Part shown: in pieces, positions 1 to 64,000 of the stretch
Layout: each line of letters begins with the position of its first letter
Position numbering within the stretch: position 1 is the first letter of the stretch
Source of the DNA: Eublepharis macularius
Lineage: Eukaryota > Chordata > Lepidosauria > Squamata > Eublepharidae
DNA length: 64,000 nt
Assembly: GCF_028583425.1 (NCBI RefSeq)
Contig: NC_072791.1
Span: 191,928,311 to 191,992,310, forward strand
Direction: 5' to 3'
The notes under the pieces: model-generated
Told to the model about the DNA's origin: nothing
Databases searched by the model: none
What the model saw: the letters and a program-made list of their open reading frames with translations, nothing else
Program-made: the position numbers and the translations under genes

Positions 1-358
1 TCTCACACCCGTTCTCGTTCCCTCTAGCGAGGCACAAGACAATCCCAATTTGGTGGGCCACTTAGTGGCCTCAAAAAGATGCTGATTTTTAAACCACCAA
101 CGGTCACCTTTATTGCCAAAGGGTGAGAAGAGAGAGACTTGTGTGGATATGTGGATCATTCAATTTAAATTACACCAAACATAAGAGAACCTCCACCCAA
201 CATTTCAGAATGCAAAAAAATCCTAAATTCAATTTACAAAAATAACCCTTTCAGGGTGTTTAAGAACTAGACATCGCTGAGTGATGATGATTATTTGATG
301 CACAGTTTGCCTGATAGCACTATGACTTTTTTTTTCCTTTCTTTTTTCTTTCTCCCAG
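1..358 (+). other. Upstream intron (or flank) of the Harbinger-type nuclease gene
   Basis: No exon is recognised here. The stretch ends in a strong pyrimidine tract (about 328-356) followed by CAG at 356-358, a good splice acceptor for the nuclease exon. It is therefore read as intron, with the N-terminal exon or exons lying left of the window. A short near-palindrome (GGCCACTTAGTGGCC) lies at about 57-71. Nothing else is evident. Confidence 0.6.
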
Positions 359-1069
359 ATAATGGACGGTTTCCGTAGATTGGGTTTCCCGCACTGTGTG
401 GGAGCTATTGATGGAACGCATATCCCGATCTGCGCTCCTGGAGGCCGCCCAGATCAGTACGGCAACCACAAGAACTATTCCTCGATTCTGCTCCAAGGCA
501 CAGTTGATCACCGCGGAAGATTTGTGGACGCCGAGGTGGGGTGGAGTGGGAAGAACCACGATGCCTTCGTGTTCGCCCACTCCGCCTTCTGTGTTGCCAT
601 GGATAGTGGCTCACTAATTCCGGGAAACCCTTTCATGGTGGTGGACGGTGTAAGAATACCCCCGGTGGTCATTGCCGATGGAGCCTACCCCATGCGTAGG
701 TGGCTTATGAAGCCCTACGGGAGAACGGCAACCACACAAGCTCAGAAAATGTTTGACACCCGCCTATCGCGAGCCAGGAACGTGGTGGAATGTTGTTTTG
801 GAAGACTGAAGGCCAGGTGGAGGTGTCTGTCACACCGCCTCCAAGTTAGGGAGCACAACGTCATCGCTGTGGTGACAGCATGTGTTGTTTTGCACAACCT
901 CTGTGAAAGCCGGGGACATCCCATCACTGGCCGCGGAGCAGCCCCAGAGACAATACTTGTTTCACATGGAGAGGGACAAGAGTTGACCACCCATCACAGG
1001 CATCTTGCCGAAGGAAAGGTGGTTAGGGATGCCCTGGCCAAGTATATGGGCCTAGATTCTACAAGTTGA
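359..1069 (+). CDS. PIF/Harbinger-type DDE nuclease (HARBI1-like), C-terminal exon
   Basis: This exon encodes the catalytic half of a PIF/Harbinger DDE endonuclease, the enzyme that cuts transposon ends in this superfamily. Numbering from the internal Met at 362, the first Asp is D17 in AIDGTH, the second D106 in IADGAYP, and the Glu E143 in RNVVECCFGRLK. The D-E spacing of 36 residues fits the family. A GKNHDAFVF block (about residues 63-71) and a VLHNLC block (about 176-181) are also typical. The exon follows a pyrimidine tract and CAG at 358 and can be read in phase 0 from 359. It is open for 236 codons to TGA at 1067-1069, with no internal stop. Family nucleases usually run about 350-400 aa, so the N-terminal helix-turn-helix part should lie in exon(s) outside the window. 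Whether the gene is a transposon gene or a domesticated one cannot be told from this end alone. Confidence 0.9.
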   Translation: MMDGFRRLGFPHCVGAIDGTHIPICAPGGRPDQYGNHKNYSSILLQGTVDHRGRFVDAEVGWSGKNHDAFVFAHSAFCVAMDSGSLIPGNPFMVVDGVRIPPVVIADGAYPMRRWLMKPYGRTATTQAQKMFDTRLSRARNVVECCFGRLKARWRCLSHRLQVREHNVIAVVTACVVLHNLCESRGHPITGRGAAPETILVSHGEGQELTTHHRHLAEGKVVRDALAKYMGLDSTS

Positions 1070-1178
1070 TGTTGCCTCCCTCGGTGCGGCAAGTGATGGA
1101 CATCGGCTAACCTGCTTCGAAAAGCTGCTAAACCAAGGGGAACATAAATGGTCTCAACCAGCAACTCTAATCTGTGTA

Positions 1179-1184
1179 AATAAA
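1179..1184 (+). terminator. Poly(A) signal AATAAA of the nuclease gene
   Basis: A canonical AATAAA lies 110 bases after the nuclease stop codon, in a run of A. Distance and strand fit cleavage and polyadenylation of the nuclease transcript. Confidence 0.6.
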
Positions 1185-1750
1185 AAAAAAATTTGGTTAA
1201 CTGAACTCAAAAGACTATTGATTATTGAGGTGCTGTCAGACAAGCGGTGGATGTGAAATCAAGTCCTGGCACATGCAGACAATACATTCCCACACAGCTG
1301 AGTGGTCCCCCGCATACATCGTTCACAGTTTGTCAGGGTATTTTTGGCCAAGTCTGGAATCCGCCCCCCCCCCAAATTTCCAATTTGGACTGCAAGTGCT
1401 CCTCCCAAAGATACAACTTAGCCGCATGTTGCAATCAGGGGGGGGGGGGAAGCGCCACTTGATTGGTAACTGCTGCGTTTCACTTTTTGCAGGAAGGCTG
1501 TTTAGAATGGTCACTACATGAGTGATGCCACTTACACAAAGAAACACAAATGTGATTCTTACTGTGATTTCATTGTATTGTCTGATGTTAAATATTCCTA
1601 AACTTTGGGGATTGCGTTGAAAAAAAAAAGGGAGTCAACATTGGAAACGATTGGCCATCATCTTATACCCTGATGATTCCATTTGATCCCAGAAAGTTAA
1701 GAATTTTAAAACAGACATACATGACTGGGGCGACAACTCCTTAACACACA
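1185..1750. other. Spacer between two convergent 3' ends
   Basis: This is noncoding sequence between the nuclease 3' end and the gene A 3' end. It holds a C run (about 1363-1371), a G run (about 1438-1448) and an A run (about 1620-1630). I see no exon or repeat family that I recognise. Confidence 0.5.
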
Positions 1751-1756
1751 TTTATT
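1751..1756 (-). terminator. Poly(A) signal AATAAA of MSANT gene A (reverse strand)
   Basis: TTTATT on + reads AATAAA on -. It lies 122 bases past the gene A stop codon at 1878, as expected for its 3' UTR. Confidence 0.6.
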
Positions 1757-1877
1757 TCAAATACAATAGATAAAGACCATTAAGGGGTCACCAGTGCAAT
1801 GGAATCTGTCAAATGAATTTTGCTGCCAAAAACCATGGTATGTGGCAAATAAGGAGGGCAACGCAGAACATAGCTCC

Positions 1878-4800
1878 TCAAAGCGTCAGCCTCTCCCTGG
1901 CTTTGCCAACACAGGAACGCCTCGCTGCTGCCTTCTTCGGGGTTGCCTGTGAGGCAGGTAGGGCGGTTTGCCCATAATCGTGTGTTGGGGGGATGATTTG
2001 ACGCTGTTGGGCGAGCATCTGTCCCAATGACTTCAAAGTGTTCACAGCATCAGACATCACCGAAATGTTCTGTTTCCAGGCCTCGGCAAACTTCTCACTC
2101 TCCATTTTAGTGTGATCCAAGAATTCCCTCTGAATCTTGTTCTCATCAGCCTTCCAACTGCACAGCATCTCTCTGTCCGTTCGCCATTGGGAAACCTGGG
2201 CATTGTGCTCCTCTCGAGAACGGCGCATCATATCATCGGCTACTCCATAGAGTGCTGCGTTTCTGCGTCTCCTGTTTCTTAGTTGGAATAGTCTTGTTCC
2301 CGGTGAAACTTCTGCTCGGCATCTGTTATCTGCCCCGTCTGCTGTGGATGTAAGTCAGAGCAACAGATCAATAAATTGTTAACATCTCAGTCATTATTCA
2401 GAAATCTAAGCCTGAAGAAAAGGATGCAACATGTTTTTTGGTTGGCCAGCAGCAGGCTTCATAGTTTGGGCACTTCCCCATGACTTCCAAAACCCACATA
2501 ACAGATTTTGGCCTAGTTCATCCCGTCGCCCCCGCCGAGGCCAATGTGTTGCACATTTTTTGATAACCATGCATGCACAAGCATCAAGGTTTTTCCATAA
2601 CGGGAAGGCTTTTACAATGCCACTTGCCATATGGGTTGTGCAGAAATAACATGGAGGACATACTGGCAGCAGTCAAAGCTATTATGTTTAAAACTGCGTT
2701 AGTGAGAGAGACCAATTTATCTGCTTTAGATAGCGAGGAGACGTGCTGTGTCCGGATCTGCCTTTTACACCAATGCTGACCAACGTTGCTCTTGCAATGT
2801 TCCACAGTGAGCACATTCTGACCATTTTCAATGTTATGCCAAATCAAGAATTTCCTTGAAATCCTGACAACATCAGAACATATGTGGTGGGAGCAACCAT
2901 TAAAGAGGATAGGTGATCCAAGACGGTGTCTGGGTGTCCCTCAGAATTAATTTTTGGAACCGTGATTCATGTCAGTGCAGATCACATCAACAGTGTTGGC
3001 ATTATCAATTGAGGGGTGCAAGGTGCGGTTCAATGTGCGCTGCAGATCTGAGAAACCAGCCAACAAATGCGATAAAAATTACATTGACAAAAATCTCACA
3101 TGATAAATGGGAAATTTCAGCTACCAGTGGGAGAACACTACACTGTTCTGGGAAAATCCAATGCAGACTGTAAGGTAGCCGTAGTTTGTCCCAAAATTTT
3201 TTTTTTCTAACCTATGCACCCTGCGTGGCCGATGAATTGCAACACACATGAAAATTTCATACGTTCCATTTGGTTCAGAATGGGGACTATGCATGCTGTT
3301 CACAGTGAAACAGGTGACAGATTTTATTGCACCAGGTGGGGTCTGGGTGAGCTCGGTGACACCTGGCGTGGGCTTCTGGGAACAAAATTTTTGTTTTTTT
3401 AATTCATCTTGCAGGTAGGTCTGTGTCCATAGGAGGGTCACACGCCAAGGGGATATTATGGTCTTGCTGTTGGGCTTACAGAAACTAACAGGGCAACTGC
3501 CTTGGAGGCCAACAGTCGCACACAAAGAATGGAGATTTTGGACATGTGACATAAAAGGAACGATTGTGAGGCACCCTCCGGCCTCCCAAGATGACTCTGC
3601 TCTCTCCTCCACTTCTCTCCCCCCCTCTATATTTGACCATGCTCTGTTTCATATGTCAGACAAAGATAACGTGATTCAGGAGAGCTTATGCCACTCTGCA
3701 ATTGTCTCTTCTCATAGGTGCAACTGGACTCTTTTAGATTCTGCAGATCAACTAAGCTTACCCGTGTTATAGCGTGAACGATGCCCCAGGGGAAGGTCTG
3801 AATCACTGTCGTCGTCCTCCATTGCGTTTGCACCTGTAGTGTCGTTTTCTGAAAATTTATAGGTTTTAAATGTGATTGGTTTGAAAAACACGGGGATGTG
3901 ATATAGATAAATACAATTCAAACATTCACTTCGCAGGCACTGTCTTCTGCGTTGTCCTCTTTTCTTATTTGTATCTGTGCCACTATCAATATATAAGAGA
4001 TGATAGGAGCTGTAATGGGACGTCTGGTTTTTTTTTGCACCACTATAATGACTAAGAGGTGGCCCTGAAAACCTGAAACAGATTTTGAATGTGCCCTCTG
4101 TCATCTACCCCTTATTCAGCCTTTTAGTGGACCGGAATGTCTCACACAGAAAATTGCACCAGTCCATGCACCCGTCCACGGTCTCATATTCCTGTGTTCA
4201 TCTGTCCCTGAAGCTGGGCACTGGGTTTATATGCTTCGAGTGTAGAGATTGGAGTTCAAGTCAGGCATCCATTAATGAAAAGGAGACTGATCAAAAATAT
4301 ATTTGAATCCAGAGCCAACTCCATCCATGCATTTTGGTAAATATAGAACGGATAAACCGTGGTGTTGCTTGCATGGATGGGCTGGGCAGGAGTGAACAGT
4401 TGACCATTTGAAACCATAAGTCTAAGACAACCACCACGGTGTGGCCGATGATGTCACATCATCCCCATAACTGACAGACCTCCAAACCATCCCATCACTG
4501 ACAGACTTTCCCATATCTTGCAAACCTGAGGTCGTGCCCTTCTTTTCCCCTAAAACAGGCACTCTCATCTTGGCGTTCCCACTCTCGAGATGTCTTCAGC
4601 CTTTCCAGGGACTGTTTTTGGGTGGGCCACCATTGGAGCAACCTGTCAAAAAAATGCTCACCCTTGTCAGCAAGTCCATCTATGGTGCGGTCAAGATCCT
4701 CTTCACTGGCATCGGTGGATGATGACGAGTTCTGCGCTATAAACGTGAAATCAATAAAGGTGTTACGATTTCATAGACAGGGAAATGTGAAAAGGAAGAA

Positions 4801-5331
4801 AAATCATAGCTCTGAACTAGAATAATCAACGCTCCATCACTCACGTGCTGCCATGGGATTTGGAGAAGAGCACCACAGCGGTGCAGCATCTATCGTCTGC
4901 ATGTCGTGCGAGAAGAGTTCCTCCGATCCCTCCATCACTTCCCTGGGGGCGCTTATCTGCGGGGGTCCTTGGGCAAAAGAAATGCTTCGCGCTATCCGTT
5001 TAGGTTTAACACTTGCGTCCCCTCTTAGAATACTGTCCAGCTCACGAAAAAAAGGACATGTAATGGGGCCGTTTCCAGAAGTGGAATTGTGTGCCATGAC
5101 GCGCTTGTACTCCAACCGCATACTTTTTGTTTTGTTCCTGCATTCCAATGCAGTGCGCCGATGACCACGCGAGGACATCATTTTGGAAATTTTTTCAAAG
5201 TTGTCTAAGTTCCTGTGGGAGCTTCTAAGGGCTTCCTGTATCTTGTCCTCCCCCCAGAAAGAAAGGAGGTCCAATACCTCTTTTTCCCTCCATGTCGCTG
5301 ATCGTGGAGCCACAGGAGCAGTGGCCGACAT
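1878..5331 (-). CDS. Myb/SANT-like (trihelix) DNA-binding protein A, four exons, 370 aa
   Basis: This is a predicted sequence-specific DNA-binding protein of the Myb/SANT-like (MSANT, Myb_DNA-bind_4) type. In Harbinger transposons such a protein is the nuclease's DNA-binding and nuclear-import partner. Exons on the reverse strand are 5331-4845, 4736-4662, 3848-3762 and 2341-1878 (487, 75, 87 and 464 bp; 1113 in total). Donors are GTGAGT, GTGAGC and GTAAGC, acceptors end in AG, and every intron is phase 1. The start is the ATG at 5331-5329, in the context AAAATGTCGG; an in-frame TTG lies just before it. Residues about 12-105 form the MSANT domain, with W14 and W26 as core aromatics, the RGHRRTALECRNKTK block, and a CPFFRELDSIL end. 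A basic KPKR follows. Exons 2 and 3 give an acidic Ser/Asp-rich linker. Exon 4 (from residue 217) gives a charged coiled coil at about 254-335 and a basic C terminus. The terminal acceptor is a tandem NAGNAG (2341 or 2338). Stop-free reading across all joins argues for an intact gene. Confidence 0.85.
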
Positions 5332-5930
5332 TTTCAAAAAACAATTGTTTATGATGGTGTCCGCAGATCAGAGTGTCGGTCGCTCTTCTCTCCCCACGTC
5401 TGCAAGAAAGCAAATGGAGGGCAGTCCACTGCACTGTGATCCGTCGACCAAGCACTGTTCTCCCGCCGGAAATCCAAGCCGTTAATTGCGCATGCGCTGT
5501 AGCCACCACCCGTTCCTTTGCCTAATTAATTTTAATGTGACAAAATAACGCTATGACGAATTTTCGTGGATGCATTGGCACGCCAGGAAGATGTTTCGTT
5601 AAAAGGACTGTAATGCGATGTGAAAAGTGAACCAATTTGTTGATAAGAAATCAACCCCTGTTCTTGTTAACAATGCTTTCTCATGCTTCACTGGAACTCA
5701 AGTAGCAGAAATAAAAATTATTGGCCTGAAAGGGCCTTCCCATGAGTGTGGGAGAACATAGTGTTCATTCAACAGCATTTGGCGCCGAAATCAAATCCTC
5801 AACACCGATTGGTCATCCTGTTCAAGCGCGTCCAATCAGCAGCCTTTTTTTCCGCGCCTTTATGGAGCCGTTATGAGGGCATGCTTATTTATGTAACAGC
5901 ACATTTTCGGTATTTCGTTTAGGAACAAGT
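5332..5930. promoter_or_regulatory. Shared divergent promoter of MSANT genes A and B
   Basis: The 599 bp between the two start codons is the only room for both promoters. Visible motifs are an ETS-like CCGGAA (5466-5471), a perfect NRF1-type GCGCATGCGC palindrome (5488-5497), an E2F-like TTTGGCGCC (5778-5786), an inverted CCAAT box ATTGG (5808-5812), a CCAAT box (5832-5836), and a second E2F-like TTTCCGCGCC (5849-5858). The first two lie nearer gene A and the others nearer gene B. The motif calls are by consensus only. A possible 5' UTR splice acceptor (TTTCGTTTAG at about 5913-5922) precedes the gene B ATG. Confidence 0.6.
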
Positions 5931-7599
5931 ATGGCAGCAGCGGCAAAAGGAGTCTTCTGGCGGGATGAAGAGGTGGAGACCCTGCTGGACCTCGTTGCAC
6001 GCTCCGGAAAAGCGGCGCGTGTAATGAGGAGCACACATCTGCCCACGAAGCTTATATTTCACAAGCTGTCGAGGCAGATGTGTGCCCGTGGTCACAGCAG
6101 GACCCCCGAACAGTGCAGATCGAAGTTCAAGAGGGTGAAGGGGGACTTCTACGGGGCGCTGGAAGCCTGGCAGGGGATCCCTCGCCAGAGTGGAAAGCCC
6201 CCGTACTTTGCGTCCATGATGAACCTCTGGGATCTCGCCGGAAGGCCAAGCTGGCAATCCCGTCATCATGCTGGTAAGAACCTCTTAAAAGCATTTAATT
6301 TTAAATTAACAACGCTGTTAAGTGCACGTCAATGTGGAGAAACTAGGCAAAAAGTTAGATGGTGGGGGGAGAGCTGAGATTCCATTCCCACCCCCCGTAA
6401 TCGTCGCACAACGCCGTTTTATTGCAATAGCGGTTTTTTTTTCTCCTACAAAGAAACCTTTTTTTTTTCTGCTCGGCGTGAGGGACCCCAAGTTTGGGAA
6501 TGTGGCATGTGTCGAGCCGCTGTGTTCATCACGGTGCACAGTTGCTGGTGTTATCTTTGTTGCACCTTTTTGTCATGAATGTTCCGATTGCAATGGTTTG
6601 ATGGAGTGTGCCAACATTTCTTCTTCACTTTGCAGCCCTTCTCCGTGGTAGAGCTCCCACCGCTGCCGTGGGGGAGGCAAGAGCAGACGAGGAGCAGGAG
6701 GCGCTTGAGGTGGCTGGGGAGCAAGCTTCCTCTGAGGACCCTGCACAGGGATCACAACAGGCACCCCCTGGTAAGCATGTATTTGCCTAATATATTCTTC
6801 CCCACCTAAAATCAGGCAGACCAGCAACTGATGCTTTCCCACACCGTGCACTTGACCATCAACCTTCATAGAATGTGTCCATGGATGAGTGGGACCACAT
6901 TCGCTTCCACACTTCCATGGATGGAGGGGAAGTTGTATATGACAGTGGTGCCCCAAGCACGGAGCATCACCACCCACCAGGCTTTTCCACGATTTCAAAA
7001 GTGTGCTGTGAAAAAAAATAATTGCCAGCCTTTTTTTATCTCCTTTGTAACAGCAAGAAAAAAAAATTAATGCTTTCCGATGTTTTATTTGCTGGTGCTA
7101 TAACAGAGTTCCCATTTTTCTGTAATCATTGAAATGAAATCAGAGAATCTGGAGGTTGATGCCACAGTGGATCAGCCAGGATGTTATGACTGCTGTGGCC
7201 AAACCGTTTTACAAGATTTTGATTTCTTCCTTTCATTTCTGAAGCTAGTGCACAGGAAAGCCAACTGGAACGGTCGGAGGAGGGTCCCTCAACCAGCAGA
7301 AGGTCTGCTCCCCCAGGAAGAGCCCAACGCAGAGGGATAGGAGATCTGTTCACGGCCATGGAGAGGATGGAGGAGAGGCTAGGATCATCCAGTAAGTTTT
7401 TGCTCTGAATGGTGCTGTCACCCTTTTTTTGGGTGCCGTCTCTCAAAGACACTTTTCTTTCCCAAATTCAGTCTCAAATGTGCAAGAGAGGTTGAGCAGC
7501 GTGGAGGACCGACTAGCACGCCTGGGGCGGCGAGTCAATGTGATGGAGCGCCGTGAGAGAAGGAGACATCGTCCCTCTGCCTCTGGGGATGCACCCTGA
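5931..7599 (+). CDS. Myb/SANT-like (trihelix) DNA-binding protein B, four exons, 250 aa
   Basis: This is a second predicted MSANT DNA-binding protein. Exons are 5931-6273, 6636-6770, 7245-7391 and 7472-7599 (343, 135, 147 and 128 bp; 753 in total). Donors are GTAAGA, GTAAGC and GTAAGT, and acceptors are TTTGCAG, TCTGAAG and ATTCAG. All three introns are phase 1 and the frame is open to TGA at 7597-7599. The ATG at 5931 is the first in the frame and starts MAAAAKGVFW. Residues about 8-102 are the MSANT domain, with W10, the RGHSRTPEQCRSKFKRVK block, F73 and W100. The block matches protein A in the pattern RGHxRTxxxCRxKxK, so the two are related but far diverged. Exon 2 is an acidic, Glu/Ala-rich linker. 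Exons 3-4 end in a heptad-like coiled coil (about 193-235) and an Arg-rich tail. It probably dimerises. Function beyond DNA binding is inferred. Confidence 0.85.
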
Positions 7600-7724
7600 T
7601 TGTTCTCACCACTGTATATAGTTACCCAAGTTTTCTTCCCCTTCCCCCACAGTTTATTGTTGTGCTGTTCATTTAAAAAAAAAAATTTTTTTTGTGGTTC
7701 TCTTTTGCTTAATTTTTTCCTTAA

Positions 7725-7730
7725 ATTAAA
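7725..7730 (+). terminator. Possible variant poly(A) signal ATTAAA of MSANT gene B
   Basis: No AATAAA is seen close behind the gene B stop. ATTAAA, the common variant, lies 126 bases after it in an AT-rich stretch. Confidence 0.35.
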
Positions 7731-9780
7731 AAAATATTTTCCATGATGTCACAGTGATATTTTCTCTGTACGTGGTCCATGTCTATGCATCAAAAAGATA
7801 GGTGTAATGGCTTTCTGGACTGTCCACTAGATTTCCCAAATAACAATCAATGCCCACCCCCTGTTGGTGCAATGTCCCACATCATCATAGGTTTTCTCTG
7901 CACCCCCTTTTTTCTAATTTCCCGCATCCCCGGCAAACACGTGAAGTGTTTGTATTTATTGTGACCTCGAACTTCATTAGCCTTACCTGCCAAAGTTTAG
8001 TCTCATGTGTCACATTCTGATTGCCACAGTTGACTTGACACAATTGTAGGTTTTTTGGGACATGGTATATAAGTGGCAAATGGTGGATTACACTGTTCCA
8101 CAAGCACCTCACAAGCATCCCCCCTGTCATCATGTCACCAGACTCAGTTTTCCAGACGAGGGAAGCACTGACAATTTAAGGAGCATCACCCCAATGGCAT
8201 AATTGGGCTCTAAATTGCTGATGTTGAGAAATAATGTGATATGACCTGTACTTTAAATGGCCCAAGAAACTGGTTGTTCCACCACATCACATGGAGACAT
8301 CAAGCTGAAATTTGTTGGCACAGCGTAATACAAAAATACCAATTCTGATTCGTCTGGAATGTGCCGCTCCTGGTGTTACCCGTTCTTCCCTCTCAAAAGC
8401 ACAGTCCATTAATGTGGGAGATGAAATCAATGGGTGAAACTGGCATTGAATGCATGATTTTCTGAATGGAGTGCTGAATCAATCAGTCCCCAGTGTTTTA
8501 GATTGGGTGTGATGGAAATGAACCACACGTGACGCCAAGTAACAGAATTTACAGGCGGGCCCCTATCTGTGCTGGATATCCAGATGTGTTTTTTCTTTTA
8601 CTGGCGTGGAACAAAAGGAGCTGTTTAAAAGTGGAGGATGCCGAACGACACTTTGAATATTATGTCCAGAATGATTCTGCTGATATCCTAGGTTTCCCAT
8701 TCATCACTCCAATCGGGGGGCCAAACGTCGTAGTCTCCAGCCTGGTTGGCACACAGGTTTGAGATGGGTTCCAAACACGAAGAACCACAAAGAACCCACA
8801 GAACGCCACATCACAACTTTAAATTTAGCATTCTGTCTGTATTCACTGTATCTTCAGAATGCTTTCTCCATTGTGTCCCCAGGCATAACACCAAATTTTA
8901 CAGCAAAACAGGAATGGAAATACAGATAAGATTTCAAGGGAATGTATTTTAAGTTCATGGATGTCAATGTGGAACTAAAAAATTGGGTCACCAGAAATAA
9001 GAAGCGTTTCTTTAAGAGCAACAGAAAGGTGTTCGATTTTCAAAATGTTTTCTGCATGTTTTTGGACAGCATTTCCCCCGTTAATCCAAGATTGACAAAC
9101 TTTCTTTATCTACTAATATTTTTGCCAGGAACACAATTGATTCCTATTCTGTCTCTGCGGCACGTAAATCTTCCCTCGATTCTCTGATCCTTTTTTTTTC
9201 TAATTTTTTTTTTTAATGAATCTTTGGAATAGCGATATTTTGTTATGTGGGAATAAAAAAAGTATTGCGCCCAGAAAAGGCACCCTAGCCAAGTGTCCCC
9301 GTGGTGCTCAACCTTCGGTCGTGACAGGCGCCAGCCACGAGACGCACCCTGACCAAACGATTTAATAACATTCCAACAAAATAATTCCGGGTTGGACTTC
9401 CAAAGCTTTTTATTTTGATCAATCGTCACTGCGTCACGATGACTTAAGTTTTAAAAAAGGCAAAAAAATTAAAAGAGACATTTCTCAAGGAACAAGAAAC
9501 ACAGCTGATTTTAAAAACTTGTTTGTGGTATCATTCTAGAGCACTGTATACATGGGCCGAGGCAGGAGGCGTTAGGACGGCAGTTAAATGTGATCTTTGT
9601 TGCGCTGGAACACACTATGAAATTTCGCTATGACAGATCAATTTAAAAAAAAAAATTAAAAGAGGAGGGGGGGGAAGAGGATATTCGGGTGGTTGGGCCA
9701 CTAAAAAGATGTTAATGAGAAAAAAGTTTGGCTTTTGAGAAATCGAATGTTGCTGAACCAAGCAACGAAAGCAAATAAAG
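7731..9780. other. Noncoding stretch downstream of MSANT gene B
   Basis: No exon with domain content or known repeat is recognised. The longest reading frames here (for example on - at 9106-9429) lack domain content and splice support. The right boundary of the nuclease/MSANT cassette, if it is a transposon, may lie in or just beyond this stretch, but no terminal inverted repeat can be defined because the left end is outside the window. Confidence 0.5.
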
Positions 9781-10000
9781 GGGAAATATAGGAGAAATCG
9801 CTCATGAGCCATCTCTGGTGGAATCGGCCAATGGGAACGCAAGGAAAGGAAGGGGAGACTTGATTGACGGCTGTTTAAAAAAGGAGCGCGAAAATTGCGC
9901 TCGCAAGCGTTCACGTCCATCGTGAAACTCCCGCAAGAAAACCGCTACTAGTAATTCGATGGAAATCCGAGAGAGATGCGTGTAGAGGATTGGGTAATGT
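9781..10000 (-). promoter_or_regulatory. CpG-containing promoter-like patch with CCAAT and E2F-like motifs
   Basis: In otherwise AT-rich DNA this patch has several CpGs, a CCAAT box (9828-9832), ATTGACGG (9863-9870), and an E2F-like GCGCGAAAA (9886-9894, reading TTTTCGCGC on -). The mix resembles the right half of the gene A/B promoter. No transcript start or coding exon could be attached to it on either strand, so it is a weak call. Confidence 0.3.
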
Positions 10001-11527
10001 GACCGGCACTCTGAAATGCGGATTTCATATGGAGAACAACCGGGAAAAAAGAGGTAATGTGGATTCAACCATTCTTGAAATCAAATATCGTGATTGAAAT
10101 CATATAAAAATACTATCAGTACTATCAGTAACTAACATTATATATTCATGAATATTTTGCAAAATGAATACTGAAAGAATATCTTGAGTATATTTTTCAT
10201 CAAAATTCACGGAGGAGACTGTTCTGGAAGCCAATTCACCTCTAATTCAGAAGCAAATTCTAGATTATTTGGAGAGGGGATCCAGCCTCTCCTTTAAAAA
10301 AATACAGAAATGCTTTTATCTAGGTCTCTTTTATCTTAATGTGGGTGGATGAATGCCTGACATAATGGGGATCCCTCCACCTTGAATAAATGCCTAATTT
10401 TAACTGTCAACAATGCTGAATCTGAGGCTTTTAATTTTTTTTAAAAAATAAGAGTTTACTTTCCTAAGGTTAGATGCGTCCTCAAAAAAGACAGCAGCAT
10501 TTTACAAAATAGTTCATTTAAGGAGCAGTTACATGACCTTTTCCCTTAACTCTAAGCTAGCAGTGAAGCTGGCTGAGGCAACCAGCCCTAATGAGGGAGA
10601 GAAAGAGAAAACACCGGCTCCTCTACTGTCCTCCATCTAATTATAAACATCATTGTCAACTGACTCCAAGATCAGATGAATCCTAATTGACCTCCAACAT
10701 TATACACTGAAAAGATAGTCAGAACTGCCAAACTAAATGTAAGAAAGATAAATAAACTGTAATTAGCAACTTAACTCCTAGTTCCCCAACGTGGTTTTTC
10801 GAGTACTGTTCATAATGGCAACATCTCGTTCGAAAGTTAATTTTTCTGGTAGATCTTTTAAATTAGTCCTTCTGACTCTATAAAGTGAGCAGTCGATGTC
10901 ACGTCTTCATTTAAGTCATAAAATAAGGATTAATGACAGGCAAATTGTTCCACAAGGAGTGTTCTCAAGGATTTATTTTGGGAATATAACCTTAGATTTC
11001 CATAGGCTTTTTAAGGATCATTTGTACCTGCACAGTTTTAAGTACATTCTTGACAGGGGGTCTTTAAAATGCTGTGTCCATAAATTGGATAGTTGTGCTG
11101 TCAGACCCTATTCACATTTATTCAAAAGCATGTCTCAGACAATGCTGGTTTTCACCTTTTTAGAGACCTGAGAATCTCTAGATAGTCTATAATCCATGCC
11201 AGAGTTTTAGAGGAGAACATATGTATTCCACTAAGGTTTTACAGAACAACATGTTTACTCCACCAAAATTGTTCAAAGGAGCAATATGGAACCAGTCATT
11301 CCTAGACTGTTTCCAAAAATGAGAAACCCTCTGACTTACAGAATGATAGTAAAATGTTGCTCTGTGTTGCCTCCTCCCCCATAATATTTATGCAGAATTA
11401 TGTGCATATTGAATTTCCCTGCCTCCTACTCCCCATCAGTGGCTGCTACTGGTGGTGAGGAGAAAAGATAGATGGGGAATCTGAAAGAGTTTTCAGTTGG
11501 CAGTCTCAAGTTCAGCATCACATCTAG
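10001..11527. other. AT-rich unique intergenic sequence
   Basis: No gene, RNA or repeat family is recognised. The change from the CpG-containing patch at 9.8 kb to plain AT-rich DNA happens at about 10.0-10.1 kb. Confidence 0.5.
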
Positions 11528-11912
11528 ATCAAGGGTCCCCAAACTTGTTGAGCCTGTGGGTACTTGTAGAATTTTGAGAACAGGTAATGATGATGCCATC
11601 ACAAAATGGCTGCCAAGGGAGGATTGGTCATCCAACTGCAAAATGGCAACTGTGGGGTCTGGGCCAATCACAAAATGTTGGGAGTTTCCAAGCCAAGTGT
11701 CTTCCTATAATTGGAGCAGATTTTCCTTTAAAAAGTGAGTGCATACCCAAAGATGCCTCTTGTGCTATTCTCAAATGCCTCCAGTTCTAGTGACACTGAG
11801 AAAAGCTAGGATTGGTTTATTGTTTGGAGGCAGGGATGTGTTAGGGGGGCAACTAGATGCTGGGAAACACAGTGGGCACCACAAAACCCTACTGAAGATC
11901 CCTGATACAGTT
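11528..11912 (+). mobile_element. Decayed non-autonomous DNA transposon (hAT-like)
   Basis: The left end reads AGGGTCCCCAAACTTGTTGAG and the right end GATCCCTG, an imperfect inverted pair. Inside are repeated CACAAAATGGCTGCC-type segments. A second copy of the family starts at about 58823. The hAT assignment rests on the CAGGG-like terminus only, and no target duplication is clear. Confidence 0.45.
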
Positions 11913-14900
11913 TCACCATTTCAGAGAAGCGAACCTTTCTTTGATATGCCCCCTTTCTATGATCAGAACATTTTCAACAAGGAGGCATTCAGTTATACAA
12001 TGTCCCAGCTGTATTTTGAAGAGGTACTGTACCAAGAGGATGGAACATGGGAGAGCCTCATACCAGTATTTGTTTTTCAATATTCATAATTGTTGCCAAA
12101 CAGGTCTAAATTGTCTGCCTTAACTTAGAACATGAGTTGTGAATGTGATCTTACAATGCCTTTTTGTTTTCCTAACAAGATGCACAAATGCACTTTGGTG
12201 TAATATTTCTGGTAAAGCACTTAAAGAGTGCATGCCACTGAAAAGTTGTAACAGTTCCTCACTTGTGCACAGAAATTTTATTTCTGTATTTGGGTCCTTC
12301 TGGAGTTTTTTTTTCTTTGTTTGTGTTGCTTTTAAATGTAGTTACTACATTTGTTGCCATTAATTTCTGGCTGTAACTTGTTTTGTTTTCCATCCATTAG
12401 AGAGGAAATTCTCAGTGGTTATACCCTTCACCCAAGAGATTTTCCTTGCCAAATTTCAGGAAGAGAGGAGAAAGCATCACAATTTTAAAGGCAATTAAAA
12501 TTCTCACTTGTACAAGAGTGTGAATTAGTACGTGGATACATCCCCCCTCAACATTTAAAAGCAGGGTGCTCAATTCATTTTAAAACAAAACTTGAGTAAC
12601 AGGGGATTTTTGGCTCCCCGTCATAACCCTACCTAGCTGTTTTCAGCTGATTTCTGCCTTTTTCATCCATGCCAAACTGATTTTCAAAATTATAGCTTTG
12701 CTAGGGGGGAAATGCTTCATGCGTCCAAGAATGGTGCAGTGGGGCACCGGAGATGGTTTCCTTTTTCTGTGGGCTCTGGCTTTGCCTCTACAAAAAAAGA
12801 CACACACTCCCACCACTTAATTTATATGTGATCAGGAAATCTTTTTCCTCCATGAGAATAACTAGGGGAGGGGCAGTTATTTTTTTAATGGAAAAAATGT
12901 TTTTGCTTATTGCATTTAACAGAAATTCAGATCTTGAATCAACTGTTCTTTAACTTCTTTCTGTCATAGAGAGAGAGATCATCTGATTCTTCTTCATTAC
13001 TTATTTCTCTCTTTTCCTGTTGGGGGGCAAAATCTTAGCCGCTGTCCTTTCCCCCCCTCTCCACAATCTACAAAGAAGGCAAGCTATGCTGCTGGGGGGA
13101 TACCTTCTGCCTCTTCCCTCATTTCAGGCAACATTGTCCTGCCTCTCTGTCATGTAATACAAGAAAAGCATTTGCTTCCATTATGCTCCTCCCTTCCTTA
13201 AGCCACTGAAATGATGCAGTGAGTAACAGAAATGCACAGAAATGCTAGTCTGGATTATTTTATTCAGTGGGGAAATCAAAATCTCTTTTGGTTGGATCAT
13301 ATCCCTGTCAGGCACATATCTTGCTTCATCAAGGAACAAAAGCAGTGTCCGTGGGGTGTTAGGGAATATGCAAAGTGTTAATAACCTTATTTTGTTACTC
13401 CTGAGTTTGACTTTCCTGTCAATGTTACAAATGGGGTCTGTTTTTTATCAAATAATAATTATTTTGTATCTGAATGTACACCCCCCTACCTTTAACTAAA
13501 AATAGAAATTATTGGAAGCACATTCTTTGCACATATATTTGACTGCATGGTAGGATACATCATATTAAAGTGATTCCAGTACTGTATACACTCACCTGAA
13601 GCAACTTTAGCCAGCTTGGGTTACTATGCTATTCTGACTAACAAGAGATATGACAAAAAAAAATCATAGGAAATGAAGTATGACAAATAATTTGGACTTT
13701 CCTACAAGGCCAAGACAATAAACTATATGTCACCAAGTAAAAAGCATTAAATTTTCATGAAATAGCATTTCAACATTTTTATAGATGAATATGTATCAGA
13801 GCAATATCTAAGAAATCAGAAAAAGGGGAAGGATACATCAGATGACCAAGGGCATAATATGCTCAGATCACAAATTTCTTATACATAAAAGCTCATCACG
13901 AATTTCAACACTACTGTCCTTTCTTTAAAAAGCAAAGCATGTTCCACACAAGGAAACTGATTTCTGATCTTCATTTTGAGACAATTTAGTTTGTACAGCA
14001 ATGAATTTGTTCCTAGCTGTTGTCTTTTGTACAAAAACCACAAGCCATTAAATTCCAAAGAAAAGACCAAGTTTTCTTTTTGAGCTGACGATCTTTCTCA
14101 GTTTTTCCTGTTAAAGGGGCATTATGAGAATAACATTAGCAGAAATGAAAATGCAGAGAAGCAGCAACTCAAAATCAGATAGAAATAGGTTTTCCTATTG
14201 TTCTTCTTCCACAGCTCCGTAAGACAAAGACACAGTTAGAGAAAAGTTCATCCCAGATTTAAAAGACTTGAAAAAATAATCATCGCTTTTCTCTAGTAAG
14301 GGTGCTTTGCAAAAGCATAATCAGATCCCCACATCAGAAAGAAAGCAAAGAAGAAGACACCAAGAGTACAAAAAGAATCAGTATAGGCATGTAAAGCTTT
14401 GGGTTTCTCCCCCCCCCCTTTTTTTCCCTGTAAGACACTGTGATGTTTTTAAGAATATACCTAGTGCTTTCTTACACATGCTGAGTAACCAGGCTAATTA
14501 AAAAGCCCATACAGCTCTTGTTAAAATCTGTTCAAATTTTGGAGCACCTGTTATAACAGAATGCCCACAGACTTGATAGTTTAGAGCCAAGGCACCTGGT
14601 ACCTTATGTCTCACAGTATGTTCAGTTTTAGACTGATAGCTGGGATGGGGGGGAGAGAGGACCCACTTTTTGACATTTAACAATCTCTTAAAATGATAAG
14701 CAATTAATCAGAAAACTTGGGGGAATTTTTAACTCTTCAATGATCCCTTTTCTTTATCACACCTCTGTGCTTTGCATGATCAGAAAAGATGGACAGCGGA
14801 TAACTCTGGGGCATCCACATTTTAATTGAAACTCCCAAGCTGGTGCATTTTTACAATCCTCTGCAGGCATCATCCCTCCATACTGTTTTTATGTTTGACA

Positions 14901-15137
14901 TCTGCTTTATATATGAAACATGCAGAGTATATATTATCCTGGTCTGAGATTTTTCCTTCCTTGGACTTTTATACATTGTAGCTATTCACGTTTATATCCC
15001 CAAATCCAGCAGGCTATTGATCTAGCTCTCTATCATATATCTATCTAAATATTGCCATGTTAATAATGCCTAAGTTAAAACAGCTTTTTAAAATGATGAA
15101 TACATTGTGTAACACAGAAGCAATATGGGAAATTAAG
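11913..15137. other. Intergenic sequence without recognised genes
   Basis: Only low-complexity tracts are visible, such as a C/T run at about 14407-14426. Reading frames are short and show no domain or exon signals. Confidence 0.5.
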
Positions 15138-15327
15138 GCTGCAATCTGAAGAACATTTTCCCGAGATTAAGCCCCACTGAATAAAATGGGACTTACTTCT
15201 GAGTTGACCTGCTTAGGCTTGTTCTCTGTGTTGTGCTGCCCTATTCTATGCATGTGGACTCAGAAGGAAGTCCTATTTTCCTGAGCGTGCTTACTCCCAA
15301 TTAAATGTGCACCGGACTGTAGCCTTT
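15138..15327. repeat. Palindromic reptile interspersed repeat
   Basis: The stretch begins GGCTGCAATCTGAAG and ends CCGGACTGTAGCC. Its two halves carry inverted versions of the AAGCCCCACTGAAT...ACTTACTTCTGAG unit. This unit is abundant in lizard DNA. Partial copies occur at about 39785-40010, 56850-56905, 62065-62135 and 62780-62860. Confidence 0.5.
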
Positions 15328-15494
15328 AAGTGGATAGTTTAATTCACATACATCTTCAAAGGAAGGAAACATTTAAGGAAAGAGCAGATAGGAGTGCTAG
15401 AAACAACCAAAATCAGAGGAAGAAAATGGGAGAGAAGACATTTTACCTAACTAGAATATTGTTTCTCCTTCTCCAGGAGGCAGAGAGTTCAGAG

Positions 15495-15682
15495 CAGTCC
15501 TCGGGTTGCCAGTAGGCCTGTAGGAAAATGACCTCTCCCTTTAATAGAGGTTTACTGTGTAGAAATGGGCATGTGACTTTTTTTGGCAAGGAGGTCAATA
15601 ACATCACCTGGTAAATAACACTTCATTAAGCCTTTATTAAAAGAAGATTTTTTTCCAGGCAGTTGGCAAACTAGTCTATGTA
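15495..15682 (+). repeat. Interspersed repeat with GTTGCCA-type ends, copy 1
   Basis: It starts GGGTTGCCAGTAGGCCTG and ends CCAGGCAGTTGGCAAACT, an imperfect inverted pair. The core GTAGAAATGGGCATGTGAC is shared with the copy at 41690-41875. It is probably a non-autonomous DNA transposon. Confidence 0.5.
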
Positions 15683-16201
15683 AGGTCTTTGGAGAGCACT
15701 AGAGACAGTGCCATGATGCACAAAACCTCACCTGCTGTTGTCTGGTCTATATGAAGCCCTACAGCCATTTCTTGTGACATAGGGATTAAAAAACCATTGT
15801 CCCCCAACAGTTACTATGTACCCACAGGCATCTTTTGGGGGGCAACTATATTGCCTGCTTATTTATTGCACTCTGTGTAGCTGCTTTATCAGCTGCTTTA
15901 TCTTTCTGGTAATTTTACAGGAACTGGATGTTCTATGGTTCCTCTTGTTTTATTTCCTCCAGTCTTCTGAGACCTCAACTATAATTCGAACTTTAGTTAG
16001 AAGCCAAAAAAACACCTAACTGATTCAGTATGCCAAAGGGGGGGGCAGTTCTTGAAAGGTAGACCTTCCTCCCCTGCCACAAACTACATGAAAAAATTCC
16101 TTTGGACCTGCAGGACAGCAATGGACTTAGAAGGATATAACACTGCATAGGATTTATGATTGCCACTTACCTGTTGGCAGTGAGCACTTAGCACTGCATG
16201 T

Positions 16202-16209
16202 GCCATGAC
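16202..16209 (+). repeat. Left 8-bp target-site duplication of the hAT element
   Basis: GCCATGAC here is repeated exactly at 17019-17026 on the other side of the element. Confidence 0.85.
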
Positions 16210-17018
16210 TAGACATGGGCACGAACAGAAAAAAAAATGAACATGGTGTTCGATGTTCATTGCCATCCACGAACATTGATGAACATGACCTGTTCACGAA
16301 CATGTTCGTTGTTAATGGGGGCCAGCAGGCTCTCCTCCAGCCATCAAGATCCCTATCACACCACTCCCAGAAACCATACCTGAGCAGGCAGCAGGAAATG
16401 TACCAATAATAAATAATAGCTTGGCCCAGAGAATGGCAGCAGCCCTGGAACCTGAAGGGGTAGATCCCTAGTACACCACTCCCAGAAACCTTACCTGAGC
16501 AGGCAGCAGGAAAGATACCAGTAATAAATAAGAGCTTGGCCCAGAGCCTGGCAGCAGCCCTGGAACTTGAAGAGGTAGATCCCTATCCCACCACACACAA
16601 AGAAAATTCAAGCTCCCAAAGCACTCTCTCTGTCTCTCTCTCAAAATGCCAATAGCAACTGTCTCTCCCTCACTGTCTGCAAAACCAGAGCTGGGAGCCC
16701 TCTTCCCCCCCTGCTCTTTGCTTCCTTGTAACAAATTTGGAGCACCACACTTGAAAGGAAGACCTGCCTATCAAGCTAAATTGGGCTTAGATTGGGGTTT
16801 CCAGGGCAACAGCAGGAGTTCAGACAGAGTTCAGGCAATCCCTGCCTCGTTGCCAACAGAATTGATTGCAGGTGCCAGACTGTCTGGCTTGACAAACGAG
16901 GCTTGCAACGACCACCTGTTTGTTTAGAATGGGGCATCACGAACAGCTTGTTCACGAACAGCTGATTGGGCTGTTCGTGGCTTTTTTTAGTTTGTATTGC
17001 TGTTCGTGCCCATCTCTA
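16210..17018 (+). mobile_element. Non-autonomous hAT transposon, 809 bp, with perfect 8-bp target duplication
   Basis: The terminal inverted repeats are TAGACATGGGCACGAACAG on the left and the inverse of TAGAGATGGGCACGAACAG on the right (ending at 17018). The flanks carry identical GCCATGAC copies, the 8-bp duplication that hAT transposases make. Inside, GTTCACGAACA-type subterminal motifs are repeated near both ends. No transposase frame is present, so it must move in trans. The middle holds a tandem duplication of about 115 bp. A shorter, right-truncated relative is at 28890. Confidence 0.85.
16349..16592 (+). repeat. Tandem duplication, period 115 bp, inside the hAT element
   Basis: The block from ATCCCTATCACACCACTCCC recurs 115 bases later (CCACTCCCAG at 16361 and 16476), and a third start (CCAC at 16591) follows. 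The two full units differ by a few substitutions. The relative at 28890 lacks the block. Confidence 0.8.
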
Positions 17019-17026
17019 GCCATGAC
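17019..17026 (+). repeat. Right 8-bp target-site duplication of the hAT element
   Basis: GCCATGAC, identical to 16202-16209. Confidence 0.85.
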
Positions 17027-18744
17027 ATCATTTCTGGCTGAAAACCATAAATTTCATCCCCACACCATGTCATCACTTCCAGTTTATGGTAGGAAATGAT
17101 GTTATGGTGTTGCATGATACCATTACTGCCTCTCTGCTCCCCCCTATAAGCCATTTGACTACCCACCTAGTTAGCTTCCTGCCAGTTGCCAGCCAAGGAC
17201 TGGCAACCCTGTTAGCATTGCAGTGCAAAGAACCTAAAGATGGGATGAATGGATGCGATTGTCAATAAGAAGAGTACATGGAGGAAAGGAAGCTTTGAAC
17301 ATATGGATGACCAGGAAGCCAGTATAACAAAGAATCCTATTAGGGTTAAAATTTCAAATATTTAGTAGAGCTAAAACTGCAAATAATTCAGTTTCCCCAA
17401 CCAGCCACGTAGCTGGACATGTCTCTATCCAAATAGTTTCTTTATAAGATAAAACTTCTGTCATAAAACACAGGCAACCGAAAAACAGGAAATGTTGATG
17501 TTTTCAGCATTGCTCATCATCACTCAGAGGTGTGTAAAATTTAAGCTGGGAAAACTAATTGGTTTCAGATACTAAAAGTTCTTGCAAGTTCTGGGAAGCG
17601 TTAGTTGTGGGAATTGTGAAAGAGAGATATATATACTTTGTATTAATTTGCTTTTGAGACAAATCTCAACAAGAAAGCAGGTGATAAGCCTTTGTTAATG
17701 CCGTTGGGACAAAATGCCACAGCTACAGATTACAGTTGATAAACAGATTTTGAATTAATTAGTTGTGCATAATTATCTGAGTTGTCAGACTCCCAAACTG
17801 AATAAAATTGCTTTTCATATATCTATGTGTGCAACACTTCCCATCCATAACACTGGTTGTTTCAGGGTATGCTGAGATTTGGAATAGAGACTTTTCCTGC
17901 TCACGCTCTTGGCCACTCTGCGACACCAACTCTGTACCCAGATCAGAAATGGAGATCAGAAATGTAATCAGTCCATGATTCCGTCACACTGGAGGTTACA
18001 AGCATGTTGGATGTTTGGAAACAAGCTGACAAAATTGGGGTTGGTTTTCAAACATTTTTGTGCTTGGTGTCAGCAGATGAAAACAAACAATTTTTTATTA
18101 TTATTTTACAGGATGACATTGTAAGGGGTAAGTTTCAATAGGGCTTAACTAGCTCTGTTCACACTTCAGCTAGGGGCATTTTCTTTTTATTCGGGTTAAT
18201 TAATTTTTGTCTCTGCTAAATCTGAAGTAATAGGAACTGATATGGTGCTTTTATTTTGATCAATGGGTAGAAAAAACTGTGCTCTTCTGCAAATTTGTTG
18301 ATGTATGTTCAGCTCAGGAACACAGTGTTAACCGAGTACCGCTTCAGATAAGCAAACTGAAATTAATGGAGAAGCATGGCTTGGCACAGAGCTGTACAGA
18401 TCAATCCTATGTGTAGTCTAAACCCTTTGAAATCAGTGGGCTTTAACTTAAACCACAATTGCACTCTTGGTGACTTTACAGTCAATATGGTCCCTAGCCA
18501 AGGGCATAATGGCCTTTTTGTCTATGAAAGACAAGATGAACATCGAGTTAGACAGAAGTGCAAAGAGTAAGATCCAGAGAAGCATAAATGGGATTCTACT
18601 CCCACAACAAGCCTTTCTCGCATCCCCTTTCTTGCTTCAGCCCCTATGAAAGCTGCTTCTAAGGGGTTTCTCCAGAATGACATGGCAGTTGATGCAGGGA
18701 GCTGTTCTGGGAGGGGAAGTTAGAAGGAATCAAATGCACACATC
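17027..18744. other. Intergenic sequence without recognised genes
   Basis: This stretch is AT-rich and holds only short frames without domains. No repeat family is called with confidence. Confidence 0.5.
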
Positions 18745-18752
18745 CCTCTTGT

Positions 18753-19012
18753 CAGGGCTTTTTTTCTGGGAAAAGAGGTGGTGGAACTCAGTGGGTTGCC
18801 CTCAGAGAAAATGGTCACATGGCTGGTGGCCCCGCCCCCTGATCTCCAGACAGAGGGGAGTTTAGATGGCCCTCTGCGCCGTTCAGCGGCGCAGAGGTCA
18901 ATCTAAACTCCCCTCTTTCTGGAGATCAGGGGGCGGGGCCACCAGCCATGTGACCATTTTCAAGAGGTTCCAGAACTCCGTTCCCCCGCGTTCCCCCTGA
19001 AAAAAAGCCCTG
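18753..19012 (+). mobile_element. Palindromic hAT-type MITE, copy 1 (260 bp)
   Basis: The element runs from CAGGGCTTTTTTTCTGGG to GAAAAAAAGCCCTG. The interior is one long hairpin: the segment from GTCACATGGCTGGTGGCCCC to GGAGTTTAGAT recurs inverted, around a GCGCCGTTCAGCGGCGC centre near 18880. The flanks are CCTCTTGT (18745-18752) and CCTCTTAT (19013-19020), an 8-bp duplication with one mismatch, as hAT elements make. It has no coding capacity. Confidence 0.8.
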
Positions 19013-19020
19013 CCTCTTAT

Positions 19021-20285
19021 GGAAGCAAAAAGGGAAATTCCAGACCCAACTTACATTCAACAACCTCCTATGATGTTCCTGAAATGGCCCATCTGGTGGG
19101 GAGGGAGCATTGGCTTTCACAAAGAAAAAAGCTTCCCGAATGTAAATAAATAAATAAATAAATGGTTGGGAAGTGTTGGGAAGTTATGTGCATGCACTTC
19201 ATTGCTACATGTAAGTATTTCTGAAGAAGAAACATACAACAAAGAAGTGCCAAGGGAGTACATTTTCCTTTTAGTTTCTGAATATTATTTTCTCCACAGT
19301 TCCTTATAGCCATTTGAATTTAATTAACTTAAAAATTTCTTTTTTAAAGAAGTCATATGTGTATATAAAACAGAAATTAAAACAATGCGACTTTCTATAG
19401 AAGACAGTTTATATCTCTTTTTAACACTGGTCATACTTACATTGAATTGCTGAATGAAGATTTTCTGAACAGCCTGTTGCACTCATAAAATAACTTTGCA
19501 TGGTCTGTTGTGTGCATATAATGTCATAATATAGGGCAGTTATTTGGAACCTCAGGCTGGAAGCCTGTCCTATCCTGTTTCTAGATACATTTCCACTCAT
19601 GCACTTATCCCTCCCCCAAGCCTTCTTGGTAAATTTTGCTTTGGTTTTCCCAGAGAAAACCAATTTATTCAAAAATAATGACAACTGGCTGTCCTTCAGC
19701 TCAACAAGCCAAATGTTTTGAAAACTGTTCTACAATGGAGGTGGTCCTTCTTCCAGAAGAGCAGCCCTGCAGAGGAGAGACCAGGGGCAGGTCTGGAGAT
19801 AAATCTATTATGTGTGAGTCAATTGGCTTCCAGAGACAGCTACATTAGCACAACCAGTGATGCTGTGGATTTTTTTTTTTTTTACTACCATTAGGTTATT
19901 TGTCAAGACAATCTCCCTGCAGCTATCTCTGTGGACGTCAAAGCTAGAATCTTCAAAATTACAGCAGATGTATGACCACCACCAGCGAAACTGCAATTCT
20001 TTCACCTCCTCTCCCAGAAGCATTTTTTAGTAAATCAAAATGTGTGATGTTGTTATTGCATGGTTAGCCTCCCTTTCCCTGCACCACCCATCATCTGCTC
20101 TTTGAAGGACTGTGAAGCTCATAATGCAAACGCATCGCACTATTTGCCTAACTAAATAATCAGGAAGGAGAGTGTGGGAGAGGAAAAGCTGCCATTATCT
20201 GCGGCAGTCTTGCATTGACTTTCCAGCTTCATTCTTTGTGCAGAAACGAGTCTTATGATACCTTACTGATTAACAAATATATTGT
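19021..20285. other. Intergenic sequence, short (TAAA)n tract
   Basis: A TAAATAAATAAATAAATAAA tract lies at about 19142-19162 and a T run at about 19868-19883. No gene signals are seen. Confidence 0.5.
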
Positions 20286-20400
20286 GACAAACTTTTGCAG
20301 GAGACGCATCTGATGAAGAGGACTGTGGTTCTCGAAAGCTTATGCTACAGTAAAGTTGGTTAGTCTTAAAGGTGCTACTGGACTCTTTTCTATTTTGCAG
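20286..20400 (+). repeat. Reptile interspersed repeat (CTGATGAAG...AAAGCTTATGC type)
   Basis: The core reads ATCTGATGAAGAGGACTGTGG, then CTCGAAAGCTTATGCT, then AAAGGTGCTACTGGACTC. This unit is widespread in reptiles. Relatives are at 25185-25320, 25575-25690 and, inverted, about 55865-56000. The superfamily is not assigned. Confidence 0.5.
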
Positions 20401-21655
20401 GAGAGAGTCCAAGGCAAAGCATACTTTTGAGGTTACTGCAGCCATGCTCATCCATAGGATTGGAGTTACAGTAATGACACCTGGTAATTTCTCCAGATGT
20501 TAATATTTTCATACTCTTTTACAAATTCATACACAGGAGTTATTTAGTTAATGATATTTGTTAAGCATCTTGGACAGCTATCTTGGTATCTTAGTTAATG
20601 AGAAGAAATGCTTAAATTAGCATTTCTAGCAGCAAACGCTATATCAGTGTTAGAATGAAGGATGGCTTAATTAAACATTAAGTTACAGAAGTAGCAGTTT
20701 TTACCCTTATGAAAAATTAGCAACTCTTTGCAATAGAGTTCACTCCCTTTCTCATGAGCTTCAGAAGTGTTATTAAGTTGATAAAGCTAATATTTTGTCA
20801 TGTTCTTCCTGAGGTTCTCAAAACACTTATAGCATAACAGTTATAATGGGAACTTAATGTAAAGGTCCTTATAAATGATTATTGATTTGTCAAAATCAGT
20901 TATTGTTTGAGAGAAGGAATCCCTCATTTCTCAGTTGCTTGAACTGGGAATTTCATAGCACATTTATGTTATTCTTGTGCAAATGAACAAGGGAAGACAC
21001 TTTTAAGCCTCAGTTCTAAACAGATCCATAAAAAACACCTGCACTCACCTCTTCTGCTCTTAAAATCCGATGATCCATGCCAGCCAACAGTCTGCATTTG
21101 ACTGAAACAGATCCAGGTTTAAGCATATAGATCCAGCACAATCACATTTGCTCTTGGCCATATGAAATACTCTTCACTTGTATCTTTTGTAGCTGAGCTT
21201 CAAGTGTAAGAATGCAGGTTGCAAACATGGCTAGTCTACATCTAGGCAAAGATGGTTCTCTGCTCAAGTCACCCAAAAGGCTGTTTAGGAATGCATGTGA
21301 AGAGAGGTGTCAATGTGCTGCAGGGCAGCAACACAGGAGTTGCCTCCCAGATTTGCACTGCTGGTGTTGAAATTGAGACACCCCCCCCCTTCCCAGCAAC
21401 CTGTGATGTAGGAGGAAGCCATGGGCATAGGGTACCTCTCCATCATCACTTCCAGGATCCTTTGTGTGATGAGGGGGAGAGTGTGTGCTTTATCTCATGA
21501 GCTTTGAGAATTGTTATGGTCATCCATTTACCTTTGACCATTCTATAAATTACAAATTGAACTGGTCTTGCCTCAATAACACACTGAACAGTCTTGACAA
21601 GATCCCTAGAAAGAGGCTCTGACATATAGAACCCTGCATTTCAGTATTTGCACAA
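20401..21655. other. Intergenic sequence without recognised genes
   Basis: No exon, RNA or clear repeat is recognised. A C run lies at about 21382-21390. Confidence 0.5.
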
Positions 21656-21659
21656 TTAT

Positions 21660-22110
21660 TTGTTTCAACAATGTATTACCCACCTTTCCATGCCAAGATT
21701 CTCAAGACAGAGGATAAGAATGATAATCATAACATAATACAAGACGCAAGGAGATTAGAAGCAAAACAAATCCCATGCACCCACTACAAAACTCAAATCC
21801 CAAAACAGCCAATAATAAAATCAAGTCCATCGACTAAGAAGCCCATCTAAAAAGAGACAGTTTCAGAACTCACTTAAAAAGTCAAGCACCTAAATTCAGC
21901 TCATCTTAGCTAGCAGCTTGTTTCCACAGTTTAGGGGCAGCCACAAAGAAAGCTCCTTCTACTACAACCATTAACCTCACAGTCAGTAGTTTTACTTTCA
22001 GTGCTGGATTCCAGGTTGAGGAGGTACTTATGGGAGAGATTTCTGGTTCAGACGAAAGCCCAGATTTTATCCCAGAAGTATATAGGGGAGAGCCGTCAAT
22101 GTGTTTAATC
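21660..22110 (-). repeat. Decayed LINE 3'-end-like repeat
   Basis: The segment around CAGCTTGTTTCCACAGTTTAGGGGCAGCCACAAAG resembles the 3' untranslated part of reptile LINEs of the CR1/L2 group, from memory. No reverse transcriptase frame remains, and the boundaries and strand are uncertain. Confidence 0.3.
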
Positions 22111-23380
22111 AGCCATTGAATTTTAGCCTAGGAAGATACATGTTCAATAAATTTCCATTTTTAAAATATCATAGAAAAAAATGTTGCATTGTAAATATAT
22201 CATTTTTGTTTTGTTTTGTTTTGTTTTTAGGCTCATGGGTTACATTACTGCTGAAGTCCAAATACCAACACCTAGAAAGAGTGAGCCTTCCATAGTGTAT
22301 ATTTACAAGTCAGCAAATAGCCTACGCTACACAGGAGGGAGAAATCAATAGCTGAGCTGCATCCGACATATTTAACAAACTATTTCCTGACATACTGAAA
22401 GGAATATCTTCCTTTGATCTAAAACTAGAACTTCTTCAGGTGCTTTAAATGTTTAATAAATGGCATGCCAAGATAGTGTTTAAGTGAAAAATAAAATAAA
22501 CAGTACCAGCAGGTGCTACTTGGTAGCTGAAAGGAAATCCAAAAAAATAAGCTTGACTTTACAGATAATAGAAGATTTGTTGCTCTGCAAAATTGGCCAC
22601 TGTATTTTAAAAGAGATGTAAGAGAAACATTTCATGAAGCGGACCACCAGTTTAGGTGTCAAATGCTAAAAGAAGCATCACAAATCTAATCCAAACAGTG
22701 TGTTGCTGACACAGTCTTGATCAGTGTCAAGTAAAAACTCAGTGGTCTCATTTCTATGGAATTTCTTCCGGCCAGGGACCCCACCAGGTCAGCATCAGTG
22801 ATAAAAATGAATGGCAGGAAACACATGGGAAAGCTATGCAGTAAACACTATGTATCATTTTGGTATCAGTTTGTAGCACACAAAATCAGTTTGACCCACA
22901 TTGCAACTTAAGTGTGAAAGCATGAGAGCTGTCTGATGCTCTCGTTTTCACAATCTAATGTGGAGATCATTAAGGCTGAAAATGTGTTGATGCTCTTTTT
23001 GTAGAAAGGCATAGAGTTATTCATTTTTGAAAACAGCATGGTCAGTATCAGGACGATGAATTAGGGTTGGTTCTACTGTGGTATAAAACCTGCGCTCTGG
23101 TTTCCGTCTTGCTTTTTGTTCAGTTTCTGTTCTAGGCAAGAAAAGAATAATTTGATCTTTTATATATGTTGATGTGTTGCATGCATTTTGAATACACATT
23201 AAAATATCATGAACCAATAAAATAGATTGTTTCCCCGGATTTACCTGAGAGCATCTCCTTGAGATCTCCTAGATGGTCATTTGGAAAGTCGATTGTGTGA
23301 ATGGCTTTTTAGAGCAGACGTTACCTTCTTGAGACATGTCCCTTCTGGGAGAATCTTATAGTGAAGTGGTACAAGACAAT

Positions 23381-23530
23381 GGCTGATTCCGCACACGTGG
23401 GATAATACACTTTCAATGCACTTTATCAATCGTTTGAGGTGGATTTTTTGTTCCGCACACAAAAAAATCTGTTCCAAATGATCTATAAAAAGGATTGGAA
23501 GTGCATTATCCAACGTGTGCAGAATCACTC
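23381..23530 (+). mobile_element. Palindromic MITE with GATTCCGCACACGT ends
   Basis: The left end GGCTGATTCCGCACACGTGG pairs with the inverse of the right end (ACGTGTGCAGAATCACTC). A GTTCCGCACAC motif sits in the middle, and both arms carry TGCACTTT/AGTGCATT. Arm identity is high but not perfect. No target duplication could be fixed and no coding capacity is present. Confidence 0.6.
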
Positions 23531-25184
23531 AAAATTCCAAATACTTTTCTTCAAAAAGGCCATTCCTGCCATCAAAACTGAAGCTCTCTGATTATACTGT
23601 GCTGAAATCTTTGCTAATCTAACCATGGACAGTGGACTCTATTTAAATTCTGCAAGTACATGACAAAAGAAGTTTCTTAACCTGGCATTGTCCAAGGAGA
23701 TAGAACCATGCATCCAGAATTAAATCTGGAGTAGTAACGTACATTTCTTTCAGATGTCTGCCAGATGAATCTTGAATTATGGGGCTGAGATCTCTTATAC
23801 TTGGAGCACAATGTTAGAGTAAAAATCATTTACTGCCCTTGTGGTCTCTAACTGCACAGAATTCAAAGTGATATTTTAACAAACACAAATTGTGAATTAA
23901 AATGATTGTAAACATCTCTGCATGTTCAGAAGAAAAATCCCTAACTTACAAGAAACCCTTCACAACTATTAAAAATTATACAAGTTGTCTTTTAAGAATT
24001 TGTCTCTGGCTTATAATGCTCTGTATGTTTCCACCTATGCTTTATTTCAGTATAACTTCATCTCAATATATTTTAATTTAATTCATCTCTGTTAATTAAC
24101 TATATCTTTTTCAAAACTTTAAAGTAACATAAACTATCAGAGTATAACCAGAGGGCAAGTAACATTGTGCAACTTATGATACAACAGACGTTCTGTAAAT
24201 TAAGAAAAGTAAAATGACACACAAAATTTGAACATAGATTTTTGATTGATTCTTGCACTATAAACATTAAATTATCTCTTATTTGTGTGTTCATGTATCT
24301 GGGCACACCTATCCACCCAACAGATGGTCAGCGCTGTCAGCTTTAGAGGCGTATAGAGACTGAATCCTCTCCAAACAGGTGATTAACACTCTAAATCTTT
24401 TCTTCCACTTTTTGATCCCAGTCTTTTATTTAGTATATAGGAAGGAAAACCATGTCAACAAGGGGCTGCTCAGCTCCATTTTAAAAATCACCCGATAGAA
24501 AGACACCCATTCTTTTCCTTGATTGATTTTCTAGAGCCCAAATAAGTTAGCTTATGAGACTATCAGCTCCACTCAGATGCTGTGACTATAGAATTTATAA
24601 TATGGATATTGGAGAACCATCACCATAAGGTGTGGGAGTCAGTTTTAGCAGAAGAAAATATTTCCATTTGTTTTGGAGAGGGAGTGGAAAAGAGCATTTT
24701 CCATGTAAATTCTGTAAATCTGTTCAATGATGATAAATTACTCGTCGGGGCGACAAGATCACCAAAAAAGCAGTTTGAGATGTATGAATTTAGAAAAAAG
24801 TAGGCAAAAAGTAGTTGCTGCTGCCATCTGGTAAGTAAAATAGAGAGGTCAAGTACATTTATGGACTGGAAAGAAATAGATGAGAAAAATCACATAACAG
24901 ATCCCACTCCATCTAAAGCTGCCACGTTCGTTGGCATGCTACAAAAGTCTATTATTTATTTTCGCTGTTATTGTTGTATATAACTATAGCTAAGACTGAA
25001 GAGGGAATCCGCTCACATATCCAAAGTGTAGGTAAAGTTGTTAAGCAGTGCAAGTTACTAAGAATGTAAAACAGAATGCTACGTTACAGGCAAATGCATG
25101 TTATAGGCAAATGCATGTAATCGAAAGCCGGCTGTTTTTAAAACTTGAAGTGCTGAACCATAAAATGAGCCTATATTGATACAG
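23531..25184. other. AT-rich intergenic sequence
   Basis: No gene is recognised. The longest frame on + (24582-24803) has no domain or exon signals. A duplicated CAGGCAAATGCATGT segment lies at about 25087-25118. Confidence 0.5.
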
Positions 25185-25320
25185 TAGAAAAGAGCAAGAG
25201 TACAGTAGCACCTATAAGATTAACATTTGTGGTAGGGTATGAGCTTTTGTGAATCACAGAAGTGAGCTGTGACTCACAAAAGCTCATACCTTACCACAAA
25301 TGTTGTTAGTCTTGCACTGT
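25185..25320. repeat. Hairpin repeat, arms of about 31 bp
   Basis: AACATTTGTGGTAGGGTATG...TTTTGTGA is followed by TCACAAAAGCTCATACC...CAAATGTT, nearly perfect inverse arms around ATCACAGAAGTGAGCTGTGAC. It belongs to the same reptile repeat family as 20286-20400 and 25575-25690. Confidence 0.65.
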
Positions 25321-25459
25321 GTTAATATTTGTAAATGCAATGTATTATATTGGGTTGTTGTTGGATTATTGTTACAGTTCTAAATTTGAATTAAAAAAAA
25401 AGATTTTGTCCAAAAAAAAAAAAGTTGTTAGTCTTATAGGAGAGGTGGGTCTTATAGGA

Positions 25460-25870
25460 GACGTAATCTTTGCCTTGGTATTTGTGGTGGTTCTTCCTCT
25501 TCTTGTCACAACATCTTTTGTCTCATGATTTTTAGAATGTAGGCCTACAGGGCAAGGGACTACTTATCCGAGATCTGAAGAAGTGAGCTGTGACTCACGC
25601 AAGCTCATACCCTACCACAAATGCTACTGGACTCTTGCTCTTTTCTACTGCTACAGACAGTCTAACACGGCTACCCATCTTGATACAAACAGTTATATGA
25701 TCATTGTTCTCATTGTTGGTTAAAATTCTCTTCAATGTACTAAGGCTCAGTCCAAAAATAAAATAAGTAATCCCTTGCCCTGCAGGTCCACATTCTAAAA
25801 ACCATGAGACAAAAGATGTTGTGACAAGAAGAGGAAGAACCACTACAGACACCCAGGCAAAGATTACCTC
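25460..25870. repeat. Inverted repeat with arms of about 100 bp
   Basis: The left arm at about 25460-25560 (GTGGTTCTTCCTCTTCTTGT core, then ACAACATCTTTTGTCTCATG) returns inverted at about 25766-25868, with roughly nine in ten bases matching by eye. The loop of about 205 bp holds half of the reptile repeat seen at 25185. The whole could fold into a long stem. Confidence 0.7.
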
Positions 25871-26779
25871 TCCCTCCCCCGCCCCTCCCTCCACACTATC
25901 CCATCATATAAACTCATTCCAAACATTTCAGGGAATCAAACTACATGACACCATGGTGGACCTGAGATGACCAGGTCCCCCAGAATTTTGTCCTCCTAGT
26001 TCCATTCCCTCCTTCCTAGTTCCATTACCCCCCCCTTCCTACCACCCTGGAAGACCTAGGAAAAGGTTGTGTGCATGTGTGTATGTGTGTGTTCACATTC
26101 ACCAAGATGAGACTAAAGAATGGATTAACATGTTACATGTGGTTCTATTTTTCTCAGCTGAATGGAAAGGGGATACTTACCTCTTTCAACTTGCTTTTAC
26201 TTCAACAGAAAAAATGTACACACGCTTGTATTTATTCCCCAGAAAGGGGAGAAAGAGTTAAATAACCTGTTCCAACTGATCTCTCGCTTTAAATCACAGT
26301 CCCCCACAGGTGAATTTTGTTTTTTTTTTAAAGTCCAGGAAAAAATAATCACCAAATAACACATAACACGTAGATCTGCCTGTAGGGAAAGCAAAAAATG
26401 AGTGAAAGTAACATCCTATGCAATAGGTAACCTATGAGAAAGAAAAGATTGAAAGAATATCATCAGGAAGAAAATGGGAGGGAAAAGATGAGTTTTTAAC
26501 ATTTCTTTAAACTGGACAACAAGAAAGCCAGCTGAATATTTAAGGAAGAGTTTCATCTGGGACGGAAGGTACACAGAGAAGAAACTGCATAGGGAAGAAG
26601 GTGTTTAATAAGATTAGTGCTCGATAAACGGAGGAACCAACTGTGGGGCAGATCAGAAGACTCATAAGAATTGACAGGACCATAAAAAGACCTAAAGCTT
26701 AAAAGTATTTTAAATGTAATATGAAACTATAGAGAAAACCAGGGGAAAACACCATACAGAGGTGCAAGAAGACTCAGGG
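25870..26779. other. Intergenic sequence without recognised genes
   Basis: A C run lies at about 26027-26035, a short TG tract at about 26071-26092 and a T run at about 26321-26330. No exon is recognised. Confidence 0.5.
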
Positions 26780-26970
26780 AGTGGGCCATGGGTCAGTGAC
26801 AGATCCTCTGCTTTGCAGGTAGAAGGTCCCAGGTTCAATCTCCGGTTAAAAGGGCCAGGGATGTTGGTGGTGTGGAAGACCTCAACCAGAGCCAACCTAC
26901 CAGCCAGAGGACTGAGTACTGACCTGGGTAGACCAAGGGTCTGTCTCGGTAGAAGACTGCATCATGTGGC
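26780..26970 (+). repeat. tRNA-derived SINE, full-length but diverged
   Basis: The head GTGGGCCATGGGTCAGTGAC...GGTTCAATCTCCGG keeps tRNA-like A and B box spacing (pol III promoter remnants). It is followed by the family body with AACCAGAG and AGACCAAGGGTCTGT. A 3' part of the same family is at about 62395-62545. Confidence 0.65.
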
Positions 26971-28889
26971 ACAGCATGGGAGGGGGGTCTGTGTTTGGAT
27001 CCCCAAACATATAATTTAACTGCAAAAGCTTCTCCATCTTAACATTGAAAGAAGGATCTCCTCTGAATCTGTAAAAATGCCCAGCCAAAAAGTGCCTGTT
27101 AACCTCTTAGGTTTATAAAGGAGCAACATGCCTTTCCAAAGCACTCCCAGGGAGATGGGAGTTGAACGGGCAAGATGTTCCTGACCATCAGTTTTCTGGC
27201 AAAGTATCCATGCAATCCTATGCAGTATTAATCTGGTCTAATTCTGCATAGGTCATTGATCTGCCTTGGTTTCTGCAGGGCTTGCGCAGGGCAGCTTCAT
27301 GGCGGATTGTGCCTCGTATATATTTAGGAATGTAAAAAGTGTAGCTCAGCGAGTCTGAAGAGGGAAGAGAAACATTGAGAAGCAGTTTATGGCAAATGCC
27401 AGATGAGTGCAGAGAAAATGCCATATGTTGTATGATGCTCATAGTGCTTTAGTCTGCTAAGTTCAATTTTTAATAGGCATTTCTCTATTGCTCACACCTA
27501 TCTTGAATTTTAGATTTTTCTCCCCTGCTGTGCCATTGTCCATGTGAGTACAGATTATTTAAAGACGCAGAATTTAAGCTCTTGATTTAATTTGCAAAAG
27601 CAGTGAAAATTGCACCCTGGTCTCTTTCCCTCCTCATAAATACTACAACTTCAAGTGCCATTGGTTGCTGTTTGGAGCATAAAACAAAAACAGTTAACAC
27701 ATAGAACCCACCCCATGTGGAAACCATTTTATGATGTCCAGCTCAGACTTAAGACTGGGTCTCTGTGCCACCACAAGATTATAAATTTTCTTTGTTCATT
27801 TGTATAATGAGCACACTTGGTCCTAGAACATGCTTCCTGAGCATCTTCACTCAGTATGAGATGCATTTTTTAAAAATTAGCTGTTTCACAATGCAATCCT
27901 AAGGTGGGGTGAGCACTCAGAGGGCCATTTAGGCCATATGCCGGCATATCTCCAAGTACACTGGTGGAAGTTGAAGTTGCGCCTGTGGCACTGCTATACC
28001 AGTCCCAGCCGCCAGCATAGCCATGCCATGGCCACCTATAAGCAGGACACCAGTTTAAGGCCCTGTGCCAGCATTGGAAGGGGCAAACCCTGAGGCATGG
28101 CTGGAGTGTGTTGGCTTCCTAAGCTGCTCCAGCCTAGGATTGCTTCCCAATACCAGCAGTTACTTACATCTGCAGAAAACATGGTGTAGCCTACAGGCCC
28201 CCATGCAATGGGAAAGACCAAGTTTTCCTCCACAGATGCAGCCCCACCCAAAAGCCCTGGGGGAGCACAGGATGCCAACTATAGTTGCAACAAATCACTC
28301 CCTCCTTCCCTGCAACCAATCACTGCACTATGTAAAGCCTCAGCACCCCACAGATCAGAATGGGGCTCTGTCGTAGAACTCTCTGCTGTGCAGATTTAGA
28401 ACATGCAGCATTGTACTTTGGTGCTTGGAGAAGCACAGAGCAGGCATTTAGCACTACTGGAGGAGCACTGAGAATTAACACCCAAAGGGGAGAGCAAAGC
28501 ACAGACTGTGTGGCTAACATGTCTCATTTCAGAACCCTGGCAAGTTCCCCATTTCTAAAGACACAAGCCAAAGGGGCAACTATCACTGACAGGCAGGCAG
28601 GGGCAAGAATCCAGTGACTCTGGTCTGGAGGCCTCACTTGCTTCCCCTATTCCCCTCACACAAGGTTGGGTGCTGTCCCCCCAATGGCAGCTCCCACAAC
28701 TGAGGCCAGGAATGTATTTATGTGGGAGCAGCCTAGGCTAGCCGCTCCTGGCATTATGTCCCATGTCATACAATGGGGCATACATCAGAGGAAGTGTCTA
28801 TGGGAGAGCTGTATACAGGGGCAGGACTGGGCTGTTAACATATTCTCTTCATAACTGGGGTGTTCTACAACTCTGTCCCTGTTTGTGAC
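26971..28889. other. Intergenic sequence without recognised genes
   Basis: GC content is slightly higher at 28000-28750, with several short frames on both strands. None has domain content or consistent splice sites. Confidence 0.45.
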
Positions 28890-29130
28890 TAGAGATGGGC
28901 ACGAACAGGAAAAAAAATGAACATGATGTTCGTTGTCCATTGCCATCCACGAAGAGGGATTCACAAACATCGACGAACATGACCTGTTCACGAACATGTT
29001 TGTGGTTGGATGTTCATGGGGGCCACTCTCCCTCCCCCCCTCTCTCTCTCAAATGCCAGCAACAGCTCTCTCCCACTCCACTGTCCGTTTGCTGAAACTG
29101 AAAGCCAGAGCTGGGAGCATGGGTGGGAAT
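28890..29130 (+). mobile_element. hAT element copy 2, right-truncated
   Basis: The left end TAGAGATGGGCACGAACAGG and the GAACATGACCTGTTCACGAACATG motif match the element at 16210. Similarity runs through CTCTCTCAAATGCCAGCAAC to CCAGAGCTGGGAGC and then stops, with no right terminus. It lacks the 115-bp tandem block, so the tandem arose in copy 1 or was lost here. Confidence 0.75.
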
Positions 29131-32100
29131 CTTTATCATGACAAAAGGGCTAGTTAGCTATTCATACATACATAGCTGCAGAATGAGGGCCATAATAAAG
29201 GTAATTCTTTAATTTACTACTAACCAATATTTCTTCTGCCACATTCCTTGGCCTCACCTTGGAAATACTTCTGTTTGCATAAGCATTAACACAGTCCTGC
29301 TGATTTCAGTGTTCCTTTGACAGCAATATCTGAGCTAAATAATTTGTTTAAGCTCATCTAATAAACACAGTTCTAACATACCAACCAAAGCAACAGAACG
29401 TCAAGTTCTGGAATGGTATACAGTAAAATTTTCTCAGCATTAGAAAACCTTGAAGTATTGTTGTACTTTACAGCCAGACTATACTTTCCTTCAGTTATGT
29501 TCTTAGCAATATTTAAAAACATCATTTTAGAGTAACAAAAATCTACCACATAATTCAATGTTTGATACTATGAAGGCAGCAAAATAATATAGAGTGATCC
29601 AAAAGAAAATATCACACAATACTTCTACATAGTAGGTCATCCATAAAGGCTGAAGTGTTTGTTTGTTTGTTTGTTATGAGAATATTAAGAACTAGAAAAG
29701 ATTTCAAGAAGAAATTTTTAAAAAGAATTTAGAGAAAGTATGATGATTATCAGAATGTGCCTACAGTTCAGATGACTACAGGTGTTTATTATATATTCAT
29801 TCTATGATACCAGACAATATCCTACTGTACCTATTTTGTCTGCAGTAGACGATTGGTTTGAATTGGTTGAGTTGTGGGTCAATATATTCAGTTGCTCCAT
29901 CTTCCCCTCAAACATCTTCAATTATTACTTGTTTAGCACAAGCCAATCGTATATCGCTACATCTGTATCAGCAAAAAATGATCAGCATTTCCCTTCCAAA
30001 CCAGGGCTATAAATCAGTTTCAAACTGTTGTTTGAAATCTGCTTTGAAAGATGAGTCTAAATTAGGTGTGCCCCTCCTACTTGCAATCTGAATGGGGGTG
30101 TGTGTGGAGGGTGCTGGTCCTTCTTTTTCATGCATATATGAAATTGCTATGTTTTGATCCTACTTGGCCCCACTGAGTCCCCATCGCTTCCGTTTTAAAC
30201 CAGAAGTAACATCAGCAAAAGGCCTCTGGAACATGTGTGCCATTTTTGTGGGTGCCTCACACTGCCCTCACACAGGTCAGGTGAGGGGGGTGGCGGGCAG
30301 CAGATGGGGGTGGGGGATATCCCACCCTGACCAGGAGCTGGCAACCCTAGCATAAACTACAGTTTATGCTGATTCAGATATCAGGCTTGCCTTGAATCTC
30401 ATGAATGGGAATTCAGTCCAAAAAGTGTAACTTCTCCCGCTTCTACCTCTCACTGTCCAAAACACCACCTGAACTTCTGTTCCTGAGATAACCCCTCCCA
30501 GAATATCAAGGTGGGGAGGAATTGGGGGTCTGCAGCAGGAATCAACTAATATCACCCCCACCTTCTATATACAGAAATCCTTCATGGGATCCGAATCTAT
30601 ATTTTGTTTTTAAAAAGAAATTCCAGAGTCAATCAGAGTGCATAAGGGAAGGAAGGCGAGGGGAGGGGGGCGAGGGAAGCATGTGGGCCTGAGGTGCAGC
30701 CAAGAAATGCCACACCATAGTTTGGAGTTAGGTAACACGGCTAAACCGGTGGTTTGAATGCTTCCTTGCTGAGGAAATCTTTTAAAAATGTTTTTAAATG
30801 TTTGTTATTTTAGTGCTGGGGTTTTAATTGTTTTAATGTGGTGTTAGCCACCCAGGGAACCTGTTTTCTGATTGAGACACAGGATAAAAATGTATGAACG
30901 GATTGTTGTCTGACAAACAAATATGTGAATGGCTATCTTACTGTAAGACAACAATTTTCCATCAGGCCACATTTTCTACCTTCAATAGTTCCAACAAGAC
31001 ATTGTAGTAATTGGACGTTAGCAGAAACATGCTAAACTAGGTGGACCGATATTTGAACTTGTAAAACCGGCTTTTCAAAAGCAATGGAATAGCATCGTGG
31101 TTTTAAAGTGCCAAATACTCACCCATAGCCCACTAATATTTAATCATAAAATAAAGTACTTATGATTTAAATTTAACAGCATTATTAAAATAGGCATCTA
31201 TTTTATATTATATGCAGGCATGTGTCATTATTTGAATGAGTAGTGGTCTGATTCCTTTAAATTGGGAGAAAGGGGGCAAAGAAATCTGTATATTTAGGTA
31301 TCTTACCTAAGTTGGTAGCTGAGCTTGGCACTATATATAGCTCACAATTTGTTCTGCTGATGGGCAAAGTCCATCCATATGGACATTAATACTTAAATCC
31401 ATTGGGCTGCTTCTGAAATTTATGCAAACATAAAAAACCTAAATTTGATATTATGAGCAATCAGGGAACACCATCTGTAATGTTCTACTCTAAGTGCACT
31501 ATAAAAATCATTGAAAATTAAAACTTTCTATACTGTCTTTAAGCATTCAAAAATATACAGTAAACCCAGATGTCTATATGTTTAATGAATCATGCAATTA
31601 CAGTCCCCGCCTAAGATTTTAAAAAACAGCATAGAAATTGAGACTATGAAAATGCAGCATTTTGAACAGATGTCACAAAACACCTTTTGAATCTGACGGC
31701 ACTTCTTATCTTAGCAGTGCTTTTATACTCCTGTGAACTTTAATTTACTATTTTAAAAAATGGCTTTGATGTCACTATTACTAAGCAGATACAGATTCAT
31801 CAAAAGAAATGTGTGTGTTTTCGACCTCTTCAGGATTAAAAGTAGAAAATGGGGGCTAAGAATGCTGGGGATACTGAATATTCCTGTCGATTAAGGTAAA
31901 TGTTAGGCAAAGATATAGGGGTAATTTTAAAAGGAATAAGCTCACTTTTCTGTTTCTTTACCAGATCTTTTAAAAAGCAGGACCTTTCCACCCAAATTTT
32001 GAAACTGCCCTGTGTAGCTAATCGAGGGATCTTCCAATTCCCCATTGCTGAATGGGTGGACCCTTTCCACAATACTTTCCCCTGCCTTCTTCCCCAGGAC

Positions 32101-32690
32101 TTCTATTCTTCAGAAGTCATTGACTCATTGTTAGCTAAGCTTTCCCACTGCCTAATGTTCACTGTTTTGCTTGCCACTACACATGTTAACAACAGCCAGA
32201 GGCTGCAAAAAAAATAGTTCTTATAATAATTATACCAGGATCACCCACTACCAAGCTGGCGTATGGGGGAGAGCAAACACAGCTATGGATGTAGCTCTAT
32301 CACAAAAACTTATATTTATCTGAAATGCCTGTTTGTTCTAATTAAGCTTTTCTTAAAATAGGCAGGTCTGTGTTACAAGACCAATTTGATTTAACACATG
32401 ATTTTATATATCTTGGCAGTATGGTGCTTTTAAAAGATGATCCTCTGTTCGAGTCTCAAGATGGCTGAGCGAACAACTAAGGACAAGTCGACATGAAGGA
32501 AAACAGGCGAATTGTGTTGTTTCATGCCAGTGCAGTTTGCTATAGGTTTCTGTGTAGGCACAACATGGCAATACCAACAATGAACAAAATGGTTCCCTAG
32601 CCCACTAAGGCTCATTTGCCATTGCCATTAGCACATGAGAATATGGTTAGGGAAGCCACTTATTCACTGGGGCAAGAAGTCTCTGGTCCC
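29131..32690. other. Intergenic sequence without recognised genes
   Basis: It contains a (GTTT)n tract at about 29659-29676 and a possible old repeat ending in GGAGCTGGCAACCCTAG at about 30150-30353. A T/A-rich stretch lies at 31080-31830. No exon is recognised. Confidence 0.45.
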
Positions 32691-32960
32691 CACCTCTTAC
32701 TGCCTGTCACTGCTCCTTCATCACTTCCAAGGAAAAGCCTGAAATTATGTCACTCCGCTCTAGGAAACACTGGAAATTCTTTGGTAATTCTTAGGGTCCT
32801 AGAGTTATTCTATATTAAATTCATAGAGTTTCTGGCAGTTCCTAGAGTGGAGTTATGTCACTTCTGGATTCTCCTCAGAAGTGATGTAACACTGTTCATC
32901 AACAGCACCCTCCAAATCCCCCTTCCCCTCCAGGTTACTACCATGGGCTGGTAGTCCTAA
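32680..32960. repeat. Old interspersed repeat (ACTTCTGG / GAAGTGATGTAAC type)
   Basis: The core motifs TTATGTCACTTCTGGATTCTC and AGAAGTGATGTAACACTG, with CATAGAGTTTCTGGCAGTTCC, recur in diverged form at about 39110-39490, 46990-47170 and 56930-57120. The class is not assigned. Confidence 0.45.
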
Positions 32961-33044
32961 ATGTGGTCCTTACAGCTCTCCAGATGAACTACTACCACTG
33001 ATTTCTCCCCTATTATTCCAGTGTCTTTAATAGAAATACTTGGG

Positions 33045-33285
33045 GAGATCCAGTGTGGTATAGTGATTAGAGTGTTGGACTAAGATCCCGGAGACCCAAG
33101 TTCAAATCCCCACTCTGCCATGGAAGCTTGCTGGGTGACCTTGGGCCAATTGTATTCTCTCAGCCTAACCTACCTCATAAGATTTTGTGATAAAAAAACT
33201 AAGGAGATGAGAATAATGTAATTTGCTTTTGATCCCCATTGGAGAGAGGCAGGGTATAATTGAAATAAATAAATGAAATAATAAA
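33045..33285 (+). repeat. tRNA-derived lizard SINE, full length
   Basis: The head GTGGTATAGTGATTAGAGTG...GTTCAAATCCCCACTCTGCC carries A- and B-box-like sequences. The body contains GGGTGACCTTGGGCCAATTG and AGCCTAACCTACCTCA, and the tail GGCAGGGTATAATTG then AAATAAATAAATG. This is the commonest SINE type in the window. Confidence 0.8.
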
Positions 33286-35500
33286 TCTCCAGCTATGTCC
33301 TTACTGCTGTGGGAAGTAAATACTGGAAACCAAAACTAGGATCAGACATGAAGAGGGTCACTGGAGTTTTTCCTTCCATAAGAAGATGAGAGGTTTGATG
33401 TGGAGAAACAAAGTCAAGGAAGGAGGTGGACAAGATCAAGCATTCAAACTGGGGTCAGGTGTGGCTGAGATAAATGGGCCTGACAAGACTATCAGGAAGA
33501 GGCTTAGCAAAATGTAGACCTTACAAAGAGGCTGAGAAGATCCCAGCACACCCTATGCACTGCAACACCAGTCAACAGCCACTGTAACACTGACCCTGCT
33601 TAAGAAAGTCCTGAGTTCTGCTTTAAGCAGTCTCCCACCACGGTTCTATTGATGCCTAAGAATATTCATTTGTTTGTTTGTTTACTTATTTACGTTAATC
33701 ATAGTCTGCCTTTTTCACTGAGACTCAAGGCAGATTACAGTGTGCAAAAGAGTCTCTCTACATGAGATTTCTGACATGTGTTCTTCACATGTCGAGCGAT
33801 GCAATGTTAGCTGGGAAGCATAGTTTTAAAAGACAGAGCCAACGAAGATCGCTCTAAAGGGGACAGATTCTCTCACAGCCCTTCACTGCCTCTGGCGTGC
33901 TGGACTGTCTCTCATTCCTGCTACCCTCACTCTTTAAAACTTTGAATTAACCAAGAAATTACTGAATCAGAAAAACTGGGCCACCTACAGACCAGGAAGC
34001 AGCCTCAACATACGCAGGAGATTCTCAAGCATGCACAAAAATGTGATTTGAATGGGAAGGGGGAAAAAACATTAAAATGGCCATACTAGGACAGTAAATA
34101 CTCCAAAATGGAGCAAATTTTAGAATACCTGAACATCCATTAAATAGGAGGATGAGGAGAAATAAGCTTTCTTAAAAACCTAAGAGCCTAGACATGTAGG
34201 GGGTGCGAATGGGATTTGTATAAAAGAAGAAGCAAAGAAGAGGACATAAAACCAAATTAAGCTTCTCTGAGCCTCATGAAAAGGGCCAGTTAATTATACT
34301 GAACACTAATCATATTTTGTTTGTTGTGTCTGTTTCTCAATATCCCACAAAGAGCTTCATTAAAAATCTTAATTAAAAAATACCACACTGAAGGATTCAT
34401 TGTAATTGTTTGTGGCACTATAACAGGCATACCTCTTCCCTAACCACTAAAGTGGGCCTAAACAACTATGAATCACCAAGCTGAATTCAACTCATCAGCC
34501 ATGCATTTTTCCTCAAAATAGAGACACAGAAGAAAATAGGAAGTTTTTTGACCCCTGGTGGGCTTCCATATACGGCTAGCTAAAGAACTACATTCAGCCC
34601 TATAAACAATTTATTGCAAGTTTTTTTCCCATTTACAACTGAAGTTTTTATCCATAATCCTGATCATGTCCAGAACAAACTCAACAGAACAAATGTTCTT
34701 TATTCCTTCCCCCCCCAGACCACCTCCTTGTTCATGCTTATTAACTTATTTATAACATTGGTACCTCATTTTTCAGCCAGTTCTGGAAACCATAGTGGCT
34801 TTACAAACAGCTTAAAACAATGGAAACTAAACCAAAATATAGACAAAAAGGATGTGACAAACCCAAACCATTCTGGCTTGTGATGGTGCTGGAGGACAAA
34901 ATGGACAGAAGTCCTCACAGATTCAAGACAGATGGATATTGCCTCCTCCAGATGTGATTAATGAGCAACCAGTGCCAACAGTTAACAGTGGGTAGAAGCC
35001 TACAGAGCAACCTCAACACTGCTGGAGAATGGAGGAGGAGAGGACTTTGCATCAGGCTGGCAATGGGAGTTTTCTTCCTCCCACACACACATTGGCTCTT
35101 TTCTGCTGGCAACCGAAGTAGGCAGGGAGAAGAAACTTTAGCCTGTCCCACCAGCTGTTTCTACCCAGCAGAGCTTCTATTGGCCCTCTTAGGAAACCTA
35201 AATTCAAACAAGGCAGCCAACAGCAAGGTGGGAGGCTAAAGTTCCTTCACCCTGCCTGCTTTGGTTGCAAGCAGAAAAGAGCCATTTGGGTTCTCCTTCA
35301 TTTTTTAAACAGCTATTTACTTTTTAACTGCTGTGTGGCTGTGGTAACCGAGGTTTGGTTTGCGGGTCTTGGACTCAACTCTTTAAAAACCTGCACATCT
35401 AGAGGGACTCTCAGATGACTTTCATCTCCCTTTCCCTTCAGAAAAGAAACTCTTTTTTCCCTCAGAAATTTCTCAGATGCTGCCTACAGCTCCCTCACAG
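33286..35500. other. Intergenic sequence, partial LINE/SINE-like pieces
   Basis: The stretch at about 33660-33910 (TTGTTTGTTTACTTATTTAC, then TCTGCCTTTTTCACTGAGAC) resembles an old LINE 3' end. No gene is recognised. Confidence 0.4.
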
Positions 35501-35502
35501 GT

Positions 35503-35660
35503 AGGGCTGCCAACTCCAGCTTGGGAAATTCCTGGAGATTTCAGGGCAGAGCCTGTGGAGGGGAGGAAGGGAACTTGGCAGGAATGTGATGCCCTAAATT
35601 TGCCCTCCAAAGCTGCCATTTACTCCAAGGAAATTGATCTCTGTAGTCTAAAGATCTGAC
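35503..35660 (+). repeat. GCTGCCAACTCCAG-type interspersed repeat, copy 1
   Basis: It starts GGGCTGCCAACTCCAGCTTG, continues with TTCCTGGAGATTTCAGGGC, and carries AGCTGCCATTT and AATTGATCTCTGTAGTCT. Related copies lie at 58144-58453 and 59098-59298. A 5S-derived SINE begins directly after it. Confidence 0.6.
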
Positions 35661-35845
35661 TTGGATGGCCCAAGCTAGCCAGATCTCAGAAGCTAAGCAG
35701 CATCAGCCCCGGTAAGTACTTGGATGGGAGATTACTAAGGATGTCCAGGGTCACTATGCAGTGAAGACAATGATAAACCACCTATTTTTATCTCTTGCTT
35801 GGGGTTGCCATACACTGGCTGTGACTCGACAGCACTTTGCAGATA
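35661..35845 (+). repeat. 5S-rRNA-derived SINE (SINE3 class)
   Basis: CAGATCTCAGAAGCTAAGCA, then GTAAGTACTTGGATGGGAGA, match the internal control region of 5S rRNA, so the SINE head comes from 5S rRNA and not tRNA. The body ends GGTTGCCATACACTGGCTGTGACTCGACAGCA, typical of this reptile SINE. It is diverged and not a functional 5S gene. Confidence 0.75.
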
Positions 35846-36545
35846 TAGTCTGGAGTTCAGTTGTAATTCTTTGAGAACTCCAGGCCTCACTTGGAAGTTG
35901 GTAACCCAACTCACATGAACAAAATGCCTCTTTCCCCTCCCCACAACATCTCCAATAAAGAGCCAAGCCCTTAAGGTTAAATACAAATCAGTATTTTCAT
36001 TGTGGTATTTTTTTTCTAGCCATATGGTACATTTCAATTTGAGCTTGTGGGATAATGCCTGTTGTCTCATGTTGCCTCATCTATCCATTCCCTTGACCCT
36101 CTATAGCACACACTCTTATACCAGAGGCACTGTTTAGATGGCAAAGAACAAGGCTGAAAATAGGTTACACGTTTTTCAGGAAACTGACAAATTAAATTAA
36201 AATTTTGCTCCACCTTAGCATATACATGTGTGTTTCAGTCTACAGATTGGTTCTGCTATTTGAAGGGCTCCTTGGTTAGGCAGCCAAGACATTTGTGGAC
36301 ATGTAATGCATTTAAAGCAGCAATGTGCTTATACAGTCAATCACATTCATTCCAGATGTGAAAGGGCTATTACCTTTTCAAAGCAGAGGACAGGAGGGAG
36401 AAAGAGAGACGAGGAGGGAGAGAATGTATCTATCCACTTCAGTCAGTCGAAGTATAGCTGCTGTAATGATGTACAGTACACTGTTTCTTTAATTAGAAGA
36501 GATAGCAAAGCATTTATTTGTTTACTACATTTTTAAATCACACTC
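35846..36545. other. Intergenic sequence without recognised genes
   Basis: No exon or repeat family is recognised with confidence. Confidence 0.45.
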
Positions 36546-36745
36546 TTTTTCCAAAGGAATCCAGGATGGCGAACATCATTCTCTCCTCCTGCATTTTACC
36601 CTCACAACAACTCTGTGAAGTAGGATGAGCTGAGAGACAGTGACTAGCCCAAGGTCACCCAGTGAGATTTATGGCAGAGTGGGGATTTGAACCTGGGTTT
36701 CCCAGATCCTAATCTGACACCCTAATCACTACACTATGGCTATGG
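36546..36745 (-). repeat. tRNA-derived lizard SINE, reverse orientation
   Basis: On - it reads GCCATAGTGTAGTGATTAGG...GGTTCAAATCCCCACTCTGCC, then GGGTGACCTTGGGCTAGTCA, the same family as 33045-33285. Confidence 0.75.
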
Positions 36746-38470
36746 GCACAGCAATGCCAAGAGAGATGTTCATAAGGAAAGCAAGAGGAGGACACCAATG
36801 TGCTTGCCCAGGGGCCATTGTTAAGTATTCCAGGCGAGTGGACAAATTGTAAAATGTCTTTCTGGGGATTCCAGCAGCATTTTAAATCACTATCTAGCAA
36901 TCCATTCCAAATGAGGCAGAAGTACAATAGTCTGTAGTGATATTACACCTATTCCTAAACTAAAGCAAGCAAAACAACAGCAGGATTTGAAATCTGTACT
37001 CTACCGGGATTTAAAATCTGTAGTCTGTATTCCTGGCTAAAGTATTTTCTGGCCGTCATAGATTGCTTTTTAAATTTAATGTTACAAACTCTTCTGGAAG
37101 AGTTAGAAGGAGTGTCAAGGATTACCATCACTTACATAGGAGAGAACAGTGGTTAACAGGAGTTCCAGCTCATTACTTGCTTTGCACCGTTTCCTTTTCA
37201 GTGCTAAGTGTTTACAGACCTATGGAATGTCCCCCATATGCCCCCATATGCTTGATATGGTGTTATAATTTTATTATAAAAATTAATAGGCATTTTAAAA
37301 AAAGAAATAGTGTTTTGTTTTTCCAATATGCTAGGCTGTTTGACTGGCTGAAGTTTTATTTCTTCAGTTTATGAATAAATAAACTTTTCTCATCCAGTAA
37401 TTTGAAAATGGCTGGCATTCCATTTGGTGTAATTGGTTGATAGAAGCAAAATAATTATGTTTTTGCAATTTAACTGATACGTTCAACATAAGGCTTCTGA
37501 TTTAATAGCCAACATGTTCTCTTTAAGGGGCTCCTTAAAGGAAAAAACAGGCTTAAAACATTTTTTTAAATGTCATTTTTATTATTTGGGTCATTTTTCA
37601 GCTACCACAAAGACCTCTACTTTGTAATATGCTTAGAATAGACAATGTGTCTAGTATAGGCAACAGAGAGATAGGGAAGCAAGTTATTTCTGTTTGTTGT
37701 TCTCAAATTAATGTTAATTGATAAAAAGTACAGGTATGTATTTTATGACACTTCTTGGTACGCGGTCCAAGGGCTGCATCATTTTTGAGGCTTTTGCTAA
37801 ACTACCCTTAATTAGCATCCTGGCCATCGATTTCACTGTTCCCTGCTAGAGGAGAATGCAACGCGTTGCAGTTTTAAAATGTTCAGATATAAGATGGAGG
37901 TGAAGAAGTGATCTGGGAAATGAACGACTTTCCTGGCAGGAGAGAATCTGACAGGATGGCATTTTACTAATTAAGAAGAGTGCTGGACTAACCAGATGGG
38001 AGGAATACAGATTGGAACTTTTTTATTTTTTTTAAGACACAAATGAAACAAACAAACAAAAAAAATCTCCTCTCTCCAATTATAATGTAGGCACCCAAAG
38101 TATATTGGAAAGGGTTTATCATATTGTTAGAGGAATCAAAACCTAGAGAAGGAGCAGAGGTATTGCATAAAATGAGAGGGAAAATAAAAAGTTTTCCATG
38201 GAAAGATGATCCACGGAAAAGTGTTCCATGAAAGATGCTGCTTTCTGGTCCCAGCCTATCTTAGAAATGGTACTGAATGCATAGTAAATGTGTTTATGGT
38301 TGCTGCTATACTGCTTAAGCCTATGCATATATACACAAAAGAAAATCTCTCTGAATTCACTTATTCTCAGGTAGAGAGGTGCACAAGACTATCACCTGAA
38401 TCACCCATATTACCCTCTCTGTTCTTCATAAGAGACTCAAGACCTTGGTACTTGAAACACACCACACATG
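36746..38470. other. AT-rich intergenic sequence
   Basis: No gene is recognised. A/T runs lie at about 38020-38065, including AACAAACAAAC. Confidence 0.45.
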
Positions 38471-38474
38471 CTGA

Positions 38475-38560
38475 GAACCAGGGTGTATAGTGGTTACAGT
38501 GTCAGACTAGGAAATGAAAGAATCAGGTTTGAATCCCCACTCTGTCTGGGAAATTTTGGG
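38475..38560 (+). repeat. tRNA-derived lizard SINE, 5' fragment
   Basis: GTGTATAGTGGTTACAGTGTCAGAC...GTTTGAATCCCCACTCTGTC is the head of the family at 33045. The body is lost or unrecognisable. Confidence 0.6.
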
Positions 38561-40360
38561 GGACAAAACCTGAAATCAATTTTGCCCAATCATGCCAAGT
38601 TCAGCCTACCAGACTGGCATTATATTCTACCTAGTGCTGGACTTCAACAGTCCCAGGTAAGCCTTGCCCATTGCTTTAAAGTGTGAGCACTCATCAAAGG
38701 TTAAAAGCCTGAAGACAGGATAGTAAAGAAATACTTGCAAACATTTATATATAGAAGAGAGGCTAAGTTCTGCAATGAAATTTGGCAACAAGTCTCTGCT
38801 TTTCAGTGCTGAGTTTTCCCATTTCACAGGGTGAAAAATGAATTAATAACTGTAAATTTAAAAAGCCTCTAAATCACGTGTGGATTAAAAAAAAAATTAG
38901 GTAGTTGGCTCAACAAGATTCTTGACATGAATATATTAGATCAATCCCAAGCAACTTTCTTGGCCATGTTTCCTAAAAAGTCAAGTCAAACATATGAGTT
39001 AGTTCTGTTCTAAAGAACATTACATTAATGGTCAGGTCTTTATATTATGAGGTGATTTTGCTTCTAGTTACAGAACTAGCGAGCAGGAAGTAGTGCTGTA
39101 CGGGAAAGCAATTCTAGGTCATGGCTAGCATCGCAAGACCTCCCACTGTGGCAGGACTGAAGACCTCCCACTGGCAACTTTCATCGCTCTCTGCCACTTA
39201 GAGTGGCAGCAAAAGAATTTTTTTAAAAAACAACACTATTCTGGAAAAACCCAGAAGTAAAGTCACATCAGTCTAGGAATTGCTAAAAAATTATATGGCT
39301 TTACCATGGAGTTTCCAATGATTCCCACCAGGAAAAAACAGAAGTGATATCATGTTGCTCCAGGAATCACCAGAAACTCTATGGTAAAACCATAGACTTT
39401 TCAGCTACTTTTAAAGCTACATCCATCCATCCATGCCCCTGTCCCCAAAGCTCCCACCAGTTGCCAGGCACAGGTACAGCTTGGCAACCCTAACTATAGC
39501 CAAGTTCTGCTTGTCCCTGTCTAGAAATGCATCATGCCCTTGCTGCCTGTTGCAAACTGCGCACTTTCAAGAAATGGAAATTGAAATATACCAGGCTTTT
39601 CCACATGCTGATTGCTGAAATGATTGGAATTAATTTTCTGAATTAAAACTACAGGCACATTAACACTTATTCACCAGATTTCAATTAACAGTTAAATAGG
39701 ATAACTAAATTAGCTAATGCTATTAAGTACAACTTATAAAGCATTCTTTTCCGTGCATTGCAAGCATACTTTAGGAAGCATTAAACACTGTAGCCTGAAT
39801 CTTGATCCTCACTATTATGGAAGTAAATTCTATCAGTTTCCATGAAATGTACTTCTAAATGTGTTTCTACTGGGACTATTTGCTCAATATCCACATTCAC
39901 ACATTTCCAGAGTATACAAGTGGAGACTATTTCTCCAAGTATAAGAACATACTTATTTTCTTACTAATTATATAGAGCAAGCCTTAGCAGGACTACTCAG
40001 GAGTAAGCCCCATTTGTGGCTCACTCCCACAAAAACGTTTTGATGATTGCCGCCACACTATGTAAGCTTTGCTCAGGCTCTTGGGAATAGTCTCCAGAGA
40101 TGAACCCTTCTTTCTTTCCTCCCAAAATTCAATTAATTCTCTTTTAAAATGTATCAGAATCAGAAATGGCAAGAAGGTTATTCTGTTCTGCATACTACAA
40201 AAAAATGTTCTTCCATCTCTTGATTGCAGGCAGCCAACAGAAAATGGGTACAGTGTTGGAAGAGCAGGTGTGTTTTCACTTGGAGGAAGCAGCAAGAGAT
40301 ACGAAAATGACTTAGCAGCTGGTGAGCAAGAGAGATTGAACTTGTGCCAGGCAAACTGTG
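38561..40360. other. Intergenic sequence with old repeats
   Basis: 39110-39490 carries diverged copies of the repeat at 32680-32960. 39785-40010 carries pieces of the palindromic repeat at 15138. No exon is recognised. Confidence 0.4.
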
Positions 40361-40375
40361 GTGTGTGTGTGTGTG

Positions 40376-40416
<41 letters not shown>

Positions 40417-40419
40417 TTT
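40361..40419 (+). repeat. Compound (GT)n(GA)n microsatellite
   Basis: GTGTGTGTGTGTGTGTGT is followed directly by a GAGA tract of about 30 bases. Some short reading frames here are artefacts of this tract. Confidence 0.9.
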
Positions 40420-40901
40420 TTCTCTTTACTAAGGGCTTGTCCAGATGGCATGCTCCCCTTTGACTGGTTTAAACCGGAAATGAAGGTAGGAAAGGTAGGG
40501 GAGCACCTAGCTCAGAGTTCTGTTCCTCAGCTGATCTTCCAGATGGAACCACCTACACTGATGATAGCAATCCCAGTTCTGCCATTTAGACTGGCAGGGA
40601 TCCATAAAATATCCTGTCGTTGGGTGTCAGGCACAAAGATGGGAACTATTCACCACTGACAGCCAAAAGGTCATGGGGCTAAAGAACAAAATACAATTAA
40701 GGCTAAGTATCATAATCTCAAATCATCTTCAGTATCTTAGGAGACAAAACATATGTTCCAAATGATCATGCTATAAAATACTACAATCACAATATTCTTG
40801 TACTTATAGAAGTTTGGGTGCTTGTAGTGCAACTGTAAGCAGAGTTACACCTTCAACCCTGTTTATGAGTTACACCTTCAGAGTTACACCTTCAACCCAT
40901 T

Positions 40902-41101
40902 ATGGGTCAGCCAGAAATGTCCCAATGGGCCGATAGCCTGGGAGCTACCTCTCCTGAGCGCTACTGCCTGGCCGAGCACGAGCCACCACTCAGCGATGGG
41001 AAGACTGAGTCTGCCACTTCCTGGGCAACTCCTTCCTGAACTTTCTGGACTGCCCCTTCATCAGCCTGGATGACTTACACAGCAGGGACTTGATCAATTA
41101 G
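40902..41101 (+). pseudogene. Possible processed-pseudogene fragment, unrecognised
   Basis: A frame from ATG 40902 (MGQPEMSQWADSLGATSPER...) runs 45 codons to TGA at 41039. From about 41013 an overlapping second frame reads FLGNSFLNFLDCPFISLDDL and ends at TAG 41099-41101. The two together look like one coding piece broken by a small frameshift, and GC content is higher than around it. A G run follows at about 41109-41118. I do not recognise the parent protein. It may be chance. Confidence 0.25.
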
Positions 41102-41332
41102 TGGTCTGGGGGGGGGGGCTCTTCTGGCCTCCCAGTCTGCCCTGGTTTATTCATGGACAGTGCAGTATAACATTATGTTTCTGTTTCTATTTATTACAAA
41201 TACTGGGCACAATCCATTCCTGAGTGCTTGTGACAGAGAACTCCTCATGGTTGTTGTCTGTGTCTTCCTAGTCCTCAGGAGGTAGCTAGGCATACACAAG
41301 GTCTTTGGTCAGGGCTACATGCATATTATAAG

Positions 41333-41632
41333 GAGCCTTGTGGCGCAGAGTGGTCAGTGGCAGTACTGCAGCTCAAGCTCTGCTCACGACCTGAGTTCGA
41401 TCCTGGCAGAAGCCAAGTTCAGGTAGCTGACTCAAGGCTGACTCAGCCTTCCATCCTTCTGAGGTCGGTAAAATGAGCACCCAGTTTCCTGGGGGTAAAG
41501 TGCAGATGACTGGGGAAGGCAATGGCAAACCACCCCATAACAAAAGTTTGCCAAGAAAACATTGTGATATGACGTCCCCCCATTGGTCAGTACTGACTCA
41601 GTGTTTGCACAGGGACTACCTTTACCTTTACA
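41333..41632 (+). repeat. tRNA-derived SINE, second type (GGAGCCTTGTGGCGCAGAG head)
   Basis: The head GGAGCCTTGTGGCGCAGAGT...GAGTTCGATCCTGGC has tRNA-like A and B boxes. The body has GAGGTCGGTAAAATGAGCACC, then GGCAATGGCAAACCACCCC, and ends CACAGGGACTACCTTTACC. It is near full length and well preserved. Confidence 0.75.
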
Positions 41633-41689
41633 TACAGGCATACTAGCAAAGCATTTTGCCACTCCAAGGGCTGCAAAATACATGCATAT

Positions 41690-41875
41690 GGTTGCCAACA
41701 TCAGGTTGCCAACATCCTGGAGGAAAAAAAAGGCCTGTTTCTTTAAGAGAGGCTTAACGGGTAGAAATGGGCAGGTGACACTGTTCATAGCATGGAGGTA
41801 AATGAGATTCTATTAAGTCGCTGTTAAAAGGACAGTTTGGTTTCCCCCCAGGCTGTTAGCAACCTCAACACACAA
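41690..41875 (+). repeat. Interspersed repeat with GTTGCCA-type ends, copy 2
   Basis: It shares GGGTAGAAATGGGCAGGTGAC and the TTAAGAGAGG segment with 15495-15682, and begins GGTTGCCAACATCCTGGAGG. Confidence 0.5.
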
Positions 41876-43610
41876 GTTAGGACATATAGCAGTGCATCTT
41901 ATAATAATGCTGGCTCGTGGAGAGTTGGTGGGGGAGTTGGTTCTGAGAAATGGTAAGGATTATGCATCAAATTCATAGTAAATCATCCCATAATTGGCCT
42001 TACAGAACACGAGATAGCAGTGTCCTGGTCTGGAATAGGGGTCTGCAACCTATAGATCCAGAGCCAAATGTGGCTGTTTGTGGAACCATACATAGCTCTT
42101 TATAAAATCAAGGCTTTAAGTTATATTGGAGGGATAGATGGGATGCTAGAATAACCAGTATGCAAAAGGAATGGCAGGTAAAGGTTTTTATGGGACTCGA
42201 GGGCTTCTTACAGATGCTTTACAGAAAGATAAATGATAGAGGTGAAGACTTGCCTGTAATCCAACTAATAACTATGCACATATTTATGCCAGTGCACTAT
42301 AACAATTGTGAAATCTCATGCGTGCCACTGTCTAACAAAAGATTTACAACAACCAGGAAGATATGCGATCCTTATGTGGTCCTCCCTGAGCTGGAGCCAG
42401 TTCAGTGGCTGGCATATTGTAAAACATGGACACTCCTTGTCCAAGGGGGCATTGGGCCCCAAAATCTGAGCTGAATTTTCCTTTCCTTTCCTTCTTTCTG
42501 CAGACCTTTGAGTAACTTTGGTGTGCATGCCAAAAAACAAACCCCTATAATTTTGAGTGTTTGTAATCTATGTAATAAGACATAGGAGGCCTTTAGAACA
42601 AAATGTGTATCTTACACTGCCTTTAAAATCAAGAATTCTTTTTTTCTACGCTTTATTTTATCGCTAATGCAAATCATCAAAATGAAACTCGAGACAAAAG
42701 GTTACCTGAAAAAAGAAACATCAAAACATCAATAAGAAAAAAAATAACAATTACTCTCTGAGTAGTGATGTACTAAAATAGTAATCTCATAATTATATTT
42801 TTAAACAAAAGAAAATGCAGAGAGATGCAACCAACCCAATATCAAGAATATTATAAAATTGTCATTGATCAATAAACACACAACAAACAATATTTGCAAT
42901 ATCTGAACTTGGGTTTATTAATGTAATCTATAAACCAGAATGCTACATAGATTGAAATGTTATAAAACAACCGAGGGACCTGTGAAGACTCGAGTCATGG
43001 GTGAAAGGAAATTGTATCTTACCCATTGGCCCCCACTCCTTCCCTCTTGTTCCTGTCCCACTTTACCTGCAACTCCTCCCCTCCCCATTCTTCTTCTATC
43101 TACCTTCACTTCATCCTCTTTCTAGTAGAGGATACAGCTGCCATGTTGGATTCCATTTTGGGTTCCTCTAGGGGGTTTCCTTAACATATTAAGAGGACTT
43201 AATCCCCAAATAATTTCTTGTTTTAAAAAAGGTGTGTGGGTTTTGTTTTTTGGTTTTTTGGTTTTGTTTTGGGGTTTTGGGGGGGGGGCAATTTAGGGAT
43301 TCCCACTGGATTTGCAGAACTCTAAATTTAACTATGGCCCACTTGTACAGATTGGCTCTTGGCCATTAGACATAAGGACACCTTTCAGCATCTGGCTCAC
43401 ATCTTACATTTGCATTTGTACACATGAATATGAGCATGTTCTCATAATAGCTAGCCTAGTCCCATTCTTAGTTCGCTGTTTTGTCACTAATTGTCTGGAA
43501 AAGGGTTATGTTGTGTGTCTTCAGTGGCTCATTGTGGAAAGGTTGGCAGCTTCTGTTCTAGAGGTTTATTTTTAATCTTGACCTTTACTAACTTAAAAAT
43601 TAAAAACATA
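41876..43610. other. Intergenic sequence without recognised genes
   Basis: A G/T-rich low-complexity tract lies at about 43231-43290, rich in GGTTTTG runs. No exon is recognised. Confidence 0.45.
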
Positions 43611-43611
43611 G

Positions 43612-43875
43612 ATATTAATAATAATAGCAACAACAACATTTGATTTATATACCGCCCTTCAGGGCAACTCAGAGCGGTTTACAAAAATGTGTTATATTAT
43701 CCTCACAACAACCACCCTGTGAGGTGGTGGGGGGGGCGGGGTTGAGAGAGCTCCAAGAAGCTGTGACTGATCCAAGGTCACCCAGCTGGCTTCAAGCAGA
43801 GGAGTGGGGAATCAAACCTGGTTCTCCAGATTAGAGTCCTGCTGCTCTTAACAACTATATCAAACTGGCACTACA
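43612..43875 (-). repeat. tRNA-derived lizard SINE, reverse, with (ATT/GTT)n tail
   Basis: On - it reads GCCAGTTTGATATAGTTGTTAAG...GGTTTGATTCCCCACTCC, then GCTGGGTGACCTTGGATCAG, CCTCACAGGGTGGTTGTTGTG, and ends GGGCGGTATATAAATCAAATG followed by TTGTTGTTGCTATTATTATT. It is full length. Confidence 0.8.
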
Positions 43876-46800
43876 CCAAACAAGCATGTGAAATATGCCT
43901 ACTAATTAACAGCCCTAAAATGCGTGTCCATACAAAGGAAGGCCTTCCAGACAATCAATTTATACTATAACAAATACCCATGATTAGTTATTAGTTTGTT
44001 ACTGGAGATATGTTTCCTGAAGCAAGTGCATCTATTGTAGTGATACTGCATTTTGCCAACACTAAATCCACAACATCTTGTTGCAGTGCATTATGTATCT
44101 TAAGGGGCACAGTGGCTTAAGATCAATAGTTTAATTGTTGCTTTTGCCATGCACTTGTTGCTAGGTAACTTTCCAGAGTTATGTTTTAATAAAATTTTCT
44201 TGTTTAAAAAGCTTGCTTGATAACAGCCTTATTTTCTCATAGCTCAACACGAGGCAGATTTTTAAACACATTGAATCAGGGGAAACAGTATAGAAACTGC
44301 TTATGTAAGAGTCATGTTTTCCACCACCCCCTCCCTATTTAATAATGCTAATAACTTCATCAGTGACGGAACATATCTCCTTTTCAAAAAGATACCAGAA
44401 TGGTTACACACACTGGGATACACATCCTCAAATGCTTTCCACTCTGATCAATTACAGCCTAAATTAGTTCGTGAGGATTAGATATTGAGAAGGCCACTTC
44501 TGCCAGCAAAAGGGCATGGGGTGTGGGGACAGAAGGGCTTTTTTGTTGTTGTTGCAATCCACACTTACACAGCAGATCACTCATGTCACACTCAGAGTAC
44601 TTCCTGTGGGTTCCCTGAACGTGGCACGGTAGTTTGGAGGGCACAGGCGAAACTCGACAATACCGCGTCCCTTAATCCACCACAGGGACACAACGCCATT
44701 TCAGAGCCTTTTTTTTTTTTACTTTACAAATGACAAAGGTTCTGAACCGGCTGTGGACTGAGACGTTAGGGTGAGAGGCTCCTGTCTCCCCACTCCTGTG
44801 GGGAGACAGAGCTGAAACAGCAAGATTGGGGCTACGTGACTTCTTTAAAAGAAAAAGAACAGGATCTAAAGTGGTGCCACGTAAAGTGGTACACAGTAGC
44901 TTGTGGCATGTGAGGGAACACAGGAAAGTCCCATTCCACAAACAAAGCCCTACTCATAGTTACTTTGGATCCAACCTTTTGCTTTTACACCTGCATTTGC
45001 AGGACTATCTCACAAAGGCTAAGGGTATTCTCACCGGTGACATACTCCAAGATTTTCTTTTGCTGCTGATGTGTGTGGATGTTAGCATGGGGTAGAAAAG
45101 AAAGGAGAAAAGGTTAAGATCCAACATACAATTAATGCAATGTAGATTTGCATTAAAGTACTAGGGAAACAGAAGACTCAGGAAAAAATAAATGTCCTCA
45201 AATTAGATAGAGGCATAGTGTGGCTTTTACAGAAGAAAGTAGTTCAGGTTGGAGAGAGAAACACCGGAGTTCTCCCCCATCTCTCGGGAGACTAACAGCA
45301 TTTATGAACTGATAGAGAGCTATGAATGTATTAGCTCTGGTTTTGGCATTCTCAATGTATAAATGGAATATGTTCTGTATATAAGCAGCCTCACAGGCAT
45401 TGTTGTTGGGGACCTATGTACATAAGTAGTTGCGATATTGAATTACTCCTATTAAGGATTTGTATATAAAAGAAAAACTTGAATTTGGATACCAATTTAA
45501 GGTGTATTATTGTTACACTCTTGTTGTACTTCCTTGAGTTTGGGGCTCTCTGTGTTTGATGAGAGAAACTAACCGCCAAGAATGCCTTCCCCGACATCAG
45601 CTCATAGTCCATACTATGAAAGGCAAAATCATCATTTTACTAGCTGATCACAGACAGAACAACAGTACAAAGGGGGGGGGGGGGAGGACCCAGTCATATG
45701 AATGGATTCACTCTTGTCCATTTCAGAAGGAGCCCCTTTTGCAGACTCACCAAAGAGAGTGTGGAAACTACCATCTCTGCTAATGAACCAAACATGACTG
45801 CTTTCCAGACCCTAAATCCTCCAAAGAATTACAGGGTTGGGCTGCCTGCCAATTTAAACAATTGCCAGAAAGCCTGATAATCTGGTTACAATCAAAGACG
45901 ACAGAAAAAAGCAGCAACTACTCAAAAATCTTGAAGAAACAGATTTTTCATGTTTAAACAATTCCAAAGGAGAACTTGTTCTATGCACAGCAGTATAAAG
46001 AGCAGGAGGATAATCTGACTTTGAAATGCCACTAAAATCCAAATAACATATATCTGAATGGATAGATCTGAGAGTTACATTTACAAGTCTGGTCCTTCGG
46101 AGCTCTTGCCTTGTTCAAGAAAACATGGGGAAATGACAGCTTTGTTTTTACTTACAGCCACCACCCCCTTCCCCCTCGCCACACGGAACTCCAAAGTTAT
46201 GCAAATACAGCCCCCACTGGGACTGTTTCAGCCAACCAGCCCCTCTTCCCCCCATACTGTGGTCCCAGGTGTTAGCAGAGTAGCATAGTATGTGCAGCAA
46301 AAGTGTGGGTCTGCCTACATTGCAGTCTGTGCGCAGGGAGAGGAACAAACTCGCACACAGAGCCTGGTTAAGCTTTAGAAAAGAAATATAAAGCCTTCTA
46401 TTTCGGCAAGTCCATTGTGAATAAGAAATAGGAGAGAAAGCATTCTTCGTATCTGTCTAGTCTAGGCTGCCAAGAGATTCAAGATGCCCTGTCCTGCCCC
46501 TGCAGTGGCAAGACAGAGGACAAAGAGAGGGAGCTGTGGTACAAGAAGGAAGGAAGTTCCTGAGAAAACAATCTACTCTCCAAAGGGATAGCTCCAGGAT
46601 AGTAGAAAGGAAGGATGGAGAGACCCTTGATCTCTCTATCTCCCTGACACATAAGTCCCCCCTGCCCCGGAAATCTGAGATGAGAGACAGTGTAACAGTC
46701 CTTCACTTCTTACACCAAGCCAAATAAGGCCCCCACGGGCTTTAAAAATGATCCTTGCAGTTGCTATCTGGCTGAAAGGAAAGCAAGTTGGACCCAACTA

Positions 46801-46985
46801 GTTGTACAACATTTCATAAAGACTGGCTTGTAATTTAGGATTTACCCATTCACATGTATACACATATTAAAGAAAACATGCCACTCGCTGTCCATGACAG
46901 CTGCTTCAAATGTTTATTATTTGATAGCTGTAATATAAAAAGGAATTCCTATTGTATATTGGAAAGCTCCTAATAATTACCCATG
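43876..46985. other. Intergenic sequence without recognised genes
   Basis: It holds an 11-bp perfect hairpin at 44782-44809 (CTGTCTCCCCA arms), a T run at about 44710 and a G run of about 13 at 45672-45684. No exon is recognised. Confidence 0.4.
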
Positions 46986-46989
46986 GAAC

Positions 46990-47175
46990 CTCTGTTGAGC
47001 TGAAAACTCTATGGTAAAACCATAGAGTTTCCAGAAATTCCTAGAGCTACCCTATGTCATTTCCATAGCTAGTATCACTGTGCTTTTTTTTTAAAAGTCT
47101 GTTGCCACTTAGAGGGGTGGCAAGCAAACAACGCTGCTGCTGGCAGGAGATCTGGCCACCCTACTTGCAACCTAT
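46990..47175. repeat. Old interspersed repeat related to 32680-32960
   Basis: ACTCTATGGTAAAACCATAGAGTTTCCAG is a local palindrome, followed by the CTAGAGCTACCCTATGTCA segment and GCCACTTAGAGGGGTGGCA. Similar pieces are near 39190-39400. Confidence 0.45.
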
Positions 47176-47384
47176 GAAGAATCACATGAAATGCTGGCTG
47201 CAAATAAGAAAGCTTGCAGGTAGCTGTCATTGTTTTCACAATCACAACAGATTGTTACAATCACAAAATTGGCAAGGCCTTATATGGAAATGACAGGTGA
47301 TGTAATCAAGAATCTGTGGGACTCCTGTCAGGCTGTGGGCTTGCAAACAACCCTATGGACAATTACACAAGCTGCCCAACATCT

Positions 47385-47640
47385 GAACCAACCAGTGTGA
47401 TGTATTTGTTAAAATGATGGCTTAGGATCTGGGCAGCCCAGGTTCAATTCCCCTCTCCACCATGGAAGCTTGCCAAGTGGTCTTTGGCCAATCATAAAAA
47501 CTCTCGGCCTAACATATCTCACAAGATTTGTTGTAAGGAAAGAACGGAGGAGGGAAGAATGATGTAAGCTGTTCTCGGTTACCATTGGGAAGAAAGGCAG
47601 GATATAAATGAAGTAGATTAAATAAAAAATAAAGTAAGTG
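47385..47640 (+). repeat. tRNA-derived lizard SINE, diverged
   Basis: It carries TTAGGATCTGGGCAGCCCAGGTTCAATTCCCC, the ACCATGGAAGCTTGCC segment, and the tail GGCAGGATATAAATGAAGTAG. The A-box part is eroded. Confidence 0.7.
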
Positions 47641-47823
47641 TATAGCAAACAAGTGAATACATAGGATTGCAACCATGCTGCCTGAATACTCGAAAACAAG
47701 GCCAGATGAGTTCAGAAGGATGAAATACCACAAATACCTTTGTGGAAACACTCCACACCTGGAGACTAAATTTCCACCTTCTATGAGGACACAAGAAACT
47801 TCAGTGTTTCTATTTGTTATATT

Positions 47824-48078
47824 CAGGGCTTTTTTTCAGCTGGAACGTGGTGGAACAGAGTTCCGGAACCTCTTAAAAATGGTCACATGGCTGGTGGCCC
47901 CGCCCCCTGATCTCCAGACAGAGGGGAGTTTAGATTGCCTTCCGCGCCACAGCACAGAGGGCAATCTAAACTCCCCTCTGTCTGGAGGTCAGGGGGCGGG
48001 GCCACCAGCCATGTGACCATTTTCTCCGAGGGCAACGCACTGAGTTCCACCACCTCTTTTCCCAGAAAAAAAGCCCTG
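47824..48078 (-). mobile_element. Palindromic hAT-type MITE, copy 2 (255 bp), inverted
   Basis: It has the same hairpin family as 18753-19012 but in the opposite orientation. The ends are CAGGGCTTTTTTTCAGC and CAGAAAAAAAGCCCTG. The flanks carry a perfect 8-bp duplication, GTTATATT at 47816-47823 and 48079-48086, the hAT signature. Confidence 0.85.
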
Positions 48079-48339
48079 GTTATATTCATGTTGTTTTTCT
48101 TCCCAAAGCACCCAAATGACTTACAAAAATGTGTTCAAAAATACAATATAAATAAAACAATCCATCAAACAAAAATAAATCAACAAACCATATTGGGCCA
48201 GTCCTCCTGAATGCAGCAGGTGGCTTGTTGAACTGCAATGGCTGCAAGCCATGGGATAAAAGTCAAACAGCCAAGAACCCTTCGGCTCTTTGCCTTTTGG
48301 CTCATGTCCAAAGGCCTGTGCCTCTGGCCACAACCAAAG

Positions 48340-48520
48340 AGCTAGTTTGGTGTAGTGGTTAGAATGTCCGATTAGGATCTGGGAGATCTGGGTTTGAATC
48401 CCTGCTCTGTCAAAGAAAACGTTTGCAGGGTAACTTTGGGCCACTCACATACGTTTAGCCTAACCTACCTCACAGGGTTGGTATGAGGATAAAATGGAGG
48501 AGAACTTATAAAATACTTTG
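48340..48520 (+). repeat. tRNA-derived lizard SINE
   Basis: The head GTTTGGTGTAGTGGTTAGAATG...GGGTTTGAATCCCTGCTCTGTC, then TTTAGCCTAACCTACCTCACAGGG and AGGATAAAATGGAGG. It runs into LINE-like sequence (TTTATTAGTCATCTTTCTACC) from about 48520. Confidence 0.75.
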
Positions 48521-48899
48521 TTTATTTTATTAGTCATCTTTCTACCTTAGAGGAGCTCAAGACAGCTTACAATATGAAACAGAAAGGAACAAAAATACTT
48601 TGAAAACAGTTTAAAACTATTCATATATTAAAAAGTGGCTAAACCGAAGTTCTCCTAAATTTTCAAAAGTCTTCAGCTGCCTCCTTAAGACAGAGGGGAG
48701 TGGGTGGCAAATACAGTGAGCTGTCAGGTGGTCGGAGTCCAGTTCCATGCGGCCAGATATAAAAGCCCTCAAACTACACGGAACAACTCAGCTGGATGAT
48801 TATGTGCAGACGCAATGGTGGCCGAGAAATATTGCCTTTTCACTGCCATCACCACCACAGAATGGGGTCTAATATGGGCTCTGTGCTGTGTTCAATTGG

Positions 48900-49560
48900 T
48901 CTTGCTCTGAGTTTTTCACTAGCAGTGCTTTAGCTGTTGTCCCTTCTGTTTCATCACCATCAGTTCCCCCATGAACCAGACTGCTTGGCTCTGGCTGGAA
49001 GGAGATGGCGCTTAGGGGCGATTGTGTCACTAGCCTGGGCCACATCCCTGTTCCAGAGAATGGTCAATGCACCGACAGAATCAGCAGCAGCCAAAGTCGA
49101 ATATCCCCAAGCGCAGCCAGGAAGCCATCAGGATCCATCAGGTGCCTGGGTTGGACCATCTTAATTAGGTCTACCACCCCTGCAGAGGGAAAAGTAAGCA
49201 AAGAGTCTAAACTCTATCAAGTAATGATCTGTCCATAACAAAGAAGTAAGCTTTAACTCTTGCACTTCCAAATTATCCTCCCCATCAGTATAATAGACTA
49301 AATCAAGTGTGTGCCTCAAAGTGTCTGGGGCGAGAAACTACTTGGGACAGCCCCAAGGTCATCATGGTGGCCATGAAATCCTAAGCTACTCTTGACAGCT
49401 TGGTCTCAGCACAGATGATAAAGTCACCCAAGACCACAAGTCTTATCTCCAACAACACACCCAAGACTAGCTCAGCCAGCTCCCAATGGCTCCCTATTGG
49501 GAGAAAGCTACAGTGTAAATGCAGTGAATAAATAAATACTTGAAAATAGGAAGGGAAAAG
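48900..49560 (-). pseudogene. LINE ORF2 remnant with APE endonuclease (CR1/L2-like)
   Basis: On - a frame from 49653 to 49381 ends near VVLGDFIICAETKLSRVA. Past its stop the same frame continues DFMATMMTLGLSQVVSRPRH and EAHTLDLVYYTDGED to about 48900. The pattern LGDFNxH...LGLxQxVxxPTHxxxHTLDLV is the catalytic C-terminal part of the apurinic endonuclease domain in L2/CR1-type LINEs. Several stops make it non-functional. It belongs to a different copy from the reverse transcriptase remnant at 50084-51402, because the order on - is wrong for one element. Confidence 0.65.
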
Positions 49561-50083
49561 CAAATGTTCAGCAAGGTCTTTCAGACCTTCACTTCCTCTC
49601 CCCACTGTTTGATACAGGAAACACAGCTCTACTGTAATAGGCATGTAGAGCACATCAATTCATTCTTAACCAAAATATAAATCTAATAGTGCTTTCTCAG
49701 ACCATTCCCTAAACCTGATGATAAATCATTCCGAAAAACATGGTTCAGTGAACCTGTCAGATTATACACACGGCCTATGGGGGGATGCATTCATGAATCC
49801 ATTCATTTAGCGCATCTGATCCTTGCAACCAACAGAACATTTTGGGTTCGGCCTTTTTGGTCCTGCCCAAATGCAAAAGAGACAGAGGGAAAGTACAGAG
49901 TTAGTATAGGATTCTCTGATTGGTTGGTCGGTCGGTTGTAACCAAAGGCCATAACATCCCCACATATATACCAACATACCACAGCGAAACGTTAAATCAT
50001 ATTTACAGAAGAGAATAAAATTTAGAAGTTTAAAACTAAGATGGTAAAAGAGATAAATACAAAAAACATGAAATGACATGGAA

Positions 50084-51402
50084 TTACAATTTAGCTAAAA
50101 TTCTTACAGGATTAACAGTTACTAATTTCTTCCTTATTGATAAAAAGATACAAATAGCAACTCTGAGAGTAACAAGAGGAAAAACATCAGCCAATAAAAA
50201 TGTAATACATTCCTTATCTGAGCCAGAAAAATTTGCACGAAGTTGATTCAGCAATGTATTATGAATAGACCCAAAAAAGGACAATGTAAAACAGTGTACT
50301 GTGTCTTCCACCGGATTAAGACCACAAGGACAGGAATGCTGTTCCACAGGTAATTTTTGGTATCTGCCCTGTAAGTACTCAAATGGCATCATCTGAAAGC
50401 GAGCAGTAGTAAATACCTTTCTTAATGGAGCATTAGAAAGGTCAGCTAAATAGCCAGAGGAGAATTTGTTTTTCTTGACCTGGAGAAACCACAAAGAAAA
50501 TGTAGATTGTTGGACTATACCTATGACCTGAAGGGCATCTTTTTCAAAAAGCCAACTATGAATTTTGCTTAGTTGTCAAGACGTTACAACCTCTAAGGAG
50601 GGCAAGGAATATAACTGCAAAATAGAAGACAGCAAGTTGGACCCATTCCCTACCTTATAGTACCAAAAATAGTATTTTACCAGATGTTCTTCGGTAATGC
50701 TATCAAGTTTTTTGTAGTATTTTAATAATTTCAAGCGGACTCTTGTTGTAATAGGTGTGTAGCAGGAGTTCCCTGCAAGAGACCCAAGATTTTCCTTAAG
50801 ATGTTGTTCTGAATGATTTCAAGCTGATCAAGTATTTTCTTGTTCCACCACGAAATTTCAGCCCCATACAAGAGCTGCATGATAACTTTGTCCTGGAATA
50901 CTTTGAGGGCTGGGGCTATTAACTGGCCACCCATTGAATAGAAACATTTTAAAATAACTCCTGGTGTATGGCAAACATTTGATAAATTGGTATTAAGGTG
51001 TGTCTGCCAAGACAGAAACCCACAAAATACTATACCTAAATATGTTTAAAAGGGATATTGTTGTATTTCATGAGCATTGATAGTCTATCTGTGCTTGGAT
51101 CTGTTTTCACCTAAAACAACAATTTTAGTTTTATTATAATTAATTCTTAGTTCTTCTCTATCACAATAATCAGCCAACCTAACTGTAATCCTACTGAGCA
51201 CAATTTTAGTGAAAGACATTAATTGCCATATCATCTGCATATAGCAGGACTGAAATTTTTCAACCAAATTTTTCAATGAAGGGAGGGAAAAGGTCTGGAA
51301 TTCTACGACCTGGACAAAATGATTAATGTAAAAATTAAACAGAAGCAGAGAGGGCAATAGGCAACCCTGTTCAACATCCTGTCTTAAAAGAATAGGATCC
51401 AT
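50084..51402 (-). pseudogene. Non-LTR retrotransposon reverse transcriptase remnant
   Basis: Broken frames on - read in order: QGCLLPSLLLFNFYIN (RT motif before the active site), a frameshifted YADD region, ELRINYNKTKIVVLG, then ALKVFQDKVIMQLLYGAEI and QLEIIQNNILRKILGL of the post-RT part, and a C-terminal CPCG...H segment (50494-50084). At least two frame breaks and stops separate them. Motif order shows a LINE. The clade cannot be fixed by eye; R4/Dong-like is possible. Confidence 0.75.
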
Positions 51403-52320
51403 AAAAGAGCCATGAGAAGGGTTCTCTGATGGTACATCATATTTTCAGGAATGTCTTTCCTGCACTGTGTTTTGCACTAAAGCTCTGATTTGAGAACACA
51501 GGAAATTTCTGTACAGAAATCACATCAGAGATGATTCATATACTGTCTTGAATCAGAGAAGGAAGTACGAAACAGATTTAAAATTCACAACGTACAACTC
51601 ACAGGTCTCACTCATGGTCAGATCTATGGTGTGTGACACAGGTTAGCCATGATGCCAACCTTCTTTTTGGAAGGCTGTAGGTAAACTTCCATGCTTAAGA
51701 GGGCTCTAACAAACTCAGCTTTGCACAGACAAGAGTCAAGGGGAAAATCTGCAGAAACTTCCTGTCACTCACTCCTTGGTGGATAAATCCAGCAATAATT
51801 CAAGGGTAAGTATGAAGACTCAGATGTGTTCATGATGGGGCCTTGCTCTTCCACACCCCCTCCCTCCACCCATGTATACCAATTTCCTCATTTACACAGC
51901 AAACCACATACTTCCTCCAAACCAGAATTGAAAACCATAGTCAAACCATGTATCTCAACTGGGTTTGGAGAGCATATGCAAACCGTAGTTTGATATAACA
52001 GCAAATTATAGTTTTCTGAAGAACAGGAATTGGCAGAGCAGAGTTCAGTACATGAGGGATGGAATCAGGGTAAAGAGAATGCCCAGGCCCAAAGCTCATT
52101 CATGTAATGCCAAAACAGTATTTCCTCATATTGGAGTGTAAGTTGTGTAACACCCACAAATGGTTCCCTAGCCTTTGGCTGGAGACAGTGGATTGGATCT
52201 CACCAGTGGACAGAAGCAGATCATTCCACATCTTCCCCTTTCCCTCTTTGGGCTTCCAGAAAGGCTATGCTGGGGATTTGGAAGCCCCACCAGATGCACT
52301 CAAAACCTGAGACACCAGGC
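51403..52320. other. Intergenic sequence without recognised genes
   Basis: It may include further decayed LINE sequence at its left edge. No exon is recognised. Confidence 0.4.
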
Positions 52321-52385
52321 ATGGATCAGAGGTAGAACATGAGCTTTGCACAGAGAAGATCTCAGGTTCAATGACTTTGGGTATG
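52321..52385 (+). repeat. tRNA-derived SINE head fragment
   Basis: GGATCAGAGGTAGAACATGAGCTTTGCACAG...TCAGGTTCAATGAC matches the 5' part of the SINE family at 26780. Confidence 0.5.
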
Positions 52386-54884
52386 TGTACATCAGACCAC
52401 TGATCTATCAAAGTTACTATTGTCTACACTGTCATTCACAGTTACTCTGACATGATATTTTAATATTTCTTGTTGTGATATCTCTGTAGATGTTATACTT
52501 TATGAAGTGTTTATTAGAACAGAAATATCTTTGGGGTTGTCTACCTCAGTGGTAATTTCTTTGGCAGAATACAGAGAAAAATGGCTTTGGAGCTTTTTCC
52601 TTTTAGGACATTATCACTGCTACAGCAGTAAACAATGCTCCCAAAGTACAGCCAGTAACCACTTATTGCCTTCTGTCAACACAAAAGCACCTGGGGAAAA
52701 GACAATCAGAAATCTATACATTATGCCACTGAGGAAGTTTTCCTACCCAAATTCACTCAGCATATTTGGGGTAAAAAATACCCCAAAAGTTCATTAAGAA
52801 TCTCTGATCCAGGGAACCATTTTTAGGCACTCTGGAGAAATATAGCCCTTCCTGATAATCTGAAGAATGTTTACAAGACTACAGAGAAATATAGTCGAGG
52901 GGTATAAAATACCCCCAAGTTACTGATATGTTAGAAATTAATTGTATATGTTTTAAACATTTTCCTTTAAAATTCATGAAAGTTTATGTTCATTGTTCAA
53001 TTTCAACCGCAGCTCTTGTTCCAAATTCTTAAAAAATGCCATACTAGCATGAGTAATTCAATATGTAAAAGGAAGGAGTGAATCTACTCAGCCTAAACAT
53101 TTTGCCTCATGCCGAAGTGTCTTTTCATACTCGGGATGTTTTAGTACTGTGAAACATAGTGATTTCTGCCACCATGAACAGAGCAATTTTGTAGGACTTT
53201 TTCTACTCTAAGATACATTGGACTTTGGTTGGGATGGAAATACATCCCAAATTCAATATCTGTAAGTTTTTTTCCAGGCTTGTTAGAGGGTTTAAGCTTA
53301 CATGATCCCTATACATAAAATCTTCTTTAAATAAAGTAGATGGTTTTACTTTGCATTACAAAACTATTACTATTAGGCTTACCAATGAAGAAGATTTTGG
53401 AGTCAAAATGTGTCTGTGTCTGATTTCTATTTCTGAATTTAGGAGAGATTTGTTACTTTTGCTTTATTTCTGCATATGATTAAAGATTAAGTTGCTTAGA
53501 TTTTTTTCTTATCAGTTTTTTCTGTCTGGTTTTTCTTCCTGTTTATATTTTGTATAGTAAGACTTCAGTATTACTTTCTCCTCAACATTTTTAGTCTTTT
53601 TGGTTTGGATATGGGTTTCATTTCCCTTTCTCCTCATTATCTCAGTATAAAATGGGTTCACACAAGTGCTGAGAAAATTTGATGTAAGTACTTCCTTAAG
53701 GGAAGCTACTTGGATCACATGTAGCAACTGTACAACTGCACAATAAACACATCATCTGGAAATGGTCACAGTAGAATCTCTTTTACATAAACAACAATTT
53801 AGTCCACATATACAGCATTCTTTCTCATATTTACTGTATGTTTCCCATATTACCTCATGCCAGTAAAACAGACAATACCTACACACGCTGCATTTATATA
53901 CTTGCTGAGCCAGTTTGGAATGTGGAAACTGAAAACACCAGCCAACTTTTTCATTCCAGTACTTGCATCAGGAAAGTGAAGTGGGTGTTCCAGGTTACAT
54001 AATGCACATCTCAGATACAATTGCATCATTACATGTATAAAAAATGTAGTATGTGAATCTGCAGTTAAGGATTATCTGAACATAGCAATTTAAATAAGAT
54101 GCTGCATAATCCCCCCTCCCAGGTACATCTGAGTAGCACCTAATTGCAAATCACTCTATTCTTTATCCTTTTCACATACACTAGATCTGTGTAACAGTGG
54201 AGTGGTTTTGCTAAAGTGCATAGGATTATTTATAGGATTAAAGACTCGACTGCGTTATATCTTGTTTTCACTTTAAATTCTGAGTGGCAAAGTGCATGTC
54301 TCCAGATGATTGGGCCGTCTATAGCTGCATATAAGGAAGTCCTTAAGTGGGGGATTTTTCAGTGGAAGTTCCCAGCTAGCGTCAGTCATACAAACCTTCT
54401 AGGCCACTGACAGAACTGCATTTTTAAAGATCCTTTTGAGAAGCTTCCTGGTTGTGTGGGGCATTGTCTATATAAAAAGTATACCAGGAGATGGTTTACA
54501 AGGTAAAAAAAAAATTACACTTTATCTATTTTACAAACAGAAAATGAGCAGTCTTGCTGAAATATGATATATAGCCAGCCATGTGCTTTTTTTGGATGGA
54601 GACTATATTTTAGCTCATCAGTTCTATGGTTTTCTACCATATTCATTTCAATCTTATGATAGATTTACTCTATGTTCTAATGCTTGCCTGGGAGGTTTGA
54701 CCTTTCTTTCTTTTTAGTTTCCTTAGCTATCAGACTACAATCTTAAACACATTTATTAAGGAATAAACTCATGGTTTTTTCAGAATAAGAATTATTAACA
54801 TTTTAGTGCATATTGGCAGGACAAGCAGCCAATGCAGCATTGCATATGAAAGCAAAGTTGGCTAACAGGCAATGCAATGCTCAA
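52386..54884. other. AT-rich intergenic sequence
   Basis: No gene or clear repeat family is recognised. Confidence 0.45.
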
Positions 54885-54942
54885 CAGAGTTACACCCTTC
54901 TAAATCCATTGAAACCAATGGATTTAGAAGGGTGTAACTCTG
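54885..54942. repeat. Perfect 27-bp inverted repeat with 4-nt loop
   Basis: CAGAGTTACACCCTTCTAAA...TTG (54885-54911) and its exact inverse (54916-54942) flank AAAC. The arm matches a motif common at the ends of reptile repeats (AGAAGGGTGTAACTCTGCTT). Confidence 0.9.
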
Positions 54943-57545
54943 CTTGGGATGGCACTGTTAATCCATTCTCTACTCTTTCAAGATAATACTGCTGTTTTTG
55001 GAACAGTTCCCATGGTTGTGCAATTCCTGATTTAGTATCCTTTTTGTGGTGTCTCTTGAGTCAATTATTGTTTACTCCTTCCTCTAAGCATTCAAGTTTG
55101 CCAGTGTATTTGTATTACTCGGCCATTGCTACTGTTGTCCAGGGTGGGGGATGCCTTGTTAAAATTCTGGAAGTTTGATTTGCTAGCCTTGTCCTTTTGG
55201 GGGGATATGATTCAGTTCAGGGTTTCCCAAACTTGAATATCTGAGAGACTGAGCATGCATGTCAAGCATCTTGGCTTGGATCCAGTTGAGTTTTTCTGTT
55301 TGTGGAAGGACTTCTGCTCATGAAGCACAACTTTCTCATCTTCCACCTCCCACTGCAGCCCAAAATGCTCTGTGAACGTTGTCCTGGAGTCTCCTGTATC
55401 CAAGGGACAGCATTTCAGGGAGCATTTGGGGATGGTGCAGGAGGGGTAGGTGCTATATGGTAGAAATCGTTCCATCCATGGAAATGTTCTCTCTGGTGCA
55501 CATGCTTGTAAATTCAGGCACATGGCCATCAAGACATCAGACAGTATGCTGCGCACACCATATGATGTTACACACTGCGGCTGTTATGGTATGTTTTGAA
55601 CAGTTGCTATTGTGAAGCAGTTGTTTTTCTACTGTATCGTTAAGAACAAAAGAACTATTACCCATTTGGCTTTCAGAAGTACAGGACAGGCCACTGAGGA
55701 ATAAATAAATTCAATGGCCAGGCAGTGTTCAAGATGTGTAATTGTGGAAGGAATGGAGCCTGTAAAGAGATTCTGGTTTCAGATTGTGTGTTGTAAGCAG
55801 GTCACGCCTTTCATCTGTGAATTATTAGAAAGCACAAGCTTCTGTTAACATAGTGAAAGATTAGCAAGTTTAGAATCCAGTGGCACCATAAAAACAGATT
55901 TTCAGAGTATAAAGCTTTAGAGAGTTTTTGCTTCCTTTTTCAGATGTCTTCAAGGTGTCATTGGAGTACTGCAGACCAACACGACTACCTACCCAAAACT
56001 ATAGTGAAAGATTAGCAGCACCCATCTCTCAATATAGTGATATTTTGTGGTGGTTTAATTATGTCTGTACTAAAAGATAGCCTTACCATGAGCCCACCTG
56101 TGGCAGGCAAACTCCAACCCCACCTTCAATTGCTTGCACTCAATCGAGCAGCAGGAGAAATATTGAGGGAGGGGGGAATGACATCTTGGATGACACTCCA
56201 TGACACTCTAGGAATTTCCCCTAATCTCTATGGTTTTTATCTTAGAAATTGGGGAAATTCCTTGAGTATTGTGGGGCTGTGACATCACTTCCAGGTGATC
56301 ACCTAGAAGAGACATCACGGTATCCACAACGCTCCCTCAGCTCCAATCCCCTAAAGCTCCCAGAATTCGAGGACATAGGGCTTGTAACTCTACTAGAAAC
56401 CTATCTATAATACGTTTGTTGCTGGAAATAATGGCATGGATCCAACCCTTTCACCTTCCTCCAACTTACTTGACTATTTCTTAAATAGAAGAAGGCTCCA
56501 AACTTTGCTCAGAAGAGTGGTGGGATAGGGATAGGATTTACCCCAATAACAGTACAAATACAGGAACAACCCACCAGGAAATAATGTCCATTCTGTCAAT
56601 GGGATTGTCATAGGAAAATTCTCCAGTAGATAACGCCCATAGTCAGATAGAAGTTGCTAGTTAGAGACTTGTCCTATTAGTAATTGCCTAGGTAAACCTA
56701 TTTAATTGTCTTTCACTTAGTTGCCTAATAACTGTGACTGACGTGGGCAGGAACAGACAGGCACAGAGTGGCAGAAAAATATTTCACCCACATTCCTGAC
56801 CTAGCATACAGTAACAGCAAATACAATGAGAGTTCTCTAAGAACACGTAGGCTGCAGTCCTAAGAGCACTTTCCTTGGAATAAGCCCCATTGAATAAAAT
56901 CATACTTGCTTCTGCTGCTCCTGTAATATACTTTCAGCACTGTAGGTAAAGCCATAGAGATTCTGGTGATTCCTAGAATGACATTACATCACTTCTGGTT
57001 TTTCCCTGGAAGTGACATTGTAACATCACGCTGCAAGTAATGCCAGCATTTTAAAACTTTTTCTTCCACTGCTGCTGGTTGTGACAGGCAGTCTCCCACT
57101 GCCACAAGAGACCTGGTAGTTCTAGTGGGATAGTTTAGCATGTGCCTTAATCTTTCCCATGGAAATAAATTGGAATTACAAGTGCTTAAATTTGGCTCAA
57201 TTGTGTCTTGTATTTTTACAATATATAATGCCAGTCTTTGGATTTCTTATAAGTACTTTGTCCAAAATGGAAAAAAAAGTATTTTGGGGTGGGGTGGGGT
57301 GGGGAATCAACCATCTGATGTAGGTCATATAGTGTTTGAAAATATGGATATAGAATGGAATATTAAGGAGTCTATGATATTCTCAAAAGCATCACTTGTA
57401 AGAGTGGAGGGAAAGGACTCCCTTTAAATTTTATAGAAAAATACTTTCTGTTGTAATACAGAAAGAGCACTAATTAGGATGGAATTTGTATTTTGGAGAC
57501 TGCTCTTCAATGGATCATTTCTGAGTCACAACTTCAGTTAATATA
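54943..57545. other. Intergenic sequence with old repeats
   Basis: 55865-56000 carries an inverted copy of the repeat at 20286. 56930-57120 is a diverged copy of the repeat at 32680. A (GGGGT)n tract lies at about 57288-57304. The frame on - at 55212-55556 has no domain. Confidence 0.4.
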
Positions 57546-57547
57546 GA

Positions 57548-57765
57548 GAGAAAGCCAGTATTTTGTAGTGGTTAGAGTTACAGACTAGGATCTGGGCAAC
57601 CCAGGTTTGATTCCCCACCCTTGCTGCGAAACCTTGGGCCAGTCATATTCTTAGCCTAACCTACCTCACAGTTGTTAGGAAAAGATGGGAGAGAAGAATG
57701 ATATAAGCTGCGGCGTATCCCCATTGGAGAGAAAGGCAGGGTATGAATAAAGTAAGCTTGGAACC
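57548..57765 (+). repeat. tRNA-derived lizard SINE
   Basis: The head is GTAGTGGTTAGAGTTACAGAC...GGTTTGATTCCCCACCC, with GGGCCAGTCATATTC, TAGCCTAACCTACCTCACAG, and the tail AAAGGCAGGGTATGAATAAAG. Confidence 0.75.
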
Positions 57766-58143
57766 AACCAGAGAAGCATTTCCATAATTTTGGTGCTCTG
57801 AGTTTCTTGTCTTTTTTTTTTAGGAAGAAGGGCCATGGGTGGGAACTATAATGAAAGAGAGCATTTGTCAGCTATATAGTATGTCAGATCAATCTCCACA
57901 TCATCTCTTTACATAATTTCTAGTAGACAATAAAATGTGAACATTGGCATGATTTATGCAGCTGAATTTTTGAGTGGCTAGTGAGATGCAACAAGGGAGT
58001 GAAAAAGCAAGGTACTGGAGGCCACCTTCTATTATTAATCTCCAGAATCTGGCAAGTAAAGAATACTTTTTTTTTTAGCACCTCATTCTTGTCTGGGCCA
58101 AGCTGCAGTTTATTGGCCTTTATCCATCCCATTACCTTCCCCA

Positions 58144-58453
58144 GCAGGGCTGCCAACTCTGGCTTGGGAAATTCCTACCGATTTTGGGTGGAGTTTGGGG
58201 AGCAAGCCTGGAAGGCATGTGGTGCCACTGATTCTGCTCTCTGAGGGCCAAGCTACACATGACGAATGACACTTGAACAGCAAGTGTATTTCTCCCTGTT
58301 CACTTGCCTCCACTCAATCCACTTGCCGTTCAAGTGTCATTCGTCATGTGTAGCTTGGCCCTGAGACTGCCATTTTCTCCAGGGGAACTGATCTCTGTAG
58401 TCTGGAAGTCTGTTGTAATTCTGGGTGGACTCCACCTGGAGACTGGCAACAGT
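58144..58453 (+). repeat. GCTGCCAACTC-type repeat, copy 2, split by a MITE
   Basis: The left part is GGGCTGCCAACTCTGGCTTG to GCTCTCTGA. The right part is TGAGACTGCCATTTTCTCC to CACCTGGAGACTGGCAAC. The two rejoin to the family consensus when the 117-bp MITE and one TGA are removed. Confidence 0.65.
58245..58361 (+). mobile_element. Harbinger-type MITE, copy 1 (117 bp), TSD TGA
   Basis: Terminal inverted repeats of about 35 bp start GGGCCAAGCTACACATGACG and continue AATGACACTTGAAC, with near-perfect inversion. The flanks are TGA at 58242-58244 and 58362-58364. A 3-bp TNA duplication is the mark of PIF/Harbinger insertion. There is no coding capacity. It is nested in an older repeat. Confidence 0.75.
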
Positions 58454-58819
58454 ATTCTCTGTGGAAATCCTGTGTAGGATTGTTAAGGAGAAATAGAGAG
58501 ATGTGTCATCTGGCATCCATATCCAAGATCATGAGAAGGCTGAGAAATCTGGTCATTTTCTACATAAGAATCAATTTGTGTTTTTAGTATCTGCTGCATG
58601 ATTTCCCAGGTTCAGATGTAACGGCTGCGGCAAGAGAAGAAACCACAATGAAGCACCCCCTATCATAGGCCTGACTCAGAGATGGAACTGTATTAAGATT
58701 TTGCACAGCGTAGTTGACTAGATTAAATTACATCCCTAGATTAGTCAGCAGCCACTTATCAAGTAATGGAACTTGAAATCACAAGAATAATAGATTGATT
58801 AAATGAATTCATCCTTAGA

Positions 58820-59080
58820 ACAGAGATCCTCAACCTTGTTAAGCCTGTGGGCACTTTTAGAATTTTGGAAAGGTTAGTAGGCCCCACTGCAAAATGGCTG
58901 CTGTTGTGAGAGGCAGGTCCAGTCACAAAATGGCTTCTACAAAAAGTTGAGAGGTTCTAAATCAAGCACCTTCCACAATGGGGTCAGCTAATTCTGAACA
59001 GGAATTCCCTGCAGCCCCAGAAGTGCTTTCTGCTCCATTGAGTCTGAGCACACGATTGGCACCAGAGGGTATTTGTGGAA
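58820..59080 (+). mobile_element. Decayed hAT-like element, second copy of the 11528 family
   Basis: AGAGATCCTCAACCTTGTTAAG, then CCTGTGGGCACTTTTAGAATTTTGG, and repeated CACAAAATGGCTTC match 11528-11912. The right end is not clear. Confidence 0.45.
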
Positions 59081-59097
59081 GAAGCAAATAGGCACCA

Positions 59098-59298
59098 GGT
59101 AGCATTGCCAACTCTAAGGTGCAAAATTCCTGGAGCGAATCCTGGGGAGGCTGGTGTTTGGAGACAGAAGAGACCTCATTGGGGTATAATGCCACCCTCC
59201 AAAGCAGCCATTTTCTCCAGTGGAACTGATCTCTGTCGTCTGAAGATGAGTTGTAATTCCAGGAGATCACCAGGCCCCACCTAGAGGTTGACAACACT
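59098..59298 (+). repeat. GCTGCCAACTC-type repeat, copy 3
   Basis: AGCATTGCCAACTCTAAGGTG, AGCAGCCATTTTCTCCAG, then AACTGATCTCTGTCGTCTG and CCTAGAGGTTGACAACAC, the same family as 35503 and 58144. Confidence 0.6.
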
Positions 59299-60049
59299 AG
59301 CACCAGGAAACACAGAGCGAGGAGCCATGGAGCCTATGGTTTTGATAATATTTACATTTGTAATATAAGTTATAAAATACGACTATAGTACTAGATGACA
59401 GCATATTCTGTAGTCTCTGGTGAAAATACAGGAGAACATTGTGGACAAGCCAGTACCAGTGCGAAACAATGTGGTGTAGTGATTGGACTTGGGCAGGCTG
59501 CAGCATCGAGTGTCTGCACTCTGACACCTCTAGAACTACGACACTTATGGGAGTAATCTTTAGGCTAGCTGTTGTCTCATCTTAAACACTCCCACAGAAA
59601 AAGTGGCATCATATCAGTGTGACTTTGAAACTTTTGGAGGAAAAAGATAAAAATATAGGACAATACCGGTTGGTGAAGATGTTAACAGAGGTTATTGAAG
59701 ATATCCACAGTTTTTGTCCTATAGCTAAAGGAAACATCCACGTTTAAAAATGGTACCAACCGGTTTACACATGCAAGTACATTATTTTATTTCGGTACAG
59801 TTATTCTACGTACCTGATTGTGCGAATCAACTCTACTGAAAAGCATTGTTTGAAATTATATGACAGTTATCCCTTGGGGTGTCAGTGCGTCCATGGACGG
59901 GCGCATGAACCAGGGGTGTCAGATGCTAGCTGTGATCTTGGAGAAACACCTGCCTGGCCTCTGCTAGGGACAAACTGCGCAGATAACTGGCGTTCTGGCA
60001 AAAAGATCACCTTTACAAACCGATGCCAAAAGTACATTCGACACCTCCT

Positions 60050-60980
60050 AATCGCACAAACTGAAAGAAGAAAGCGGGGTGGGGAGGAGCTTTGACCCCG
60101 GAACTGGGAAGAGGGTGACCTGCCCTTTGAAAATGCCCCCGATTTTGCAGGTTACCGCTGCGCAGATCAGCACGCCGCGTCCTACGGTGGTCACAGCGCA
60201 ACTCTAAACAGAGCTACATTGAAATCAGTGGGCTTTTTAGGATTGCACTGTTAGGATTTTTAGGATTGCACTCGGAGAACCGAGCCTGGAGAGACCGTAC
60301 AGAGTTTTACGCGGCCAGTCACATGGCTGGAAGGACTCGGCAGGAAGTGAATTCTGGTTCCTGGGTTGGGCGTCGGGGCAGCGGTGTTACTCCCGGGCGC
60401 TTGCACCGAGTCGATCGCGGGGGGACGATGTAAGTCTTTCCCCCTTTAGAAGCAGTTAGTGTCCTACCTCTGAGGCCGGCCGGTGAAGGTTTTCGTTCTT
60501 CTGCCTTGATATTGACAAACGCTCCTTTCCGTCCTGTTCTTCGGAGGCTGGCCCTTTGCCCTCTTCTGCCTTTCTGCCCCAGCAGAGCTGCTCACTTTCT
60601 AGCTTTGCTTCCCTGTCTGCTTTTGTTTTCTTCAAAACACTCGGCGCTTTTTCTCCTGCTAATCCGAGGCTGCCGCATTGCACCCGAAAGCCGTTCTGTG
60701 TTAGCACATTTAACGGGAAAGGACTTATTGGAGTCCCCAGACTCAATGGGTGACTTGCCCCGACTTACCGCGTAAATGCGCACGGCCTCACTTGCGCCCC
60801 CCCCCCCCCGTTTCTGTCCGCAACTTAACCGGCGTCTTTTATTTAGCAGTCAGTCTTATCTTGAAAAGGAGGCCAGAAGGAAAAGATTTGAGAGCAAGTT
60901 CTTGTGCCTGAGTGTAGCCTTACAAAGGCGGAAGTGCCGTGGAAGGGAGAAAAGATAGACCGGGTTTGGGCTTAGATGGG
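60050..60980 (+). promoter_or_regulatory. CpG-rich promoter-like region of a possible host gene
   Basis: CpG density and GC content rise sharply compared with the previous 50 kb. An ETS-type CAGGAAGTG lies at 60341-60349. A strong donor GTAAGT follows at 60430. The region is interrupted by a short repeat piece (about 60195-60255). It looks like the 5' end of a housekeeping-type gene transcribed to the right. Confidence 0.5.
60323..60429 (+). CDS. Possible first coding exon of an unrecognised host gene
   Basis: From ATG 60323-60325 (MAGRTRQEVNSGSWVGRRGS...) the frame is open for 35 codons plus two bases up to a consensus donor GTAAGT at 60430. The exon sits in the CpG-rich region, with an ETS-like site just inside it. 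The ATG has G at +4 but no purine at -3. The peptide is not recognised and no downstream exon could be joined with confidence, so it may instead be 5' UTR or chance. Confidence 0.3.
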
Positions 60981-61244
60981 GGTTTTGTCTGGATCTAGTT
61001 ACACCTGAATCTAGTTACACCTGGATCAAAGCAAAAGGCTGGCCGAATTCTGGGCTTTCCTCTGACAGAGATAAGGAATTGGCTGTTGGAAATGTGTACG
61101 TGTTAAGAAAGTTTAGCAGAAGAGCTGGAGGCAGAGGAAACTTCCTGTTGCTCTTCTCAAATGCTATCTGGGAGATAAAAACAGTGCGCTTATATGCTGC
61201 TCTTCTAGATAGATTAATGCCTCGCTCAGGGCTGAAGGAAGTCA

Positions 61245-61362
61245 GGGCCAAGCTACACATGACGAATGACACTTGAACGGCAAGTGGATTGAGTGGAGGG
61301 CAAGTGAACAGGGAGAAATACACTTGCCGTTCAAGTGTCATTCGTCATGTGTAGCTTGGCCC
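61245..61362 (-). mobile_element. Harbinger-type MITE, copy 2 (118 bp), TSD TCA
   Basis: It has the same GGGCCAAGCTACACATGACG ends as 58245-58361, with the core in inverse orientation and few differences between the copies. The flanks are TCA at 61242-61244 and 61363-61365, again a TNA triplet. The high similarity of the two copies suggests fairly recent movement. Confidence 0.75.
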
Positions 61363-61525
61363 TCAGTGTTGTTATTATCCCCACAATTCAGCTGGAGAGC
61401 TGGGCTAGGAGGAGTGGCTGACCCTAGGTCCCCTGCAGAGCTCATGGCAGTAGAGAGAGTCGAACCAGCCAATTGCTGATTCACAGACCAACCACTTAAC
61501 CACTGTGCTACAGCAGCTTACCTTA
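61363..61525 (-). repeat. tRNA-derived SINE fragment, reverse
   Basis: On - it reads GTAGCACAGTGGTTAAGTGG...GCAATTGGCTGGTTCGACTC, the head of a tRNA-SINE with A and B boxes. It is partial, and the MITE at 61245 sits at its distal edge. Confidence 0.6.
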
Positions 61526-62390
61526 GAATTGGGAAGATCTGACACCTCCCCCCCCCATCCACTGGACATCAAGAGACTCACACAGACAGAACATTGGGAG
61601 GAGTGAAGACTTTCCTTCAAATGCATGAAACACAACTTAGTGACTAACTGTTATAGTTCATTTCAGATTGGAATTCCCTCCACACACACAGACATAATTG
61701 GATAGAGAACCTCAGAGGTGTTTTTCTTTCCAGTTAGTGATTTGGTTTTCTTGAATTGTGTAAAGTTATTTGTTGTAAGCACCTTTTCTGCAATATACCT
61801 GTTTCTCTGTTGAGGCACAGTTCTAGACTACATAGGTTGCTCAGAGAAGATACGATCTGTGCATGACCCTAATTAAAGGCTAGAGGATTGACTAATAGCT
61901 GAATGGTGGTAAGATATTAGCCAACATTGTGCATGTTAGAAATATTAAAATAAAAAGTACACATTACTAGAATTTCTAAATAAACAAAGGTTACAGGTAA
62001 TTGTGTTGGTCCAATGTGAAGACTTTTTATTATTAACTGTGTAAGCGTGGCCACTGTTGTCTCAGGGCTGCAGTCTCATTGCTCACTAACTTGGAAGTAA
62101 GACTTGCTGAAAATAAGCATAGGGTTGAGCTTGAGAGACAATGGTGACTTTTATATGTTAGCTAAGCTGCTAGAGCAATATGCATAAGAAGACTTCCTGA
62201 AGCTGTTGGTGGGGAAGTGTAGAAGAGTGAAAACAAACCCTTTGGAAGGAATTGGAAGTTTTTACACGACATTCAGTTGTTGTCCAGAGGGTATAAGGGA
62301 CACCTGGAAGCCTTCTGGGACAGGAATATAAGGGGTGGGGGTTGTGACTCAAGGCTATGCAGAACGTCCCAGGTTCATTCCCAGGTTCAT
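61526..62390. other. Noncoding sequence without recognised genes
   Basis: If the 60.3-kb exon is real, this is its first intron. Only repeat pieces such as 62065-62135 are seen. Confidence 0.4.
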
Positions 62391-62394
62391 TCCA

Positions 62395-62545
62395 CAGGTT
62401 CATTCTCCATTCAAAAGTAGTAGATAGTGGGTGACGTGAAAAGCTTCTGTCTGAACCCCTGGAGAGCTGTTGCTCTTCAGAGCAAGACAGGACTGACCTT
62501 AACAGACAAAAGGGGTCTGATTCAGTATAAAGCCGCTTCACTCTT
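62395..62545 (+). repeat. tRNA-derived SINE, 3' part
   Basis: GTGACGTGAAAAGCTTCTGTCTG, GGAGAGCTGTTGCTC, then AAAGGGGTCTGATTCAGTATAAAG, the body of the family at 26780. Confidence 0.6.
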
Positions 62546-62886
62546 GGGTCAAGGGTCACAATGTATGGGCTTGGTTTTGCAGAGATATAGTACTGTAAGC
62601 CTTGTTTGCCAACAGGCGTGAGAATCTCTGCTTCAGTTGTATGACTCTCGTAAAAGTCTCACTTTGTGTAATATGAATGCGGCAAGGTGGAGACTTTCTT
62701 GTATTTAATTGTGGCTAGATAGGGGTGTGAATTTTAGTATATTTACTTGGCAAGTTCATCCATCAGGGTTGCTGTTTTCCCTTCCTTGGGAACACGTCCC
62801 ATTGAAATCAGCCAGACTTGCTTCTGGCTAAATGCTGATGGATGGGATCAGGTCACACAGTGCAAGTTAGAATTCCTCTGGGCTGA

Positions 62887-63088
62887 AAGCCAAGCTACAA
62901 GTGACGCCTGACACATGTTGGACACTTGTCAGCTTCCCTCAAGTTTTGATGGGAAATGTAGGCATCCTACTCTTGCAGCTGTAATGGAGAGCCAAGCTGT
63001 AAAACCAGGACGCCTACATTTCCCATCAAAACATGAGGGAAGCTGACAAGTGTCCAACTTGTGTCAGGCGTTACCTGTAGCTTGGCTC
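62887..63088 (+). mobile_element. Palindromic MITE with AGCCAAGCTAC ends, Harbinger-like
   Basis: The ends AGCCAAGCTACAAGTGACGC and the inverse (GCGTTACCTGTAGCTTGGCT) resemble the 58245/61245 family. Long inner arms (ACACTTGTCAGCTTCCCTCA, then TTTTGATGGGAAATGTAGGC) return inverted. The target duplication is unclear (TGA on the left, ACA on the right). Confidence 0.6.
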
Positions 63089-64000
63089 ACAGACTGAAGG
63101 ACATACCACGTTACAGGCAATATGGCCTCGCTGGTTGCCTCAAGTATGGCTTTTCCTTCCATTCTGTATGGAAAACTAGCAAACAGTTTGCCTTTCTGAG
63201 TGCAAGCGCAGTAGTTTTCCTTCTAAGAATAGTAGGTGACTGAAGCTGACAGTGTTTAGTTGACCGTTAAAATCAGTCATTCTTTTACATTTGGATTTTA
63301 CTACAATGTTAATGGAAGTTAGATGTTCCTTTTTTAAAAAAAGGTGTTATGCCCCAATGTGTTACGTATATGTTATGCTATCTGAAACATATAGAATATT
63401 CCCTTAATAAGAAAACTAAGCCTGGATCTCCACAAATTTGGCATCCATCTAGAATGTATATTCACCGAAGACACTTCTACCCTGAAACAGAGGGGATAGA
63501 TCTTGTCTCTGACATCACCTCATGTTTTAGAAGTTCTCAGAACCTCCAAGGCCCAATACCTTCCCAGTTCCAAGCTAGGGAAGAGGAGGGAGCTCATACC
63601 TGAGTACCAGAGTACCCAGAATGCTTCCGTGTCTGGTGTGACAGCTGAAGTGAGCATCCACTCCCTTTCCCCTACCTCTGAGCAGGGAATTGGAGTTGAG
63701 AAGGTTTTTCTGTCACACCACTTGGAAGATGCTCAGAAAGCACCCTCTCACTTGGAGGAGAGCTCTTGACACTTTCTGAAGCCTGGAGAAGAAGAAAAGG
63801 TCGTTCCCTGATTTTGTGCTGACTTGAGACACATCTTTCTCAAGATCAGCCTTTGTTCATTTTGGGGTTCCCAGAGAGATGGGAGTTCTCCCCAGAATAA
63901 AAAAGACACTTGTGACCAACTGGCAGGCATAGTCACCCTGGTATTTTGAAATAGGCCTCACTGTTGTGGTAATATGTCTTTCCCTTTATTTAATGTAATC
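63089..64000. other. Noncoding or possible exon-containing sequence at the right edge
   Basis: Two overlapping + frames (63349-63603 and 63503-63769) are open, with somewhat protein-like composition. I recognise no domain and no convincing donor/acceptor pair. If the 60.3-kb exon is real, this would be intronic or a later exon. Confidence 0.3.

Follow-up and report, generated by a model that had tools for sequence, protein, structure and literature searches.

A multi-copy Harbinger-type transposon of Eublepharis macularius with one nuclease gene and two distinct Myb/SANT genes

The stretch of Eublepharis macularius DNA analysed here (the window; 64,000 nucleotides, contig NC_072791.1, positions 191,928,311 to 191,992,310) begins inside a PIF/Harbinger-type element of 11,944 bp. 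The element extends from position -1873 to position 10070 of the window, as defined by reading of the termini and by full-length alignment with other genomic copies, and its left 1,874 bp lie upstream of the window start. It carries a nuclease gene and two genes for Myb/SANT proteins, termed helper A and helper B. The features in the window are as follows; the exon joins of all three genes are predictions from splice signals.

1..10070, no strand: part of the element within the window (full-length alignment with seven copies, termini read, CpG change point at 10,091, near the right terminus)
359..1069, plus strand: nuclease exon 2, with the DDE domain and stop codon (DDE_Tnp_4, E=2e-33; catalytic triad; predicted exon join)
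1878..2341, minus strand: helper A exon 4, C-terminal region and stop (predicted join; 39-92% amino acid identity in five diverged copies)
3762..3848, minus strand: helper A exon 3 (predicted splice join, frame open)
4662..4736, minus strand: helper A exon 2 (predicted splice join, frame open)
4845..5331, minus strand: helper A exon 1, Myb/SANT (trihelix) domain (Myb_DNA-bind_4, E=1.1e-17; predicted join)
5332..5930, no strand: 599-bp interval separating A and B, which start head to head (CpG observed/expected, 0.94)
5931..6273, plus strand: helper B exon 1, second Myb/SANT domain (Myb_DNA-bind_4, E=2.5e-11; dN/dS, 0.043 and 0.078)
6636..6770, plus strand: helper B exon 2 (predicted splice join, frame open)
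7245..7391, plus strand: helper B exon 3 (predicted splice join, frame open)
7472..7599, plus strand: helper B exon 4, with a heptad pattern (possible coiled coil), basic tail, and stop (predicted join)
9896..10070, no strand: right end, with the tip of the terminal repeat, one TCACA site 68 bp in, and CG steps (end alignments)

The catalytic triad of the nuclease (D, D, and E) is intact, with 36 residues separating the second D from E. Exon 1 of the nuclease is located upstream of the window (-1511..-876), and the predicted product of exons 1 and 2 is 448 aa long; two alternative splice donors also leave the frame open, giving 423 or 432 aa. The four predicted exons of helper A (minus strand, 5331-1878) join to an intact frame of 370 aa, which also stays open when the joins are moved by a few bases, and those of helper B (plus strand, 5931-7599) join to an intact frame of 250 aa. 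These profile matches, together with the intact triad and the open joined frames, bear out the preliminary description of a DDE nuclease exon linked to two separate, intact Myb/SANT-like genes. In a sequence search of the PDB, helper A showed weak relatedness to the plant GT-1 trihelix domain (E=0.0006); the same domain was not significant for helper B (0.14), and the nuclease gave no meaningful match there (best E=0.48) and no relative among the viral contigs searched. Single-sequence AlphaFold models of the Myb/SANT exons of A and B were poor (mean pLDDT, 48.3 and 40.8) and were set aside.

Helpers A and B show 36% identity confined to 73 aa, and BLASTP detected no significant similarity between them beyond the Myb/SANT domain; they are therefore distinct genes. 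The C-terminal heptad pattern of helper B is found in the focal copy and in two of the six diverged copies scanned, and was not found in the other four. The gap between the two starts (5332..5930) is probably a promoter region shared by A and B. Purifying selection acts on helper A and on exon 1 of helper B. Two comparisons were possible, and in them dN/dS of helper B exon 1 was 0.043 and 0.078, and that of the nuclease was 0.15 and 0.11, showing that selection on this exon is at least as strong as that on the nuclease; the estimate for B refers to exon 1 only, and most pairs had saturated dS.

Terminal inverted repeats are present at both termini of the element, and seven further genomic copies align with it over the full 11,944 bp at 99.0-99.6% identity. 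Within the window alone, the termini could not be located from inverted repeats or frequent words, since its first position falls to the right of the left end. A perfect 3-bp target duplication flanks 14 of the 15 insertions of which both ends were placed: CTG in six, and CTA, AGG, TTA, CCT, ATG, CAT, TTG, and CCA once each; the remaining insertion is the window's own copy, with an imperfect duplication (CTT versus ATT). One further copy (d93) was left out of this count for its diverged left tip, and no clear target duplication was readable for a family with a nuclease of 57% identity. The preliminary description had taken 359-7599 as the unit; its three genes stand, and the true unit is the longer one given above, a three-gene Harbinger-type element whose terminal repeats enclose both helpers. 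Extension to the left, as that description had proposed, indeed disclosed nuclease exon 1 and a terminal inverted repeat. Positions 1-10500 have just a handful of dispersed 12-base words in common with the palindromic repeats of the window, and none of these words falls at the right end; neither the Rfam scan nor the tRNA scan of the window gave a hit.

To what extent the three genes occur together was assessed by genome searches with each gene, in which 150 first-look candidates were scored for each (out of 1525 for the nuclease, 1407 for B, and 1309 for A), and by searches with the ends, in which 40 candidates were scored for either end (out of 97 for the left and 54 for the right) and words very common in the genome were skipped; the counts are therefore minimum values, and short derivatives could be missed in large numbers. 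Among the 96 scored nuclease copies at 76% identity or more, 89 have both helpers in the same order (37/37 at 95% or more, 10/12 at 85-94%, and 42/47 at 76-84%), the other seven being without one or both helpers among the matches listed, and all three genes were present at 39 of the 40 scored left-end sites. At this level of identity, copies with a single Myb/SANT gene, which the preliminary description had considered, thus did not occur as a rule. Finding the same three genes in the same order at many genomic sites is more than expected by chance, and the element has recently multiplied as one unit. Among the matches listed, copies with a nuclease of 70-71% identity (n=13) showed A only in 12 cases and neither helper in one, and those of 66-69% identity (n=41) showed both helpers in 9, A only in 4, B only in 9, and neither in 19; in this range of 66-71%, B or A would fall outside the matches listed. 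Direct reading of copies with nucleases of 71%, 69%, 66%, and 57% identity revealed both helpers in all four, with exon 1 of A lying only partly within the stretch read for the 69% copy and having one stop within its aligned part in the 66% copy.

Several related families thus keep all three genes, including the one with the 57%-identical nuclease. The gene order varies by clade: in some, the nuclease is followed by A in reverse and then by B in forward orientation (N> <A B>), and in others by B and then by A in reverse (N> B> <A), so that B has been kept despite its changed place. The element measures 8.8-11.9 kb across the three families for which size was determined. A more distant Harbinger family (502-aa) showed a single helper, of type A; this holds for 8 kb in two copies only, a stretch that did not extend to the termini.

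Comparison of the ends of eight families, five of them known only by where nuclease exon 2 and the first exons of A and B lie, revealed two conserved patterns next to the tips, which begin with GGC or GGT in all eight. The first consists of TCACA sites, located on the left at positions 83 and 127 in seven families and at 85 and 127 in the remaining one, and on the right at positions 67-68 in seven, with one family having no right TCACA; the tip and the inner sites have a CACA core in common. The second is a ladder of CG steps with 11-bp spacing within the first ~150 bp, beside the tip and the CACA sites. At the ends of six families, 40 CG pairs 11 bp apart were counted in bases 20-175, as against 5 in bases 175-400. 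The fraction of CG occurrences in columns common to at least four of the six families was 0.54 on the left and 0.19 on the right, where that of TT was 0.32; such column conservation partly reflects the relatedness of the families. In a shift test of the CG columns, which ignores this relatedness, the result was 0/2000 on the left and 1/2000 on the right, the dinucleotide comparison being the better control. Since both patterns occur at both ends, the suggestion in the preliminary description that each helper serves one terminus is disfavoured.

Altogether, we consider it probable (about 0.6) that the element is an autonomous PIF/Harbinger-type (PHIS) transposon of 11.94 kb, in which the nuclease is accompanied by a classical helper, A, and by a second, distinct helper, B, that completes the complex. 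By analogy with other Harbingers, A would recruit the nuclease to the ends of the element and into the nucleus. Helper B would bind sites of the second conserved class at both of these ends and complete the complex, perhaps as a dimer formed via its C-terminal heptads. Either helper could go with either pattern, for instance A with the CACA sites and B with the CG ladder; any such assignment is a guess, and one of the two patterns could be bound by the N-terminal region of the nuclease itself. More tentatively, and with less than even odds by a wide measure, the two helpers may form an obligatory machine in which each Myb/SANT protein reads its own class of sites at both ends, one class being the 11-bp CG ladder. 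A need for both helpers would explain their retention through changes of gene order and among nucleases differing by more than 40%, and the CG ladder could then make transposition sensitive to DNA methylation.

It is conceivable, though unlikely, that B belongs to the element without being a transposition helper, and instead regulates the element's own genes or the silencing of the element, for instance through the probable promoter shared with A or through methylation-dependent reading of CpG at the ends. The CpG-rich gap across which A and B start in opposite directions, the CG-based nature of the second end pattern, and the distant family with a single helper of type A in the stretch read would fit such a role. 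However, the CG ladder is placed beside the tip and the CACA sites, and the N> B> <A clades are without head-to-head starts of A and B, so that a shared promoter cannot be the general role of B. It is distinctly improbable that A and B form a heterodimer on one class of sites, B then being a copy of A that has diverged: the Myb/SANT domain common to both, the heptads of B in the focal copy, and the CACA core shared by tip and inner sites are compatible with this idea, but the ends conserve two separate patterns, the similarity of A and B stops at the domain, and most of the diverged copies scanned do not have the heptads. That B is a mere neighbour, as part of an adjacent or nested element or as a host gene beside a transposon, would be compatible with the window alone, since the left end lies outside it, but is refuted by the full-length alignment of copies at different sites, in which the three genes lie within one pair of terminal repeats, and by the scored left ends, all but one of which have all three. 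Equally, the domesticated three-gene host locus that the preliminary description had offered as an alternative, to which the three intact frames of the window's copy might point, is refuted at this locus by the large number of nearly identical copies that have terminal repeats and target duplications: the element is a mobile, young, multi-copy three-gene transposon.

PIF/Harbinger elements are described as encoding a nuclease and one helper. A second helper kept under selection across families with nucleases more than 40% different means that this one-helper picture is incomplete. The present element shares with the PIF/Harbinger group of the PHIS superfamily the DDE_Tnp_4 nuclease, a Myb/SANT helper (A), terminal inverted repeats, a 3-bp target duplication, and subterminal motifs, and differs from members such as Harbinger3_DR in having two distinct Myb/SANT genes and a length of 8.8-11.9 kb in three families; the TWA duplication of PIF/Harbinger in the narrow sense is seen here in one of 15 insertions (TTA). 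The Myb-like protein of zebrafish Harbinger3_DR recognises a 9-bp subterminal motif, and HARBI1 needs the Myb-like partner NAIF1 for nuclear localisation, according to the sections available of PMC9710019. HARBI1 and NAIF1 are domesticated host genes with one partner, whereas the element described here is mobile, is present in many copies with terminal repeats and duplications, and has two partners. It would bear on the joint co-option of Harbinger proteins by hosts, as three proteins could here be taken at once, and its young copies, with three open frames, defined ends, and two candidate classes of sites, offer a ready test.

The available part of PMC4482050 names 16 animal genomes, none of them from a reptile, and reports two ORFs in most autonomous candidates and a mean length of ~4,462 bp, as compared with the three genes found here. 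The NuwaI group is marked in the same text by CWG duplications and usually by GGG tips (PMC4482050); our element resembles it in combining a nuclease with a Myb/SANT protein, and departs from it, as there described, in its three genes, the 11.9-kb focal copy, and the GGC or GGT tips. The duplications of our element are varied, the CTG form, which fits CWG, being the commonest (6/15). Harbinger-Snek of sea kraits, as portrayed in the portion available of PMC8437027, has recently expanded, encodes two proteins, and has short non-autonomous derivatives; compared with it, the element in E. macularius encodes three proteins, and it likewise represents a recent Harbinger expansion, the host of Harbinger-Snek also being a reptile.

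The greater part of a Harbinger-type transposon of 11,944 bp occupies the left end of the window; it starts 1.87 kb before position 1. The extent of the unit was first indicated by the CpG profile of the window alone: in 500-bp windows, the observed/expected ratio is about 0.2–1.1 up to roughly 10.25 kb and 0.0–0.4 directly after, with a change point at 10,091 (two-segment fit over the first 20 kb; 10,005–11,073 within 3 log units), and it stays at 0.12–0.40 in 4-kb blocks past 12 kb. The two nuclease exons are located as follows:

Window -1511 to -876, nuclease exon 1 (in L009, which adjoins the window on its left)
359–1069, nuclease exon 2 (DDE_Tnp_4, E = 2e-33, triad intact)

With the exons joined as predicted from splice signals, the nuclease frame encodes 448 residues. 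Helper A on the minus strand and helper B on the plus strand, each with four exons joined in the same predicted manner, encode 370 and 250 residues, respectively. Both match Myb_DNA-bind_4, and the two are just 36% identical to each other over 73 residues. The element is bounded by a left end, GGCTGAATCCACATT..., and a right end, GGTTGAATCCACATT....

In a search of the 2.24-Gb genome, at least 150 nuclease matches with 66–100% identity were obtained (150 scored of 1525 candidates). Seven further copies with a nuclease exon listed as 100% identical were read, and each aligns end to end with the focal element (window -1873 to 10070) at 99.0–99.6% identity. The preliminary description, which had proposed either a three-gene element or a domesticated locus, is thus borne out in the first of these forms, with the nuclease and both helpers enclosed between the ends of one unit. 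Extension to the left, which it had recommended, located nuclease exon 1 and the left element end. Both ends were placed in 15 insertions (the focal copy with its seven near-identical relatives, plus seven members of diverged families), and perfect 3-bp target duplications flank 14 of them: CTG in six, and CTA, AGG, TTA, CCT, ATG, CAT, TTG, and CCA in one each. The duplication of the focal copy is imperfect (CTT vs ATT). One more copy, d93, with 86.4% identity along its length, does not enter this count owing to divergence of its left tip, and a clear target duplication was not found in the two copies examined of the family with a 57%-identical nuclease. At one locus (G000:C7:125752989-125778052), two element copies stand tail to tail in opposite orientation, and about 1.2 kb separates their right ends.

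Exon 1 of each helper was also searched in the genome (150 scored matches each), and the matches were joined by position, within 16 kb, with those of the nuclease. Among the matches listed, both helpers accompany the nuclease in 37/37 cases at nuclease identities of at least 95%, in 10 of 12 at 85–94%, and in 42 of 47 at 76–84%, always in the focal order, with A between the nuclease and B and opposed to both in direction. For the 13 nucleases at 70–71% identity, the matches listed include A beside 12 and B beside none; for the 41 at 66–69%, they include both helpers beside nine, A alone beside four, B alone beside nine, and neither beside 19. Helpers are sparse in this range because each list ends at 150 matches. 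When the sequences of the 71%, 69%, and 66% copies were read directly, both helpers were present, and the 57% family likewise contains both. In these copies, with nucleases of 57–71% identity (stretches L028+L029, L030, L031, and L044+L045), B lies between the nuclease and A, and the orientations are the same as in the focal clade. Of 97 candidate places for the 61-bp left end, 40 were scored; all three genes lie downstream at 39 of these, and A and B, without the nuclease among the matches listed, at the other; the 79-nt right end occurs at no fewer than 40 places (40 scored of 54 candidates). These counts are lower bounds, and many short derivatives may lie outside them, as both end lists stop at 40 places and the end searches pass over very common words. 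The anatomy of the three-gene element is close to certain, and the element is a young, mobile Harbinger-type transposon of a lineage that retains two helpers.

Selection was assessed in two pairs of copies, dS being saturated in most others. For d93 against the focal sequence, the nuclease exon has a dN/dS of 0.15, two parts of A have values of 0.20 and 0.13, and exon 1 of B, the part of B covered, has 0.043; between the 71% and 66% copies, the corresponding values are 0.11, 0.15 and 0.20, and 0.078. Such conservation of B would not be expected if the gene were useless to the element.

In the literature consulted, two ORFs are described for the majority of autonomous candidates among PIF/Harbinger, NuwaI, and NuwaII (PMC4482050), whereas the focal element has three genes. 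Harbinger elements are likewise given two proteins (PMC9179366, PMC8437027), and the three-protein elements mentioned are Mariners (PMC3627910). A Harbinger with two Myb/SANT genes was not found in searches of the open-access literature; subscription papers and Repbase, outside that scope, may describe one.

In each of two copies of a more distant Harbinger family of this genome, whose nuclease (47% identical over 191 residues) lies in one long frame, the 8 kb read contain one Myb/SANT gene, the family ends lying beyond that stretch. This helper matches focal A (38%, E = 3e-24) and focal B (30%, 7e-7), with profile values of 3e-22 for A and 2e-9 for B, and is, judging by these scores, of type A. 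Therefore, A seems to be the classical helper and B an added one, as far as 8 kb in two copies can tell; a second helper may lie farther out. This distant family is multi-copy; in the stretches L042 and L043, its nuclease occupies a single frame with 502 or 781 codons, and the 781-codon one crosses the helper gene in antisense.

Comparison of 400 bp at each end in eight families revealed two conserved patterns. The motif TCACA stands at left positions 83 and 127 in seven families (85 and 127 in the remaining one), and at right position 68 in six families and 67 in one, being absent in one. Bases 20–150 contain 23 forward copies of the motif and no reversed one, and bases 150–400 contain one forward and seven reversed copies. 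In the 57% family, whose tip differs, the motif lies at left 81 and 137 and right 64. A CACA core is common to the tip GAATCCACAYT and the inner sites. CG steps form the second pattern, a ladder whose columns shared by at least four of six families lie at left 26, 37, 48, 63, 103, 112, and 114, and right 3, 28, 50, 137, and 161. In the ends of these six families, CG pairs 11 bp apart number 40 in bases 20–175 vs five in bases 175–400, the next most frequent distances in bases 20–175 being 2 bp (20 pairs) and 22 bp (19 pairs). In column conservation among the 16 dinucleotides, CG ranks first and CA second at the left end, and TT first and CG second at the right, where CG is weaker than at the left.

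Probably, A performs the classical Harbinger-helper job, and B binds sites of a second class at the two ends to complete the complex, perhaps dimerizing by way of its C-terminal heptads (a pattern present in two of six diverged copies). Either protein could be assigned to either end pattern. With two inner sites on the left vs one on the right in a fixed layout, such a complex could distinguish the ends. The main rivals to this division of labor are a heterodimer of A and B and a regulatory role for B.

The palindromic repeats found elsewhere in the window seem squamate-like. A pair of them, each about 260 bp long (18753–19012 and 47824–48078; 91.5% alike when inverted), starts with AGGGCTTTTTTTC and resembles hAT-type miniature elements. 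Two others of about 125 bp (58241–58364 and 61242–61366; 98.4% alike when inverted), with ends GGGCCAAGCTACACATGACG, are probably a recent miniature element, and another of about 200 bp (62888–63087) has a resembling tip, CCAAGCTACAAGTGACG. The region 59501–61500 is CpG-rich (observed/expected in 1-kb windows reaching 0.79) within CpG-poor host surroundings and is probably a host promoter. A tandem repeat with a 115-bp unit in 2.2 copies lies at 16347–16594.
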